A DNA stretch of 46,820 nt, taken from NCBI GenBank assembly GCA_031285845.1, contig JAITVK010000008.1:1-46820 (forward strand), given 5' to 3'. The stretch comes from Propionibacteriaceae bacterium. Its GTDB lineage: Bacteria; Actinomycetota; Actinomycetes; Propionibacteriales; Propionibacteriaceae. Shown piece by piece: positions 1-46,820 of the stretch. Every line of letters begins with the position of its first letter. Position 1 is the stretch's first letter. The position numbers were made by a program, and so were the translations under genes. The notes under the pieces are model-generated. The model ran no database searches, was not told where the DNA came from, and saw only the letters and a program-made list of their open reading frames with translations.

Positions 1-1308
1 ATCGCCGTCACCAAACTTCGACAACAACCCGACGACATCGAACTCGACCACATCATCGCCGTCAACCTCACCGACGCCCTACCCACCACACTACGACTCG
101 CCCTCCACCTACCCCTACCGTCCTTACGCAAGCGACGCGCCGCCTTGACCGCGCCGGCCCCGGACACGATATCGTGGTCGCGTCTGTTGGACAACCGTGG
201 ACTCAAACCCAGTCATCCGCGACCTGACGTCCACGATCTGGCCGCGATTCAGTACACCTCAGGCACCACCGGCCAACCCAAAGGCGCGATGTTGAGCCAC
301 TTCAACCTCTACTCCAACGCCCGCCAAGGCGCCGCCTGGATGCATGGCGCCGTCGAACGCCAAGAGGTCTTCTATGCCGTGCTGCCGATGTTCCACGGCT
401 TCGGAATGACGCTGTTCTTGACCTATGGGGTCCTCAAACAGGCTCGCATCCACTTATTCCCGATGTTCGACGTGTCCTTGGTCTTGGCCGCGGCCAAAAA
501 ACATCCGCCGACGGTGTTCTGCGCGGTGCCGCCGATCTTCGAGAAGACAGCCGCCACCGCGAAGGCGCGCCGGATCCCGCTGACCAGCGCGAAGTACTGC
601 ATCTCCGGGGCGATGACGTTGCCCCAGTCGACGGTCGAATTGTGGGAGTCCGTGTCTGGCGGATTGCTGGTCGAAGGGTACGGCATGACGGAGGCCTCAC
701 CGGTCGCCTTGGGTAACCCATTCTGGCCGACACGCCGTACCGGCACCATCGGCGTTCCATTCCCCTCGACACGGATGCGAGTGGTCGACCCCGACAATCC
801 CGCCACCGACGTCGCCCAGGGCGAGCGCGGCGAACTGCTGCTGGCTGGGCCTCAGATCTTCCAGGGCTACTGGAACAACCCCGAAGAGACCGCGCTCACG
901 CTCCTGCCCGGCGGCTGGCTGCGCACCGGCGACATCGTCACCCAGGACGCCGACGGCTTCACCACCATTGTGGACCGCAAGAAAGAACTCATCATCACCG
1001 GCGGTTTCAATGTCGCGCCGTCTGAGGTCGAACTCGTCCTCAAGTCTCATTCCGGTGTCGCCGACGCCGCCGTCGTCGGACTGCCCCATCCGCATTCCGG
1101 CGAGGAAGTCGTCGCGGTCGTCGTGACCGAGGATGGGCGGACTCTGGATCCGGACGAACTCAACGCCTACTGTCGTGAACGTCTGGCGGCGTACAAAGTA
1201 CCCCGCCGGGTGTTTTTCGCTGAGACGCTGCCCGTGTCCATGCTGGGCAAGGTGCTTCGAGCTCAAGTCCGTCAGGACTTGCTCGATCACCGGCAGGCTT
1301 CAGCCTGA
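1..1308 (+). CDS. Long-chain acyl-CoA ligase (AMP-forming), 5' end outside window
   Basis: Activates a fatty acid with ATP to an acyl-adenylate and transfers it to CoA. The frame is open from base 1, and the residues before the TTG at 145 read like the normal interior of a fatty-acid ligase, so that TTG is not the real start. 435 residues are visible of the roughly 550-600 usual for the family. Counting from base 1, the phosphate-binding motif YTSGTTGQPKG lies at about 85-95, GYGMTEASP at about 226, GWLRTGDI and the hinge motif DRKKELIITGG in the C-terminal third, and the catalytic Lys region (GKVLR) near the end. Chain length of the substrate cannot be told. It is convergent with the DUF4352 gene. 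Function class is sure; subfamily is inference. Confidence 0.93.
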   Translation: MAVTKLRQQPDDIELDHIIAVNLTDALPTTLRLALHLPLPSLRKRRAALTAPAPDTISWSRLLDNRGLKPSHPRPDVHDLAAIQYTSGTTGQPKGAMLSHFNLYSNARQGAAWMHGAVERQEVFYAVLPMFHGFGMTLFLTYGVLKQARIHLFPMFDVSLVLAAAKKHPPTVFCAVPPIFEKTAATAKARRIPLTSAKYCISGAMTLPQSTVELWESVSGGLLVEGYGMTEASPVALGNPFWPTRRTGTIGVPFPSTRMRVVDPDNPATDVAQGERGELLLAGPQIFQGYWNNPEETALTLLPGGWLRTGDIVTQDADGFTTIVDRKKELIITGGFNVAPSEVELVLKSHSGVADAAVVGLPHPHSGEEVVAVVVTEDGRTLDPDELNAYCRERLAAYKVPRRVFFAETLPVSMLGKVLRAQVRQDLLDHRQASA

Positions 1309-1330
1309 GCAACGTCACCAGCGAGGGGAC

Positions 1331-1354
1331 GTGTGCGGGCCTGTTCGGCCACAC
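1331..1354. terminator. Possible hairpin between convergent genes
   Basis: GTGT..GGCC pairs with GGCC.ACAC around a short loop, just after the acyl-CoA ligase stop and before the DUF4352 stop. The stem is interrupted and has no T-run, so this is a weak call. Confidence 0.3.
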
Positions 1355-1398
1355 CCCCGGCCTATGCGCGGCGATGACCGTCGGCCACAACGTCGATC

Positions 1399-2586
1399 CT
1401 ACAACCCAGTGGAAATGGCAGTCGCGGTGCCGTCACGGTTGGAGATGATCAGTTCCGAGCCCGACACCTGATTGTCCGGCACCTCGAACACGACCACGCC
1501 GTCGAGGGGCTCGCCGGACTCCAGAATCGCGGCGGCCAGCGGATTCAGTTCTCCGGTGTCCAACCCGTAGAACATCGAAGCGGCCACGTGGACCGTGATC
1601 CAGGTCTTTCCACAGCGGCACCAGAACTGATCACCCAGGATCAGGCTAGTCTGACTGGAATTGGGGTTCTCGACCCGAAGCGGGACGACCAGAAAAGTCT
1701 TCCCCGGAGCAGCGACGATGAAGCCACCGACGGTGTCTTGGAGAAAACCAGCCGAGGTCACCGACACATCCACACCTTCTTGGACCAGGCGGACCTTCTG
1801 ACCGATCTCGGCACTCGCCGTCACATCCGGCACCGTGACAGGCAGAGCTGTCGGATTGAACGAAGGCGATGGACGCTGTGGAGCGGGCTCGGTATCGGAA
1901 CTACTCGGAGCAGGGGTCGGAACCCGACTCGGCTGTGGAGTGTAGACCGGGTTCGGTGTGTCAGCCGGGGCTCTTCCCGGCCCCATGAGCTGCCCGATCG
2001 AGAACACGACGATGGCCGCAGCCGCGAACACACACACCACAGTGATCAGCACCGTGCGCCAAGTCTTCTTCGACTTGACCTGCGGCTGGCTCCACCCCGG
2101 GTGCGGAACACCGTTGGCGTAGCCCATCGGCGCTGCGCCCAGCTGACCGGTTGGCCCCTTCGCGGGATCGTACGCTCCAGGACCTGGGAAGGCCGCACTC
2201 GATCCAAAGGACGGCGTAGCGGGTGAACCAGCCATCGGAGCGGACACGGACGCCGACGAAGCCGACGCGCCCCACGGAGGCCCAGCAGGCGGCGGATACG
2301 CTGGCGAGGCCGCTGAGCTCACCGGAGAACCGGCCTGCGGGCCGTCGTTCGCGGCGTACGGGGGCGCTGATGGCGGAACGGGGACCGGCGGCCGCTGACT
2401 GATGGTCGTCGGTCCGCTCGGTTGCCCCATCAGGCGAGGCGGGAGCGCGTCTGGACACGACATCGCCGGGTCCGTTCCTGGTGGGCCGAAGTCAGGACCC
2501 GGATGATTGGGGTATTCCCGCGGATCACCGTTCGGGTTCTGCGGGGCCCAGCCAAGCCCCGGACCTTGACCGAAATTGTCCGACAT
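1399..2586 (-). CDS. Membrane-anchored DUF4352-like protein with Pro/Gly-rich N terminus
   Basis: 395 residues. The first ~175 are rich in Pro, Gly, Ala and Ser and probably disordered in the cytoplasm. One membrane segment follows at about 178-200 (WRTVLITVVCVFAAAAIVVF). A Pro/Thr/Ser linker then leads to an outer C-terminal domain of ~130 residues resembling DUF4352, an Ig-like fold common in Gram-positive surface proteins, with motif GKTFLVVPLRVENPNSS. The start at 2586 is chosen because a GAGG lies 8 nt upstream and the protein then begins MSDNFGQGPG; an upstream ATG at 2670 would add 28 residues without a ribosome site. Function unknown. The Cys pair in FWCRCGK is the only one in the ectodomain. 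It stands alone, facing the acyl-CoA ligase. Confidence 0.82.
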   Translation of the reverse strand: MSDNFGQGPGLGWAPQNPNGDPREYPNHPGPDFGPPGTDPAMSCPDALPPRLMGQPSGPTTISQRPPVPVPPSAPPYAANDGPQAGSPVSSAASPAYPPPAGPPWGASASSASVSAPMAGSPATPSFGSSAAFPGPGAYDPAKGPTGQLGAAPMGYANGVPHPGWSQPQVKSKKTWRTVLITVVCVFAAAAIVVFSIGQLMGPGRAPADTPNPVYTPQPSRVPTPAPSSSDTEPAPQRPSPSFNPTALPVTVPDVTASAEIGQKVRLVQEGVDVSVTSAGFLQDTVGGFIVAAPGKTFLVVPLRVENPNSSQTSLILGDQFWCRCGKTWITVHVAASMFYGLDTGELNPLAAAILESGEPLDGVVVFEVPDNQVSGSELIISNRDGTATAISTGL

Positions 2587-2824
2587 CCCACCATCCTCGA
2601 CTCGTACGACTGCGACCATGGTACCGCGAGCTTTCTCAGACAATAAGGACCATTCGCCGTAGCTCATCAATCACCATGGTATCATGATGGCGATCGACGC
2701 CCATGACTCAGCGCGCATGGCCGAGCCGTCCTCCCCATCGTCGGGTGGCTGCGCGGCAAGCTAAGGAAGTGATGATCAAGGCTGTGGTGTCGTCTGAACG
2801 CCGGATCGGACGACCTTCGGTTCC

Positions 2825-3172
2825 CTAAAGATACAGGCCGGCTTCGGTGTGCTCCTCGTCCAGACGAGTTGTCGCCACGGCGTGAACATCACGCTCGCGC
2901 AGAAGACCGTACGTGTCAGCCCGCAACTCGACCTCCGGAACATCCTGCGGATCGAACAGCACCCGATCGTCGACTTTGACCGACCGAACTGAAGGACCCA
3001 CCGCCACGACGGTCCCCCATCCCAATCGACGCCCCAGTTTGACCGTCGCCGGAATGACGATCCCACCACCGGACTTGCGTTCGCCCTCGTCCTCAGTGGT
3101 CACCAGAATCCGGTCATGCAACATGTGAATGGGAAGCGGCGCGACCTCAGACGTGTTCGTGGCCACAGTCAC
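2825..3172 (-). CDS. GroES-like (Cpn10 family) protein
   Basis: 115 residues resembling co-chaperonin GroES: LPIHMLHDRILVTT is the first beta strand, KSGGGIVIPATVK matches the mobile loop that docks on GroEL, and GWGTVVAVGPS with DRVLFDP are core strands. The C terminus (RLDEEHTEAGLYL) is not typical. The start is a GTG whose last bases overlap the TGA of the upstream DUF3618 gene (GTGA, 4 nt), so translation is probably coupled. It lies 21 kb from groEL and no CIRCE site is visible near it, so it may be a divergent paralogue and not the main partner of GroEL. Whether it still works with GroEL cannot be told. Confidence 0.82.
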   Translation of the reverse strand: MTVATNTSEVAPLPIHMLHDRILVTTEDEGERKSGGGIVIPATVKLGRRLGWGTVVAVGPSVRSVKVDDRVLFDPQDVPEVELRADTYGLLRERDVHAVATTRLDEEHTEAGLYL

Positions 3173-3480
3173 TTCTTCTTCACGCCAACGCTGACGACAA
3201 CGACCACCACGGTCACAGCCGCCGCCGCGATCGCGATCGTCTTTGTGTTCCAGCCCGACTCGTCTCTGAATTGATGGCGCAGCCAATTCCACGAACTGCG
3301 CACCCGGGCCGCACCCTCGTCGACGGCCGCTTTGGCCCGCTGCTTGCCTTCGGCGACCGTACGGGCGGCCACCGCCTTCGGATGAGCCTCGCTGATGAGG
3401 TCGGACAGGTTCTGAGTCAGACGCTGTCTAGTCTGCGCCAACTCCTGCTCGATCTGCGCGACCGTACGATCGTCTGCCAT
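3169..3480 (-). CDS. DUF3618-family small membrane-tethered protein
   Basis: 103 residues. The N terminus (IEQELAQTRQRLTQNLSDL) is the conserved, helical DUF3618 signature of Actinobacteria. The middle is a charged, probably amphipathic helix. A single membrane helix (TIAIAAAAVTVVVVVVSVGV) sits at the end, followed by KKK, so it is a tail-anchored type. GAGGAGG lies 4 nt before the ATG. First gene of a two-gene unit with the GroES-like gene (4-nt overlap). Molecular function is not known; coupling suggests that the two products are needed in step. A -10-like TAAGCT is at 3508-3513. Confidence 0.83.
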   Translation of the reverse strand: MADDRTVAQIEQELAQTRQRLTQNLSDLISEAHPKAVAARTVAEGKQRAKAAVDEGAARVRSSWNWLRHQFRDESGWNTKTIAIAAAAVTVVVVVVSVGVKKK

Positions 3481-3579
3481 GGTGCCTCCTCGAATGCCGA
3501 CGAATCAAGCTTAGCCTGTGCCGCTGTCGTGGTGAGGCCACCCTGCGCCCGAATCGACGACAAGCCCACGGTGGACCGA

Positions 3580-3585
3580 TAGCAT
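3580..3585 (+). promoter_or_regulatory. -10 element for leaderless bcp
   Basis: TAGCAT ends 6 nt before the ATG at 3592, which would place the transcript start at or next to the start codon. The GAGGGG between them touches the ATG and is too close to act as a ribosome site. Confidence 0.55.
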
Positions 3586-3591
3586 GAGGGG

Positions 3592-4284
3592 ATGGACCCT
3601 GTCACGGAACCTAGCCCCGAAACTCTCGCCACACCCAAACCCAACCACCGCCCGACCGGTGAGCTGGACGCGCGATCGACCAGCGGGCACGACCACCGCG
3701 TGACGACTGGGGCGGGTGCTCGACCAACCTCGAAGCCGGACGCTCGTCCAGCTCCCGACCCCCATGACTGCTTGACGTCCAGGCCGCACGCTCGCGTCCC
3801 GGCAGAGTCGACGTTGCGCCCATCCGACCCGGCCCCGACATTCCGCCTGCGCGGCGCCGACGGATCCGCCGTGGCCCTGTCCGACTTCCGCGACACCACG
3901 GTCATCGTCTACTTCTATCCCGCCGCCGGAACCCCGGCCTGCACTGTCGAAGCCGTCGAATTCTCGGCCCGTTCCGCCGCCTGGGAACGGGCCGGATACA
4001 CCATCATCGGAATATCCCCCGACACGGTCGACACCCTGGCGAAGTTCGTACGGGACAATGACCTCCACATCACGGTGCTGTCCGATCCTGATCGCTGCGT
4101 CATCCAAGCCTGGGGAGCCTGGGGCGACCGCATGATCTGGGGCAAGACCGTCACCGGAGTGCTTCGATCGACTTTCGTCGTCGCGACGGACCACGACGGA
4201 AACGGCACCATCCTCGACGCTCAGTACGGCGTACGAGCCCGGGGCCATGTCGAACGTCTAGAACGCCAACTCGGAATTCTGTGA
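3592..4284 (+). CDS. bcp: Peroxiredoxin of the Bcp/PrxQ type with long N-terminal extension
   Basis: Reduces hydroperoxides through a peroxidatic Cys. 230 residues against about 155 usual. The first ~75 residues are low-complexity, rich in Pro, Arg, Thr, Ala and Asp, and contain one Cys (C60). The thioredoxin-fold domain starts near RPSDPAPTFRLRG. The peroxidatic motif is TPACT (C117), where Bcp proteins usually have TPGCT. The resolving Cys five residues later in the E. coli type is Val here, so it should act as a 1-Cys enzyme or use another Cys. The 3592 start is supported by a -10 hexamer exactly 6 nt upstream; a start nearer the domain would be conventional but has no visible signal. Convergent with tRNA-Leu. 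Confidence 0.87.
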   Translation: MDPVTEPSPETLATPKPNHRPTGELDARSTSGHDHRVTTGAGARPTSKPDARPAPDPHDCLTSRPHARVPAESTLRPSDPAPTFRLRGADGSAVALSDFRDTTVIVYFYPAAGTPACTVEAVEFSARSAAWERAGYTIIGISPDTVDTLAKFVRDNDLHITVLSDPDRCVIQAWGAWGDRMIWGKTVTGVLRSTFVVATDHDGNGTILDAQYGVRARGHVERLERQLGIL

Positions 4285-4285
4285 C

Positions 4286-4315
4286 TGTCAGAAAGCCTAA
4301 GCCCAGGGTCTGACA
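4286..4315. terminator. Hairpin downstream of bcp
   Basis: TGTCAGA at 4286-4292 pairs with TCTGACA at 4309-4315, with a further CCT/AGG pairing inside. It starts one base after the bcp stop codon. No T-run. Confidence 0.4.
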
Positions 4316-4352
4316 TCACCGGATTCAGCTATCGCCCCAACGCTCAGCGTTC

Positions 4353-4508
4353 CCCACGAAACACCCAACCACATCCTTGACTTCGGTTGTGGGAGCGAAC
4401 TCCCACAACTCTCAATCTGCGTCGTGGTGTTCCCACGAAACACCCAACCACATCCTTGACTTCGGTTGTGGGAGCGAACTCCCACAACTCTCAGTCTGCG
4501 TCGTGGTG
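4353..4508. repeat. Two tandem copies of a 79-bp unit, each with a perfect hairpin
   Basis: Copy 1 is 4353-4431 and copy 2 begins at 4432; they are nearly identical (one A/G difference in CTCAATCTGC/CTCAGTCTGC) until copy 2 runs into the tRNA-Leu gene near 4508. Each unit carries GTTGTGGGAG-CGAA-CTCCCACAAC, a perfect 10-bp stem with a 4-nt loop (TTCG on the minus strand), at 4386-4409 and 4465-4488. Lying directly after the tRNA 3' end on the minus strand, they could be duplicated terminators, a mobile-type intergenic repeat, or traces of recombination at the tRNA. Confidence 0.9.
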
Positions 4509-4588
4509 CCGGAGAAGGGACTTGAACCCTCACGCCTCGCGGCACAGGAACCTAAATCCTGCGTGTCTGCCAATTCCACCACTCCGGC
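4504..4588 (-). tRNA. tRNA-Leu (anticodon UAG)
   Basis: Read on the minus strand, the 7-bp acceptor GCCGGAG pairs with CTCCGGC and the CCA end is encoded. The anticodon stem CAGGA/TCCTG encloses loop TTTAGGT, giving anticodon TAG (reads CUN Leu codons). The T arm contains GGGTTCAAGTCCC. The extra arm is long, as in class II tRNAs. Total 85 nt with CCA. A -10-like TAGACT lies at 4600-4605, about 11 nt before the mature 5' end. The 3' CACCACGACGCAGA stretch is shared with the adjoining 79-bp repeat. Confidence 0.95.
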
Positions 4589-4636
4589 CGATCGGGCCCA
4601 GTCTAGATGATGGAGGCGTCGTCGACCGCCAACGTC

Positions 4637-5992
4637 TCACTCATCCAACCAGCCCGGACCAACGCTCGCCTCGTCGTCGACCACGACCGGCGTCGAACGC
4701 AGCTGGGGATCGTCGACTCTGAACGTGCGAATCGGGCCGGGGCCCGTGGCCGCCGTCTCGAAGCGTACAGTCACCAAATCCAAGCCTGTGCCCCAGACCC
4801 AGCCGGGACCATACTGCTCATGCGTCACGTCATCGCCTGGTCGATAGCCTCGCCCCCGGTGACGTTCTGGGACCCGTGCGGCCTCGACGCGCGACTCATC
4901 GGATCGGGCCGCACTGACTTCGAACAGCGTCTCCTGCGCCTCACTGGTGAAACTCGACACCGCCACGCCGAGCAGTCGAACCCCTTGGGCCAACAAACGC
5001 CCCTGTTCTCCCAACAGGTCGACTGCCACCCGCTCGACCGATTGATCCGAATCCACCGCTCCGAGCAGAGTACGTGAACGGGTGTGGATCGTGAAGTCGG
5101 CCAGCTTCAGCTTGACGGTGATCGTACGGGCGAACAGACCTGTCTTTCGTAGGCGGGCGGCGACCAGGGCCGCGTCGCGAATCACCAACGGCTCCAATTG
5201 ATCCAATCGGGTCAAATCCGATTCGAAAGTGTCCTCCAACGAGATCGATTTCACCTCGCGTGAGGCGCTGACACCGCGGTCATCGCGCGCGCACGCCACT
5301 TGTGAGAGCCACTCCGCGGTCACCGAACCCAGCTCACGCCGCAACTCCTGAGCGGTCGCTCGACGCAGATCGACCACAGTCCGGATCCCCAGCCGCGCCA
5401 GCCGCTCGGCGGTCGCCGGACCGACACCGGGGATCGCTCGGACGTTGAGGAAAGCGATTCGGTCGGCCTCAGTGCCGGCTACGACGACCACCGCGCCATC
5501 GGGCTTGGCCTCCTCCGACGCGAGCTTGGCGACGAACTTGCTCGTCGCGATACCGACCGATGCGGTCAAGCCTCCTGTGACCCGCTCCACGTCGCGCCGC
5601 AGCCGAGCAGCCAGCGCCGTCAGCGCCTCGACCGAGAAATCGGTGTGACCGCCAGCGGCCAAATCAACGAAAGCCTCGTCGAGGCTCATCGGCTCGACCA
5701 GCGGCGACAGGCCGTGCAAAATGGCCATGACCTGCTTCGACGCCAAGCGGTAGGCGCCGAAACGTCCCGACAGATAGGCGGCATTCGGACACAGGCGACG
5801 AGCCTCGTGCATCGGCATCGCCGAGTGGACCCCGAATCGTCGGGCCTCGTACGAGGCGGTGGAGACGACACCGCGACCGGAGATTCCGCCCACGATGACG
5901 GGCTTGCCCCGCAAGCTGGGCTTGTCGCGCTGCTCGACGGCGGCGAAAAAGGCGTCCAAGTCGAGGTGGAGAATCGAGGCCTCAGCTCGCAT
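4637..5992 (-). CDS. dinB: DNA polymerase IV (Y family)
   Basis: 451-residue error-prone translesion polymerase. Catalytic acids are visible in DLD (11-13) and SLDEAF (103-108, D105 and E106). The helix-hairpin-helix region AIPGVGPATAERLARLG is near 187-202 and the little-finger domain follows. QETLF at 353-357 fits the beta-clamp binding motif. About 90 further residues follow, including YGPGWVWG; such a tail is seen in actinobacterial homologues and is longer than in E. coli DinB. The ATG overlaps the 3' end of the dfr gene by 11 bp. It is last in the murI-rph-rdgB-thyA-dfr-dinB run. No SOS-type operator was noticed directly upstream, since the gene lies inside the run. Confidence 0.95.
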   Translation of the reverse strand: MRAEASILHLDLDAFFAAVEQRDKPSLRGKPVIVGGISGRGVVSTASYEARRFGVHSAMPMHEARRLCPNAAYLSGRFGAYRLASKQVMAILHGLSPLVEPMSLDEAFVDLAAGGHTDFSVEALTALAARLRRDVERVTGGLTASVGIATSKFVAKLASEEAKPDGAVVVVAGTEADRIAFLNVRAIPGVGPATAERLARLGIRTVVDLRRATAQELRRELGSVTAEWLSQVACARDDRGVSASREVKSISLEDTFESDLTRLDQLEPLVIRDAALVAARLRKTGLFARTITVKLKLADFTIHTRSRTLLGAVDSDQSVERVAVDLLGEQGRLLAQGVRLLGVAVSSFTSEAQETLFEVSAARSDESRVEAARVPERHRGRGYRPGDDVTHEQYGPGWVWGTGLDLVTVRFETAATGPGPIRTFRVDDPQLRSTPVVVDDEASVGPGWLDE

Positions 5993-6617
5993 CGGCGATC
6001 AGTTCCTCCAACCTCGATCGAGCCGAAGAGTCCCGCCTGGTGTAGATCGTGAAGTCGAACCCGACCCGTGAAGTCGTGGCGACCAAACGCCACTGTTTCG
6101 GATCAATCATCGGAAAGGTGACCGGGCCATCAGGGGCCTGGTGCACGGCGGTGATGTCCAGGTCAGTAGTGTACGGCCATGCCAGGCGATAAATCTCACC
6201 GCCACCGCAACACCACCATCGCCGACTGGTCGCTTGAGTCAAAACCTTGGCAGCCCCGGCCATGGTGGACACCACTTCCACGGTCTCACGACCGGTGGCC
6301 TCGGGCCGCCAGGACCGATCACGGGTCAAAACGATCGACATTCGCCCGCGTAGCGCTGCCCCCATCGACTCATACGTCTTACGTCCCATCACGAGGGCGC
6401 CACCCATCGTGACAGCCTTGAACCGAGCGAAGTCCTCGGGAATCCGCCACAACAATCCGCGACCGTCGCCGATGACCAAGTTGGATCCGACTGCGGCGAT
6501 CGCCGTCAGTGTCAGCCCCTCCGACCGGCGCGGATGACCCGCAGTCACTGGGTCGCTGACGGGACTGCTCGGTGTCATCGGTTCGGACAAGCGCGGATCG
6601 TCCACCGATTCGACCAT
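5982..6617 (-). CDS. folA: Dihydrofolate reductase
   Basis: Reduces dihydrofolate to tetrahydrofolate with NADPH, regenerating the cofactor consumed by the adjacent thymidylate synthase. 211 residues; the catalytic core begins near LTLTAIAAVGSNLVIG (35-50) and shows LLWRIPEDFARFK (acidic active-site residue E61/D62 region), GRKTYESMG and GGGEIY. The N terminus is about 34 residues longer than common DHFRs and rich in Pro and Ser. The start at 6617 is chosen for its strong AGGAGGT 6 nt upstream; it lies 16 nt after the thyA stop. Its 3' end overlaps dinB by 11 bp. The WWCC just before GGGEIY is unusual in composition. Confidence 0.94.
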   Translation of the reverse strand: MVESVDDPRLSEPMTPSSPVSDPVTAGHPRRSEGLTLTAIAAVGSNLVIGDGRGLLWRIPEDFARFKAVTMGGALVMGRKTYESMGAALRGRMSIVLTRDRSWRPEATGRETVEVVSTMAGAAKVLTQATSRRWWCCGGGEIYRLAWPYTTDLDITAVHQAPDGPVTFPMIDPKQWRLVATTSRVGFDFTIYTRRDSSARSRLEELIADAS

Positions 6618-6633
6618 GGGTCCACCTCCTGTC

Positions 6634-7428
6634 TCACACCGCGATCGGGGCCTTGATTCCCGGATACGAGTCATAGCCGTCGACTCGAATATCACCCAAC
6701 TCGAACGCGTCGATCTGATCGACCTTCGGGTTGAGCCACAGCGTGGGCGACGGGCGCGGCGTGCGACTCAACTGAAGCTTGGCTTGATCCAGATGGTTGA
6801 GATACAAGTGAGCGTCGCCCAACGTGTGGACGAACTCCCCCACCGCCAGTCCGGTCACCTGGGCGACCAGGTGGGTCAAAAGGGCGTACGACGCGATGTT
6901 GAAGGGCACCCCCAAAAACAGGTCCGCCGAGCGCTGATACAAGTGGCACGACAGCTTTCCCTGCGCGACATAAAACTGGAAGATCATATGGCACGGAGGC
7001 AGAGCCATTTTCGACACGTCCGCCGGGTTCCAAGCGGTGACGACGTGGCGGCGAGAATCCGGATGGGAGCGAATCTGGTCGATCACTTGAGCGATCTGGT
7101 CGATATGCCCGCCATCAGGTGTGGGCCAGCTGCGCCACTGGTAGCCGTAGATCGGCCCAAGATCACCAGTCGAATCGGCCCACTCGTCCCAGATCGTGAT
7201 GCCATTGTCGTGGAGCCAGCTAACGTTGGTGTCGCCGCGAAGGAACCAGAGCAACTCGCCGAACACCGATCGCGTGTGGATCTTTTTCGTTGTGACCAAG
7301 GGGAAGCCTTGGCTCAAATCGAACCTCATTTGCGCGCCGAAGATCGACAGAGTGCCCGTTCCCGTACGATCCGACTTGCGCACCCCGTCATCCAAGACCT
7401 TCTGAACCAGGTCAAGATACTGTTTCAT
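6634..7428 (-). CDS. thyA: Thymidylate synthase
   Basis: Converts dUMP to dTMP using methylene-tetrahydrofolate, producing dihydrofolate. 264 residues, the same length as E. coli ThyA. Seen: [11 protein letters not shown] (substrate-binding loop with Arg), the catalytic Cys in [12 protein letters not shown] (C146 equivalent), [18 protein letters not shown] (dUMP contacts) and the conserved C-terminal KAPIAV. AAGGAG lies 8 nt before the ATG. The gene start overlaps the rdgB end by 17 bp, and dfr follows 16 nt after the stop, forming a classic thyA-dfr pair. Confidence 0.98.
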
Positions 7429-8143
7429 CGGCTACTCCTTCGCTGCTCGCAACGGGCGCGAAAACTGGCTCGATCTGGCCACGTCGCGTGGCTGAGACCC
7501 GGTCAGCCAGCGATCGGATCCACGGTGTGATCGCCCGCAACGCTCGGCCCCGATGACTGAGGTCGTCCTTGTCTTCATCGGACATTTCAGCAGTGGTCGC
7601 CGTGAACCCGTTCGGAACGAAAACCGGATCGTACCCAAAACCGTGCTCACCGCGCGGCGACGTCGTCAGCCGCCCTTCGACCACCCCGCGCAAGACCACC
7701 TCGTGGCGACGATGCGCCTGATCATCGTCGGTCGGCTGCCCCCACACCAGCGCCATCGCACAAACGAAGCGAGCCGTGCGCCGTGCGGGTTCCACATCGT
7801 CGATCTGACGCAGAAGCAGTGCCAAGTTCTCCGCGTCATCGCCGTGCCCACCGGCCCAGCGAGCCGACCGGACTCCAGGCATCTGATTCAACACGTCGAC
7901 TTCCAAACCGGAATCATCAGCCAACGTCACCACGCCGGTGGCGGCGAAACCCGCCCTGGCTTTCAACAACGCGTTCGCTTCGAAGGTCGCGCCATCTTCC
8001 ACAGGCTCGGGGTAACTGACCACATCACCTCGTCCCACCACCGTCACTGGCACGCCTTCGCGCGCAAGCATGCGGGTCATCTCGACGATCTTGTGCGCCG
8101 AGCTAGTCGCCAACAACAGCATCATCGGGTCTCCAGCGCCCAT
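7412..8143 (-). CDS. rdgB: RdgB/HAM1-type non-canonical purine NTP pyrophosphatase
   Basis: Hydrolyses dITP, dXTP and similar damaged purine nucleotides to monophosphates, keeping them out of DNA. 243 residues. N-terminal [14 protein letters not shown] matches the family start, ADDSGLEVD is the metal/nucleotide signature, and [16 protein letters not shown] and SHRGRAL are further family blocks. The ATG at 8143 is chosen over 8167 because GGAGGAG sits 4 nt upstream. The final ~25 residues exceed the usual family length and include the overlap with thyA. It sits between rph and thyA, fitting a nucleotide-pool operon. Confidence 0.95.
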
Positions 8144-8213
8144 GTCACTCCTCCAAACCTCGTCCATTCAGGCCCGACCGCGTCGTGCCCGCCACCACCC
8201 ACCGGGAACAGTC

Positions 8214-8933
8214 TCACTGCTCCAAGCTGGCCATCTGAATCTTCGTCAACTGTCCACACCCGATCAGCCCCATGTCGAGCAGCTCGTCCAACTGGGCCCG
8301 GGAGAAGGGGTCGCCTTCCGCCGTGCCTTGAACCTCAATGATCTTGCCATCCCCGGTCGCGACCAGATTGAGATCGACTTGGGCCCGCGAATCCTCTTCA
8401 TACGGCAGATCCAGACTCACCACACCATCGATGATCCCGACCGACACCGCCGAGACGGAGCCGGTCAGCGGCTCGCCATTCAGCAGGCCCCGCCCCCGCA
8501 ACCACGCGACAGCGTCGACCAGAGCGACGTAGGCTCCAGTGATGGAGGCCGTACGCGTCCCGCCGTCGGCTTGAAGCACATCGCAGTCGATCTGAATAGT
8601 GTTCTCTCCCAGCGCACGATAGTCGATGACCGCCCTCAAACTGCGCCCGATCAACCGGGAGATCTCATGGGTCCGCCCACCGATGCGCCCACGCACCGAC
8701 TCCCGATCGTTGCGTTCCCATGTCGCGCGAGGCAGCATGGCGTACTCAGCCGTCACCCAGCCCAATCCCGAATCTTTGCGCCAGCGGGGAACTCCGGGGC
8801 TGACCGAGGCGGCCACCAGAACCTTAGTCTTGCCAAACTCGACCAGCACCGAGCCTTCAGCCGTGTCGAGCCACCGGCGAGTGATCCGCACTTCGCGCAT
8901 CTCATCGGGGCGACGCCCATCTCGTCGTGCCAT
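8214..8933 (-). CDS. rph: Ribonuclease PH
   Basis: Phosphorolytic 3'-5' exoribonuclease that trims tRNA 3' ends. About 239 residues, the usual size. Seen: [11 protein letters not shown] at the start, [35 protein letters not shown] (RNA-binding Arg cluster), [21 protein letters not shown] (phosphate/catalytic region) and AEGDPFSR. Two starts are possible: ATG at 8933 (AGGAG about 10 nt away) or GTG at 8939 (about 4 nt away); the ATG is taken. It follows murI by about 95 bp and precedes rdgB by 70 bp; rph-rdgB neighbourhood is common in Actinobacteria. Confidence 0.96.
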
Positions 8934-9001
8934 TGCCACCTGTCTCCTTCACTATCGCGTCACGGAACGCTCAGACTCGCGTCCCACATTCGTGAGCCTC
9001 A

Positions 9002-9017
9002 CCCCCCACATGGGGGG
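9002..9017. terminator. C6/G6 hairpin between murI and rph
   Basis: CCCCCC-ACAT-GGGGGG lies 10 bp after the murI stop on the minus strand. There is no T-run. It might attenuate or separate murI from the downstream genes. Confidence 0.4.
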
Positions 9018-9027
9018 CCAATCAACC

Positions 9028-9858
9028 TCACACGCTAACCATAACCTGACCATACGACAGATTCTTCAGCGGTTCGGCGTGATTGCCGAATTTGCCGAGC
9101 AGTCGCGAGCCGATCTGAGCGAACCGGTCAGGATTGCCCGTGGTCAAAAAGCGGCGACAGCCCTGCCCCGATGGGTTGACCCAGCCAGCGCGGGTGAGAG
9201 TGGCGTAGGTGGCATTGGCGCACTCCTCGGCCGACGACACCAACGTCACATCTGGACCGAGCACGTAGGAGATGACCCCGGACAGCAGAGGATAGTGGGT
9301 GCAGCCCAGGATGAGCGTGTCGGCTCGCGACCGGATCACTGGCGCCAGATATTCTTCAGCCACAGCCAACAACTCGTCGCCGCCGGTGATGCCCTTCTCC
9401 ACGAATTCGACGAACCGTGGACAGACCACCGTGGTCAGCTCCACGCCCATCGCCGCGCCGATCGCGTCGTCGTACACCCCCGACACCGCGGTCGCGGAGG
9501 TGCAGGCCACGGCGACACGCCCAGTACGCGAGACGCGAACCGCTCGACGCGCCGCCGGCATGATGACCTCGGTCAGAGGAACATGATAGCGCTCGCGAGC
9601 GTCGGCCAGCACCGCCGCCGAAGCAGTGTTACAGGCGATGACCAGCGCTTTGACCCCCATTTCCATCAGAGTGTCCAGACAGGCCAACGCGAACCGGCGC
9701 ACTTCAGCGATTGAGCGAGGGCCGTACGGGGAACGCGCCGTGTCACCCAGATATATGATATCTTCACCGGGGAGTTGATCGACGATGGCGCTCGCCACGG
9801 TCAATCCGCCAAACCCCGAGTCGAAGATCCCAATCGGAGCGTCCACTGTCTCACTCAT
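9028..9858 (-). CDS. murI: Glutamate racemase
   Basis: Makes D-glutamate for peptidoglycan. 276 residues. IGIFDSGFGGLTV at the start, first catalytic Cys in ACNTAS (C76) and second in LGCTHYPLL (C186) are all present, so it should be active. The ATG is preceded by TACCAT and a 6-nt spacer (AGAGGG), which could serve either a leaderless transcript or a very close ribosome site. First gene of the run leading to dinB; divergence is absent because the feo operon upstream is also on the minus strand. Confidence 0.97.
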   Translation of the reverse strand: MSETVDAPIGIFDSGFGGLTVASAIVDQLPGEDIIYLGDTARSPYGPRSIAEVRRFALACLDTLMEMGVKALVIACNTASAAVLADARERYHVPLTEVIMPAARRAVRVSRTGRVAVACTSATAVSGVYDDAIGAAMGVELTTVVCPRFVEFVEKGITGGDELLAVAEEYLAPVIRSRADTLILGCTHYPLLSGVISYVLGPDVTLVSSAEECANATYATLTRAGWVNPSGQGCRRFLTTGNPDRFAQIGSRLLGKFGNHAEPLKNLSYGQVMVSV

Positions 9859-9864
9859 CCCTCT

Positions 9865-9870
9865 ATGGTA
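9865..9870 (-). promoter_or_regulatory. -10 element for murI
   Basis: TACCAT on the minus strand, 6 nt before the murI ATG. It fits the leaderless pattern seen at many genes in this window. Confidence 0.5.
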
Positions 9871-9950
9871 TCGGCGTCAAAAGCTCCCAGGGGACCACCA
9901 CGACCGCACGATCGCGACCGGTCGCGATCGCCTCAGCGGCGTCGCCCGTT

Positions 9951-10334
9951 TCAGTCACCGCGCCGCTGGCCGGACACGGCCAAGGATCTGGCTCTGCTCG
10001 ACGCCGAACGAACGGCCGCGCCACAGCCCCGAGTCAACAACGCGCAGCCACCGCAGGCGTCTGCTGGACACCCCGACGCCAGCGGCTTGGCCACCACCGA
10101 ACCACGAGCGATCAAATGGTCGAGCGCAGCCGAGACGACGTCAGGATTCAACCCTGTCGCAGCGACGATCTCAGCCACCGATCGTACCCCTAAGTCGAAC
10201 GTGCTCAACACCTGTGACAGCGGTCCAGCCCCACTCGACCGGGTCGAATGATGACCATTGAGCTGCGCCGAACTCGTCGGCTCGCGACCATCAGACCGCA
10301 CCGGATTCGCAGGCCGCAGACGAAGTGAGGTCAT
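9951..10334 (-). CDS. FeoC-like winged-helix protein with Fe-S type Cys motif
   Basis: 127 residues. A winged-helix-like segment (PLSQVLSTFDLGVRSVAEIV, then a recognition-like helix to ALDHLIARGSV) is followed by four Cys at 89, 94, 97 and 104: C-x4-C-x2-C-x6-C. This matches the spacing of the [4Fe-4S]-binding Cys of enterobacterial FeoC. The N-terminal ~35 residues are polar and probably disordered, and the C terminus is basic. The ATG overlaps the feoB TGA by 4 nt (ATGA), so it belongs to the feo operon. Likely role: an iron- or oxygen-responsive modulator of FeoB. Family assignment is by motif and position only. Confidence 0.8.
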   Translation of the reverse strand: MTSLRLRPANPVRSDGREPTSSAQLNGHHSTRSSGAGPLSQVLSTFDLGVRSVAEIVAATGLNPDVVSAALDHLIARGSVVAKPLASGCPADACGGCALLTRGCGAAVRSASSRARSLAVSGQRRGD

Positions 10335-12484
10335 AGGAACAGACTCCCGATTTGAAAGACGGCGATGGACATGACCGAAGCGACGACAAGTTGCATCACC
10401 ACACCGAATCCCGTCCACTTCCAGCCAACCTCGCGAGTTTGGGCGGCCAGAGTCGCCACACAGGGGGTGTACGCCAAGAAGAAGATCATCAGCGCAGCCA
10501 CTGCTGGCAGCGTGTGACCGCCCGAGGAAGTCTCAAAAGCGGCCTGGATGTGCTGGCCCAAGGAGAAGTAGTCGTCCGGATCGGCCACCGCATAGGTCTG
10601 ACCCCAACTAGAGATCACCGCCTCTTTGGCCACGAACCCGACCACCAGCGCCGACACCGTCTGCCAGGAGCCAAAACCCGCCAGGCTGAACAGCGGGGCG
10701 ACTTGGCGGGCGAGCCAGGCGTACGCGCTGTCCTCGACCTCGATCTGACCGAACACTCCGCCGTTGACCGGGATCGCCTGCGCCAGCCAGACGAGGACGA
10801 CCGTGGCCACGATGATCCCCGACGCGGTCTGCAGAAAACCCTTCAGCCGAGTCCACGCCACCGAGCAGGTCAGACGTACGGTGGGGACCTGGTAAGGCGG
10901 CAGATCGATGACCAGAGGCTCAGCCATCATCGACCGCCACAGCGTGCTCCGCAGAGCGAAACCGGCCACCACCACCAGCAGGATCGACACGACGTACATG
11001 ACGAACACAGCCGTCCCGGCCCACTTCCCGAAGAAGACGCTGCCGAGCATGACAAAGACCGTCAGCCGGGCAGAACAGGCGGTGAACGGGATCAACATCA
11101 CGGTCAGCAGCCGCTGGCGAGGAGTGGAGAGCACCCGTGTGGCGGCAATGCCAGGCACATTGCAGCCAAAACCGACCACCAACGGCAGGAAGGCCCGGCC
11201 TGGCAATCCCAGAGCGCCCATGACTCGGTCGGTCAGCACGGCCGCCCGCGCCAGGTATCCCGAGTCTTCGAGCAACGCCAGAAGAATGAACATCAGCGCC
11301 ATCAGCGGCGTGAAGCTGAGAAGCATGCCCACACCGCTGATCAGGCCAGACACCACCAGACCCTCCACCCAGGATCCGCCCAGGCCGATCTGAACCAGTG
11401 CCCAGGTGGCCGCGTCAGCCACGGGCCCGGAGACGATTGACTCCAAACCGTCCTGAAGCGGGGCAGCCACCGTGGTCGTGATCTGGAACACCAGCCACAT
11501 CACCCCCAGGAAGATCATCGGACCGACCACAGGCGCCAAGACGAAGCGATCCACCTTGTCAGAGAACTGCTGATGGGTCGTACCTTTGTAAACCGTGCCC
11601 TGATTCACCGCTTCGGCGATCCACGCGAACCGCTCGTCGGCGTCACTGTCGCCGCTGAGGCGGGATCGACTGGCGGGAATCGGAGCGGCCAGCGCGTCTA
11701 GAAACACCCGGGTCAAGGTGTCCAACCCGACGCGGTGACGCGGATCGACCCGTACCACGGGCACACCCAGAGCCTCAGACAAAGCATAGGTATCGACTTC
11801 GATGCCGTGGCGTCGGGCGACATCGGACATGGTCACCGCCACCACCAGCCGCCGCGCCTGTTCGCGCAACTCGGCCACCAGGTAGAGGCTGCGCGACAGA
11901 TGGGCCGCGTCGACCACCGCCACAAACAGATCCGGAGTCTGCGCTGTGTCCGCCGCGACCAGTTCATGAGTCAGCTCTTCATCGGGAGAGGTCGAGTCGA
12001 GCGAGTACGCCCCCGGCAGGTCGATGATGGTCGACTCGCGACGACGAGCCAACGTTGAGCCATCTCGGTCCGGCTCGCACTGGCAGGTCTCACAATCACA
12101 CGTGGTCGCGTCGGCGCGATAACGCCACACCCCGCGAGACACCTCGACCGTGGTTCCAGGCCAGTTCCCCATCGTCACTCGCGACCCGGTCAGGGCGTTG
12201 AACAGCGTCGACTTCCCCACATTCGGCGCTCCGACCAAAGCGATTGTCTTCCCGCCGGTGGCGACTTCGTCTTGGGTACGACAACAAGCTCGCCCCGTCG
12301 CGATCGACCCGACAAGCTTCGCCGGGGAGACGACTGGATGGGCTGAGGACTCCGAACGGACCGCCGCGTCCAACGTCACACTGACCGAGTCGTCGCGACG
12401 GGGTGGATTCGATGGGGTGACAGTAATCGGCAGCAGACGCCGCGAATCGACGCCATCGGTGTTCGTCTGGTTCGACTGGCTCAT
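10331..12484 (-). CDS. feoB: Ferrous iron transporter FeoB
   Basis: 717-residue Fe(II) transporter: a cytoplasmic G domain plus a membrane core. G1 is GAPNVGKS (85-92), G2 lies near NWPGTTVE, G3 is DLPG (155-158); the usual NMxD of G4 reads TMSD. Membrane gating motifs appear as GFGCNVPGIA and FTACSARLTVF, each with its Cys. Unusual: an ~80-residue N-terminal leader containing CC, and a Cys-rich insert between G2 and G3 with C129, C131, C134 and C136 (C-x-C-x2-C-x-C). The ATG overlaps the feoA stop (ATGA) and the stop overlaps the feoC-like start, so all three genes are translationally linked. Confidence 0.96.
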   Translation of the reverse strand: MSQSNQTNTDGVDSRRLLPITVTPSNPPRRDDSVSVTLDAAVRSESSAHPVVSPAKLVGSIATGRACCRTQDEVATGGKTIALVGAPNVGKSTLFNALTGSRVTMGNWPGTTVEVSRGVWRYRADATTCDCETCQCEPDRDGSTLARRRESTIIDLPGAYSLDSTSPDEELTHELVAADTAQTPDLFVAVVDAAHLSRSLYLVAELREQARRLVVAVTMSDVARRHGIEVDTYALSEALGVPVVRVDPRHRVGLDTLTRVFLDALAAPIPASRSRLSGDSDADERFAWIAEAVNQGTVYKGTTHQQFSDKVDRFVLAPVVGPMIFLGVMWLVFQITTTVAAPLQDGLESIVSGPVADAATWALVQIGLGGSWVEGLVVSGLISGVGMLLSFTPLMALMFILLALLEDSGYLARAAVLTDRVMGALGLPGRAFLPLVVGFGCNVPGIAATRVLSTPRQRLLTVMLIPFTACSARLTVFVMLGSVFFGKWAGTAVFVMYVVSILLVVVAGFALRSTLWRSMMAEPLVIDLPPYQVPTVRLTCSVAWTRLKGFLQTASGIIVATVVLVWLAQAIPVNGGVFGQIEVEDSAYAWLARQVAPLFSLAGFGSWQTVSALVVGFVAKEAVISSWGQTYAVADPDDYFSLGQHIQAAFETSSGGHTLPAVAALMIFFLAYTPCVATLAAQTREVGWKWTGFGVVMQLVVASVMSIAVFQIGSLFL

Positions 12485-12726
12485 GCGGCCACCTCGACAG
12501 GCAAGGCACGAGCCAGGTTACGACTGACCGCCACTCGGCTGCCGTTAAGGTCGATGATCCTGGCTCCCCCTGACGCCCGCTGGGTCACCTGGATTTGCAC
12601 GCCGACCCGCCAACCCAGGCTGGTCAATCGCCGAGCCACCACCCCATCGTCACAGGTCGCCGCGATGGTGAGAGTGCGACCGATAGGGGCTTGATCCAGG
12701 CTGAGGGTGGAGACGAGGCTTTTCAT
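12481..12726 (-). CDS. feoA: FeoA, small SH3-like partner of FeoB
   Basis: 81 residues. The pattern RRLTSLGWRVGVQIQV and SRVAVSRNLARALPV is the FeoA SH3-like fold that assists FeoB in the cytoplasm. First gene of feoA-feoB-feoC-like. The stop overlaps the feoB ATG by 4 nt. On the minus strand a -10-like TAGCCT stands 7 nt before the ATG and no ribosome site is visible, so a leaderless start is likely. No clear DtxR/IdeR or Fur operator was recognised by eye in the 98-bp gap to birA. Confidence 0.92.
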   Translation of the reverse strand: MKSLVSTLSLDQAPIGRTLTIAATCDDGVVARRLTSLGWRVGVQIQVTQRASGGARIIDLNGSRVAVSRNLARALPVEVAA

Positions 12727-12733
12727 AGACCAT

Positions 12734-12739
12734 AGGCTA
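12734..12739 (-). promoter_or_regulatory. -10 element for the feo operon
   Basis: TAGCCT on the minus strand, 7 nt before the feoA ATG. It fits a leaderless mRNA. Confidence 0.45.
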
Positions 12740-12824
12740 ACCCACCGTCAGAAATTTCACAAACTTTATCTTTCGAAATTGCTTGGTGATGGACCCTTGC
12801 CGCCCATGAAACCGCCCTGACCGG

Positions 12825-13763
12825 CTAGCGCAGATGGAAGACGTCCCCGGATGAGAAACTGCGCCGCTGGCCGGCCACCTCGACCTGAAGCTCGCCGGTG
12901 TCATCCACCCCGACAGCGACACCATCGACGAACTCTTGTTCGCTCGTCCACACCCGCACGGCCTTCCCCACCGTGACGCAGGACCGCCGATATCGCGCCA
13001 TCACGGCCGCGCGCCCAGCCTCGTCATTCAAGGTCGACCACAAGGCGGCGATCCGATCCATCACCGCAGCGGCCACGATCTGCCTGGTCGTACACGCGCC
13101 ACAAGCCGCTAAAGAAGTCGCCTGAGCGAAAACCAACTCGTCTGCCCGCTGCGACACGTTGACCCCAACACCGATCACAGCGACTGAACGCGCGACCTCC
13201 ACCAGGATCCCGCAAACTTTTCGCTCGTCCACCAAAACATCATTCGGCCACTTCAGACGAACCTGAGGACTGACTTGATCCCCCGGCTGTGCCAATGAAG
13301 ATTGGCGCGTCTGGGGCTGCGGCGAGTCGCCGCCAACCGCCAGACACTGACCCAGCACGTCGGCCACCGCCACGCCGGCCGCCAGCGGCATAATCCCCCA
13401 CCAGCGAGTCTGCGCGATCACCGGCACCGCCATCGAGACGAACAACGCGGTTCCTGGAGGCGCCTCCCACCGGCGGGCCAAGCGCCCCCGACCCTCAGCC
13501 TGATCCAAAGCGATCAACGCGGTGTACGGGCCTGCCTGTCCGTGGCGGATCCGATCCATCAGGTCGGTGTTCGTCGACCCGGTTCGCTGAAGCACATCGA
13601 GGTTCCAGGCCGGCGGGCGCGCGGTTCTCAGCTGCGCCGAATCGCACCGGTCATGCCCCAGCAGTTGACGCACCTGGCGCCGAAACTCCTGCGGTGTCGT
13701 CGTTTCGTCGCAGGACTGGTCGTACGAAGGCGCGGCTAGATTGGAGGTTGACTCACTGCTCAC
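12825..13763 (-). CDS. birA: Biotin-[acetyl-CoA-carboxylase] ligase, no DNA-binding domain
   Basis: Attaches biotin to carboxylase carrier domains. 312 residues from the GTG at 13763. Biotinyl-AMP loop GRGRLARRWE lies at 91-100, KWPNDVLVD at 171-179, followed by KVCGILVEV; a C-terminal SH3-like domain ends the protein. There is no N-terminal helix-turn-helix, so it is an enzyme only, not a repressor. The first ~45 residues are polar and not conserved in type. An ATG at 13853 is in frame but would run 72 bp antisense into maf; the GTG has a -10 hexamer 7 nt upstream. Divergent from maf with 18 bp between start codons. Confidence 0.94.
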   Translation of the reverse strand: MSSESTSNLAAPSYDQSCDETTTPQEFRRQVRQLLGHDRCDSAQLRTARPPAWNLDVLQRTGSTNTDLMDRIRHGQAGPYTALIALDQAEGRGRLARRWEAPPGTALFVSMAVPVIAQTRWWGIMPLAAGVAVADVLGQCLAVGGDSPQPQTRQSSLAQPGDQVSPQVRLKWPNDVLVDERKVCGILVEVARSVAVIGVGVNVSQRADELVFAQATSLAACGACTTRQIVAAAVMDRIAALWSTLNDEAGRAAVMARYRRSCVTVGKAVRVWTSEQEFVDGVAVGVDDTGELQVEVAGQRRSFSSGDVFHLR

Positions 13764-13769
13764 ACCTGG

Positions 13770-13776
13770 TACCGTA
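13770..13776. promoter_or_regulatory. Overlapping divergent -10 elements for birA and maf
   Basis: Plus strand TACCGT (13770-13775) ends 6 nt before the maf ATG; minus strand TACGGT (13771-13776) ends 7 nt before the birA GTG. The two hexamers share 5 bp. Each would drive a leaderless mRNA, with the -35 region inside the opposite gene. Confidence 0.55.
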
Positions 13777-13781
13777 ACAGA

Positions 13782-14396
13782 ATGCGTTTGATCCTCGCTT
13801 CCGCCTCCCCTGCGCGCCTGACCACGCTGCGCAGCGCTGGACTGAATCCGCACGTCGTGGTCTCCGACGTCGACGAAACTGGATTCACCGCCGCCACGCC
13901 GACCGAACTGGCGAGCCTGTTAGCCCGCGAGAAGGCGGAGGCCGTGTTCGCCAGCCTTGGACAACCCACCGACACCATCGTGGTCGGCTGCGACTCCGTG
14001 CTCGACTTCGAGGGCAGAGCCATCGGCAAACCCGGATCGCGACCGGCTGCGGTCGAACTGCTTCGTCGCACCCGCGGACGCAGTGGAGTCCTCACTACTG
14101 GCCATCACCTTATTGTGTCGGGCGCCACAACCCAGCGAATCACACGAGCCGCTCGTACGGTCGTCCACATCGGTGACCTGACTGACGCCGAGATCGACGC
14201 CTACGTCGCGACCGGGGAACCCGAACATGTCGCCGGTGGCTTCACCATCGACGGCCTTGGAGGCGCTTTCGTCACCGCGATCGAAGGGGACCACCACAAC
14301 GTCGTCGGCCTGTCATTGCCGCTGCTGCGCCTCATGCTCGCCGACTGCGGCGTGTCATGGACCGACCTGTGGACCGCCGCTCCGACCGGCGCCTAG
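13782..14396 (+). CDS. maf: Maf-like nucleoside triphosphate pyrophosphatase
   Basis: 204 residues. Family start LILASASPARLTTL (SxSPRR-like) and the acidic VVGCDSVLDFEG plus GKPGSRPAAVELL blocks are present. Maf proteins hydrolyse dTTP/UTP or modified pyrimidine nucleotides and have been linked to septum control; which activity applies here cannot be told. The start codon is a likely leaderless ATG. Ends before a strong hairpin shared with the converging surface-protein gene. Adjacent to birA, with which it shares a promoter region. Confidence 0.95.
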   Translation: MRLILASASPARLTTLRSAGLNPHVVVSDVDETGFTAATPTELASLLAREKAEAVFASLGQPTDTIVVGCDSVLDFEGRAIGKPGSRPAAVELLRRTRGRSGVLTTGHHLIVSGATTQRITRAARTVVHIGDLTDAEIDAYVATGEPEHVAGGFTIDGLGGAFVTAIEGDHHNVVGLSLPLLRLMLADCGVSWTDLWTAAPTGA

Positions 14397-14488
14397 CCCC
14401 CACATACTCGTCGCAACAGCCCACTTCCCGCAGCGGCTCCTCCGGTCGTCAGATCACTCATGAGCTCGCATCACCCACCACAGCGAAA

Positions 14489-14531
14489 ATGAAAGTGTCC
14501 CGCCTGACTTTCTCAGACGGGACACTTTCAT
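14489..14531. terminator. Strong bidirectional hairpin between maf and the surface-protein gene
   Basis: A 14-bp arm beginning ATGAAAGTGTCCCG pairs perfectly with CGGGACACTTTCAT; after one C/A mismatch CTGA/TCAG extends the stem to a 5-nt loop. The A/T-rich base gives T residues on either strand. Confidence 0.85.
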
Positions 14532-14539
14532 GAGTCAGA

Positions 14540-17500
14540 TCAGGCTCGACGAGTCCTGAACATCCATGCGACCGCGCCTGCGATCACACCCAAACCGAGC
14601 AGGAGCCAACCCACGACGGCAGTCGGGAAGGAATCGGCTCCAGCCAAAACCCCGCCAGTCGGGAACATCACCGATGACACATGTCCATTCCAGACGTCAT
14701 CGTCGTCCACCGGCTGGGCGGTCAACTTGCCCACGCCCGTGACCGTGGCCACGTCGGTGTGCTTATCACCCGCGCTCAGCGCCGGGAGAGTCCCGGTGCA
14801 GGTGAATGACTTGCCGATCTCAAACGGCCCCGCCCAGCTAGTGGCCGCAGCCGGACCGCCCAGAGCTGAGAAGTCACAGGACAAATCGGTGATCTTGCCC
14901 GTGGTTCCCGCCGTCGTTTCGTCGCTCACAGCGATGTCCACCAGATCCTCACCACCGGTGTTCGTGATAGTGAAGCTGATCGGCGTCGCGACGCCAGCCT
15001 GAAGGTTCTTCGACGAGTCGTTGAAGTCCCCGCTGATGATGTCGTCACCATCGAGCGTGTCGTACTTCTTGATCGTCACATCAGGAACCGGGGTGACAGT
15101 AGTCACCTCAGCCGTGTCACGATCCGACTCGATGTCAGGAAGGTCGCCACCCTCATCATTCGGGGATGGAATCGGCTCGCCGTCGTCGTCCACCGGCGTT
15201 CCCTTGGCCTTCGCCGTGTTCACCACGTCGTCGCCAGTGGCAGGGCCGCCAACGTACGGATTGTCGTTGCTGATCGCCTCAGTCATGCACTGTGAGGTGA
15301 ACGCGGACTGTCCAGGAGCCAACAACTCGGACAAGACATCGCCCACTTCGCAGCCAACCAAGTCTCCGTGGCCTTCGCCCGTGAGGAATTCCTCGGTCAA
15401 CCCGACATTACTCAAAGCGACATCGCCCGTGTTCGTGACCACAATCAGCCATTGAGCATCAGCCAGATAGTCGACTGTCGTCTCCTTGACCCAGTGCTCG
15501 GTCGCGGTTCCCTGAGCGAGCAAGCCAAGCTCTTCGGCGGTGGGATCCTCACAGCCTGTTCCTTCTTTGCAGACCCACTTGGTGAGCGTAATCGCTGGGG
15601 AAGGAACCTCTGTGTTGACCTCAGCCGTGTCCGGCTCAGTCTCAATGTCAGGCCAGGTTTGACGACCGTCGCCATTGGGCTTCAGAATCGGGCTACCGTC
15701 ACCATCCACTGGGCTGCCCTTCGCCTTGGCCGTGTTCACCACATCATCGCCAGTCTGGCCACCCACAACGTAATCGGCCGTGTTTGTGACCGCCGGAGCG
15801 ACGCACTTCGATGTGAAGGCGGACTTGCCCGGCATCAGCATGGCCGACACGACATCGCCCTTGGCACATCCGGTCAACTCGCCGTGTCCGACACCAGCCA
15901 AAGCCTCTTCGGTCAAGGTGACATCCTTCAGAGCCACGTTGCCAGTGTTGGTCACCACGACCAGCCACTGCGCGTCCGTGTTGTAGGGCACCGTCGTCTC
16001 TTTGACCCAGTGGGCCGTCGGAGTCCCCGCGGCCAGTCCGGCCAGCTCGGCTGTCGTCGGATCCGCGCACCCTGTCCCTTCTTTGCAGACCCATTTGGTC
16101 AGCCCGATGCCGGGCTCTGGCGGCGTGGTGTTAGCCTCGGCGGCCGACTCATTCGACTCCACTGGATTCATCGGCTTGACCGTCCCATCCTCGGCCACCA
16201 CCGGCAATGTCTCGCCGTCGGCCGTCGACGGAGTACCCGTGGCTTGCGCGATATTCACCACATCGTCACCTTGGTTGTACGCCGGCTCGCCGTAGACGTT
16301 GTCCGTCTTGCCATCGTCACCGGTCTTGTAGTCATTGGTGTTGATCACGGTCGACGTCGTGCTTGTGAAGACCACCGACTCACCCGGGGCCAGAGCCTGA
16401 GTGGCTGTGGACGGAGTGACAGCGCTTGTCGCACCGTGCCCATCGCCGGTCTGCTCATCCGAAGAGATCGCCACTCCAGACAGGTAGGTGTTACCCGTGT
16501 TGGTCGCCACCATAATCCAATCGGCCCGACCCGCGTAGGCGACGGAGGTCTCCTTGACCCAGCCACCAGCAGGCTGACCTTGAGTGACGCCCCCGGCGAC
16601 TGTGTATCCGGCCAAAGTAGTCAGAACATCTCCAACAGGAGCATCGCAGCCGGTGCCCGTGGAGCAAACCCACTTTGTGAGCTTCAGCCCGGGTTCGGGC
16701 GCTTCAGTGTTGGCCTCAGCCGCAGAGTCGTTCGAATCGACCACCGGCCACACCTGGCCAGAGCCAGGATTCGAGGCGTCTGAGCTGTCGGGCTTGGGCA
16801 GGGCGTCGCCCTGATCATCGCTCGGCTGAGCCGTGGCTTTGGCCGTGTTCACCACGTCCTGACCTTGGTTGTACTTCGGCTCGCCGTACGGATTCTTGGT
16901 GTTTCCGTCATTGCCCTCGACCCACTCATTGGTGTTGAGGATCGTCTTCGTGCTCGTCGTGAAGGCGGCAGACTGACCCGGGGCCAGAACCTGCGGAGCA
17001 TCACTGGCGGCGACTACGGCCGCAGTGTCCGCAGACGAGTCGTCGCCCACAGCGGCGTCGGCCACCGCGACCGAGGACAGTGAAGTGTCACCAATGTTCG
17101 TCACGACGATCAGCCACTCCGCATCGGTGTAATACGGCACCGTGGTCTCTTTGACCCACTGGTCACTGGCAGCGCCAGCGGTAGTCGCGTCACCGCCCAG
17201 CTGCTTCAGCTCGGCCGAATCAGCGGCGGGCACCGTGCAGCCCGTACCGGTTTTGCAGACCCACTTGGTCAGCTTGACCGCCGGGTTGGGTGCACTGGTG
17301 TTGGCCTCGGCAGTGGCAATGTTGGATTTGATTGGTTCCAGTGCCTTGCCATGCAGATCAGGCACCGGAGTGCCCTTGGCATCCAGCGCCGGAGTTCCTT
17401 GGGCCTGAGCCGAATTCACCACGTCGTCGCCGTCGACATCAGTCGGCTCCGCGTAGGGATTGGCCAACTGACCATCGTTAGTGTCGTCAAAGGCGCCGGT

Positions 17501-19435
17501 GTCGGTCACCACGGGGCTCGACAGGTGGAACAGCACCGACTGGCCCGGAGCGACCGAGTCGTATGAAGCCGGGGTCGCATCAGTCAAAGCCCCAGCCGAG
17601 CCCGTCGCCACCTCGCGCGGAAGGCTGACATCAGACAGGAACGTGTTGCCCGTGTTGGTGACCACGACCAGCCAATCGGCCGTCGCCGCGTAATCAACAG
17701 TAGTGTGCTTGACCCAGCCGCCCGCAGGCTGACCTTGAGTCACACCATCGGCCGTGTAACCAGCCAGCCTGGCCAAGGTCTCACCGGCCGGGTCAGCGCA
17801 TCCGGTGCCCGTGGAGCAAACCCACTTGGTGAGCTTGATCCCAGGATCGGGAGCGGCGACCTGGGCTGAGTCAACGTTGGACGGAACCATACCCTTCTCA
17901 CCGCCATTGCCCGTGAAACGAGCTGACAACGGATTGCCCTGAGGATCCTTGAACATTGGGCTGGTCGGGTCATCGAAGCTGGCGTTCAACGCCGCGGTGT
18001 TCTGGACGATCCCCGTGAACGGGCCAGACAACGTGGTCGAGCAGGTGATCGACGCCTTGGCGCCAGGAGCCAGACTGTCGACCACGGTCGCCGCCTGGCA
18101 ACTATTGCTGACCACGGACGCGACGCTCGCCTCGGTCTCATTGCGACCGGGTTGGATGTTGGTCAGTTCCGAGTTGGGAGCGACGTGAACGTTCTTCAAT
18201 GTCAGGTTGCCAGGATTGTACGCAGTCAGGCGCCATGCCAGTTCGGTCACGCCGCTGGGCACCACGCCCTGCTCGACCCCCGTGGCCACACCACCGTTGT
18301 TCACCCCGGCAGCGCCGTCGTCGTCGCCCTTGGTCTCATCCTCGACCCAGCCGGCGTCGGAGTCGGCCGTGCAGGTCGGCTTGCCCGTGGAGTCGTACTG
18401 CGTGCAGACCTGTTTGATCAACTGGAGTGAGGGGTTCAAGGCCGAGGCTCGGCTATACCAGGTTCCCATGCTCCCCTGGAGCTGGTTGTTCGAACCAGTG
18501 AAGTTGACGGCGTCGATGTTGTCGCTGGTGTACTTGTCGATCATCTCTTGAGTGGCGCTGAGCCCGACATAGTATCCGTTCTCGGCCAGCCGGAAGCCGT
18601 CAGCGCCCTCGACCGGGGTCTGCGCCGTCGGGGCCCATGTCACCAGAGCCGTCAGCGGCCCCTGACACCAAGCGTTCCACAATGTGTTGGAGTGGGCTGG
18701 CAAACCGTCGTTCTGCGGGACTCGGCCGGCAGACACCTCCTGCGACGTGGCCGCCGGCTGTTGTCCTCCCGAGTTGGTCCCTCCGACCAACCATTGACTC
18801 GTCGCGCTGGAGTCGTAGGTCCAGGCCGTGTCGGCGCAGACGCCATTCTGTGTGACGCTGGTCACCGCTGCTGGAGCGTCGTCGTCGGTCAGATTCCCCC
18901 CAACGGCTGTGCCGTTCGAGTTCAGCCCGTAGAGGGTCATGTCGCCGTACTTGTGCATCGGTGACCACAACCCATCCTCTCCCGGCATATACCACCCGAC
19001 CTGATCAGTGCCCGATGAGGCGCTGTCCTTGATCGGATCGGAAGCGAAGCCGTTGGACTCGCCCGGCTGCTGGGCAGCCACGACGGTGGCGCCCCACTCC
19101 ATCGTGTCCCCGATGAGGATGAAGGCCACCCCAGGGGCCCAGGACGTGACCAGTCCGGGGTTCTCACCCTCCAAGACCTCCTCGACCACTGCAGCCGTGG
19201 CCGCCTCAGGCGTGTCATAGCGGTTCCCCCCACCGTCGGTGTACCAGTGATAGGCCTTCGATTCCCCGGTCGTCGGCGGAGTCGGGATTGTGGAATTGTT
19301 GACCCCGGTGGCTGCCTGGGCCTCGGCGCCCAGAACTAGCTGGCTGCCCGTGACCATGCCAGCGGCCGTCAAGGCGAAAGCCGAGACGAGTGCTACCCCG
19401 CGCCTAGAGCGCGGAACAATGGTGGAATGTGACAT
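14540..19435 (-). CDS. Large repetitive secreted surface protein with DUF11/DUF7507-like repeats
   Basis: 1631 residues. Signal peptide 1-41 (cleavage after AEAQA). Region 42-360 is a unique N-terminal domain rich in Trp, Gly and Asn, with no family I recognise. From about 360 come repeats with NTGN..L..V strands, typical of DUF11/DUF7507 surface repeats. Five closely related units each start LTKWVC and contain Cys-x5-Cys; the first Cys of each is at 540, 727, 924, 1117 and 1289, so units are 172-197 residues. A last degenerate repeat and a membrane helix (about 1603-1625, WLLLGLGVIAGAVAWMF) followed by RTRRA end the chain. MFPTGG before the helix resembles a sortase signal but is not canonical LPxTG. 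AAGGGGG precedes the ATG. Probable stalk-like adhesin or coat protein. Confidence 0.9.
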   Translation of the reverse strand: MSHSTIVPRSRRGVALVSAFALTAAGMVTGSQLVLGAEAQAATGVNNSTIPTPPTTGESKAYHWYTDGGGNRYDTPEAATAAVVEEVLEGENPGLVTSWAPGVAFILIGDTMEWGATVVAAQQPGESNGFASDPIKDSASSGTDQVGWYMPGEDGLWSPMHKYGDMTLYGLNSNGTAVGGNLTDDDAPAAVTSVTQNGVCADTAWTYDSSATSQWLVGGTNSGGQQPAATSQEVSAGRVPQNDGLPAHSNTLWNAWCQGPLTALVTWAPTAQTPVEGADGFRLAENGYYVGLSATQEMIDKYTSDNIDAVNFTGSNNQLQGSMGTWYSRASALNPSLQLIKQVCTQYDSTGKPTCTADSDAGWVEDETKGDDDGAAGVNNGGVATGVEQGVVPSGVTELAWRLTAYNPGNLTLKNVHVAPNSELTNIQPGRNETEASVASVVSNSCQAATVVDSLAPGAKASITCSTTLSGPFTGIVQNTAALNASFDDPTSPMFKDPQGNPLSARFTGNGGEKGMVPSNVDSAQVAAPDPGIKLTKWVCSTGTGCADPAGETLARLAGYTADGVTQGQPAGGWVKHTTVDYAATADWLVVVTNTGNTFLSDVSLPREVATGSAGALTDATPASYDSVAPGQSVLFHLSSPVVTDTGAFDDTNDGQLANPYAEPTDVDGDDVVNSAQAQGTPALDAKGTPVPDLHGKALEPIKSNIATAEANTSAPNPAVKLTKWVCKTGTGCTVPAADSAELKQLGGDATTAGAASDQWVKETTVPYYTDAEWLIVVTNIGDTSLSSVAVADAAVGDDSSADTAAVVAASDAPQVLAPGQSAAFTTSTKTILNTNEWVEGNDGNTKNPYGEPKYNQGQDVVNTAKATAQPSDDQGDALPKPDSSDASNPGSGQVWPVVDSNDSAAEANTEAPEPGLKLTKWVCSTGTGCDAPVGDVLTTLAGYTVAGGVTQGQPAGGWVKETSVAYAGRADWIMVATNTGNTYLSGVAISSDEQTGDGHGATSAVTPSTATQALAPGESVVFTSTTSTVINTNDYKTGDDGKTDNVYGEPAYNQGDDVVNIAQATGTPSTADGETLPVVAEDGTVKPMNPVESNESAAEANTTPPEPGIGLTKWVCKEGTGCADPTTAELAGLAAGTPTAHWVKETTVPYNTDAQWLVVVTNTGNVALKDVTLTEEALAGVGHGELTGCAKGDVVSAMLMPGKSAFTSKCVAPAVTNTADYVVGGQTGDDVVNTAKAKGSPVDGDGSPILKPNGDGRQTWPDIETEPDTAEVNTEVPSPAITLTKWVCKEGTGCEDPTAEELGLLAQGTATEHWVKETTVDYLADAQWLIVVTNTGDVALSNVGLTEEFLTGEGHGDLVGCEVGDVLSELLAPGQSAFTSQCMTEAISNDNPYVGGPATGDDVVNTAKAKGTPVDDDGEPIPSPNDEGGDLPDIESDRDTAEVTTVTPVPDVTIKKYDTLDGDDIISGDFNDSSKNLQAGVATPISFTITNTGGEDLVDIAVSDETTAGTTGKITDLSCDFSALGGPAAATSWAGPFEIGKSFTCTGTLPALSAGDKHTDVATVTGVGKLTAQPVDDDDVWNGHVSSVMFPTGGVLAGADSFPTAVVGWLLLGLGVIAGAVAWMFRTRRA
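15073..17845 (-). repeat. Five ~172-197-residue coding repeats in the surface protein
   Basis: Unit starts, by the codon of the first Cys of each LTKWVC motif, are at about 17818, 17257, 16666, 16087 and 15571. Units 1 and 3 share GYT..GVTQGQPAGGWVK; units 4 and 5 are closest to each other (KEGTGC and TGDDVVNTAKAKG). The mosaic suggests duplication followed by exchange. Confidence 0.85.
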
Positions 19436-19514
19436 TCCGATGTACCCCCTTCATTACATGAGGATGGTCACGAAGCCAGAGAGCACCGCTATATCCCCAC
19501 ACACTCACTGAGAA

Positions 19515-19544
19515 TATCTAATCGACTTCATTGAAGCTTGTCAA
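19515..19544 (-). promoter_or_regulatory. Promoter of the surface-protein gene
   Basis: On the minus strand TTGACA (19539-19544) and TAGATA (19515-19520) are 18 bp apart, about 80 bp before the start codon. The spacer holds the 11-bp palindrome CTTCATTGAAG (19527-19537), a possible operator. This is the only near-consensus -35 box noticed in the window. Confidence 0.65.
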
Positions 19545-19755
19545 ACGCCATGAACGACCATTGCCCAAGTCTCAACCTGTGATGCACATTGATGTAGCCA
19601 AATCAACGCCAACACCACGACCGAAAGATTACACATTTAGACATGAAACCGCTCGTCCGACGCCCCGCGTGACCGGAACCACCCGGTCTTTCACGTAACT
19701 TTCGCAGCGAGTCTGAGCCCACGCTGTCCCTGGATCACTGAGGTGGCAGGACAAA
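19545..19755. other. Gene-free stretch upstream of the surface-protein promoter
   Basis: With the promoter this makes about 320 bp without a gene. It is lower in GC than its surroundings. I see no convincing ORF, RNA or repeat; a lone TAATCT on the minus strand (19627-19632) could be a second -10 box but has no partner. Confidence 0.4.
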
Positions 19756-19791
19756 AGGTGAGGGGCCCCGCTCAAGCAGAACCCCTCACCT
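19756..19791 (-). terminator. Intrinsic terminator of the purine permease gene
   Basis: On the minus strand AGGTGAGGGG pairs with CCCCTCACCT (10 bp) and is followed by TTTTG. It starts about 24 bp after the permease stop. Confidence 0.85.
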
Positions 19792-19814
19792 CTGGAACAA
19801 TCCCGAGGACAGCC

Positions 19815-21326
19815 TCAGCCGATCCACGACATGATCAGACCTTGCATGAAGTACACCAGGAACAGCACACCGATGACCCACAGCAGCGGGTTGACCTCGC
19901 GCGCCTTGCCCTTGACCGTCTTGATGATCAAGTAGGCCAAGAAGCCCAAGCCCATGCCCGCTGTGATGGAATAGGCGAACGCCATCATCGTCACGAGGAA
20001 GAACGCCGGAATCGCCACATCCAGATCAGTCCAATCGATGTCGGTGATCTGCTGCAACATCAAGAACCCGACGAACACCAGAACCGGGGCGACAGCCTCC
20101 GACGGCACGAGATTGACCAGTGGAGTGATGAAGGTCGCGACCAAGAAGGCCGCCCCGGTGACGATGTTCGCGAAACCGGTGCGCGCGCCATCAGCCACGC
20201 CGGAAGCGGATTCGACGTAGGACGTGTTCGACGAGGTCGAGAACAGACCACCAGCGATCGCGGACACCGAGTCCATCAACAAGATCTCCTGGGTACGCGG
20301 CGGGTTGCCGTCATCATCCAGCAAATCACCGGTCTTGCCGATCGCCACGATCGTACCCATGGTGTCGAAGAAGTCGGCCAGCATCAGCGCAAGAATCGTC
20401 AGAATCACGACTGCCCACGAGCGGAAGTCCGCATGGAAGGCGCCGATCAAGTCGATGTGGTTCCAGAACTTCAGCAGTTCCAGGTTCGGTAGCCAAGACT
20501 GCCCGGCGACCAGCTCAGGGATGTTCAAACGCCAGCCGGTCTTCGGATTCTCCACCGAGCCACCGACTCGTACGATCGCTTCCAAGATGACCGCGAAAAC
20601 CGTGCCACCGATGATCGCGATCAGCATCGCACCTTTGACCCGCTTGACCCACATGATGATCAACGCGACCAACACGACCACGAAAACCAACAATGGCCAG
20701 CCGATGATCGAACCGGCGATCCCCAGCTCACCCATCTGGGAGCCCTTGCGGACGAAACCAGCGTCCACCAAACCGATCAGAGCGATGAACAGGCCGATGC
20801 CGACGGAGATACCGGTGCGCAACGACCGCGGCACAGCGTTCATGACGGCTTTGCGGAACTTCGTCAACACCAAGATGGTGATGATGACGCCCTCCCAGAA
20901 GATCAGACCCATCACCTGTGACCACGCCATGGTCGGAGCCAAGGTGTACGCGGCCAACGCGTTGATGCCCAAACCGGCCGCGATCGCCACAGGGAAGCGA
21001 CCGACCACACCCATCAGAATGGTCAGGATTCCGGCGACGACGGCCGTGGCCGCCGCCACCATCGCCATCGTCAACGGGATGTTCGCCCCGTCAGACGCGG
21101 ACAAACCCGAGATGAGGTTGCCGTTCACGTCAGCGGTGGTGCCGATGATGATCGGGTTGAGGGCGATGATGTACGCCATAGAGAAGAAGGTGACCAGGCC
21201 GCCCCTGACCTCCCGTGTCAGCGACGAGCCCCTAGCTGAGATCTGGAAAAAACGATCCAAGCCCTGCGGTCCCGCGGGTGATGAAGCAGGCGCCGTCGTC
21301 GCGGCGCGCGGTGAGTTTTGAACCAT
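19815..21326 (-). CDS. NCS2/AzgA-type purine permease
   Basis: Proton-linked uptake of nucleobases, most likely hypoxanthine/guanine/adenine by similarity to the AzgA branch. 503 residues with about 12-14 hydrophobic segments. GGLVTFFSMAYIIALNP, GLGINALAAY, ADFFDTMGTIVAIGKTG and STSSNTSYVESASGVADGAR are family signatures. The ATG at 21326 (MVQNSPRAATT) is chosen over 21383 since a -10-like TATCCT ends 7 nt upstream. Divergent from the DUF2530 gene. It ends at a clear terminator, so it is a single-gene unit. Together with purL and the secreted nucleotidase further on, it points to both synthesis and scavenging of purines. Confidence 0.93.
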   Translation of the reverse strand: MVQNSPRAATTAPASSPAGPQGLDRFFQISARGSSLTREVRGGLVTFFSMAYIIALNPIIIGTTADVNGNLISGLSASDGANIPLTMAMVAAATAVVAGILTILMGVVGRFPVAIAAGLGINALAAYTLAPTMAWSQVMGLIFWEGVIITILVLTKFRKAVMNAVPRSLRTGISVGIGLFIALIGLVDAGFVRKGSQMGELGIAGSIIGWPLLVFVVVLVALIIMWVKRVKGAMLIAIIGGTVFAVILEAIVRVGGSVENPKTGWRLNIPELVAGQSWLPNLELLKFWNHIDLIGAFHADFRSWAVVILTILALMLADFFDTMGTIVAIGKTGDLLDDDGNPPRTQEILLMDSVSAIAGGLFSTSSNTSYVESASGVADGARTGFANIVTGAAFLVATFITPLVNLVPSEAVAPVLVFVGFLMLQQITDIDWTDLDVAIPAFFLVTMMAFAYSITAGMGLGFLAYLIIKTVKGKAREVNPLLWVIGVLFLVYFMQGLIMSWIG

Positions 21327-21333
21327 GGGCCAC

Positions 21334-21339
21334 AGGATA
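21334..21339 (-). promoter_or_regulatory. -10 element for the purine permease gene
   Basis: TATCCT on the minus strand, 7 nt before the ATG at 21326; no ribosome site is visible. Confidence 0.5.
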
Positions 21340-21503
21340 GTGGCTGGCGGTGTCAACCCGATGACGAGCAGATTTCCGCCCACCGGATGACTGGCTGCGT
21401 CCCAAGGAAGTAGGATGAGAGATTAATGACCCAGGAAAACCCGACCGTACGATCTGAGGGGCGTCGCGGCCCGCAGGTGACCAAATCCGAACCAAAAGCC
21501 CTG

Positions 21504-21509
21504 TACCCT
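21504..21509 (+). promoter_or_regulatory. -10 element for the DUF2530-like gene
   Basis: TACCCT ends 6 nt before the GTG at 21516, matching the spacing at other leaderless starts here. Confidence 0.5.
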
Positions 21510-21515
21510 GGAATA

Positions 21516-21800
21516 GTGAGCCACGATCCGACCGCCCAGCCCGTCCCCCAGGCGCGCCCGGCCTTGCTCCAACAAGCACCCGTGGTTCCCTTGGACGCTT
21601 CGGGATTCACCGCCGCGATCGTGGGGACCATCCTATTCGTGATCGCGACCGTTCTGGCTTGGCAGCGTGGCGTGACAGGCCAATGGCTCTACATCCTGAT
21701 CACCGGGACGATCCTCGGTGTGCTCCTCGTCGGATTCACCGGGATCCACCGTTGGCGCCGGTCGCGGGCCAACGACGCCGACCAGTCACTCGAACACTGA
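21516..21800 (+). CDS. Small two-helix membrane protein, DUF2530-like
   Basis: 94 residues. After a Pro/Gln-rich lead, VVPLDASGFTAAIVGTILFV begins the first membrane helix, and a second (WLYILITGTILGVLLVGF) follows a short WQRG loop; the tail is HRWRRSR. This layout and the PLD motif match the actinobacterial DUF2530 family. The frame also extends to an ATG at 21426, but the GTG has a -10 box 6 nt upstream and gives the usual family length. The stop is inside the 3' end of the convergent DUF3027 gene (15-bp overlap). Function unknown. Confidence 0.78.
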   Translation: MSHDPTAQPVPQARPALLQQAPVVPLDASGFTAAIVGTILFVIATVLAWQRGVTGQWLYILITGTILGVLLVGFTGIHRWRRSRANDADQSLEH

Positions 21801-22559
21801 CCGCGTTCCGCTGCGAGCGTCGATCGAGTCATCCCACACGATCGGGGGAAGGTCGATGCCACGACGCTCCTCCACGACATCCGAATGAGCCCCACAGCCG
21901 TGGTCGATGCTGACCACGCTCGCATCCGCACCGGAGAATGCGTTGGCGCACACTCCGAAGCCAGCGCCCAACTCGCCACGCAGACGAATGAAATAGCCGC
22001 AGGTCGAGCATGGCGCCGGAGCCTGACGAGCCGAAGCAGTGTCAGGGCCATGGGCAGACAACCAACGCACACAGGCCTCGTCACGACCCTGCTTGCTCAG
22101 CACCCGAGACCGACCTAACCCCAGTTCTCGTACGACCGCGCGAATCTCGATCGCTTCAGACGGAGTTTTCGGATCGGAGCCCGCCGTATAGCCCGGCACG
22201 AGACGCGGATCCTCTGGTGGCGTGGCCATCAGCATCCCAGGGCCGACATCGCCCGGAGCGATTCGATCCGACCATGGCACCCAGCGCGGAGCCAGCAACG
22301 CCTCAGCCCCGGGCAAAAGCACCACATCGTCGACACTCGCCCGCCGTGAATGAGGCACACGGGTCACCATCACGGCCCAATGCCATCCCCGGTAACCCGG
22401 ATGCAAACACTCAAAACTATGAGTCACCAAACGATCCGCTTCGGTCACCGCACCCAGATGCTCACCGACCTGATCCGCACCAGCTTCGGCGATCGCGGCT
22501 TCGCGAGCCACCTCGACAGCCTCAATCAGGATGGCATCCACTTTCTGCGCCACTATCAC
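21786..22559 (-). CDS. DUF3027-family protein
   Basis: 257 residues, soluble. AREAAIAEAG near the start, HSFECLHPGYRGWHWAVMVTRV and the late Cys cluster CSTCGYFIRLRGELGAGFGVC, with a further Cys in DHGCGAHSD, are features of DUF3027, an actinobacterial family of unknown role. The four-Cys set could bind zinc. The GTG start overlaps the cold-shock gene stop (GTGA, 4 nt); a second GTG two codons later is possible. The pairing with a cold-shock protein gene is typical of this family and suggests a role tied to RNA or stress, which is inference. Confidence 0.86.
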   Translation of the reverse strand: MIVAQKVDAILIEAVEVAREAAIAEAGADQVGEHLGAVTEADRLVTHSFECLHPGYRGWHWAVMVTRVPHSRRASVDDVVLLPGAEALLAPRWVPWSDRIAPGDVGPGMLMATPPEDPRLVPGYTAGSDPKTPSEAIEIRAVVRELGLGRSRVLSKQGRDEACVRWLSAHGPDTASARQAPAPCSTCGYFIRLRGELGAGFGVCANAFSGADASVVSIDHGCGAHSDVVEERRGIDLPPIVWDDSIDARSGTRSVFE

Positions 22560-22939
22560 AACTCCAGTTCATCGGCGAAGCCACGCAACATCAGCGCGAT
22601 CTTCTCCGCCATTTTCGAGTCAGGGTATCTTCCCCGACGGTATCCATTACCGATGGAATCCAACAACTTGATCAGATCCTCGGTGATGATGGTCAGCTGC
22701 TCGGTCGACTTGCGTTGCGCCTTGGACAGCGAGTCGGGGACGTCGATCAGCGCCAACGACAGGGCCTGTTCACCCTTGCGGCCGTCCGCGACGCCGAATT
22801 CGACACGCTGCCCCGGCTTCAATGTCGCCACGCCGGCAGGCAGCACCGAAGCCCGAACGTACACGTCGCCACCCTCATCTTTGACGATGAACCCAAAACC
22901 CTTATCGGGGTCGTAGAACCGCACCTTGCCAGTTGGCAT
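22556..22939 (-). CDS. Cold-shock domain protein with C-terminal extension
   Basis: 127 residues. The N-terminal ~66 are a CspA-like OB fold: KVRFYDPDKGFGFI (RNP1-like) and DVYVRASVLP (RNP2-like; the usual His is Arg), then GQRVEFGVADGRKGEQA. A ~60-residue helical tail (LIKLLDSIGNGYRRGRYPDSKMAEKIALMLRGF) is not part of normal Csp proteins. It should bind single-stranded RNA or DNA. GGAGAGG lies 7 nt before the ATG. First gene of a pair with DUF3027. Confidence 0.92.
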   Translation of the reverse strand: MPTGKVRFYDPDKGFGFIVKDEGGDVYVRASVLPAGVATLKPGQRVEFGVADGRKGEQALSLALIDVPDSLSKAQRKSTEQLTIITEDLIKLLDSIGNGYRRGRYPDSKMAEKIALMLRGFADELEL

Positions 22940-23118
22940 AAGTCCACCTCTCCTTCCATCCCCCCACGTTCGATCGATATTCCCAAGTCCGCCTGTGCAA
23001 CACCACTACGAACTTTACCGCCCTAAGCCTATCTCCTATCAAGCCTTTTTTGCCATCTGCGGATTCGCCCGCCGGTCGGGGCCCGGTTGTCGCCGAGTTC
23101 ACCGTGACTGCGCCCGGT

Positions 23119-23124
23119 TACAAT
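23119..23124 (+). promoter_or_regulatory. -10 element of a leaderless gene
   Basis: TACAAT, close to consensus, ends 6 nt before the ATG at 23131. One of the cleanest examples of the leaderless pattern in the window. Confidence 0.65.
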
Positions 23125-23130
23125 AGACCA

Positions 23131-23925
23131 ATGGCGACTTGGAAAGATGGACCTCGCTACGCTCCGGTGGATCGACCCACCGGCTTTGCGCAGCCAGCGG
23201 TCGAGATTGGCTTAACTGCGCCGGAAGCGCCACCGAGCCTGCCCAGCGCGCCACCCACTGCTCCGGAGACGTTCACCGCCACCCCAGACCAGCCAGGCCT
23301 GGAGCAGATCCTACCGGCCGAACCGAGCCCCAGAGACCCCCAGACCCCGTTCGCGGTCGCGGCGGCTCAGTTGACGAATGTCTCACAAGCTGTGGACAGC
23401 CCCGAGTTGATCGGGAACCGTGATCGTCTCCCAACTCAGCCATTCGCCGTTGTCAGTGCGGACCCCGGGTCGGCGTCGATGGCCAGCGGACCTCGCCCGT
23501 TCACCGATTCATTGCCCGCGCCCACAGGTTCACCGGTCAATGCGAATGCCCGCCCAGGCGTGACCATCTCACTGGCAGACTGCTGGAAAGCGGCCTACCC
23601 ACCATTTGTGATCCTCTTGGTCGTCGTCGGCCTGGTGGCTTCCGTCGAGCCGCTCTTCGCCGTGGTGGCGTTGATCGCGTCGCCTTTCTTCTTCATTCCG
23701 CGCGTACGTTATCGGGTGACCCAGCTTCGGATCGGCCTAGGTGTCGTGGGCGCGGTTCTGGCACTGTTGTGGCTCGTCGAAACGCTGTCCTCGTCGTCGA
23801 TGTACAACACCGATCTTCACCTCAACTGGTGGGTGGCTGCTGGCTGCTGGGCCCTCGCCATCACCGACATGGTCTTACAGTGGCGCGGTATGAGCGTCGG
23901 CGACAAGCCGAATCTCACCAACTGA
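23131..23925 (+). CDS. Membrane protein of unknown function with Pro-rich cytoplasmic N terminus
   Basis: 264 residues. The first ~150 are Pro-, Ala- and Thr-rich and probably disordered. The C-terminal ~110 hold four hydrophobic segments: PPFVILLVVVGLVASV, LFAVVALIASPFFFIP, GLGVVGAVLALLWLVE and WWVAAGCWALAITDMVL. I do not recognise the family. Start chosen at 23131 from the -10 box 6 nt before it; an in-frame ATG at 23050 lies upstream of that box. Convergent with the CutC-like gene, with about 34 bp between the two ends. Confidence 0.75.
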   Translation: MATWKDGPRYAPVDRPTGFAQPAVEIGLTAPEAPPSLPSAPPTAPETFTATPDQPGLEQILPAEPSPRDPQTPFAVAAAQLTNVSQAVDSPELIGNRDRLPTQPFAVVSADPGSASMASGPRPFTDSLPAPTGSPVNANARPGVTISLADCWKAAYPPFVILLVVVGLVASVEPLFAVVALIASPFFFIPRVRYRVTQLRIGLGVVGAVLALLWLVETLSSSSMYNTDLHLNWWVAAGCWALAITDMVLQWRGMSVGDKPNLTN

Positions 23926-23959
23926 CGAGTCGAAGTCTGTACGGCGACCCCCGCGACCA

Positions 23960-24637
23960 TCAACGCTGGTGATCCGCTCGACGTGTCGCGCGGTCGACCT
24001 CGTCATCGATCAAGCGCCGCCAGGATCGTACGGTGTCTGGACTTGGCGCCCGGTCGTCGATCAGAAACCGCCTCATGCCCGCGTTGACCAGCCATGGGAT
24101 GTGTTCGGGTAGCAAACCGCCGGTGACGACCGCCGGAACCTGGTCATCGGCGTGAGTGATCACCCGGTCGATGCCATGCTCGACTCCCCGGGCCGACCCC
24201 GCGCTCATGACGGCGTCCACTCGCGGCAGACGATGAACCTCCTCCCACGCCCGATCCTGATCTAGCGCGTTGTCCACCGCCCGATCGAACATCCATGGCC
24301 AGGCCGCGTCGCCGGCCAACGTTTGACAGGCCTCGACGTCGATGCCCGACATTGCGTTCAGAAAACCGAACGCGAAGCCGTCGACCCCGGCACTGTGAAA
24401 CGAGGACGCCAGCCCTCGGAGTCTGGTCATGCGCCCGCCATCGGTGACGTCGCCAGCCTGCAATCGCAGCAAGACCCGTAACTGCACCGTTGTGGCGGCC
24501 CTTACCAGGTCCACAGTATGAGGCAAGGGCGACATCGTCGGGTCATCCCCGGTCAACAACACCGCGTCGGCCCCGCCCCGCTCGGCCGACTCCGCTTCGT
24601 AAGCGGACTTCACCTGAACCCATAACATCGCTCGCAT
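23960..24637 (-). CDS. CutC-like TIM-barrel protein
   Basis: 225 residues. VQVKSAYEAESAERGGADAVLL aligns by eye with the CutC start (VESALAAEAGGADRIEL), AGVDGFAFGFLN with the GADGVVLG strand, WMFDRAVDNALD with FHRAFDMV, and VVTGGLLPEHIPWLVNAGMRRFLI with the final GGV.PEN strand. CutC was first linked to copper tolerance, but its biochemical role is uncertain. This copy is diverged: the family His in FHRAFD is lost (FDRAV). The start could also be the ATG at 24628. No copper-related neighbour is visible. Confidence 0.68.
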   Translation of the reverse strand: MRAMLWVQVKSAYEAESAERGGADAVLLTGDDPTMSPLPHTVDLVRAATTVQLRVLLRLQAGDVTDGGRMTRLRGLASSFHSAGVDGFAFGFLNAMSGIDVEACQTLAGDAAWPWMFDRAVDNALDQDRAWEEVHRLPRVDAVMSAGSARGVEHGIDRVITHADDQVPAVVTGGLLPEHIPWLVNAGMRRFLIDDRAPSPDTVRSWRRLIDDEVDRATRRADHQR

Positions 24638-24725
24638 ACTTCTAAGCCTGACTCATCGCTTCTCGATTGCCTAGCGGACGCGCTGTCGATGTCGCCGCAG
24701 ATCCAACCGACCGCGGCCAACACGA

Positions 24726-24763
24726 GATCAGGGCGGCTCCCCCGAAAGGGAACCGCCCTGATC
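24726..24763 (-). terminator. Terminator of groEL
   Basis: GATCAGGGCGG pairs perfectly with CCGCCCTGATC (11 bp), with extra pairing inside, 16 bp after the groEL stop. GC-rich without a T-run. Confidence 0.75.
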
Positions 24764-24779
24764 AACGTGACTAGCTAGA

Positions 24780-26486
<1,707 letters not shown>

Positions 26487-26499
26487 TCACTGCCCAGAC

Positions 26500-26526
26500 G
26501 TAGCACTCCCACGATGAGAGTGCTAA
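26500..26526. promoter_or_regulatory. CIRCE element 1 (HrcA operator) upstream of groEL
   Basis: TAGCACTC, 9-bp spacer, GAGTGCTA. The outer base of the 9-bp consensus arm is mismatched on one side (G for T). Confidence 0.9.
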
Positions 26527-26530
26527 TCCA

Positions 26531-26559
26531 TTTTTAGCACTCTCGGGGTCAGAGTGCAA
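26531..26559 (-). promoter_or_regulatory. groEL promoter enclosing CIRCE 2
   Basis: On the minus strand TTGCAC (26554-26559) and TAAAAA (26531-26536) are 17 bp apart, and CIRCE element 2 lies across the spacer and both boxes. Confidence 0.65.
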
Positions 26560-26560
26560 A
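26534..26560. promoter_or_regulatory. CIRCE element 2 (HrcA operator) upstream of groEL
   Basis: TTAGCACTC, 9-bp spacer, GAGTGCAAA; two mismatches in the second arm (CAA for TAA region). Eight bp from element 1. Confidence 0.88.
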
Positions 26561-26630
26561 TGCGCCGTGGTCTGTGAACCGCCCCGTCACAGGTCCATCG
26601 CCAGTGGGCGAGGCCCCGAGATGGTTGAAT

Positions 26631-28910
26631 TCAGCGGCCCAAAGCGGCTGGAATCGTCGTCTGCCAAGCCGTGCGAGCCTGCTCGACGTCCATCACGAGG
26701 TCGCCCTGAGCGATATCGCCGACCGTCGGCCACTCGACCCACAACTGCGGGTCGGCGCTGACCTGACCCAATCGCGCCACCGGGATCTCGCAGTCGGCTG
26801 CCAAAGCCTCGACCATGCCACAGTTCGTCGAATCACAGGTGATCAACACCCGGCCGGTGGACTCCGAGAACAACGCCACCAGCGGATCGCCGGCCAACTC
26901 CACGTGAGCGCCGAGACCATGGCGGAAACACGACTCCAACAACGCCACGCCCAACCCGCCATCGGCCAAGTCATGAGCCGAGGAAACTAGTCGCGTCTTC
27001 GACGCGGTCTGGAAGAAGCTCACCAAACGACGGTGATGAGCCAGATCGACCTGCGGCGGCTGCCCGCCCAACTCGCCGTGGATCACCTCGGCCCAGGCCG
27101 AACCATCCAGTTCAGGCGTGGTCACTCCCATCAGATAGACCACATCGTCGGGCTTCGCGAAGCCCGATCTCACCCGGTCGGCCACGTCGTCGATCACCCC
27201 GAGCATCCCCACCACCGGGGTCGGCAAGATCGCGGTGTCGCCAGTCTTGTTGTAGAAGGAGACGTTGCCGCCAGTCACCGGGGTTCCCAACTCGACGCAG
27301 CCGTCCACCAGACCACGAATCGCCTCGACGAACTGCCACATGACTTCGGGATCCTCCGGCGAACCGAAGTTGAGACAATCGGTGATCGCCACCGGCTCGG
27401 CCCCGCTGATCGCCACATTGCGGTAAGCCTCGGCCAGCGCGATCTGCGCGCCACGATACGGATCCAAGTAGGTGAAGCGCGCATTGCAGTCCGTGGCCAA
27501 CCCGATTCCCAGCCCTGTGGCCTCGTCGATGCGCAGCATTCCGGCGTCTTCGGGTTGCGCCAGCGCCGTGTTGCCGCGCACGTAGCGGTCGTATTGATTA
27601 GTCACCCAACTGACATCAGCCAGGTTCGGGGAGGCGATCAGCGCCAGTAGATCATCGTGCAGCGACTGGGAGGTCACCATCTGGACGCGATCGGCCACGT
27701 GACGCTCACGTACGTCATCCAACCACAGGGGACGGCTGATCGGACGGTCGTACGTCGGGCCGTCGTGAGCCACGGTCTTCGGATCGACGTCGACCACACG
27801 GTCGCCTTGCCAGTCGATCACCAGATGGTCGCCGTCGGTCACCTCACCGACCACCGTGGCCAGCACATCCCATTTGGAGCAAATCGACATGAAACGATCG
27901 ACGTCGTCGGGACGAACGACGGCCATCATTCGCTCCTGCGACTCGCTCATGAGAATCTCTTCGGGGGCCAATGTCGAATCACGCAGCGGAACAGCCGACA
28001 GATCGATCCACATCCCGCCCGAACCAGCCGAGGCCAACTCCGAGGTGGCACAACTCACACCGGCGGCTCCAAAATCCTGGATGCCCTGGATGACCCCGGC
28101 TTGGAACAGCTCCAACGTGCATTCGATGAGCAGCTTCTCCATGAACGGATCGCCCACCTGAACCGAGGGGCGCTTGGTCGGACCGCCCTCGGTGAACGTC
28201 TCCGACGCCAGAATCGAGGCTCCGCCGATGCCGTCTCCACCGGTGGTCGCACCGTACAAAATGACTTTGTTGCCCAGTCCCGTGGCGGCGGCGCGCTGCA
28301 TGTCTTCATGTCGCAGCACACCGACACACAAGGCGTTGACCAGGGGATTGCCGGCGTATGACCGATCGAAGACGACCTCGCCGCCAATGTTGGGCAGACC
28401 GAGGCAGTTGCCATAACCGCCGACACCGGCGACGACCCCAGGCAGGACGCGCGCGGTGTCCGGGGCGTCCAACGGACCGAATCGCAACGGATCCATCACT
28501 GCGACTGGGCGAGCGCCCATCGCCAAAATGTCGCGCACGATCCCACCAACGCCAGTGGCCGCGCCCTGATACGGCTCGACATAGCTCGGATGGTTGTGTG
28601 ACTCGATCTTGAACGTCACCGCCCAGCCGTCGCCGACGTCGACCACACCGGCCTGCTCACCGATGCCGGCAAGCAACGGTCCGCGCGGCGTGGTCGGCTC
28701 AAGGACGGAGAAACGCCCCAAGTGCAGCTTGGAGGATTTGTACGAACAATGCTCCGACCACATGACGGAATACATCGCCAACTCGCATCCGGTGGGACGA
28801 CGTCCCAGGATCTGTCGAATACGTCGGTACTCGTCTTCTTTCAGGCCCAATTCGGACCAGGGCTGGGACATGTCTGGCGTGAGTTCCGCCTCGGCTACGG
28901 TATCGACCAC
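26631..28910 (-). CDS. purL: Phosphoribosylformylglycinamidine synthase II
   Basis: Catalyses the ATP- and glutamine-dependent conversion of FGAR to FGAM in purine synthesis, with PurS and PurQ (not in this window). 759 residues, small-PurL type. [12 protein letters not shown] at about 50-61, [66 protein letters not shown] and [16 protein letters not shown] are all present. The start is a GTG; a -10-like TAGGGT ends 6 nt before it and no separate ribosome site is visible. It is 228 bp upstream of groEL on the same strand but groEL has its own promoter. Confidence 0.97.
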
Positions 28911-28916
28911 GCCCCT

Positions 28917-28922
28917 ACCCTA
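28917..28922 (-). promoter_or_regulatory. -10 element for purL
   Basis: TAGGGT on the minus strand, 6 nt before the GTG start. The spacer AGGGGC is purine-rich but touches the start codon. Confidence 0.45.
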
Positions 28923-28975
28923 CCGTGCCGAGTCCACCGTGCCGGGACCTATCCGAGGCTCAAACTAGCCGCCGC

Positions 28976-29016
28976 CCCCGGTGTCCGGCCTGACAAGATC
29001 AGGCCAGGCACCGGGG
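28976..29016 (-). terminator. Terminator of the secreted nucleotidase gene
   Basis: Long hairpin: CCCCGGTG...GGCCTGA pairs with TCAGGCC...CACCGGGG around loop CAAGA, with one or two mismatches. It is 24 bp after the nucleotidase stop and before purL. Confidence 0.75.
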
Positions 29017-29040
29017 AGCCAGCGATCAAGCGAGATCACT

Positions 29041-31524
29041 TCACTGGGGCAGCACGCGACGGATGAGAACCGTGGCACCGATCATCACCAGACTGAGACC
29101 GACCACGATCGGCGGCCAGCCGGAACTGATCTGACCTCCGGTGTGGACGACCGCGCCCGGAACGCCGGGAGCCACCACGCTCGGACCCTCAGGGGCGGGC
29201 TCCACCGCAGCGGCGTCAACGGTCAAAGCCAGGGTGATCCGAGTCGAACTCGGCTGAGCCACCGACACCAAGACGTACTGCCCAGCCGCAGTGTCGCTAG
29301 GAATCGTGACATCAAGCTTGGCGCAACCCGAAGAACTGGGAGCTCCACCGTCGACACCATAGGAGCGCAGATCTTCGGGGACCCCGATCTGGCGACACCC
29401 GGCCTCATCACCAGGAGCGGTGACCGGGGTCGACGCCAACTTCACCCCCGTGGTCGGATCGGCGCTGGCAGAAGCCAGCGGCAACAAGTAGGTGTCCATG
29501 GTCGTGTTGGCCACGGCCCCCAGCGACGTCAGATCCAGACGGGACACGGCTGCGGTGACCTCCCCTCCCGCGACCACCGGCGTGGAATCCATCGCGGCGG
29601 TGGCAGGCGTCAGATTCGACACCACCACCGACGGCCTGGCGAAACTCGGGCTGATGGTCGTGGTCGGCGTGCCACCTGGCGCTGTCAGCCCCGAAGCCTT
29701 CTGGAGGTACGAGATCCAGGCGTCACGATCAACCAACCCGGTGTCTTGACGGTTGACGCCCTGCTTCATGATCGTGTAACCGTCCGACCCGTCAGTCAGG
29801 AAGCTCAAGGTGATGATCTTGTACGTCTTATCCGGATCCAACGGAACCCCATTGACGAACACTGAGGTCACGTGACTGGACGGATCGTCCCAAGCGCAAT
29901 GGTCGATCACACAAGCCAAGGCTTCAGGAACGTCAGTGTCGACGGTGTAGGTCACATTCGACGACACCCCTGTCACCAAGAATGGACGACCCGACACCCC
30001 TTCGGCGGTGGTCCGCCACTGCTGCTCCAAGAACTGTTTGAGTTGCGCGCCGGTCAACTCGATGGTGTCGAGGTTGTTCGTGAAGGGCAAAACCGCATTG
30101 GCTTCGGCGTAGCTGATGATCCCGTCGTCGCCGTACAACAAATCGGCCCGAATGCCACCGCCTGCGTTGACGATGCCGATGTCGGCGCCATCCTCGATGA
30201 CATCGGAGTTGACAGCGGTGTCCAAGAAAGCGTCAGCCACCAGCGTGGCCAGACTCGACTCGTTGGCTCGCTCGGTCGATCCGCCGCGCGCCGACCCCGT
30301 GTCCTGATATCTCAACACAGACTGGCCGTCATAGGATCCCAAGACCCATTCGCCACCGATGTTGGGCGCGGTGATGCTGCTCGACATCGCGCCGACGGTC
30401 GGCGCTCCAAGCACCTTGGCTTCATCCAGCGCCGCGTTGACGTGCTCACGAATCGTCCGCATCGAACCCACTGTGTAGTCGATCGCCACCTTCGTGTCGA
30501 CCTGGACGACCTTTCCGGCACCGGACTGAACCGTCTTGGTCGCCGGATCGTACATCAGGTCGATCTGACCGATGTGGCGTCCATACTGATCGGCCTGCAC
30601 CACGACTCGACCCGGATGGGTGTCCAACCCTTCGGGATCCTCTTCGCCCAGGCCATTCCAAGCGTAGATCCGATGAGTGTGACCGTTGACGATGGCGTCG
30701 ACCTGCGCGTTCGAGTCGTTGACGATGCGGGTGAACGCGGCGTCGGGGACCAAAGCGTCGTCCAATCCCGTGGTGATGGACGTGCCTTCGTGATAGACCG
30801 CGACCACGATGTCGGCCTCACCATTGTCTGGATCGCCGTCTTTGAGCTGGGTGGCGTAGCGGTTGACCGTCGCCACCGGATCGGCGAAGTTCACCGTGGA
30901 CACCCCGCCCGCACTGACCAGAGTCGGAGTCTCCTGAGTCACTACTCCGATCACACCGACGGTCAGGCCGTTGCCAAGATGATAGATCTGATAGGGATCA
31001 AGAACCGGCTTGCCGTCGTCTTTGCTCACCACGTTGGCGCCCAGATAGGACCACCCTTCAGCCTTGGCTGTCGCTGGGCTCCCGTCGGCGTTGACACCAC
31101 CGATGACCCGATCACGCAAGTCCGTCAGACCTTTGTCGAACTCATGATTGCCCACGGCTGAGGCTTTGAAATTCACCTGATCTGTGGCGGCCAGATCGTT
31201 GAGCAGAGTCAGTGTCGGATTGTCATTGGCGATGGCCGAGGCGAACAGTGAGGCTCCGATATTGTCCCCAGCGGAAACGATCATCGAATCACGCGGGTCG
31301 TTGTCGACCAGGACCGCCTTCTCCAAGGTGTACGCGAACGGGAGGACGTACGAGTCGGAGGAGTCGATCCGGCCATGGAAATCGTTGAAAGTGAAAATGT
31401 GCACCGGAACCAACTCGGTTTCGGGCGCTGCTTGGGCAGGTGATCCGTTCACAACCACTGCACCGGCCAGGGCAACCACGATGGCGCTCAGACCCGAGGC
31501 CAACTTTGTCGATAGTGTGGGCAT
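29041..31524 (-). CDS. Secreted, membrane-anchored 5'-nucleotidase / metallophosphoesterase
   Basis: 827 residues, UshA/NadN type. Signal peptide 1-32 (AQA|APE). Two-metal phosphoesterase motifs: FNDFHGRID (about 46-54), SAGDNIGAS (about 85-92), GNHEFD (125-130) and NGHTHR. The C-terminal nucleotidase specificity domain follows with GGIRADLLYGDDG and the substrate loop DGSDGYT. The last ~180 residues add a beta-rich region and a membrane helix (WPPIVVGLSLVMIGATVLI) ending RRVLPQ, with no LPxTG. Probably removes phosphate from extracellular nucleotides so that bases can be imported. AGGGAG precedes the ATG at 31524; a frame extension to 31632 has no signal. Confidence 0.93.
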   Translation of the reverse strand: MPTLSTKLASGLSAIVVALAGAVVVNGSPAQAAPETELVPVHIFTFNDFHGRIDSSDSYVLPFAYTLEKAVLVDNDPRDSMIVSAGDNIGASLFASAIANDNPTLTLLNDLAATDQVNFKASAVGNHEFDKGLTDLRDRVIGGVNADGSPATAKAEGWSYLGANVVSKDDGKPVLDPYQIYHLGNGLTVGVIGVVTQETPTLVSAGGVSTVNFADPVATVNRYATQLKDGDPDNGEADIVVAVYHEGTSITTGLDDALVPDAAFTRIVNDSNAQVDAIVNGHTHRIYAWNGLGEEDPEGLDTHPGRVVVQADQYGRHIGQIDLMYDPATKTVQSGAGKVVQVDTKVAIDYTVGSMRTIREHVNAALDEAKVLGAPTVGAMSSSITAPNIGGEWVLGSYDGQSVLRYQDTGSARGGSTERANESSLATLVADAFLDTAVNSDVIEDGADIGIVNAGGGIRADLLYGDDGIISYAEANAVLPFTNNLDTIELTGAQLKQFLEQQWRTTAEGVSGRPFLVTGVSSNVTYTVDTDVPEALACVIDHCAWDDPSSHVTSVFVNGVPLDPDKTYKIITLSFLTDGSDGYTIMKQGVNRQDTGLVDRDAWISYLQKASGLTAPGGTPTTTISPSFARPSVVVSNLTPATAAMDSTPVVAGGEVTAAVSRLDLTSLGAVANTTMDTYLLPLASASADPTTGVKLASTPVTAPGDEAGCRQIGVPEDLRSYGVDGGAPSSSGCAKLDVTIPSDTAAGQYVLVSVAQPSSTRITLALTVDAAAVEPAPEGPSVVAPGVPGAVVHTGGQISSGWPPIVVGLSLVMIGATVLIRRVLPQ

Positions 31525-31717
31525 GCTGCTCCCTTTCTGAACTGTTTTTCCCTTCTGGCGATGCGAAACGCTGCACACGCCGTCAAGAATGGAGGACGCC
31601 TTCATCGTATCGAGAGAACACGATGAACACAATGCGCCTCACCCCTGGCGTCAGTCACCAAGAAAACACTCTCTCCAGCGCGAGCACACGGTCGCCCTGA
31701 CCGGGTCGATGCCGGCC

Positions 31718-32493
<776 letters not shown>

Positions 32494-32497
<4 letters not shown>

Positions 32498-33288
32498 CGT
32501 TTCACCGCCATCCTTTTCTCCAGTCGCGCCACCACGTAGGTCAACGGAATCGTGATGATCAGATAAAAGACGGCCGCCACGATCAGCGGAGTCGAGTTGC
32601 CGTACGTGGTCAATCCGTCACGCCCGAACAGCGTGAGCTCCTTCGACATCATGGTGGCACCCACCACCCCGAGCAGCGAAGTGTCTTTCAGCAGCATGAC
32701 GATCTCGTTGGTCAGCGGCGGGATGACGATACGGAAAGCCTGTGGCAAAATGACCGTCACCGTCGTCCGAAGGTGCGACATGCCCAAGGAACGAGCGGCT
32801 TCGCGCTGGCCCTGCGGCACCGCGACGATGCCGGCACGAATGATCTCAGCGGTGTACGCGCTGGTCACCAGAATCAAGCCGACTAGGCCACCGCCGACTG
32901 TTCCGCCCGGGAACTTGAACTTGAAGGCGATCGGGACGGCCAGAGCCATCATGAAGATCGTCAGCAGGGCCGGCACGCCACGAAAAAGCTCGATGTAGAC
33001 GACGGCGAACCATTTGAACGGCCCCTTGGACATCTTCATCAGCGCGAAAACCACAGCCAGCAGCAAACCCACGACGAAGCTCAGCAGCGTGTAGAGAACG
33101 GTGTTCGCCGCGGCTCGCAGAATGCCCGGCCACAGTTGGGCGGCCACCGACCAGTTGAAGAAGGTCCGGCCGATCTGCGGCCAGTTGGCGGTCAACGCGA
33201 CGATGATCGCGATGACGACAAACAAGGCGTACGACCCGACGCGGGCTATCCGCCGACGCACCGTCGGCCTAATATCAGTAAGTGTCAT
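32494..33288 (-). CDS. Polar amino-acid ABC transporter, permease subunit
   Basis: 264 residues, GlnP/HisM-type. Hydrophobic segments include [38 protein letters not shown] and [21 protein letters not shown]. The ATPase-coupling loop [30 protein letters not shown] is clear. The start at 33288 is used because AAGGA precedes it; the in-frame ATG at 33321 has no ribosome site. Overlaps the ATPase gene by 4 nt and follows the binding-protein gene by 66 bp. Confidence 0.94.
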
Positions 33289-33354
33289 GGAAATCCTTGA
33301 GACGACTCGTGGCTGCGACATCGACCGCCCACGACCGGGCGGGGTGAATCAGAC

Positions 33355-34146
33355 TCAGGCGAAATACTTGTCGTAGATCTTGTCGTAGGTTCCGTCTTCA
33401 CGCATGGCGGTCAACTGAGTGTTGATCGCATCCAGCAGTGCGGTGTGCTGGCCCTTGGCCAGCGCGAAACCGTACTGCTCGTCGGTGGGGTACTTCGCCA
33501 CCACTTCGTAAACTGAGTCATTGTCGGCGTGCTCCTTGTTGATCGGGTAGTCCTGCAACAAAGCGTCGACTTGACCGGCCTGGAGCGCCGCCCACATCTC
33601 CCCATCGGACGGGAAGCTGACCACGGTGGCGTCTGCGGGTTTGTTCTGGTTGGTGTAATTCTCCCCCGTGGTGCCGGTCTGAACCCCGATGTTCTTTCCA
33701 GCCAGATCAGCCAGCGACTTAGCCCCGAGCGTCTTGGGCACCAACAACGACTGCAACGAGTCGTAATAGGGCTGGGTGAAGTCAAGGTTCGCCTTGCGCT
33801 CGTCGGTGATCGTGATCGCCGAGGCGCCGATGTCGCAGGTGCCCGCTTCCAACATCGCACCAGACTGCAGCGCGTCGAAGTCGGCGTCCATCACGACCTG
33901 GGTCAACCCCAGGCGCTTGGCGACTTCGCCAGTGATGTCGACGTCGAAACCGGAGTAGCCGCTCGGGGCCGACGAGTCTTCGAACTCGAACGGCGCGTAC
34001 GGTGAATCGGCGCAAACCGTCAGCGAACCCGCAGTCACCGTGCCCAAAGTGTTGTCTGTGTTTGAAGTGTTGTCAGTGTTCGAACAACCAGCCAGTGCGG
34101 CCAATGCCAGCCCAGCGACGGCGACCACCGATACGAAACGTGCCAT
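33355..34146 (-). CDS. Amino-acid ABC transporter substrate-binding lipoprotein
   Basis: 263 residues. Lipobox LAGC puts the lipidated Cys at 21, followed by a short NTDNTSNTDNT linker. The SBP_bac_3 fold is seen in SLTVCADSPYAPFEFED, GFDVDITGEVAKRLGL, ITITDERKANLDFTQPYYDS and KNIGVQTGTTGENY. It binds a polar amino acid outside the membrane; the exact ligand cannot be read. Start at 34146 has AAGGA 8 nt upstream; other in-frame ATGs at 34155 and 34191 are less well placed. A perfect 13-bp palindrome (34188-34200) stands in its upstream region. Confidence 0.94.
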   Translation of the reverse strand: MARFVSVVAVAGLALAALAGCSNTDNTSNTDNTLGTVTAGSLTVCADSPYAPFEFEDSSAPSGYSGFDVDITGEVAKRLGLTQVVMDADFDALQSGAMLEAGTCDIGASAITITDERKANLDFTQPYYDSLQSLLVPKTLGAKSLADLAGKNIGVQTGTTGENYTNQNKPADATVVSFPSDGEMWAALQAGQVDALLQDYPINKEHADNDSVYEVVAKYPTDEQYGFALAKGQHTALLDAINTQLTAMREDGTYDKIYDKYFA

Positions 34147-34187
34147 TATGCTCATCCTTCCGGAATCTTTTACAGACCTCACATTGC

Positions 34188-34200
34188 ACACGGTCCGTGT
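34188..34200. promoter_or_regulatory. 13-bp palindrome upstream of the amino-acid transporter operon
   Basis: ACACGG-T-CCGTGT, perfect, about 42 bp before the start codon. It could be an operator of a local regulator; none of the neighbouring genes encodes an obvious one. Confidence 0.4.
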
Positions 34201-34250
34201 TTCACGAATATGACACGCGCATTTCCGCCCACATGGTGGTCAGGGGGCGA

Positions 34251-34270
34251 GCGGCGAAGTCAATCGCCGC
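34251..34270 (-). terminator. Hairpin after ahcY
   Basis: GCGGCGA pairs with TCGCCGC around a 6-nt loop, about 18 bp after the ahcY stop. No T-run. Confidence 0.5.
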
Positions 34271-34288
34271 GCCGAACCAGCATCAAGC

Positions 34289-35725
34289 TCAATACCGATA
34301 GGAATCAGGTTTGTACGGTCCATCGGGGTCGATCCCCAGGTACTGCGACTGCTCAGCGCTCAACCGCGTCAGACGTACGCCCAAAGCGTCCAGATGCAGC
34401 CGGGCGACCTGCTCGTCGGCGGTCTTCGGCAGCACATGGACCGCCACCGAACAATCGGTGGTGAACAACTGGATCTGGGCCAACACCTGGTTGGTGAACG
34501 AGCAACTCATGACAAACGACGGATGCCCGGTCGCGTTGCCCAGGTTCAACAGTCGGCCTTGGGACAGCACGATCACGCCATGTCCGTCCTCGAACCGCCA
34601 CAAATCCACTTGCGGCTTGATGTTGTGGCAGGTGACCCCGGGATGGGCCGCCAGCCCGGCCATGTCGATCTCGTTGTCGAAATGACCGATGTTGCCCACG
34701 ACCGCTTGGTCTTTCATCCGCGCCATCTGCTCTACGGTCACCACGTCGCGGTCGCCAGTGGCTGTGATGATGAAGTCGGCCTGCTCGACGACATCGTCCA
34801 ACCTTGCCACCTGGTAGCCGTCCATCGCAGCTTGAAGCGCACAGATCGGGTCGATCTCGGTGATGATGACCCTGGCGCCTTGCCCGGCGAAGGACTCGGC
34901 GCAACCCTTGCCGACATCGCCGTACCCGCATACGACAGCCACCTTGCCGCCGATCAGAATGTCCGTGGCTCGGTTGATGCCATCGATCAACGAATGGCGG
35001 CAACCATAGGTGTTGTCAAACTTAGACTTGGTGACAGAGTCGTTGACATTGATCGCCGGGATCAACAAGGTCGACGAGCGCTGCATCTCGTACAACCGGT
35101 GAACCCCAGTCGTCGTCTCCTCGGTCACACCCTTCAGCGAGGCGACCAAAGCCTCAAAGTCCAGATCGCGGGCTGTGATCGTGGCCGTCAACTGGTCGAG
35201 GATCACGCCCCACTCGGCGCTGTCTTGGGGCCCGGGGCGAGGAACAGAACCCGCCTGGGTGAACTCCATCCCCTTGTGAACGAACAGTGTGGCGTCGCCA
35301 CCGTCGTCCAAGATCATTGTCGGGTAGGGCGCTTCTGGGCTGGTGGACGAGAAATCGAAGATCTGAGCGGTGCACCACCAGTACTCGGCCAAAGACTCGC
35401 CCTTCCAGGCGAACACCGGAACCCCCTGAGGATCCGCCGGGTCGCCGGCCGGGCCGACCGCCACAGCCGCGGCGGCGTGGTCTTGAGTGGAGAAGATGTT
35501 GCACGAGGCCCAGCGAACGTCAGCGCCCAACTCGACCAGGGTTTCGATCAGCACAGCGGTCTGAATGGTCATATGCAAGGAACCAGCGATTCTGGCCCCA
35601 CGAAGCGGCTTGTCCGACCCATAAAGACGACGCATCGCCATCAAACCGGGCATCTCGTGCTCAGCCAAAGCGATTTCTTTGCGGCCCCATTCGGCCAAGT
35701 TCATATCTGCGACCCGATACTGCAT
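34289..35725 (-). CDS. ahcY: S-adenosylhomocysteine hydrolase
   Basis: Splits S-adenosylhomocysteine to homocysteine and adenosine, relieving product inhibition of methyltransferases. 478 residues from the ATG at 35725 ([17 protein letters not shown]). [54 protein letters not shown], the NAD site [15 protein letters not shown] and the C-terminal [13 protein letters not shown] (Lys and Tyr reaching the partner's NAD) are intact. The in-frame upstream ATG at 35839 is rejected since a TACACT -10 box ends 6 nt before 35725. Close upstream lies the folD-DUF3017 unit on the same strand, linking one-carbon and methyl cycles. Confidence 0.98.
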
Positions 35726-35731
35726 AGGCCC

Positions 35732-35737
35732 AGTGTA
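35732..35737 (-). promoter_or_regulatory. -10 element for ahcY
   Basis: TACACT on the minus strand, 6 nt before the ATG. The 50-bp gap to the DUF3017 gene leaves room for an independent leaderless transcript. Confidence 0.55.
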
Positions 35738-35775
35738 TCCACCTCGGCCCGACAACACCGGGCCGAAACAGCGAA

Positions 35776-36093
35776 TCAGGAATTCGGCACGATCACCGCA
35801 AAGACGATCGTGGCCACGCCCAGCCCGTAGTAGAAGCACAGATCAATCCATCGGTGACCGCGGATCGCGAGGATCCCTGGATCCTTCAGCACTGTCCGGA
35901 ACAAACCGGCCGCCACCATGGCGGAGCCGATCAAACCCGCTCCCCAGCGCCAAGCCCGCAACCCGATCAGAATCAAGCCCAAGCCGACCAGGACCAGCAC
36001 CACGACCCAGGGCCACTGGCGGCGCATCCGCCCGAGCACACCGGGATCGTCGACCAGTCGCCGCCACCACGACTGCTTGAGCTGTGTGGTCAT
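35776..36093 (-). CDS. DUF3017-family small membrane protein
   Basis: 105 residues with three hydrophobic segments: [38 protein letters not shown] and [17 protein letters not shown]. Family DUF3017 is found after folD in many Actinobacteria and has no known function. The ATG overlaps the folD TGA by 4 nt (ATGA). Confidence 0.87.
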
Positions 36094-37004
36094 TGAGCAC
36101 GACCAGTCACAACGACAGCCGACGGGGCCGCCGACTGAGGCACTGCCACCCGGCCATCCAACTGCCTCGACGCGGCGTCGACCACATTGGCCAACAGCAT
36201 CGCTCTAGTCATGGGGCCGACTCCGCCCGGATTGGGAGTCACCAACGAGGCGACGTCCCACACCTCAGGAGCGAGATCACCCTTCGGCTTGCCATCGACT
36301 CGGGTGACGCCGACGTCGACCAGGACCGCTCCCGGTTTGACCATGTCTGCGGTCACCATGCCTGCTCGGCCCGCCGCGGCGACCACGATGTCGGCTTGCC
36401 GGGCCAGACTGGCCAAATTGCGGGTTCCCGTGTGACACAGTGTCACCGTCGAGTTCTCCGTGCGCCGGGTCAGCAGCAGGCCCAAGGGACGACCCACAGT
36501 CGTGCCGCGTCCGATGACACAAACGTGCGCCCCATCGAGCGGGACCTCATAATGACGAAGCAACTCCACGATTCCGCGAGGAGTGCAGGGCACCGGCGCG
36601 GGCACCCCCAACACCAGCCGTCCAAGGTTCATCGGCTGCAGACCGTCGGCGTCTTTGTCCGGATCGATGAGCGACAGCGCCCGGTTCTCGTCGATGTGGC
36701 GTGGCAACGGCAATTGGATGATGTAGCCAGTGCACTGCGGATCGTCGTTCAATTGACGGATGGCAGCCTCCAGATCACGCACTGACGCCTGCTCGGGCAG
36801 ATCGATTCGAATCGACTGAATCCCCACTTCGGCGCAGTCACGATGTTTGCCCGCGACGTACAACGCGCTGGCCGGATCTGAGCCGACCATGATCGTCCCC
36901 AAGCCAGCAGTGATGCCCTCACGCGCCAATTGCGCCACCCGCGCCGCCAACTGCGTCTTGATCTGACCCGCGAGCGCCTTGCCATCCATTTTCCGTGCCG
37001 TCAT
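36090..37004 (-). CDS. folD: Methylenetetrahydrofolate dehydrogenase / cyclohydrolase
   Basis: Bifunctional enzyme interconverting methylene-, methenyl- and formyl-tetrahydrofolate with NADP. 304 residues. Catalytic Lys in [45 protein letters not shown] (NADP loop) and [10 protein letters not shown] are all visible. Supplies formyl groups for purine synthesis (purL is 8 kb away) and methylene groups for ThyA. A -10 TAGGAT ends 6 nt before the ATG. Divergent from the sigma-fusion gene with 116 bp between starts. Confidence 0.97.
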
Positions 37005-37010
37005 GACACA

Positions 37011-37016
37011 ATCCTA
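37011..37016 (-). promoter_or_regulatory. -10 element for folD
   Basis: TAGGAT on the minus strand, 6 nt before the ATG at 37004. Confidence 0.55.
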
Positions 37017-37120
37017 ACCCGTGGGCCGCCTCCCTCCTGGGCCGAGCCGGGTTGAGACATGACCGTGATATGATTCCGGTTCATTGGTGAACACCGATCG
37101 ACAAACCTGGGGGAGAGTCA

Positions 37121-38833
37121 ATGGGGGACGAGACGAACGACGTTGATCCTGCGGTCATGTCGATGCCTGACGCCGGTGTGCTCGACCTCAGCGACGAAGA
37201 CTTGGTCGAGAACACTCGCGAAGGATCGATCGCCGCTTTCGAAGAGCTATGGCAACGCCACTCCGCTTTCGGCTTGATCGCGGCATCCGCACAGGGTCGC
37301 GAACAGGCCGACGTCATCAACACCACCGCGTGGCAGTCGATTCTGGCCCAGATCCACGCTGGCGAGCACCCGAGCGGTGGTTTCCGTCCGCTGATGTACG
37401 CCCAGATTCGGCGAGCCGGTTTGGATGCTGGAGCACCCGAGGATCCCGATGACACCATTCAGCGTTCAGCCGTACGCCTGGCCGACGCCCTGTCGACCTT
37501 GCCACCACGGTGGCAAGAAGTCCTGTGGTATCTCGACGTGGAGAAGATGAGCGTCGACGACGTCGGATTGCTCACCAACGTCGCGGTCGACGACATCCCA
37601 GACATTCGTACGCGCGCTCGACGCGGCTTGTCAGACGCCTGGCTGAAAATGAGCGCTGACGAGGTTGAACCCGACGCTCCGTGTCACTGGGTGCGCCAAC
37701 ACATGCGGGCGTACGTCAAGCAGACTCTGCCACCGCGCGACGTCGAAGCCGTCGATCATCACCTGACGCTGTGTCAGCAATGCCGCAACATCATGACGAT
37801 CACCCGCTCCATGGGAATCCACGTGCCCGCGCTGTTGCTCGCCGGTGTGGCCGGATCAGCCGCCGGCGAGGCGCTCGACGGCTACCTGGAGGCCAACGGT
37901 CCGATCATCATCAACGACGCCGCCCTGCCCGGGCCTGTGGCCGCCGCGTTCGCGGCCGAAGCCTCTGCCCCAGCGCCGGAGAACATCCGCGCCGAACATC
38001 GTCCCCAGACCTGGGTCGAACAAGAGAAACGTCGTCGGGGCAAGGGCGCGATGTGGATCGCCGCACTCATCCTTCTGGCTTTGCTGGCCGCGATTTTGAC
38101 CGTGGCGTGGTTGGGCTCACGTGGAGCTGAACCGGGCGCCGATCCCACCACGGCGTCGACGACTCCCACCACCACAGACAGCGACAGCGCCAGTCCCACC
38201 CCAGAATCGACGCCGACCCCCACGCCGACACCAACGCCGACACCCACCCCAACACCGACCCCCACGCCGACACCGACCCCGACTCCCACCGAGGAACCCA
38301 CACAGTCAGAACCCGAGCCAGCTCCGGAGCCGCCGCCGGCGCCAACCGCCGCCATCGGCTCGATCGACAACGGTGGCGGCTCGCTGATGCCCGTCATCTC
38401 CGGTCGGGCTGATCCAGGAGAAACTGTCACCGTCAGCGTCGGCGGCGTCTCGTCGACTGTCATCGCCGACACCGACGGCAACTGGTCAGCTTCCGGCCCC
38501 TTCGACGGTGTCAGCGCTGGCCCGAACGAGGTCGTGGTGACCAGTGAGAACAGTCCCACCCCCATCACTTCCACTGTTGACATCGCCGCTCCAGCCAATG
38601 TCAACGTGGTCGGCAACTCCGGGCAGGTCACCTTCACCATCCAAGGCCAGCCGAACGCCACGGTTCAGGTCATGGCCGATCAGCTCGGCTCCCAGTTGGT
38701 CACACTCGACGGCTCCGGTTCAGGCAGCGCATTGATGGAGGTCGGCGCTGGACAGCATGCCATCACCTGGCGCTACTACAACGCCGGGCGCTTCGGTCTG
38801 ACCGGTGGACCGATGATCACTGACGTCTCCTAA
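37121..38833 (+). CDS. ECF-type sigma factor fused to zinc-finger, membrane helix and extracellular domain
   Basis: 570 residues. 1-110: region 2-like (DLVENTREGSIAAFEELWQR). 112-172: region 4-like, with LSTLPPRWQEVLWYL and the HTH-like SVDDVGLLTNVAVDDIPDIR. 185-230: anti-sigma-type zinc finger, H214-x3-C218-x2-C221. 311-333: membrane helix WIAALILLALLAAILTVAWL. 364-390: 27-residue Thr-Pro repeat. 400-570: beta-rich outer domain (ISGRADPGETVTVSV), probably Ig-like. Sigma and anti-sigma functions are therefore on one chain tethered to the membrane, with an outer sensor. Similar layouts are known in some actinobacterial ECF groups (ECF52-like). Ribosome site GGGGGAG before the ATG; TATGAT at 37069-37074 may be its -10. 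How the sigma part would be released is not visible. Confidence 0.85.
   Translation: MGDETNDVDPAVMSMPDAGVLDLSDEDLVENTREGSIAAFEELWQRHSAFGLIAASAQGREQADVINTTAWQSILAQIHAGEHPSGGFRPLMYAQIRRAGLDAGAPEDPDDTIQRSAVRLADALSTLPPRWQEVLWYLDVEKMSVDDVGLLTNVAVDDIPDIRTRARRGLSDAWLKMSADEVEPDAPCHWVRQHMRAYVKQTLPPRDVEAVDHHLTLCQQCRNIMTITRSMGIHVPALLLAGVAGSAAGEALDGYLEANGPIIINDAALPGPVAAAFAAEASAPAPENIRAEHRPQTWVEQEKRRRGKGAMWIAALILLALLAAILTVAWLGSRGAEPGADPTTASTTPTTTDSDSASPTPESTPTPTPTPTPTPTPTPTPTPTPTPTPTEEPTQSEPEPAPEPPPAPTAAIGSIDNGGGSLMPVISGRADPGETVTVSVGGVSSTVIADTDGNWSASGPFDGVSAGPNEVVVTSENSPTPITSTVDIAAPANVNVVGNSGQVTFTIQGQPNATVQVMADQLGSQLVTLDGSGSGSALMEVGAGQHAITWRYYNAGRFGLTGGPMITDVS
38210..38290 (+). repeat. Thr-Pro coding repeat in the sigma-fusion linker
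   Basis: 81 bp of ACN-CCN codons encode T(PT)13. The unit is 6 bp, so slippage would change length in frame. It spans the likely cell wall between the membrane helix and the outer domain. Confidence 0.9.
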
Positions 38834-38888
38834 GAGGTTGTCGATCGATCGTCGACGACGATGACCCTGCCTGGTCGGCGACGACGGT

Positions 38889-38917
38889 GACGCGGGCTGG
38901 CCGATGGCGCCCGCGTC
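38889..38917 (+). terminator. Terminator after the sigma-fusion gene
   Basis: GACGCGGGC pairs with GCCCGCGTC (9 bp, GC-rich) around an 11-nt loop, then TTCG. It is 56 bp after the stop and upstream of the M3 peptidase gene. Confidence 0.6.
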
Positions 38918-39055
38918 TTCGTGTGTCGCACCACACTCGTGTCCATTCTCGGCTTGACCAAGCCCGCAGGGGTAAAGTGAGCCCAGCTTGCCCAGCGACT
39001 GTCGCCAAGCGAGGCGAGGCGATGACCTCGCCCATCCCACACAAACGAAGGGACC

Positions 39056-41101
39056 ATGATGGAACTCAAACAACGATTCTTCCTCGCGGTGGACGATTAT
39101 CGTCTGCCCGATTTCGCTCACCTCAGCGACGCCGACTGGATGCCAGCTTTCACGGCAGCGATGGAAGTTGAGCTGACGACTCTGAACCAGATCGGAGCCG
39201 ACACCACTCCCCCGACGCTGGACATGATCCGGCGATGGGAGCTCGCCCACTCCTACTTGGACACCGTGGCCAGCGCCTTCTGGACCGCCAAGGACGCTGA
39301 CACCAACGACGCCCGCGACCAGATCGATGCTCAAATCACTCCCGTCCTGGCTCAGCACGCGGACGCTATCTGGATGAACCGCCCCCTCTACGACCGCCTC
39401 GTGGCGTTGCAAGCGCGCGTCGACGCCAATGAGCTCGAGGCTGACGAACAGGATCGCTGGTGGATCAGCGAACACCTGCGAAGCTTCCGCCGCAGCGGCA
39501 TTGATTTGTCCGAGGCCGATCAGGCCCAGCTACGCCACATCAATCAGTCGATCGCCACGCTGGAGACGACCTACAACATCGCAGTGTTGAAAGGACGGGC
39601 CGCCGCAGCAGTCCACCTCAGCGACGCCAGCCAGTTGGCGGGTTTGAGCCCAGAGCAGATCGCCGAAGCGCGGCGAGCAGCCGCTGCGCGCGGTCAAGAC
39701 GGGTGGACGATCGAGTTGGTCAACACCACAGGCCAGCCGGTTCTGGCCAGTTTGGATGATCGCGAAGTACGACGCCAGGTTTTCACCGCTTCAGTCACCC
39801 GTGGGCAAGCTGGCGACTGGGACACCCGCGCCACGATCCTCGAACTGCTCCACCTCAGACATGCCAAAGCCCGCCTGCTCGGTTTCGACACTTTCGCCGC
39901 GTACGTCGCCGATGACGGCTGCGCCAAGACGACTGAAGCCGTCATGGACGTCCTCACCCGGGCAGCCACGGCGGCCGTCGCCAATGCCCGACGGGAGGCG
40001 GCCCGCCTTCAGACGCAATTGGACGAACTTATCCCCGGGGCCACCCTCGAAGCCTGGGACTGGGCATGGTTGGCGGAGAAGACCCGCAAGGCAAACTATG
40101 ATCTGGACGAGTCCACGCTGGCGCCGTACCTCAGCTTCGAGGCGGTTCTCGAACATGGTGTGTTCGCCGCCGCCACTCAGCTCTATGGTCTGAGCTTCCA
40201 CCGGCGCGACGACGTCGCAGGCTACACCGATCAATGTCGAACCTATGAGGTTCGCGACGCCGACGGCTCACCGTTGGGCTTGCTCGTGATGGATCCGTAC
40301 GTTCGCTCGACCAAGCAGGGTGGAGCCTGGATGACCTCGCTGACCGAGCAAGGCCACCTGAGCGAAGACCGGCCGGTGGTGACCAACAACTGCAACCAAA
40401 CCCCGCCGCAGCCGGGTGAACCGTCGCTGATGACCTGGGACGAGGTGACCACTTTGTTCCACGAGTTTGGACATGACTTGCACGGCCTGCTGGCCGACAG
40501 CCGGTATCCGAGCTTGTCGGGAACCAACACGCCGCGCGACTTCGTGGAGTTCCCCAGCCAAGTCAACGAGATGTGGGCCTGGGATCCACAGATCATCCGA
40601 GGTTTCGCCCACCATGTCACCACTGGTGAGCCGATGCCGCAGCATCTGATCGACACGATCATCACCGCCCGGAACGCCAACGAGGGCTTTGACAGCCTGG
40701 AGATCTTCGCCGCCATGTTGCTCGACCAAGCCTGGCATCAGGCCGGTGAGGACCTGCCGACCAGCGTGGACGACATGAACCAGTTCGAGACCACTGCGCT
40801 GGCTCGCTACGGAGTCGACTTCCCCCTCATCCCACCGCGTTACCGCACCTGCTATTTCTCCCACATTTGGGGCCCCGGGTACGCCGCCAGCTACTACGGG
40901 TACCTGTGGGCGCAGGTGATGGACGCGGACACGGTGGCCTGGTTCGAGCAGAACGGCGGGTTGACCCGCGCCAATGGAGAGAAGTTCCGCCGGGAAGTCC
41001 TCGCGCTGGGCGGTTCGGTCGATGTCATGGAGGCCTATCGTCATTTCCGCGGGGCCGACCCGGATCCGATCCACATCTTCCGCCGTCGCGGCTTGATCTG
41101 A
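39056..41101 (+). CDS. M3-family zinc oligopeptidase
   Basis: 681 residues, cytoplasmic (no signal peptide), Dcp/thimet type: cuts short peptides. Zinc site HEFGH at 469-473 with the third ligand E498 in FVEFPSQ, and the closing tyrosine-rich CYFSHIWGPGYAASYYGYLWAQ. The last residues HIFRRRGLI fit Dcp-like enzymes. A GAAGGG sits 3-4 nt before ATG 39056; a second ATG follows immediately. TAAAGT at 38973-38978 may be its -10 box. It has its own upstream region, so it need not be co-transcribed with the sigma-fusion gene. Confidence 0.95.
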   Translation: MMELKQRFFLAVDDYRLPDFAHLSDADWMPAFTAAMEVELTTLNQIGADTTPPTLDMIRRWELAHSYLDTVASAFWTAKDADTNDARDQIDAQITPVLAQHADAIWMNRPLYDRLVALQARVDANELEADEQDRWWISEHLRSFRRSGIDLSEADQAQLRHINQSIATLETTYNIAVLKGRAAAAVHLSDASQLAGLSPEQIAEARRAAAARGQDGWTIELVNTTGQPVLASLDDREVRRQVFTASVTRGQAGDWDTRATILELLHLRHAKARLLGFDTFAAYVADDGCAKTTEAVMDVLTRAATAAVANARREAARLQTQLDELIPGATLEAWDWAWLAEKTRKANYDLDESTLAPYLSFEAVLEHGVFAAATQLYGLSFHRRDDVAGYTDQCRTYEVRDADGSPLGLLVMDPYVRSTKQGGAWMTSLTEQGHLSEDRPVVTNNCNQTPPQPGEPSLMTWDEVTTLFHEFGHDLHGLLADSRYPSLSGTNTPRDFVEFPSQVNEMWAWDPQIIRGFAHHVTTGEPMPQHLIDTIITARNANEGFDSLEIFAAMLLDQAWHQAGEDLPTSVDDMNQFETTALARYGVDFPLIPPRYRTCYFSHIWGPGYAASYYGYLWAQVMDADTVAWFEQNGGLTRANGEKFRREVLALGGSVDVMEAYRHFRGADPDPIHIFRRRGLI

Positions 41102-41103
41102 AC

Positions 41104-41153
41104 TATGCGGCAGGGGCCGGGTCGACCATGGTCGACCCGGCCCCTGCCGCATA
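41104..41153. terminator. 50-bp perfect palindrome between convergent genes
   Basis: 25 bp (41104-41128) are followed without any spacer by their exact reverse complement (41129-41153), centred on CCATGG. It starts 3 bp after the peptidase stop and ends 13 bp before the mdh stop. Likely a bidirectional terminator. Confidence 0.85.
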
Positions 41154-41166
41154 GAGCCTGGGAAAC

Positions 41167-42153
41167 TCAGATGAGACCCAGAGCACGCACTGCGGACTGC
41201 TCCTCGATCAGTTCGGCGACCGACGCGTCGATCTTGGCACGAGAGAAGTCGTTGAGCTCCAGGCCAGGCACGATGGAGTACGCCCCATCGGCGCAGGTGA
41301 CCGGGAACGACGACATCAGTCCTTCGGGCACGCCGTAGGAACCGTCAGACACAATGGACATCGACACCCAGTCATCTTGGGGGGTGCCCAGCAGCCAATC
41401 GTGCATGTGCTCGACGGTGGCGTTGGCGGCCGACGCCGCCGACGACGCGCCACGCGCCTCGATCACAGCCGCGCCACGCTTGGCGACCGTCGGAATGAAG
41501 GCAGTCTCGATCCACTCTTCATCGTTGACCAACTCGGCGGCGTTACGCCCAGCGACCTCGGCGTGGTAGATGTCGGGGAATTGGGTCGACGAGTGATTGC
41601 CCCAGATCGTCATCTTCTTGATGTCTCCGACTGCGGCCCCGGTCTTCTTGGCCAACTGCGAGATCGCACGGTTGTGATCCAACCGAGTCAAGGCCGAGAA
41701 CTGCTGACGGGGAATGTCGGGGGCGTTGTCCATGCAGATCAACGCGTTGGTATTGGCGGGATTGCCGGTGACGCAGATGTGCACGTCAGACGCAGCGACC
41801 TCGTTCAGCGCGCGGCCCTGAGCGGTGAAAATCGCGCCGTTGGCGCTCAGCAGATCACCACGCTCCATGCCAGCGGTGCGCGGACGCGCGCCCACCAGCA
41901 AGGCGACGTTGACACCGTCGAAGATCGTACGAGGATCGTCACCGATCTCGACCTTGGTCAGCATTGGAAAGGCACAATCGTCCAGTTCCATCACCACACC
42001 CTCGAGCGCCTTCAGCGCTGGGGTGATTTCCAACAGGCGCAACTCGATGGGCTGATCCGGCAACAGCGAGCCGCTGGCGATCCGAAACAGCAAGCTGTAG
42101 CAGATTTGTCCAGCCGCACCAGTGACGGCTACCTTGATCGGGGTTTTGCTCAT
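41167..42153 (-). CDS. mdh: Malate dehydrogenase
   Basis: Interconverts malate and oxaloacetate with NAD. 328 residues, the LDH-like cytosolic type. NAD loop [19 protein letters not shown] near the start, substrate Arg in [36 protein letters not shown] and the catalytic His in [12 protein letters not shown] are intact. AAGGAG lies 8 nt before the ATG, so unlike many neighbours this gene is led. A -10-like TAATGT is at 42201-42206 (minus). Single-gene unit ending at the 50-bp palindrome. Confidence 0.98.
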
Positions 42154-42340
42154 AAATATGACTCCTTCATCAGCCCAACGGCGGGTTTGTTCTGACTACG
42201 ACATTAGCACCTCGACCACGACTGCGCCGCTCCATGGTCGCCAAGTCGTCGCCGCCGTCACACCACCTATGGCACCAGCCTCCACCCCAGACTGCATCAT
42301 GGTGACGCAAGCAGGCTATGCTTGATGCAAAGGAGACACC

Positions 42341-42607
42341 ATGCCACGCATTCAACTCTCATTGCCACCCGACAAGTCGGCTGGCGTGTTCGCCGATTTC
42401 GTCCGTGCATGGCACACCAAGGACAGTTTTATCTTGGACTTCTCGTCCTATGTCGAGCCCGCGATTCGTGACGATGTCGCCGACGACATCGTCCAACAGT
42501 CCGCTGTCGTGTCGCGGGTCAGGATCCCTCCATCGCAAGTGTTCGAGCTCATGAAAGCACTCGAACAGCAACTTTCCGCTTGGGAATCCGAGAACCAGTC
42601 GAAGTAG
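42341..42607 (+). CDS. DUF3467-like small protein
   Basis: 88 residues, soluble. FADFVRAWHTKDSFILDFSS and VSRVRIPPSQVFELMKALEQQL follow the DUF3467 pattern (a short alpha/beta protein of unknown role, found widely). AAGGAG lies 5 nt before the ATG, and TATGCT at 42317-42322 may be a -10 box. Convergent with ispF; divergent from mdh. Confidence 0.82.
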   Translation: MPRIQLSLPPDKSAGVFADFVRAWHTKDSFILDFSSYVEPAIRDDVADDIVQQSAVVSRVRIPPSQVFELMKALEQQLSAWESENQSK

Positions 42608-42649
42608 TCATCGCCTGCTAGCGGGCCGCTCACCGGAGTTGGCGATCCC

Positions 42650-43153
42650 TCACTGGGCGTAGATCAAGGCCGTGGCGGTGGCCATGACGCCCTCCCCGCG
42701 GCCAGTGAAACCCAGCCCATCGGTGGTGGTGGCCGCCACGGACACGGGCGCTCCGATCACCTCAGTCAACACCGCTTCAGCCTCGCGACGCCGCGACGAC
42801 ATTCGCGGACGATTGCCGACGATGGACACAGCCGCGTTCACGATCGTCCAGCCGTCCTCGCCCAACCGGCGTACGACCTCGGCCAACAGGCCCACACCGC
42901 TGGCTCCGGCCCACTGGGGATCAGCCACACCGAAGACCTCGCCGACGTCACCCATCCCAGCCGCTGACAACAGTGCGTCGCAGATCGCGTGACAGGCCAC
43001 ATCGCCATCCGAATGGCCCTCAGGCCCCAGCGGCTCGTCGGGAAACGACAACCCTGCCATCGTCATCGCGCGACCGGCCACCAAGCGATGGGCGTCCACG
43101 CCGACACCAGTACGAAAACGCGCCGGTGAAACACCGTGGGTCTGCCCCGTCAC
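42650..43153 (-). CDS. ispF: 2-C-methyl-D-erythritol 2,4-cyclodiphosphate synthase
   Basis: Fifth step of the MEP isoprenoid pathway. 167 residues. Zinc ligands D20 and H22 in GVDAHR (usual DVHR) and H55 in HSDGDVACH, plus [11 protein letters not shown] and [15 protein letters not shown] for the CDP/product site. The GTG start overlaps the ispD stop (GTGA, 4 nt). Last gene of carD-ispD-ispF. Confidence 0.96.
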
Positions 43154-43833
43154 GACTCTCCCCGGGCGATGACTTCGGCCAGGACCAGGTCCATCGGTTC
43201 AGTGATCTTGAAAGCCAACCCGTCGCCCGGCACCGTCGTCACCGGAACGTCGATCGCCTCGCACATGGTGGCGTCATCGGTGAACTCTTTGTCCCCCGAA
43301 TTGGCATGGGCTTGGCGCAACACCTCGGCTTCGAATCCTTGTGGGGTCTGCACCCGCAAAAAGGCTGACCGATCAGCGGCCACCGTCAGACTGCGACGGA
43401 TCCGGCGCAAGGAGTCGACCTGTGGAATCACGGGCACCACGGCCGCCGCTCCGTCTTTGACTGCCTCGATGACCCGATCGACGACGAACGGAGGCACCAA
43501 CGGGCGCGCCGCATCATGAACGAGAATGATGTCGCATTCACCGCTGTGAGCCAAGCCTCGTCGTACGGAATCTTGACGCATCAATCCGCCGGGAATCACT
43601 TTCACCCGGTCAGCGAAAGTCGCTAAAGACGAGGCGAACCGATCCACCCAGGTCTCGGGGGCGGCGACGACCACTCGATCCACGCCACCGCCGAGCATCG
43701 CTTGGACGGCCCTGGTCACCATCGGAATCCCAGCGATCTCAATCGCCGCTTTGGGAACCTCGCGCCCCAGTCGCACTCCCGAACCGGCCGCCACCACGAT
43801 GGCGACAACCTCTGGTTTTGTTCGGGGGATCAC
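43150..43833 (-). CDS. ispD: 2-C-methyl-D-erythritol 4-phosphate cytidylyltransferase
   Basis: Third step of the MEP pathway, joining CTP to methylerythritol phosphate. 227 residues. [16 protein letters not shown] is the CTP-binding loop with its Arg and Lys; [21 protein letters not shown] and TPQGF are further family blocks. The GTG start overlaps the carD stop by 4 nt and the stop overlaps the ispF start by 4 nt, so three products are translated from one coupled message. Confidence 0.97.
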
Positions 43834-44324
43834 TTGGCGACGGAGGCCAAGACTTCGTCAAGAAGCTCCTCCGCCCGCGTCTCATCCACTCGCTCAGCCA
43901 AAGCCAACTCTGACACCAGGTTCTGACGCGCCTTGGCAAGCATCCGCTTCTCCCCCGCTGACAGGCCACGATCACGCTCGCGCCGCCACAAATCCCTGAC
44001 CACTTCGGCGACCTTCACCACGTTTCCGGAGTGGATCTTCTCCAAATTGGCTTTGAACCGACGCGACCAATTGGTCGGCTCCTCAACATCGGCCGCCTTC
44101 AGCACGTTGAAAACGTGCTCCAGGTCTTCGCCGCAAACGACGTCTCTGACGCCCACCAGATCCAGATTGCATGCCGGAACCCGCACGACCAGATCAGATT
44201 GGCCCACGATGCGCAAAACGAGGTAAAGTTTATCCTCGCCCTTGATCGTCCGAGTCTCAATATCCTCGATGACGGCAGCGCCATGATTGGGATAAACAAC
44301 AGTTTCACCAATAGTGAATGACAT
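43830..44324 (-). CDS. carD: CarD-family RNA polymerase-binding regulator
   Basis: 164 residues. The N-terminal RNAP-interaction Tudor-like domain is [23 protein letters not shown]; the C-terminal helical DNA-binding domain includes [16 protein letters not shown] and a conserved Trp in [13 protein letters not shown]. CarD stabilises open promoter complexes and is essential in mycobacteria. The start at 44324 is chosen by homology; AAAGGG lies about 12 nt away. An in-frame ATG at 44375 would reach into the gpmA terminator. A -10-like TAAACT is at 44353-44358. Heads the ispD-ispF unit. Confidence 0.96.
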
Positions 44325-44352
44325 AAGCTTACTGACCCTTTCTGCCTCTGCT

Positions 44353-44358
44353 AGTTTA
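44353..44358 (-). promoter_or_regulatory. -10 element for carD-ispD-ispF
   Basis: TAAACT on the minus strand, about 29 nt before the carD ATG and 10 bp from the edge of the gpmA terminator. Confidence 0.5.
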
Positions 44359-44368
44359 CCATGAAATC

Positions 44369-44408
44369 GCGTCAAAACCCCGGGCGGTTGGTCCCGGGGT
44401 CCTGACGC
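44369..44408 (-). terminator. Terminator of gpmA, next to the carD promoter
   Basis: GCGTCA/TGACGC outside and ACCCCGGG/CCCGGGGT inside form a two-part stem around an 8-nt loop. On the minus strand the inner stem is followed by TTTTGACGC. Confidence 0.8.
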
Positions 44409-44442
44409 GATGATGGATCGGCAGATCGGTGTCGTGCCCGAT

Positions 44443-45192
44443 TTACTTCTTGCCTTGGTTCTTCACGGCTTCGATCGACGCGGCGGCCGCGGCCGGATCG
44501 AGGTACCGTCCGCCCGGGGTGATCGGGTGCATGTCATCGTCCAGTTCGTACAACAGTGGAATCCCGGTCGGAATATTCAAACCGGCGATCGCGTCGTCCG
44601 AGATCGAGTCCAGGTGCTTGACCAGGGCGCGCAAAGAATTGCCGTGGGCGGCGATCATCACAACCTTGTTGTCGCGCAGATCGGGCACGATCGCGTCGTA
44701 CCAATACGGCAGCAGACGCTCGACGACGTCCTTCAAGCACTCGGTGGTCGGTCGGGCCTCGGTCGGCAGACTGGCATAGCGCGGATCATGGAACTGGGAG
44801 AACTCGGAGTCGGTGTCCAACTTCGGCGGCGGGGTGTCGTACGACCGACGCCACACCATGAACTGCTCCTCGCCAAACTCGTCGCGAATCTGAGTCTTGT
44901 TCTTCCCCTGTAGCGCGCCGTAATGACGCTCGTTGAGCCGCCACGAACGACGGACGGGGATCCAGTGACGGTCGCAGCCGTCCAGCGCCAGATAGGCGGT
45001 GTGGATCGCGCGACGCAGCACCGAAGTGTGGAGCACGTCCGGCAGAAGGTTCTCCGCCTTGAGCAGTTCAGCCCCCCGCTTGGCTTCGGCGATGCCCTTG
45101 TCGTTGATGTCCACGTCGACCCAGCCGGTGAACAAGTTCTTGGCGTTCCATTCGGACTCGCCATGACGAAGAAGAATCAGTGTGTATGTCAT
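44443..45192 (-). CDS. gpmA: 2,3-bisphosphoglycerate-dependent phosphoglycerate mutase
   Basis: Interconverts 3- and 2-phosphoglycerate. 249 residues. The phosphorylated His is H10 in [43 protein letters not shown] and the second catalytic His in [15 protein letters not shown] are all present. A -10 TAGATT ends 6 nt before the ATG with no ribosome site, so a leaderless mRNA is likely. Single gene with its own strong terminator. Confidence 0.98.
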
Positions 45193-45198
45193 GGGACT

Positions 45199-45204
45199 AA
45201 TCTA
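45199..45204 (-). promoter_or_regulatory. -10 element for gpmA
   Basis: TAGATT on the minus strand, exactly 6 nt before the ATG at 45192. Confidence 0.55.
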
Positions 45205-45295
45205 GCGCGAGCCGACCAGGGCGGAGCAGTTGTGTTCACCGCGGCCAAGACGTGACGGGGAGCCCCCAAGATCATGACTGAGGTTTAGGCCGTAG

Positions 45296-45859
45296 TCAGA
45301 CTGGATCGACCAAGGCGCGAGCCTGCCATTCGGGTTTGAGCAGCCCGTAGACGCACTGATCGACGATCACACCGTGGCCACTGACCAGATGATGGCGCAG
45401 CACCCCCTCCAAGGTGTAACCGAGGCGTTCTGGGACCGCGCGGGATCGCGTGTTGCGAGCGTCGACGGTGATCTGGACTCGTTCCAGCCCCAAATCCGTG
45501 AAACAGATCCGTTCCAGTTCACGAACGGCCGCCGTGATCATGCCTTTGCCCTCGTGGGCGGAATCGATCCAGTACCCGATCTCACCCCACAGCGCGTCAC
45601 GATCGATGACAGGCAGCCCCGCAGCGCCGATGATGGCGTCGTCGTAGGTCAACCAGCAGGACAATCGGGCGTCGGGATCGTACTCGACCAGAGGAGTCAT
45701 CGACCGGCGCTGGTCGGCAACACAGTGAATCGACTCCACCCACGGCAGATACACCGACAGGCGCTCGCGATCATGGTCGATCAGGGCGTACGCCTGCTCA
45801 GCATCGCTCAAACTGAACTGACGCAGGGCCAGATGATCATCAATCGAGGAAGAAAACAC
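45296..45859 (-). CDS. GNAT N-acetyltransferase, RimJ/RimL-like
   Basis: 187 residues from the GTG at 45859. HLALRQFSLSDAEQAYALI, GEIGYWIDSAHEGKGMITAAVREL (acetyl-CoA pyrophosphate loop) and LERVQITVDARNTRSRAVPERLGY are typical of enzymes that acetylate ribosomal-protein N termini or related amines. The target is unknown. The start is moved from an ATG at 45886 because TATACT, a near-consensus -10, ends 6 nt before the GTG. Divergent from the dehydrogenase gene. Confidence 0.9.
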   Translation of the reverse strand: MFSSSIDDHLALRQFSLSDAEQAYALIDHDRERLSVYLPWVESIHCVADQRRSMTPLVEYDPDARLSCWLTYDDAIIGAAGLPVIDRDALWGEIGYWIDSAHEGKGMITAAVRELERICFTDLGLERVQITVDARNTRSRAVPERLGYTLEGVLRHHLVSGHGVIVDQCVYGLLKPEWQARALVDPV

Positions 45860-45865
45860 CACTGG

Positions 45866-45871
45866 AGTATA
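45866..45871 (-). promoter_or_regulatory. -10 element for the GNAT gene
   Basis: TATACT on the minus strand, 6 nt before GTG 45859. It lies inside the longer annotated-style frame, which argues for the shorter protein. Confidence 0.6.
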
Positions 45872-45943
45872 GCCAAGCGAGTTCATGAGCCGCGTAGTCG
45901 GAGGGCGCAGGGCTCGCTTGGGAACATTGTCATACCCGCGTCT

Positions 45944-45949
45944 TAGACT
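45944..45949 (+). promoter_or_regulatory. -10 element for the short-chain dehydrogenase gene
   Basis: TAGACT ends 6 nt before the ATG at 45956; no ribosome site between them. Confidence 0.55.
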
Positions 45950-45955
45950 GAACCC

Positions 45956-46699
45956 ATGAAACCTCTAGCTGTTGTCACCGGAGCCTCTTCCGGAATTGGA
46001 GCAGCCACCGCTCGTGCGCTGGCTGATCGCTACACCGTGTGTTGCGCGGCGCGCCGGCTGGAGCGAATCGAGGCGCTGGCCGACCAGATCGGCGGGATGG
46101 CCGTGCGCTGTGACGTGACCGATCCCGACCAGGTGAACCATCTGGCTGACGCCGTGGGCGACCAGGTCGACCTGCTGGTCAACAACGCCGGAGGCGCGCT
46201 GGGTCAAGAGCCTCTGGCCGATGACGATCTAAGCGCCTGGCAGCGGATGTACGACGTGAACGTCGTGGGCGCAGCCCGCGTCACTCAGGCGCTGCTGCCC
46301 GCACTGCGCGTCGCGCGTGGCACGATCGTGTTCGTCACCTCGACTGCCGCCGAGGCCGCGTACGAAGGTGGTGGCGGCTACTGCGGCGTGAAGTCGGCCG
46401 AGCGTTCGATGGCTCAGGCTCTTCGACTCGAGCTCAACGGCCAGCCGATCCGGGTGTGCGAGATATCACCGGGCATGGTTCACACCGAAGAGTTCTCCCT
46501 GGTCCGTTTCGGAGGCGATCATGCCCGGGCCGACGCGGTCTACGACCGAGTGCCCGACCCACTGAGCGCGCAAGACATCGCCGAGGCGATCGCATGGATG
46601 GCCGAGCGTCCTAAACACGTCAACATTGACCGCTTGGTGATCCGTCCGTTGGCCCAAGCGGCCAATCACAAGGTGTTTCGAGGCGTTTTCCCCGACTGA
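45956..46699 (+). CDS. Short-chain dehydrogenase/reductase
   Basis: 247 residues, classical SDR. NADP-binding TGASSGIG (8-15), NNAGG (76-80), catalytic S129, Y142 and K146 (YCGVK) with the usual 13-residue Ser-Tyr distance. AARRLERIEAL after strand 2, with two Arg, suggests NADP over NAD. SPGMVHTEEF and the C-terminal region recall YdfG-like hydroxy-acid dehydrogenases (serine/3-hydroxypropionate), but the substrate is open. Likely leaderless. Ends at a small hairpin that includes its stop codon. Confidence 0.93.
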   Translation: MKPLAVVTGASSGIGAATARALADRYTVCCAARRLERIEALADQIGGMAVRCDVTDPDQVNHLADAVGDQVDLLVNNAGGALGQEPLADDDLSAWQRMYDVNVVGAARVTQALLPALRVARGTIVFVTSTAAEAAYEGGGGYCGVKSAERSMAQALRLELNGQPIRVCEISPGMVHTEEFSLVRFGGDHARADAVYDRVPDPLSAQDIAEAIAWMAERPKHVNIDRLVIRPLAQAANHKVFRGVFPD

Positions 46700-46716
46700 G
46701 GCCCGAAGTGCCTCAG
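46696..46716 (+). terminator. Small hairpin at the dehydrogenase stop codon
   Basis: CTGAGGC pairs perfectly with GCCTCAG around a 7-nt loop; the TGA stop is in the first arm. Confidence 0.5.
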
Positions 46717-46723
46717 TTAGGAA

Positions 46724-46771
46724 TGAGCGCGTGGCTGGTGTTGGTGCCTCACGTTGTTTGAGCGCGTGGCT
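46724..46771. repeat. Pair of 13-bp direct repeats near the window end
   Basis: TGAGCGCGTGGCT occurs at 46724-46736 and 46759-46771, 35 bp apart. The region to 46820 is lower in GC and I see no gene in it. Confidence 0.6.
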
Positions 46772-46820
46772 TGCGTTCATTGCTGGGTTGCCAATCGGTT
46801 GATTGATGCTTTTAATGGTC

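What the first reader, a model, noticed from the sequence alone, without database searches (positions are those of the whole stretch)
37121..38833. One-chain sigma factor, anti-sigma zinc finger, membrane helix and extracellular sensor
The sequence shows, in order, sigma region 2-like and 4-like segments, an H-x3-C-x2-C zinc finger, one membrane helix, a 27-residue Thr-Pro spacer and a ~170-residue beta-rich outer domain. Normally an ECF sigma factor and its membrane anti-sigma are separate proteins. Here the sensor, inhibitor and sigma factor would share one polypeptide, so signalling must act by conformational change or by proteolytic release of the sigma part. Some actinobacterial ECF groups (ECF52-like) are known with comparable C-terminal extensions; the mechanism is poorly understood. 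The ectodomain could sense cell wall or matrix.
Basis: partly seen in the sequence, partly recalled or inferred. Interest (0 to 1): 0.75.

Follow-up and report, generated by a model that had tools for sequence, protein, structure and literature searches.

The report
Membrane-anchored sigma look-alike lacking its linker
A bacterial membrane protein carries on its inner side a folded relative of a gene-switching sigma factor fused to its own inhibitor, but the connector that such factors need to work on RNA polymerase has shrunk to almost nothing, so it probably signals in another way.

Summary
ORF 37121-38833 encodes a sigma2-like domain, a sigma4-like domain, a ZAS zinc finger (H214-x3-C218-x2-C221), one membrane helix, a 27-residue Thr-Pro run and two Ig-like outer domains. 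One-chain sigma/anti-sigma proteins of this plan are known (ECF52, SCO4117), and release by proteolysis is already proposed in print, so the architecture alone is not new.

What is new: this clade no longer looks like a working sigma factor. In its genus it occurs as sister paralogues A (window) and B; a more distant family, D, has no ZAS. Between landmarks in regions 2.3 and 4.1, 37 of 38 canonical one-chain relatives have 59-70 residues (one has 52); A has 40-48, B 39-41. The predicted structure (pLDDT 91.7) leaves 8 residues between the sigma2 and sigma4 helices; published M. tuberculosis sigL uses 20 fully extended ones, and deleting the sigH linker abolishes transcription. Pfam region 2 is found in 2/12 A, 0/10 B and 19/20 canonical proteins. 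Yet close pairs show purifying selection on the domains. Best reading: a sigma-derived membrane signalling module, not a conventional sigma factor. Its partner is unknown.

The parts
37066..37074 (+). Extended -10 promoter-like element TGATATGAT, 55 bases before the start codon
   Evidence: Pattern TGrTAkrvT lies within 250 bases upstream of 10 of 12 A-type genes (mean 0.18, maximum 3 of 12 in 300 mononucleotide shuffles), 0 of 10 B and 0 of 19 canonical. The pattern was chosen after looking at the upstream sequences.
37121..38833 (+). Gene of the one-chain protein (570 aa), type A
   Evidence: A-type genes in 11 of 19 genomes of the genus
37187..37426 (+). Sigma region 2-like domain, residues 23-102; region 2.2 and 2.4 signatures eroded
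   Evidence: AF2 helices 25-33, 37-58, 60-79, 88-102; fold matches; no Pfam Sigma70_r2 match
37427..37450 (+). Connector between the sigma2-like and sigma4-like domains, residues 103-110, 8 residues only
   Evidence: gap between helices 88-102 and 111-124 in the model; F88-W136 spacing 48 against 59-70 in 37 of 38 canonical relatives
37451..37660 (+). Sigma region 4-like domain, residues 111-180; region 4.1 stretch RWQEVLWYLDVEKM strongly conserved in A
37679..37897 (+). ZAS-type anti-sigma domain, residues 187-259; C188, H214-x3-C218-x2-C221
   Evidence: zf-HC2 E=5.8e-6; zf-HC2 found in 12 of 12 A proteins
37898..38047 (+). Juxtamembrane stretch, residues 260-309; it begins inside an A-conserved stretch around NGP-x-x-IN...LP
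   Evidence: alignment A1; helix 271-282 in the model
38048..38116 (+). Single membrane helix, about residues 310-332, preceded by KRRRGK
   Evidence: hydropathy maximum 2.82 at 313-331; sequence
38117..38344 (+). Outer spacer rich in Pro, Thr, Ser and Glu, holding the 27-residue Thr-Pro run (residues 364-390)
38345..38830 (+). Ectodomain: two tandem Ig-like beta domains (about residues 411-488 and 493-569), shared with paralogue B
   Evidence: alignment A6 of 18 A and B ectodomains; model pLDDT 94.8, pTM 0.85; Foldseek best 7dm0_A Bap C region E=9.3e-8, then SiiE 2yn3; Pfam Big_13 in 6 of 12 A, not in the window protein; 3 of the 12 are cut before this part

Best explanation
A membrane-anchored pseudo-sigma. 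It descends from a one-chain ECF sigma/anti-sigma/sensor of the kind found across Propionibacteriales, but the sigma part has become a compact protein-binding module that can no longer place region 2 on a -10 element and region 4 on a -35 element at the same time. Shown by computation: ancestry, domain order, shortening of the connector, erosion of region 2, conservation of region 4.1 and of the ZAS in A, purifying selection in close pairs. Inferred: inside the cell the sigma2-like, sigma4-like and ZAS parts sit as one closed bundle at the membrane; outside, two Ig-like domains on a Pro/Thr stalk contact cell surface or matrix; contact, pull or cleavage opens the bundle and exposes the ZAS or the conserved region 4.1 face to a partner in trans (another ECF sigma factor, another ECF's anti-sigma, or the RNA polymerase beta flap), so that the protein regulates transcription by competition and not by directing polymerase itself. 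The partner is not identified.
For: Spacing between the conserved F of region 2.3 (F88) and W of region 4.1 (W136): A 40-48 (11 proteins), A-like second copy 40 (1), B 39-41 (10); canonical relatives of the same family 59-70 (18 of 19, the other being L084 with 52), and in other families 65-66 (19, after dropping L119 and L120, which repeat L052 and L016). Model connector 8 residues. Published passages read: sigL bridges with 20 fully extended residues (PMC6372665); deleting the sigH linker, or replacing it with disordered sequence, abolishes transcription (PMC6411747). Pfam Sigma70_r2 at E<=0.1: A 2/12, B 0/10, canonical 19/20; which one was missed was not listed, probably L031, whose region 2 my script had cut away. 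Net charge of the 20 residues from F88: A mean 0.58 (-2 to 3), B 0.40 (-2 to 2), canonical 3.21 (0 to 4) and 4.05 (3 to 5). A and B are one clade, SH-aLRT 98, on a tree built without the linker columns. Purifying selection: dN/dS of the region 20-260 is 0.095, 0.077, 0.085 and 0.078 in the four closest A or B pairs tried; sigma2 alone 0.027-0.117; the one canonical pair gave 0.188. A third family, D, has by eye an even shorter connector in the alignment and no HxxxCxxC (12 of 12 ORFs), yet is homologous (hhalign E=3.4e-18 with 8 of the 12). D is found at full length in 10 of 11 A-bearing genomes and in 0 of the 8 others.
Against: The sigma fold is kept. NCBIfam sigma models still touch the protein (E=4.1e-8). 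Pfam silence partly reflects divergence. Charge ranges overlap; region 4.2 net charge does not differ (A 0.67, B 1.5; canonical 1.79 and 0.79), and acidic residues in region 2.2 fall only slightly (3.4 and 3.5 against 4.2 and 4.1). Helices flanking the connector might partly unwind and lend residues; I did not model a canonical relative for comparison and had no coordinates to measure distances. No orphan sigma factor for a trans role was found: of the four genes of this genome with regions 2 and 4 both over the Pfam cut-off (C4, C5, C7, C36), three have a neighbouring membrane or transport gene that could be their regulator (judged by eye) and the one at C36 has a zinc-finger frame beside it. 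No experiment on this clade is known to me. Family D keeps the sigma-like part without a ZAS, and zf-HC2 is found in only 4 of 10 B, so a role centred on the ZAS cannot be general. Window-L006 gives dN/dS 0.30, L046-L078 0.17, and sigma4 in L043-L081 0.28; dS is saturated in several pairs.
Confidence: 0.55

Rival explanations
1. Conventional one-chain ECF sigma of the ECF52 type: the outer domain senses, proteolysis or a conformational change frees the sigma part from its ZAS, and it directs polymerase to a regulon.
For: Same domain order as ECF52 (PMC5826349; PMC8999054); both sigma domains are predicted; purifying selection; match to the canonical one-chain profile at E=4.7e-42; region 4.2 charge unchanged.
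Against: Connector of 8 residues against 20 in sigL; spacing 39-48 in the 22 A and B proteins against 52-70 in 38 canonical ones; region 2 not found by Pfam in 20 of 22 A/B proteins at E<=0.1; loss of positive charge in the 2.3-2.4 helix; an extended -10 element upstream of 10 of 12 A genes suggests transcription by the main sigma factor, though autoregulation was not tested.
Confidence: 0.2
2. Half-sigma: only the region 4-like part meets RNA polymerase (beta flap). It either tethers or blocks polymerase, or forms a composite sigma in trans with a protein giving region 2, as in the SigO-RsoA pair (recalled; seen here only as a title in a reference list).
For: Region 4.1 is one of the two dense runs of invariant residues in A (P128, W131, Q132, E133, W136, Y137, E141, M143; the other is E42 to S48 in the first sigma2 helix); A, B and D occur together in 9 of 11 A-bearing genomes.
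Against: A, B and D all have eroded region 2, so none is an obvious partner; the same region 4 face might also bind the ZAS, which would explain its conservation. Co-occurrence may only reflect one subclade.
Confidence: 0.15
3. Decaying remnant: a former sigma factor losing its function under relaxed selection.
For: Eroded region 2; two of 10 B proteins have also lost HxxxCxxC; D lacks the ZAS altogether.
Against: Open frames; dN/dS 0.03-0.12 for sigma2 in the four closest pairs; neighbours kept in 11 of 11 A loci counting the window (at least one of folD, pepM3, a small gene, mdh) and a dsbA-like gene next to B in 10 of 10.
Confidence: 0.05

Closest known systems
ECF52 one-chain sigma factors (SCO4117 of Streptomyces coelicolor)
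   Same: Sigma2, sigma4, zinc finger (pfam13490), membrane helix, proline-rich spacer and C-terminal outer domain in one chain; Actinobacteria (passages of PMC5826349).
   Different: SCO4117 has a recognised ECF domain and an outer carbohydrate-binding module (smart00776). Here region 2 is eroded, the sigma2-sigma4 linker is nearly gone, and the outer part is two Ig-like domains. I had no SCO4117 sequence to compare.
Canonical one-chain relatives in Propionibacteriales (e.g. L052, L121-L139)
   Same: Homologous over sigma2, sigma4 and ZAS (E=1.4e-46 profile to profile).
   Different: They keep acidic region 2.2 (such as DADDLVSEAF) and YL...VRN or VRR signatures and a 59-70 residue spacing.
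PhyR sigma-like domain (sigma factor mimicry, NepR-EcfG system)
   Same: A sigma-fold domain that works by protein competition and not as a sigma factor; PhyR chains appear among the Foldseek matches at E=0.088 and weaker, below several true ECF sigma factors.
   Different: PhyR is a response regulator of Alphaproteobacteria (passages of PMC8999054); no receiver domain here, and the sigma-like part is membrane-tied and fused to a ZAS.
ECF48, ECF53 and IutY (ECF243) fused sigma/anti-sigma proteins
   Same: Sigma fused to a membrane anti-sigma portion; IutY is released by regulated proteolysis (passages of PMC8999054).
   Different: Those are treated as working sigma factors; no truncated linker is described in the passages read.

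Membership tests
ECF sigma factor (group IV) | sigma2 and sigma4 folds | tested here: met
   AF2 model and structural matches; family profile
ECF sigma factor (group IV) | Region 2 sequence signature recognised by the curated model | tested here: not met
   No Pfam Sigma70_r2 match at E<=1 for the window; 2 of 12 A and 0 of 10 B at E<=0.1
ECF sigma factor (group IV) | sigma2-sigma4 linker able to pass through the polymerase cleft (20 residues in sigL) | tested here: not met
   8 residues in the model, F-W spacing 48 against 59-70 in 37 of 38 canonical; yardstick from PMC6372665. The judgement that 8 cannot span is inference.
ECF sigma factor (group IV) | Directs promoter-specific transcription | not testable with these tools
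   needs biochemistry
ECF52 | C-terminal zinc finger, membrane helix and proline-rich outer stretch | tested here: met
ECF52 | Outer carbohydrate-binding domain | tested here: inconclusive
   No such Pfam family in the window protein; among 12 A proteins one CBM60 hit (best E=0.037) and three CE2_N hits (best E=0.002); the fold is Ig-like, which does not exclude sugar binding
ECF52 | Found in Actinobacteria | tested here: met
   the same-genus relative L006 is named a Propionibacteriaceae MAG (lineage)
ECF52 | Assignment by the published ECF classifier | not tested
   classifier not available; the classification paper is not held
ZAS anti-sigma domain | H-x3-C-x2-C with a further upstream ligand | tested here: met
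   C188, H214, C218, C221; all four columns invariant in the 12 A proteins, L044 having one residue inserted between the last two
ZAS anti-sigma domain | Packs on and inhibits a sigma factor | tested here: inconclusive
   pTM 0.83 for the whole 1-300 model suggests one compact unit; no coordinates or interface scores were available
PhyR-type sigma mimic | Sigma-like domain linked to a receiver domain | tested here: not met
   no receiver domain in Pfam
PhyR-type sigma mimic | Binds an anti-sigma in place of the sigma factor | not testable with these tools
   needs binding assays

The most novel reading that the evidence does not exclude
A new class of membrane receptor in which a sigma-factor fold has been turned from a polymerase subunit into a signalling domain by deletion of its interdomain linker, as two sister paralogues (A, B) and a more distant family without an anti-sigma domain (D), all seen in one genus of Propionibacteriaceae.
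Probability: 0.5. Interest if true: 0.75.

Novelty: new variant of a known kind. Interest (0 to 1): 0.5.

Why it matters
If right, it shows a route by which a sigma factor stops being one: fused to its own inhibitor, it can lose its polymerase-specific features and remain as a conserved membrane signalling fold. It also gives a natural test of the rule, drawn from the sigL and sigH structures and linker mutants of sigH, that the ECF sigma2-sigma4 linker is indispensable. Practically, it warns that one-chain sigma/anti-sigma genes in Actinobacteria cannot be annotated as sigma factors from architecture alone; the distance between regions 2.3 and 4.1 is a quick check.

Tried and rejected
Pfam alone on the window protein would have left region 2 unproven; replaced by family profiles. 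Reading the degeneration as a sequencing or assembly accident: rejected, because it recurs in 22 A/B proteins with conserved neighbours. Reading it as decay: rejected by dN/dS (seven pairs tried), with the caveats that this is a simple Nei-Gojobori count, that dS is saturated in some pairs, and that the window's own pair gave 0.30. Canonical L045 lies next to ahcY, which is near the A locus in the window, but order and orientation differ, so I do not claim it as the positional ancestor. Search for an orphan sigma partner: none clear (gene roles there judged by eye from the ORFs; L108 was fetched but not read). The names folD, ahcY, mdh, valS, dsbA-like, pepM3 and the DUF3107-like label are mine, recalled from reading the ORFs; no family search named them. 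One scan of named genomes gave one relative, L006, whose contig is that of G145. Papers: search listings and passages of PMC5826349, PMC8999054, PMC6411747, PMC6372665 and PMC8103513; nothing in those passages or listings describes degenerate or linker-less one-chain sigma proteins, which is not proof of absence; the ECF reclassification paper could not be read. Rows dropped: L031 from the spacing table and tree; L119 and L120 as repeats of L052 and L016 (and by hand from the list); L020 trimmed at its N-terminus; L020 and L031 left out of alignments A4 and A5, L084 also out of A5; two D rows with long upstream extensions, and neither L106 ORF used, in A9.

Full report
WHAT IS THERE. ORF 37121-38833 on the + strand encodes 570 residues. 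Pfam finds zf-HC2 at 188-222 (E=5.8e-6) and a partial, sub-threshold Sigma70_r4_2 at 119-156 (E=0.018); it finds no Sigma70_r2 at E<=1. NCBIfam sigma models touch 23-94 (E=4.1e-8) and 26-171 (E=8.1e-4), far below their cut-offs. The sigma ancestry is nevertheless firm: a profile of 17 canonical one-chain relatives matches the window gene at E=4.7e-42, and family profile against family profile gives E=1.4e-46 over 230 columns including the ZAS. A profile of 40 relatives led by the window protein finds solved ECF sigma factors (best 6in7_B, E=3.3e-15) and solved ZAS anti-sigmas (3hug_B E=2.7e-5, ChrR 2q1z_B E=3.2e-5, RsiW 5wuq_C E=0.0044); the window's first 240 residues alone reach only E=0.34 against solved chains.

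RELATIVES. In the 19 genomes of the genus held, A-type genes occur in 11. Ten of those also carry paralogue B (28-34% identical; between a dsbA-like gene and valS); G126 has a second A-like copy and no B was found. G021 and G060 have a canonical-looking relative, L084 in G021 being divergent (spacing 52, no HxxxCxxC, long branch), and six genomes gave no match to the window query. With the canonical profile all 19 genomes gave matches, many of them apparently ordinary ECF genes. Neighbour names are mine, from reading the ORFs. A loci keep at least one of folD, pepM3, a small DUF3107-like gene or mdh in 11 of 11 counting the window; B loci keep the dsbA-like gene in 10 of 10 and valS in 9 of 10. 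At order level 224 of 391 genomes have a match at E<=1e-10; of the loci that this call returned, the 21 outside A (19 new) are canonical. Besides A and B there is D: own genome C16 (L096), full-length matches in 10 of 11 A-bearing genomes and 0 of 8 others. D has no HxxxCxxC in 12 of 12 ORFs, no Pfam match in the 4 of 12 scanned, and is homologous by hhalign (8 of the 12 aligned; E=3.4e-18 to the canonical profile; E=3e-10 to A). Nine of the 11 genomes carry A, B and D together. Co-occurrence may only mean that these genomes form one subclade.

THE KEY DIFFERENCE. Between the conserved F of region 2.3 (F88) and W of region 4.1 (W136), canonical one-chain relatives of the same family have 59-70 residues (18 of 19; L084 has 52) and those of other families 65-66 (19 loci after dropping two repeats). 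A has 40-48 (11 of 11), the A-like second copy 40, and B 39-41 (10 of 10); the ranges do not overlap. Three solved ECF sigma factors give 70-77 by the same count. Pfam region 2 is found at E<=0.1 in 2 of 12 A, 0 of 10 B and 19 of 20 canonical proteins; region 4 (Sigma70_r4_2) in 9 of 12, 6 of 10 and 19 of 20; zf-HC2 in 12 of 12, 4 of 10 and 17 of 20. The canonical acidic region 2.2 (as DADDLVSEAF) and YL...VRN or VRR signatures become VNT-x-AW and YLYS-x-I without the basic run in A, and net charge of the 20 residues from F88 falls from means of 3.2 and 4.1 to 0.6 and 0.4. Other measures differ little: acidic residues in region 2.2 go from 4.1-4.2 to 3.4-3.5, and region 4.2 net charge does not change. 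Region 4.1 and the RAR-x-x-L helix remain in A.

WHY IT MATTERS FOR MECHANISM. In M. tuberculosis sigL the connector is 20 residues, fully extended, and runs through the active-centre cleft and the RNA exit channel (passages of PMC6372665). Deleting the sigH connector, or replacing it with disordered sequence, abolishes transcription (passages of PMC6411747). Eight residues cannot follow that path unless flanking helices unwind. This is inference from published structures; I could not measure distances.

NOT A RELIC. Seven pairs were tried. In the four closest A or B pairs dN/dS for residues 20-260 is 0.077-0.095 and for sigma2 alone 0.027-0.117; sigma4 alone is 0.031-0.094 in three and 0.281 in L043-L081. 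The other A pairs gave 0.17 (L046-L078) and 0.30 (window-L006); the canonical pair L052-L016 gave 0.19. dS exceeds 1 in four of the seven pairs, so those ratios are rough. A and B form one clade (SH-aLRT 98) and B is one clade (98); A with its second copy is one clade (99) on the quick tree without linker columns. That fits one loss of the linker before the A/B split, although no test of a single origin was run and D was not in the tree.

EXPRESSION. Ten of 12 A genes have TGrTAkrvT within 250 bases upstream (0.18 expected in mononucleotide shuffles), resembling an extended -10 element of the main sigma factor (recalled consensus); none of 10 B and 19 canonical genes has it. The pattern was picked after viewing the sequences, so the figure overstates its strength. 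B lies directly behind the dsbA-like gene. Autoregulation by an ECF-type promoter was not tested.

KNOWN WORK. ECF52 proteins carry this order (SCO4117), with a carbohydrate-binding outer module, and release by proteolysis or conformational change was proposed there (passages of PMC5826349; PMC8999054). Because two tested features of a working ECF sigma factor (region 2 signature, linker) are not met, and no carbohydrate-binding family was found in the window protein, I call it a homologue of that group but do not file it as a member. In way of working the nearest idea is sigma mimicry as in PhyR, which is an analogy, not kinship.

VERDICT. Observation confirmed; interpretation partly supported. 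The best reading is a membrane-anchored, sigma-derived signalling module (0.55); a conventional one-chain sigma factor remains possible (0.2), as does use of the region 4 half alone (0.15).

Noticed in passing
L096:4308-5882 (own genome C16): Third, more distant paralogue D: sigma-like N-terminus, no zinc finger, a hydrophobic segment, long Thr/Pro/Asp tail; no Pfam match. Members in G126 (C25), G075 and G149 are short ORFs (221-233 aa) without a clear membrane helix.
   Followed up: partly
L037:6979-8592 (own genome C6): Paralogue B between a DsbA-like gene and valS (names by eye); shares the Ig-like ectodomain with the window protein. Two of 10 B members (L043, L081) have lost the HxxxCxxC motif.
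   Followed up: partly
G126:C127:12985-13542: A 302-aa open frame matching only the ectodomain part of the B profile, perhaps a contig-split B gene or a free-standing ectodomain.
   Followed up: no
L078:1733-4132 and L079:1308-3767: Stretches between the ZAS and the membrane helix differ greatly in length among A proteins (total 568 to 820 aa in the nine complete ones) and are Pro/Ala-rich in these two.
   Followed up: no
L141:398-3491 (own genome C5): An ECF-like gene overlapping a 765-aa gene with an N-terminal stretch, a hydrophobic segment and a long remainder; looks like a sigma/anti-sigma pair with a large ectodomain (judged by eye).
   Followed up: no
L084:5683-7863 (G021): Canonical-looking relative with intermediate spacing (52) and no HxxxCxxC, on a very long branch; may be an independent step toward the same loss.
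   Followed up: no
G108:C24:1432-1938 (L107): A 334-aa frame matching the sigma part of the canonical profile at E=1.3e-36 but not its ZAS part, in a genome without A, B or D; fetched, not read.
   Followed up: no
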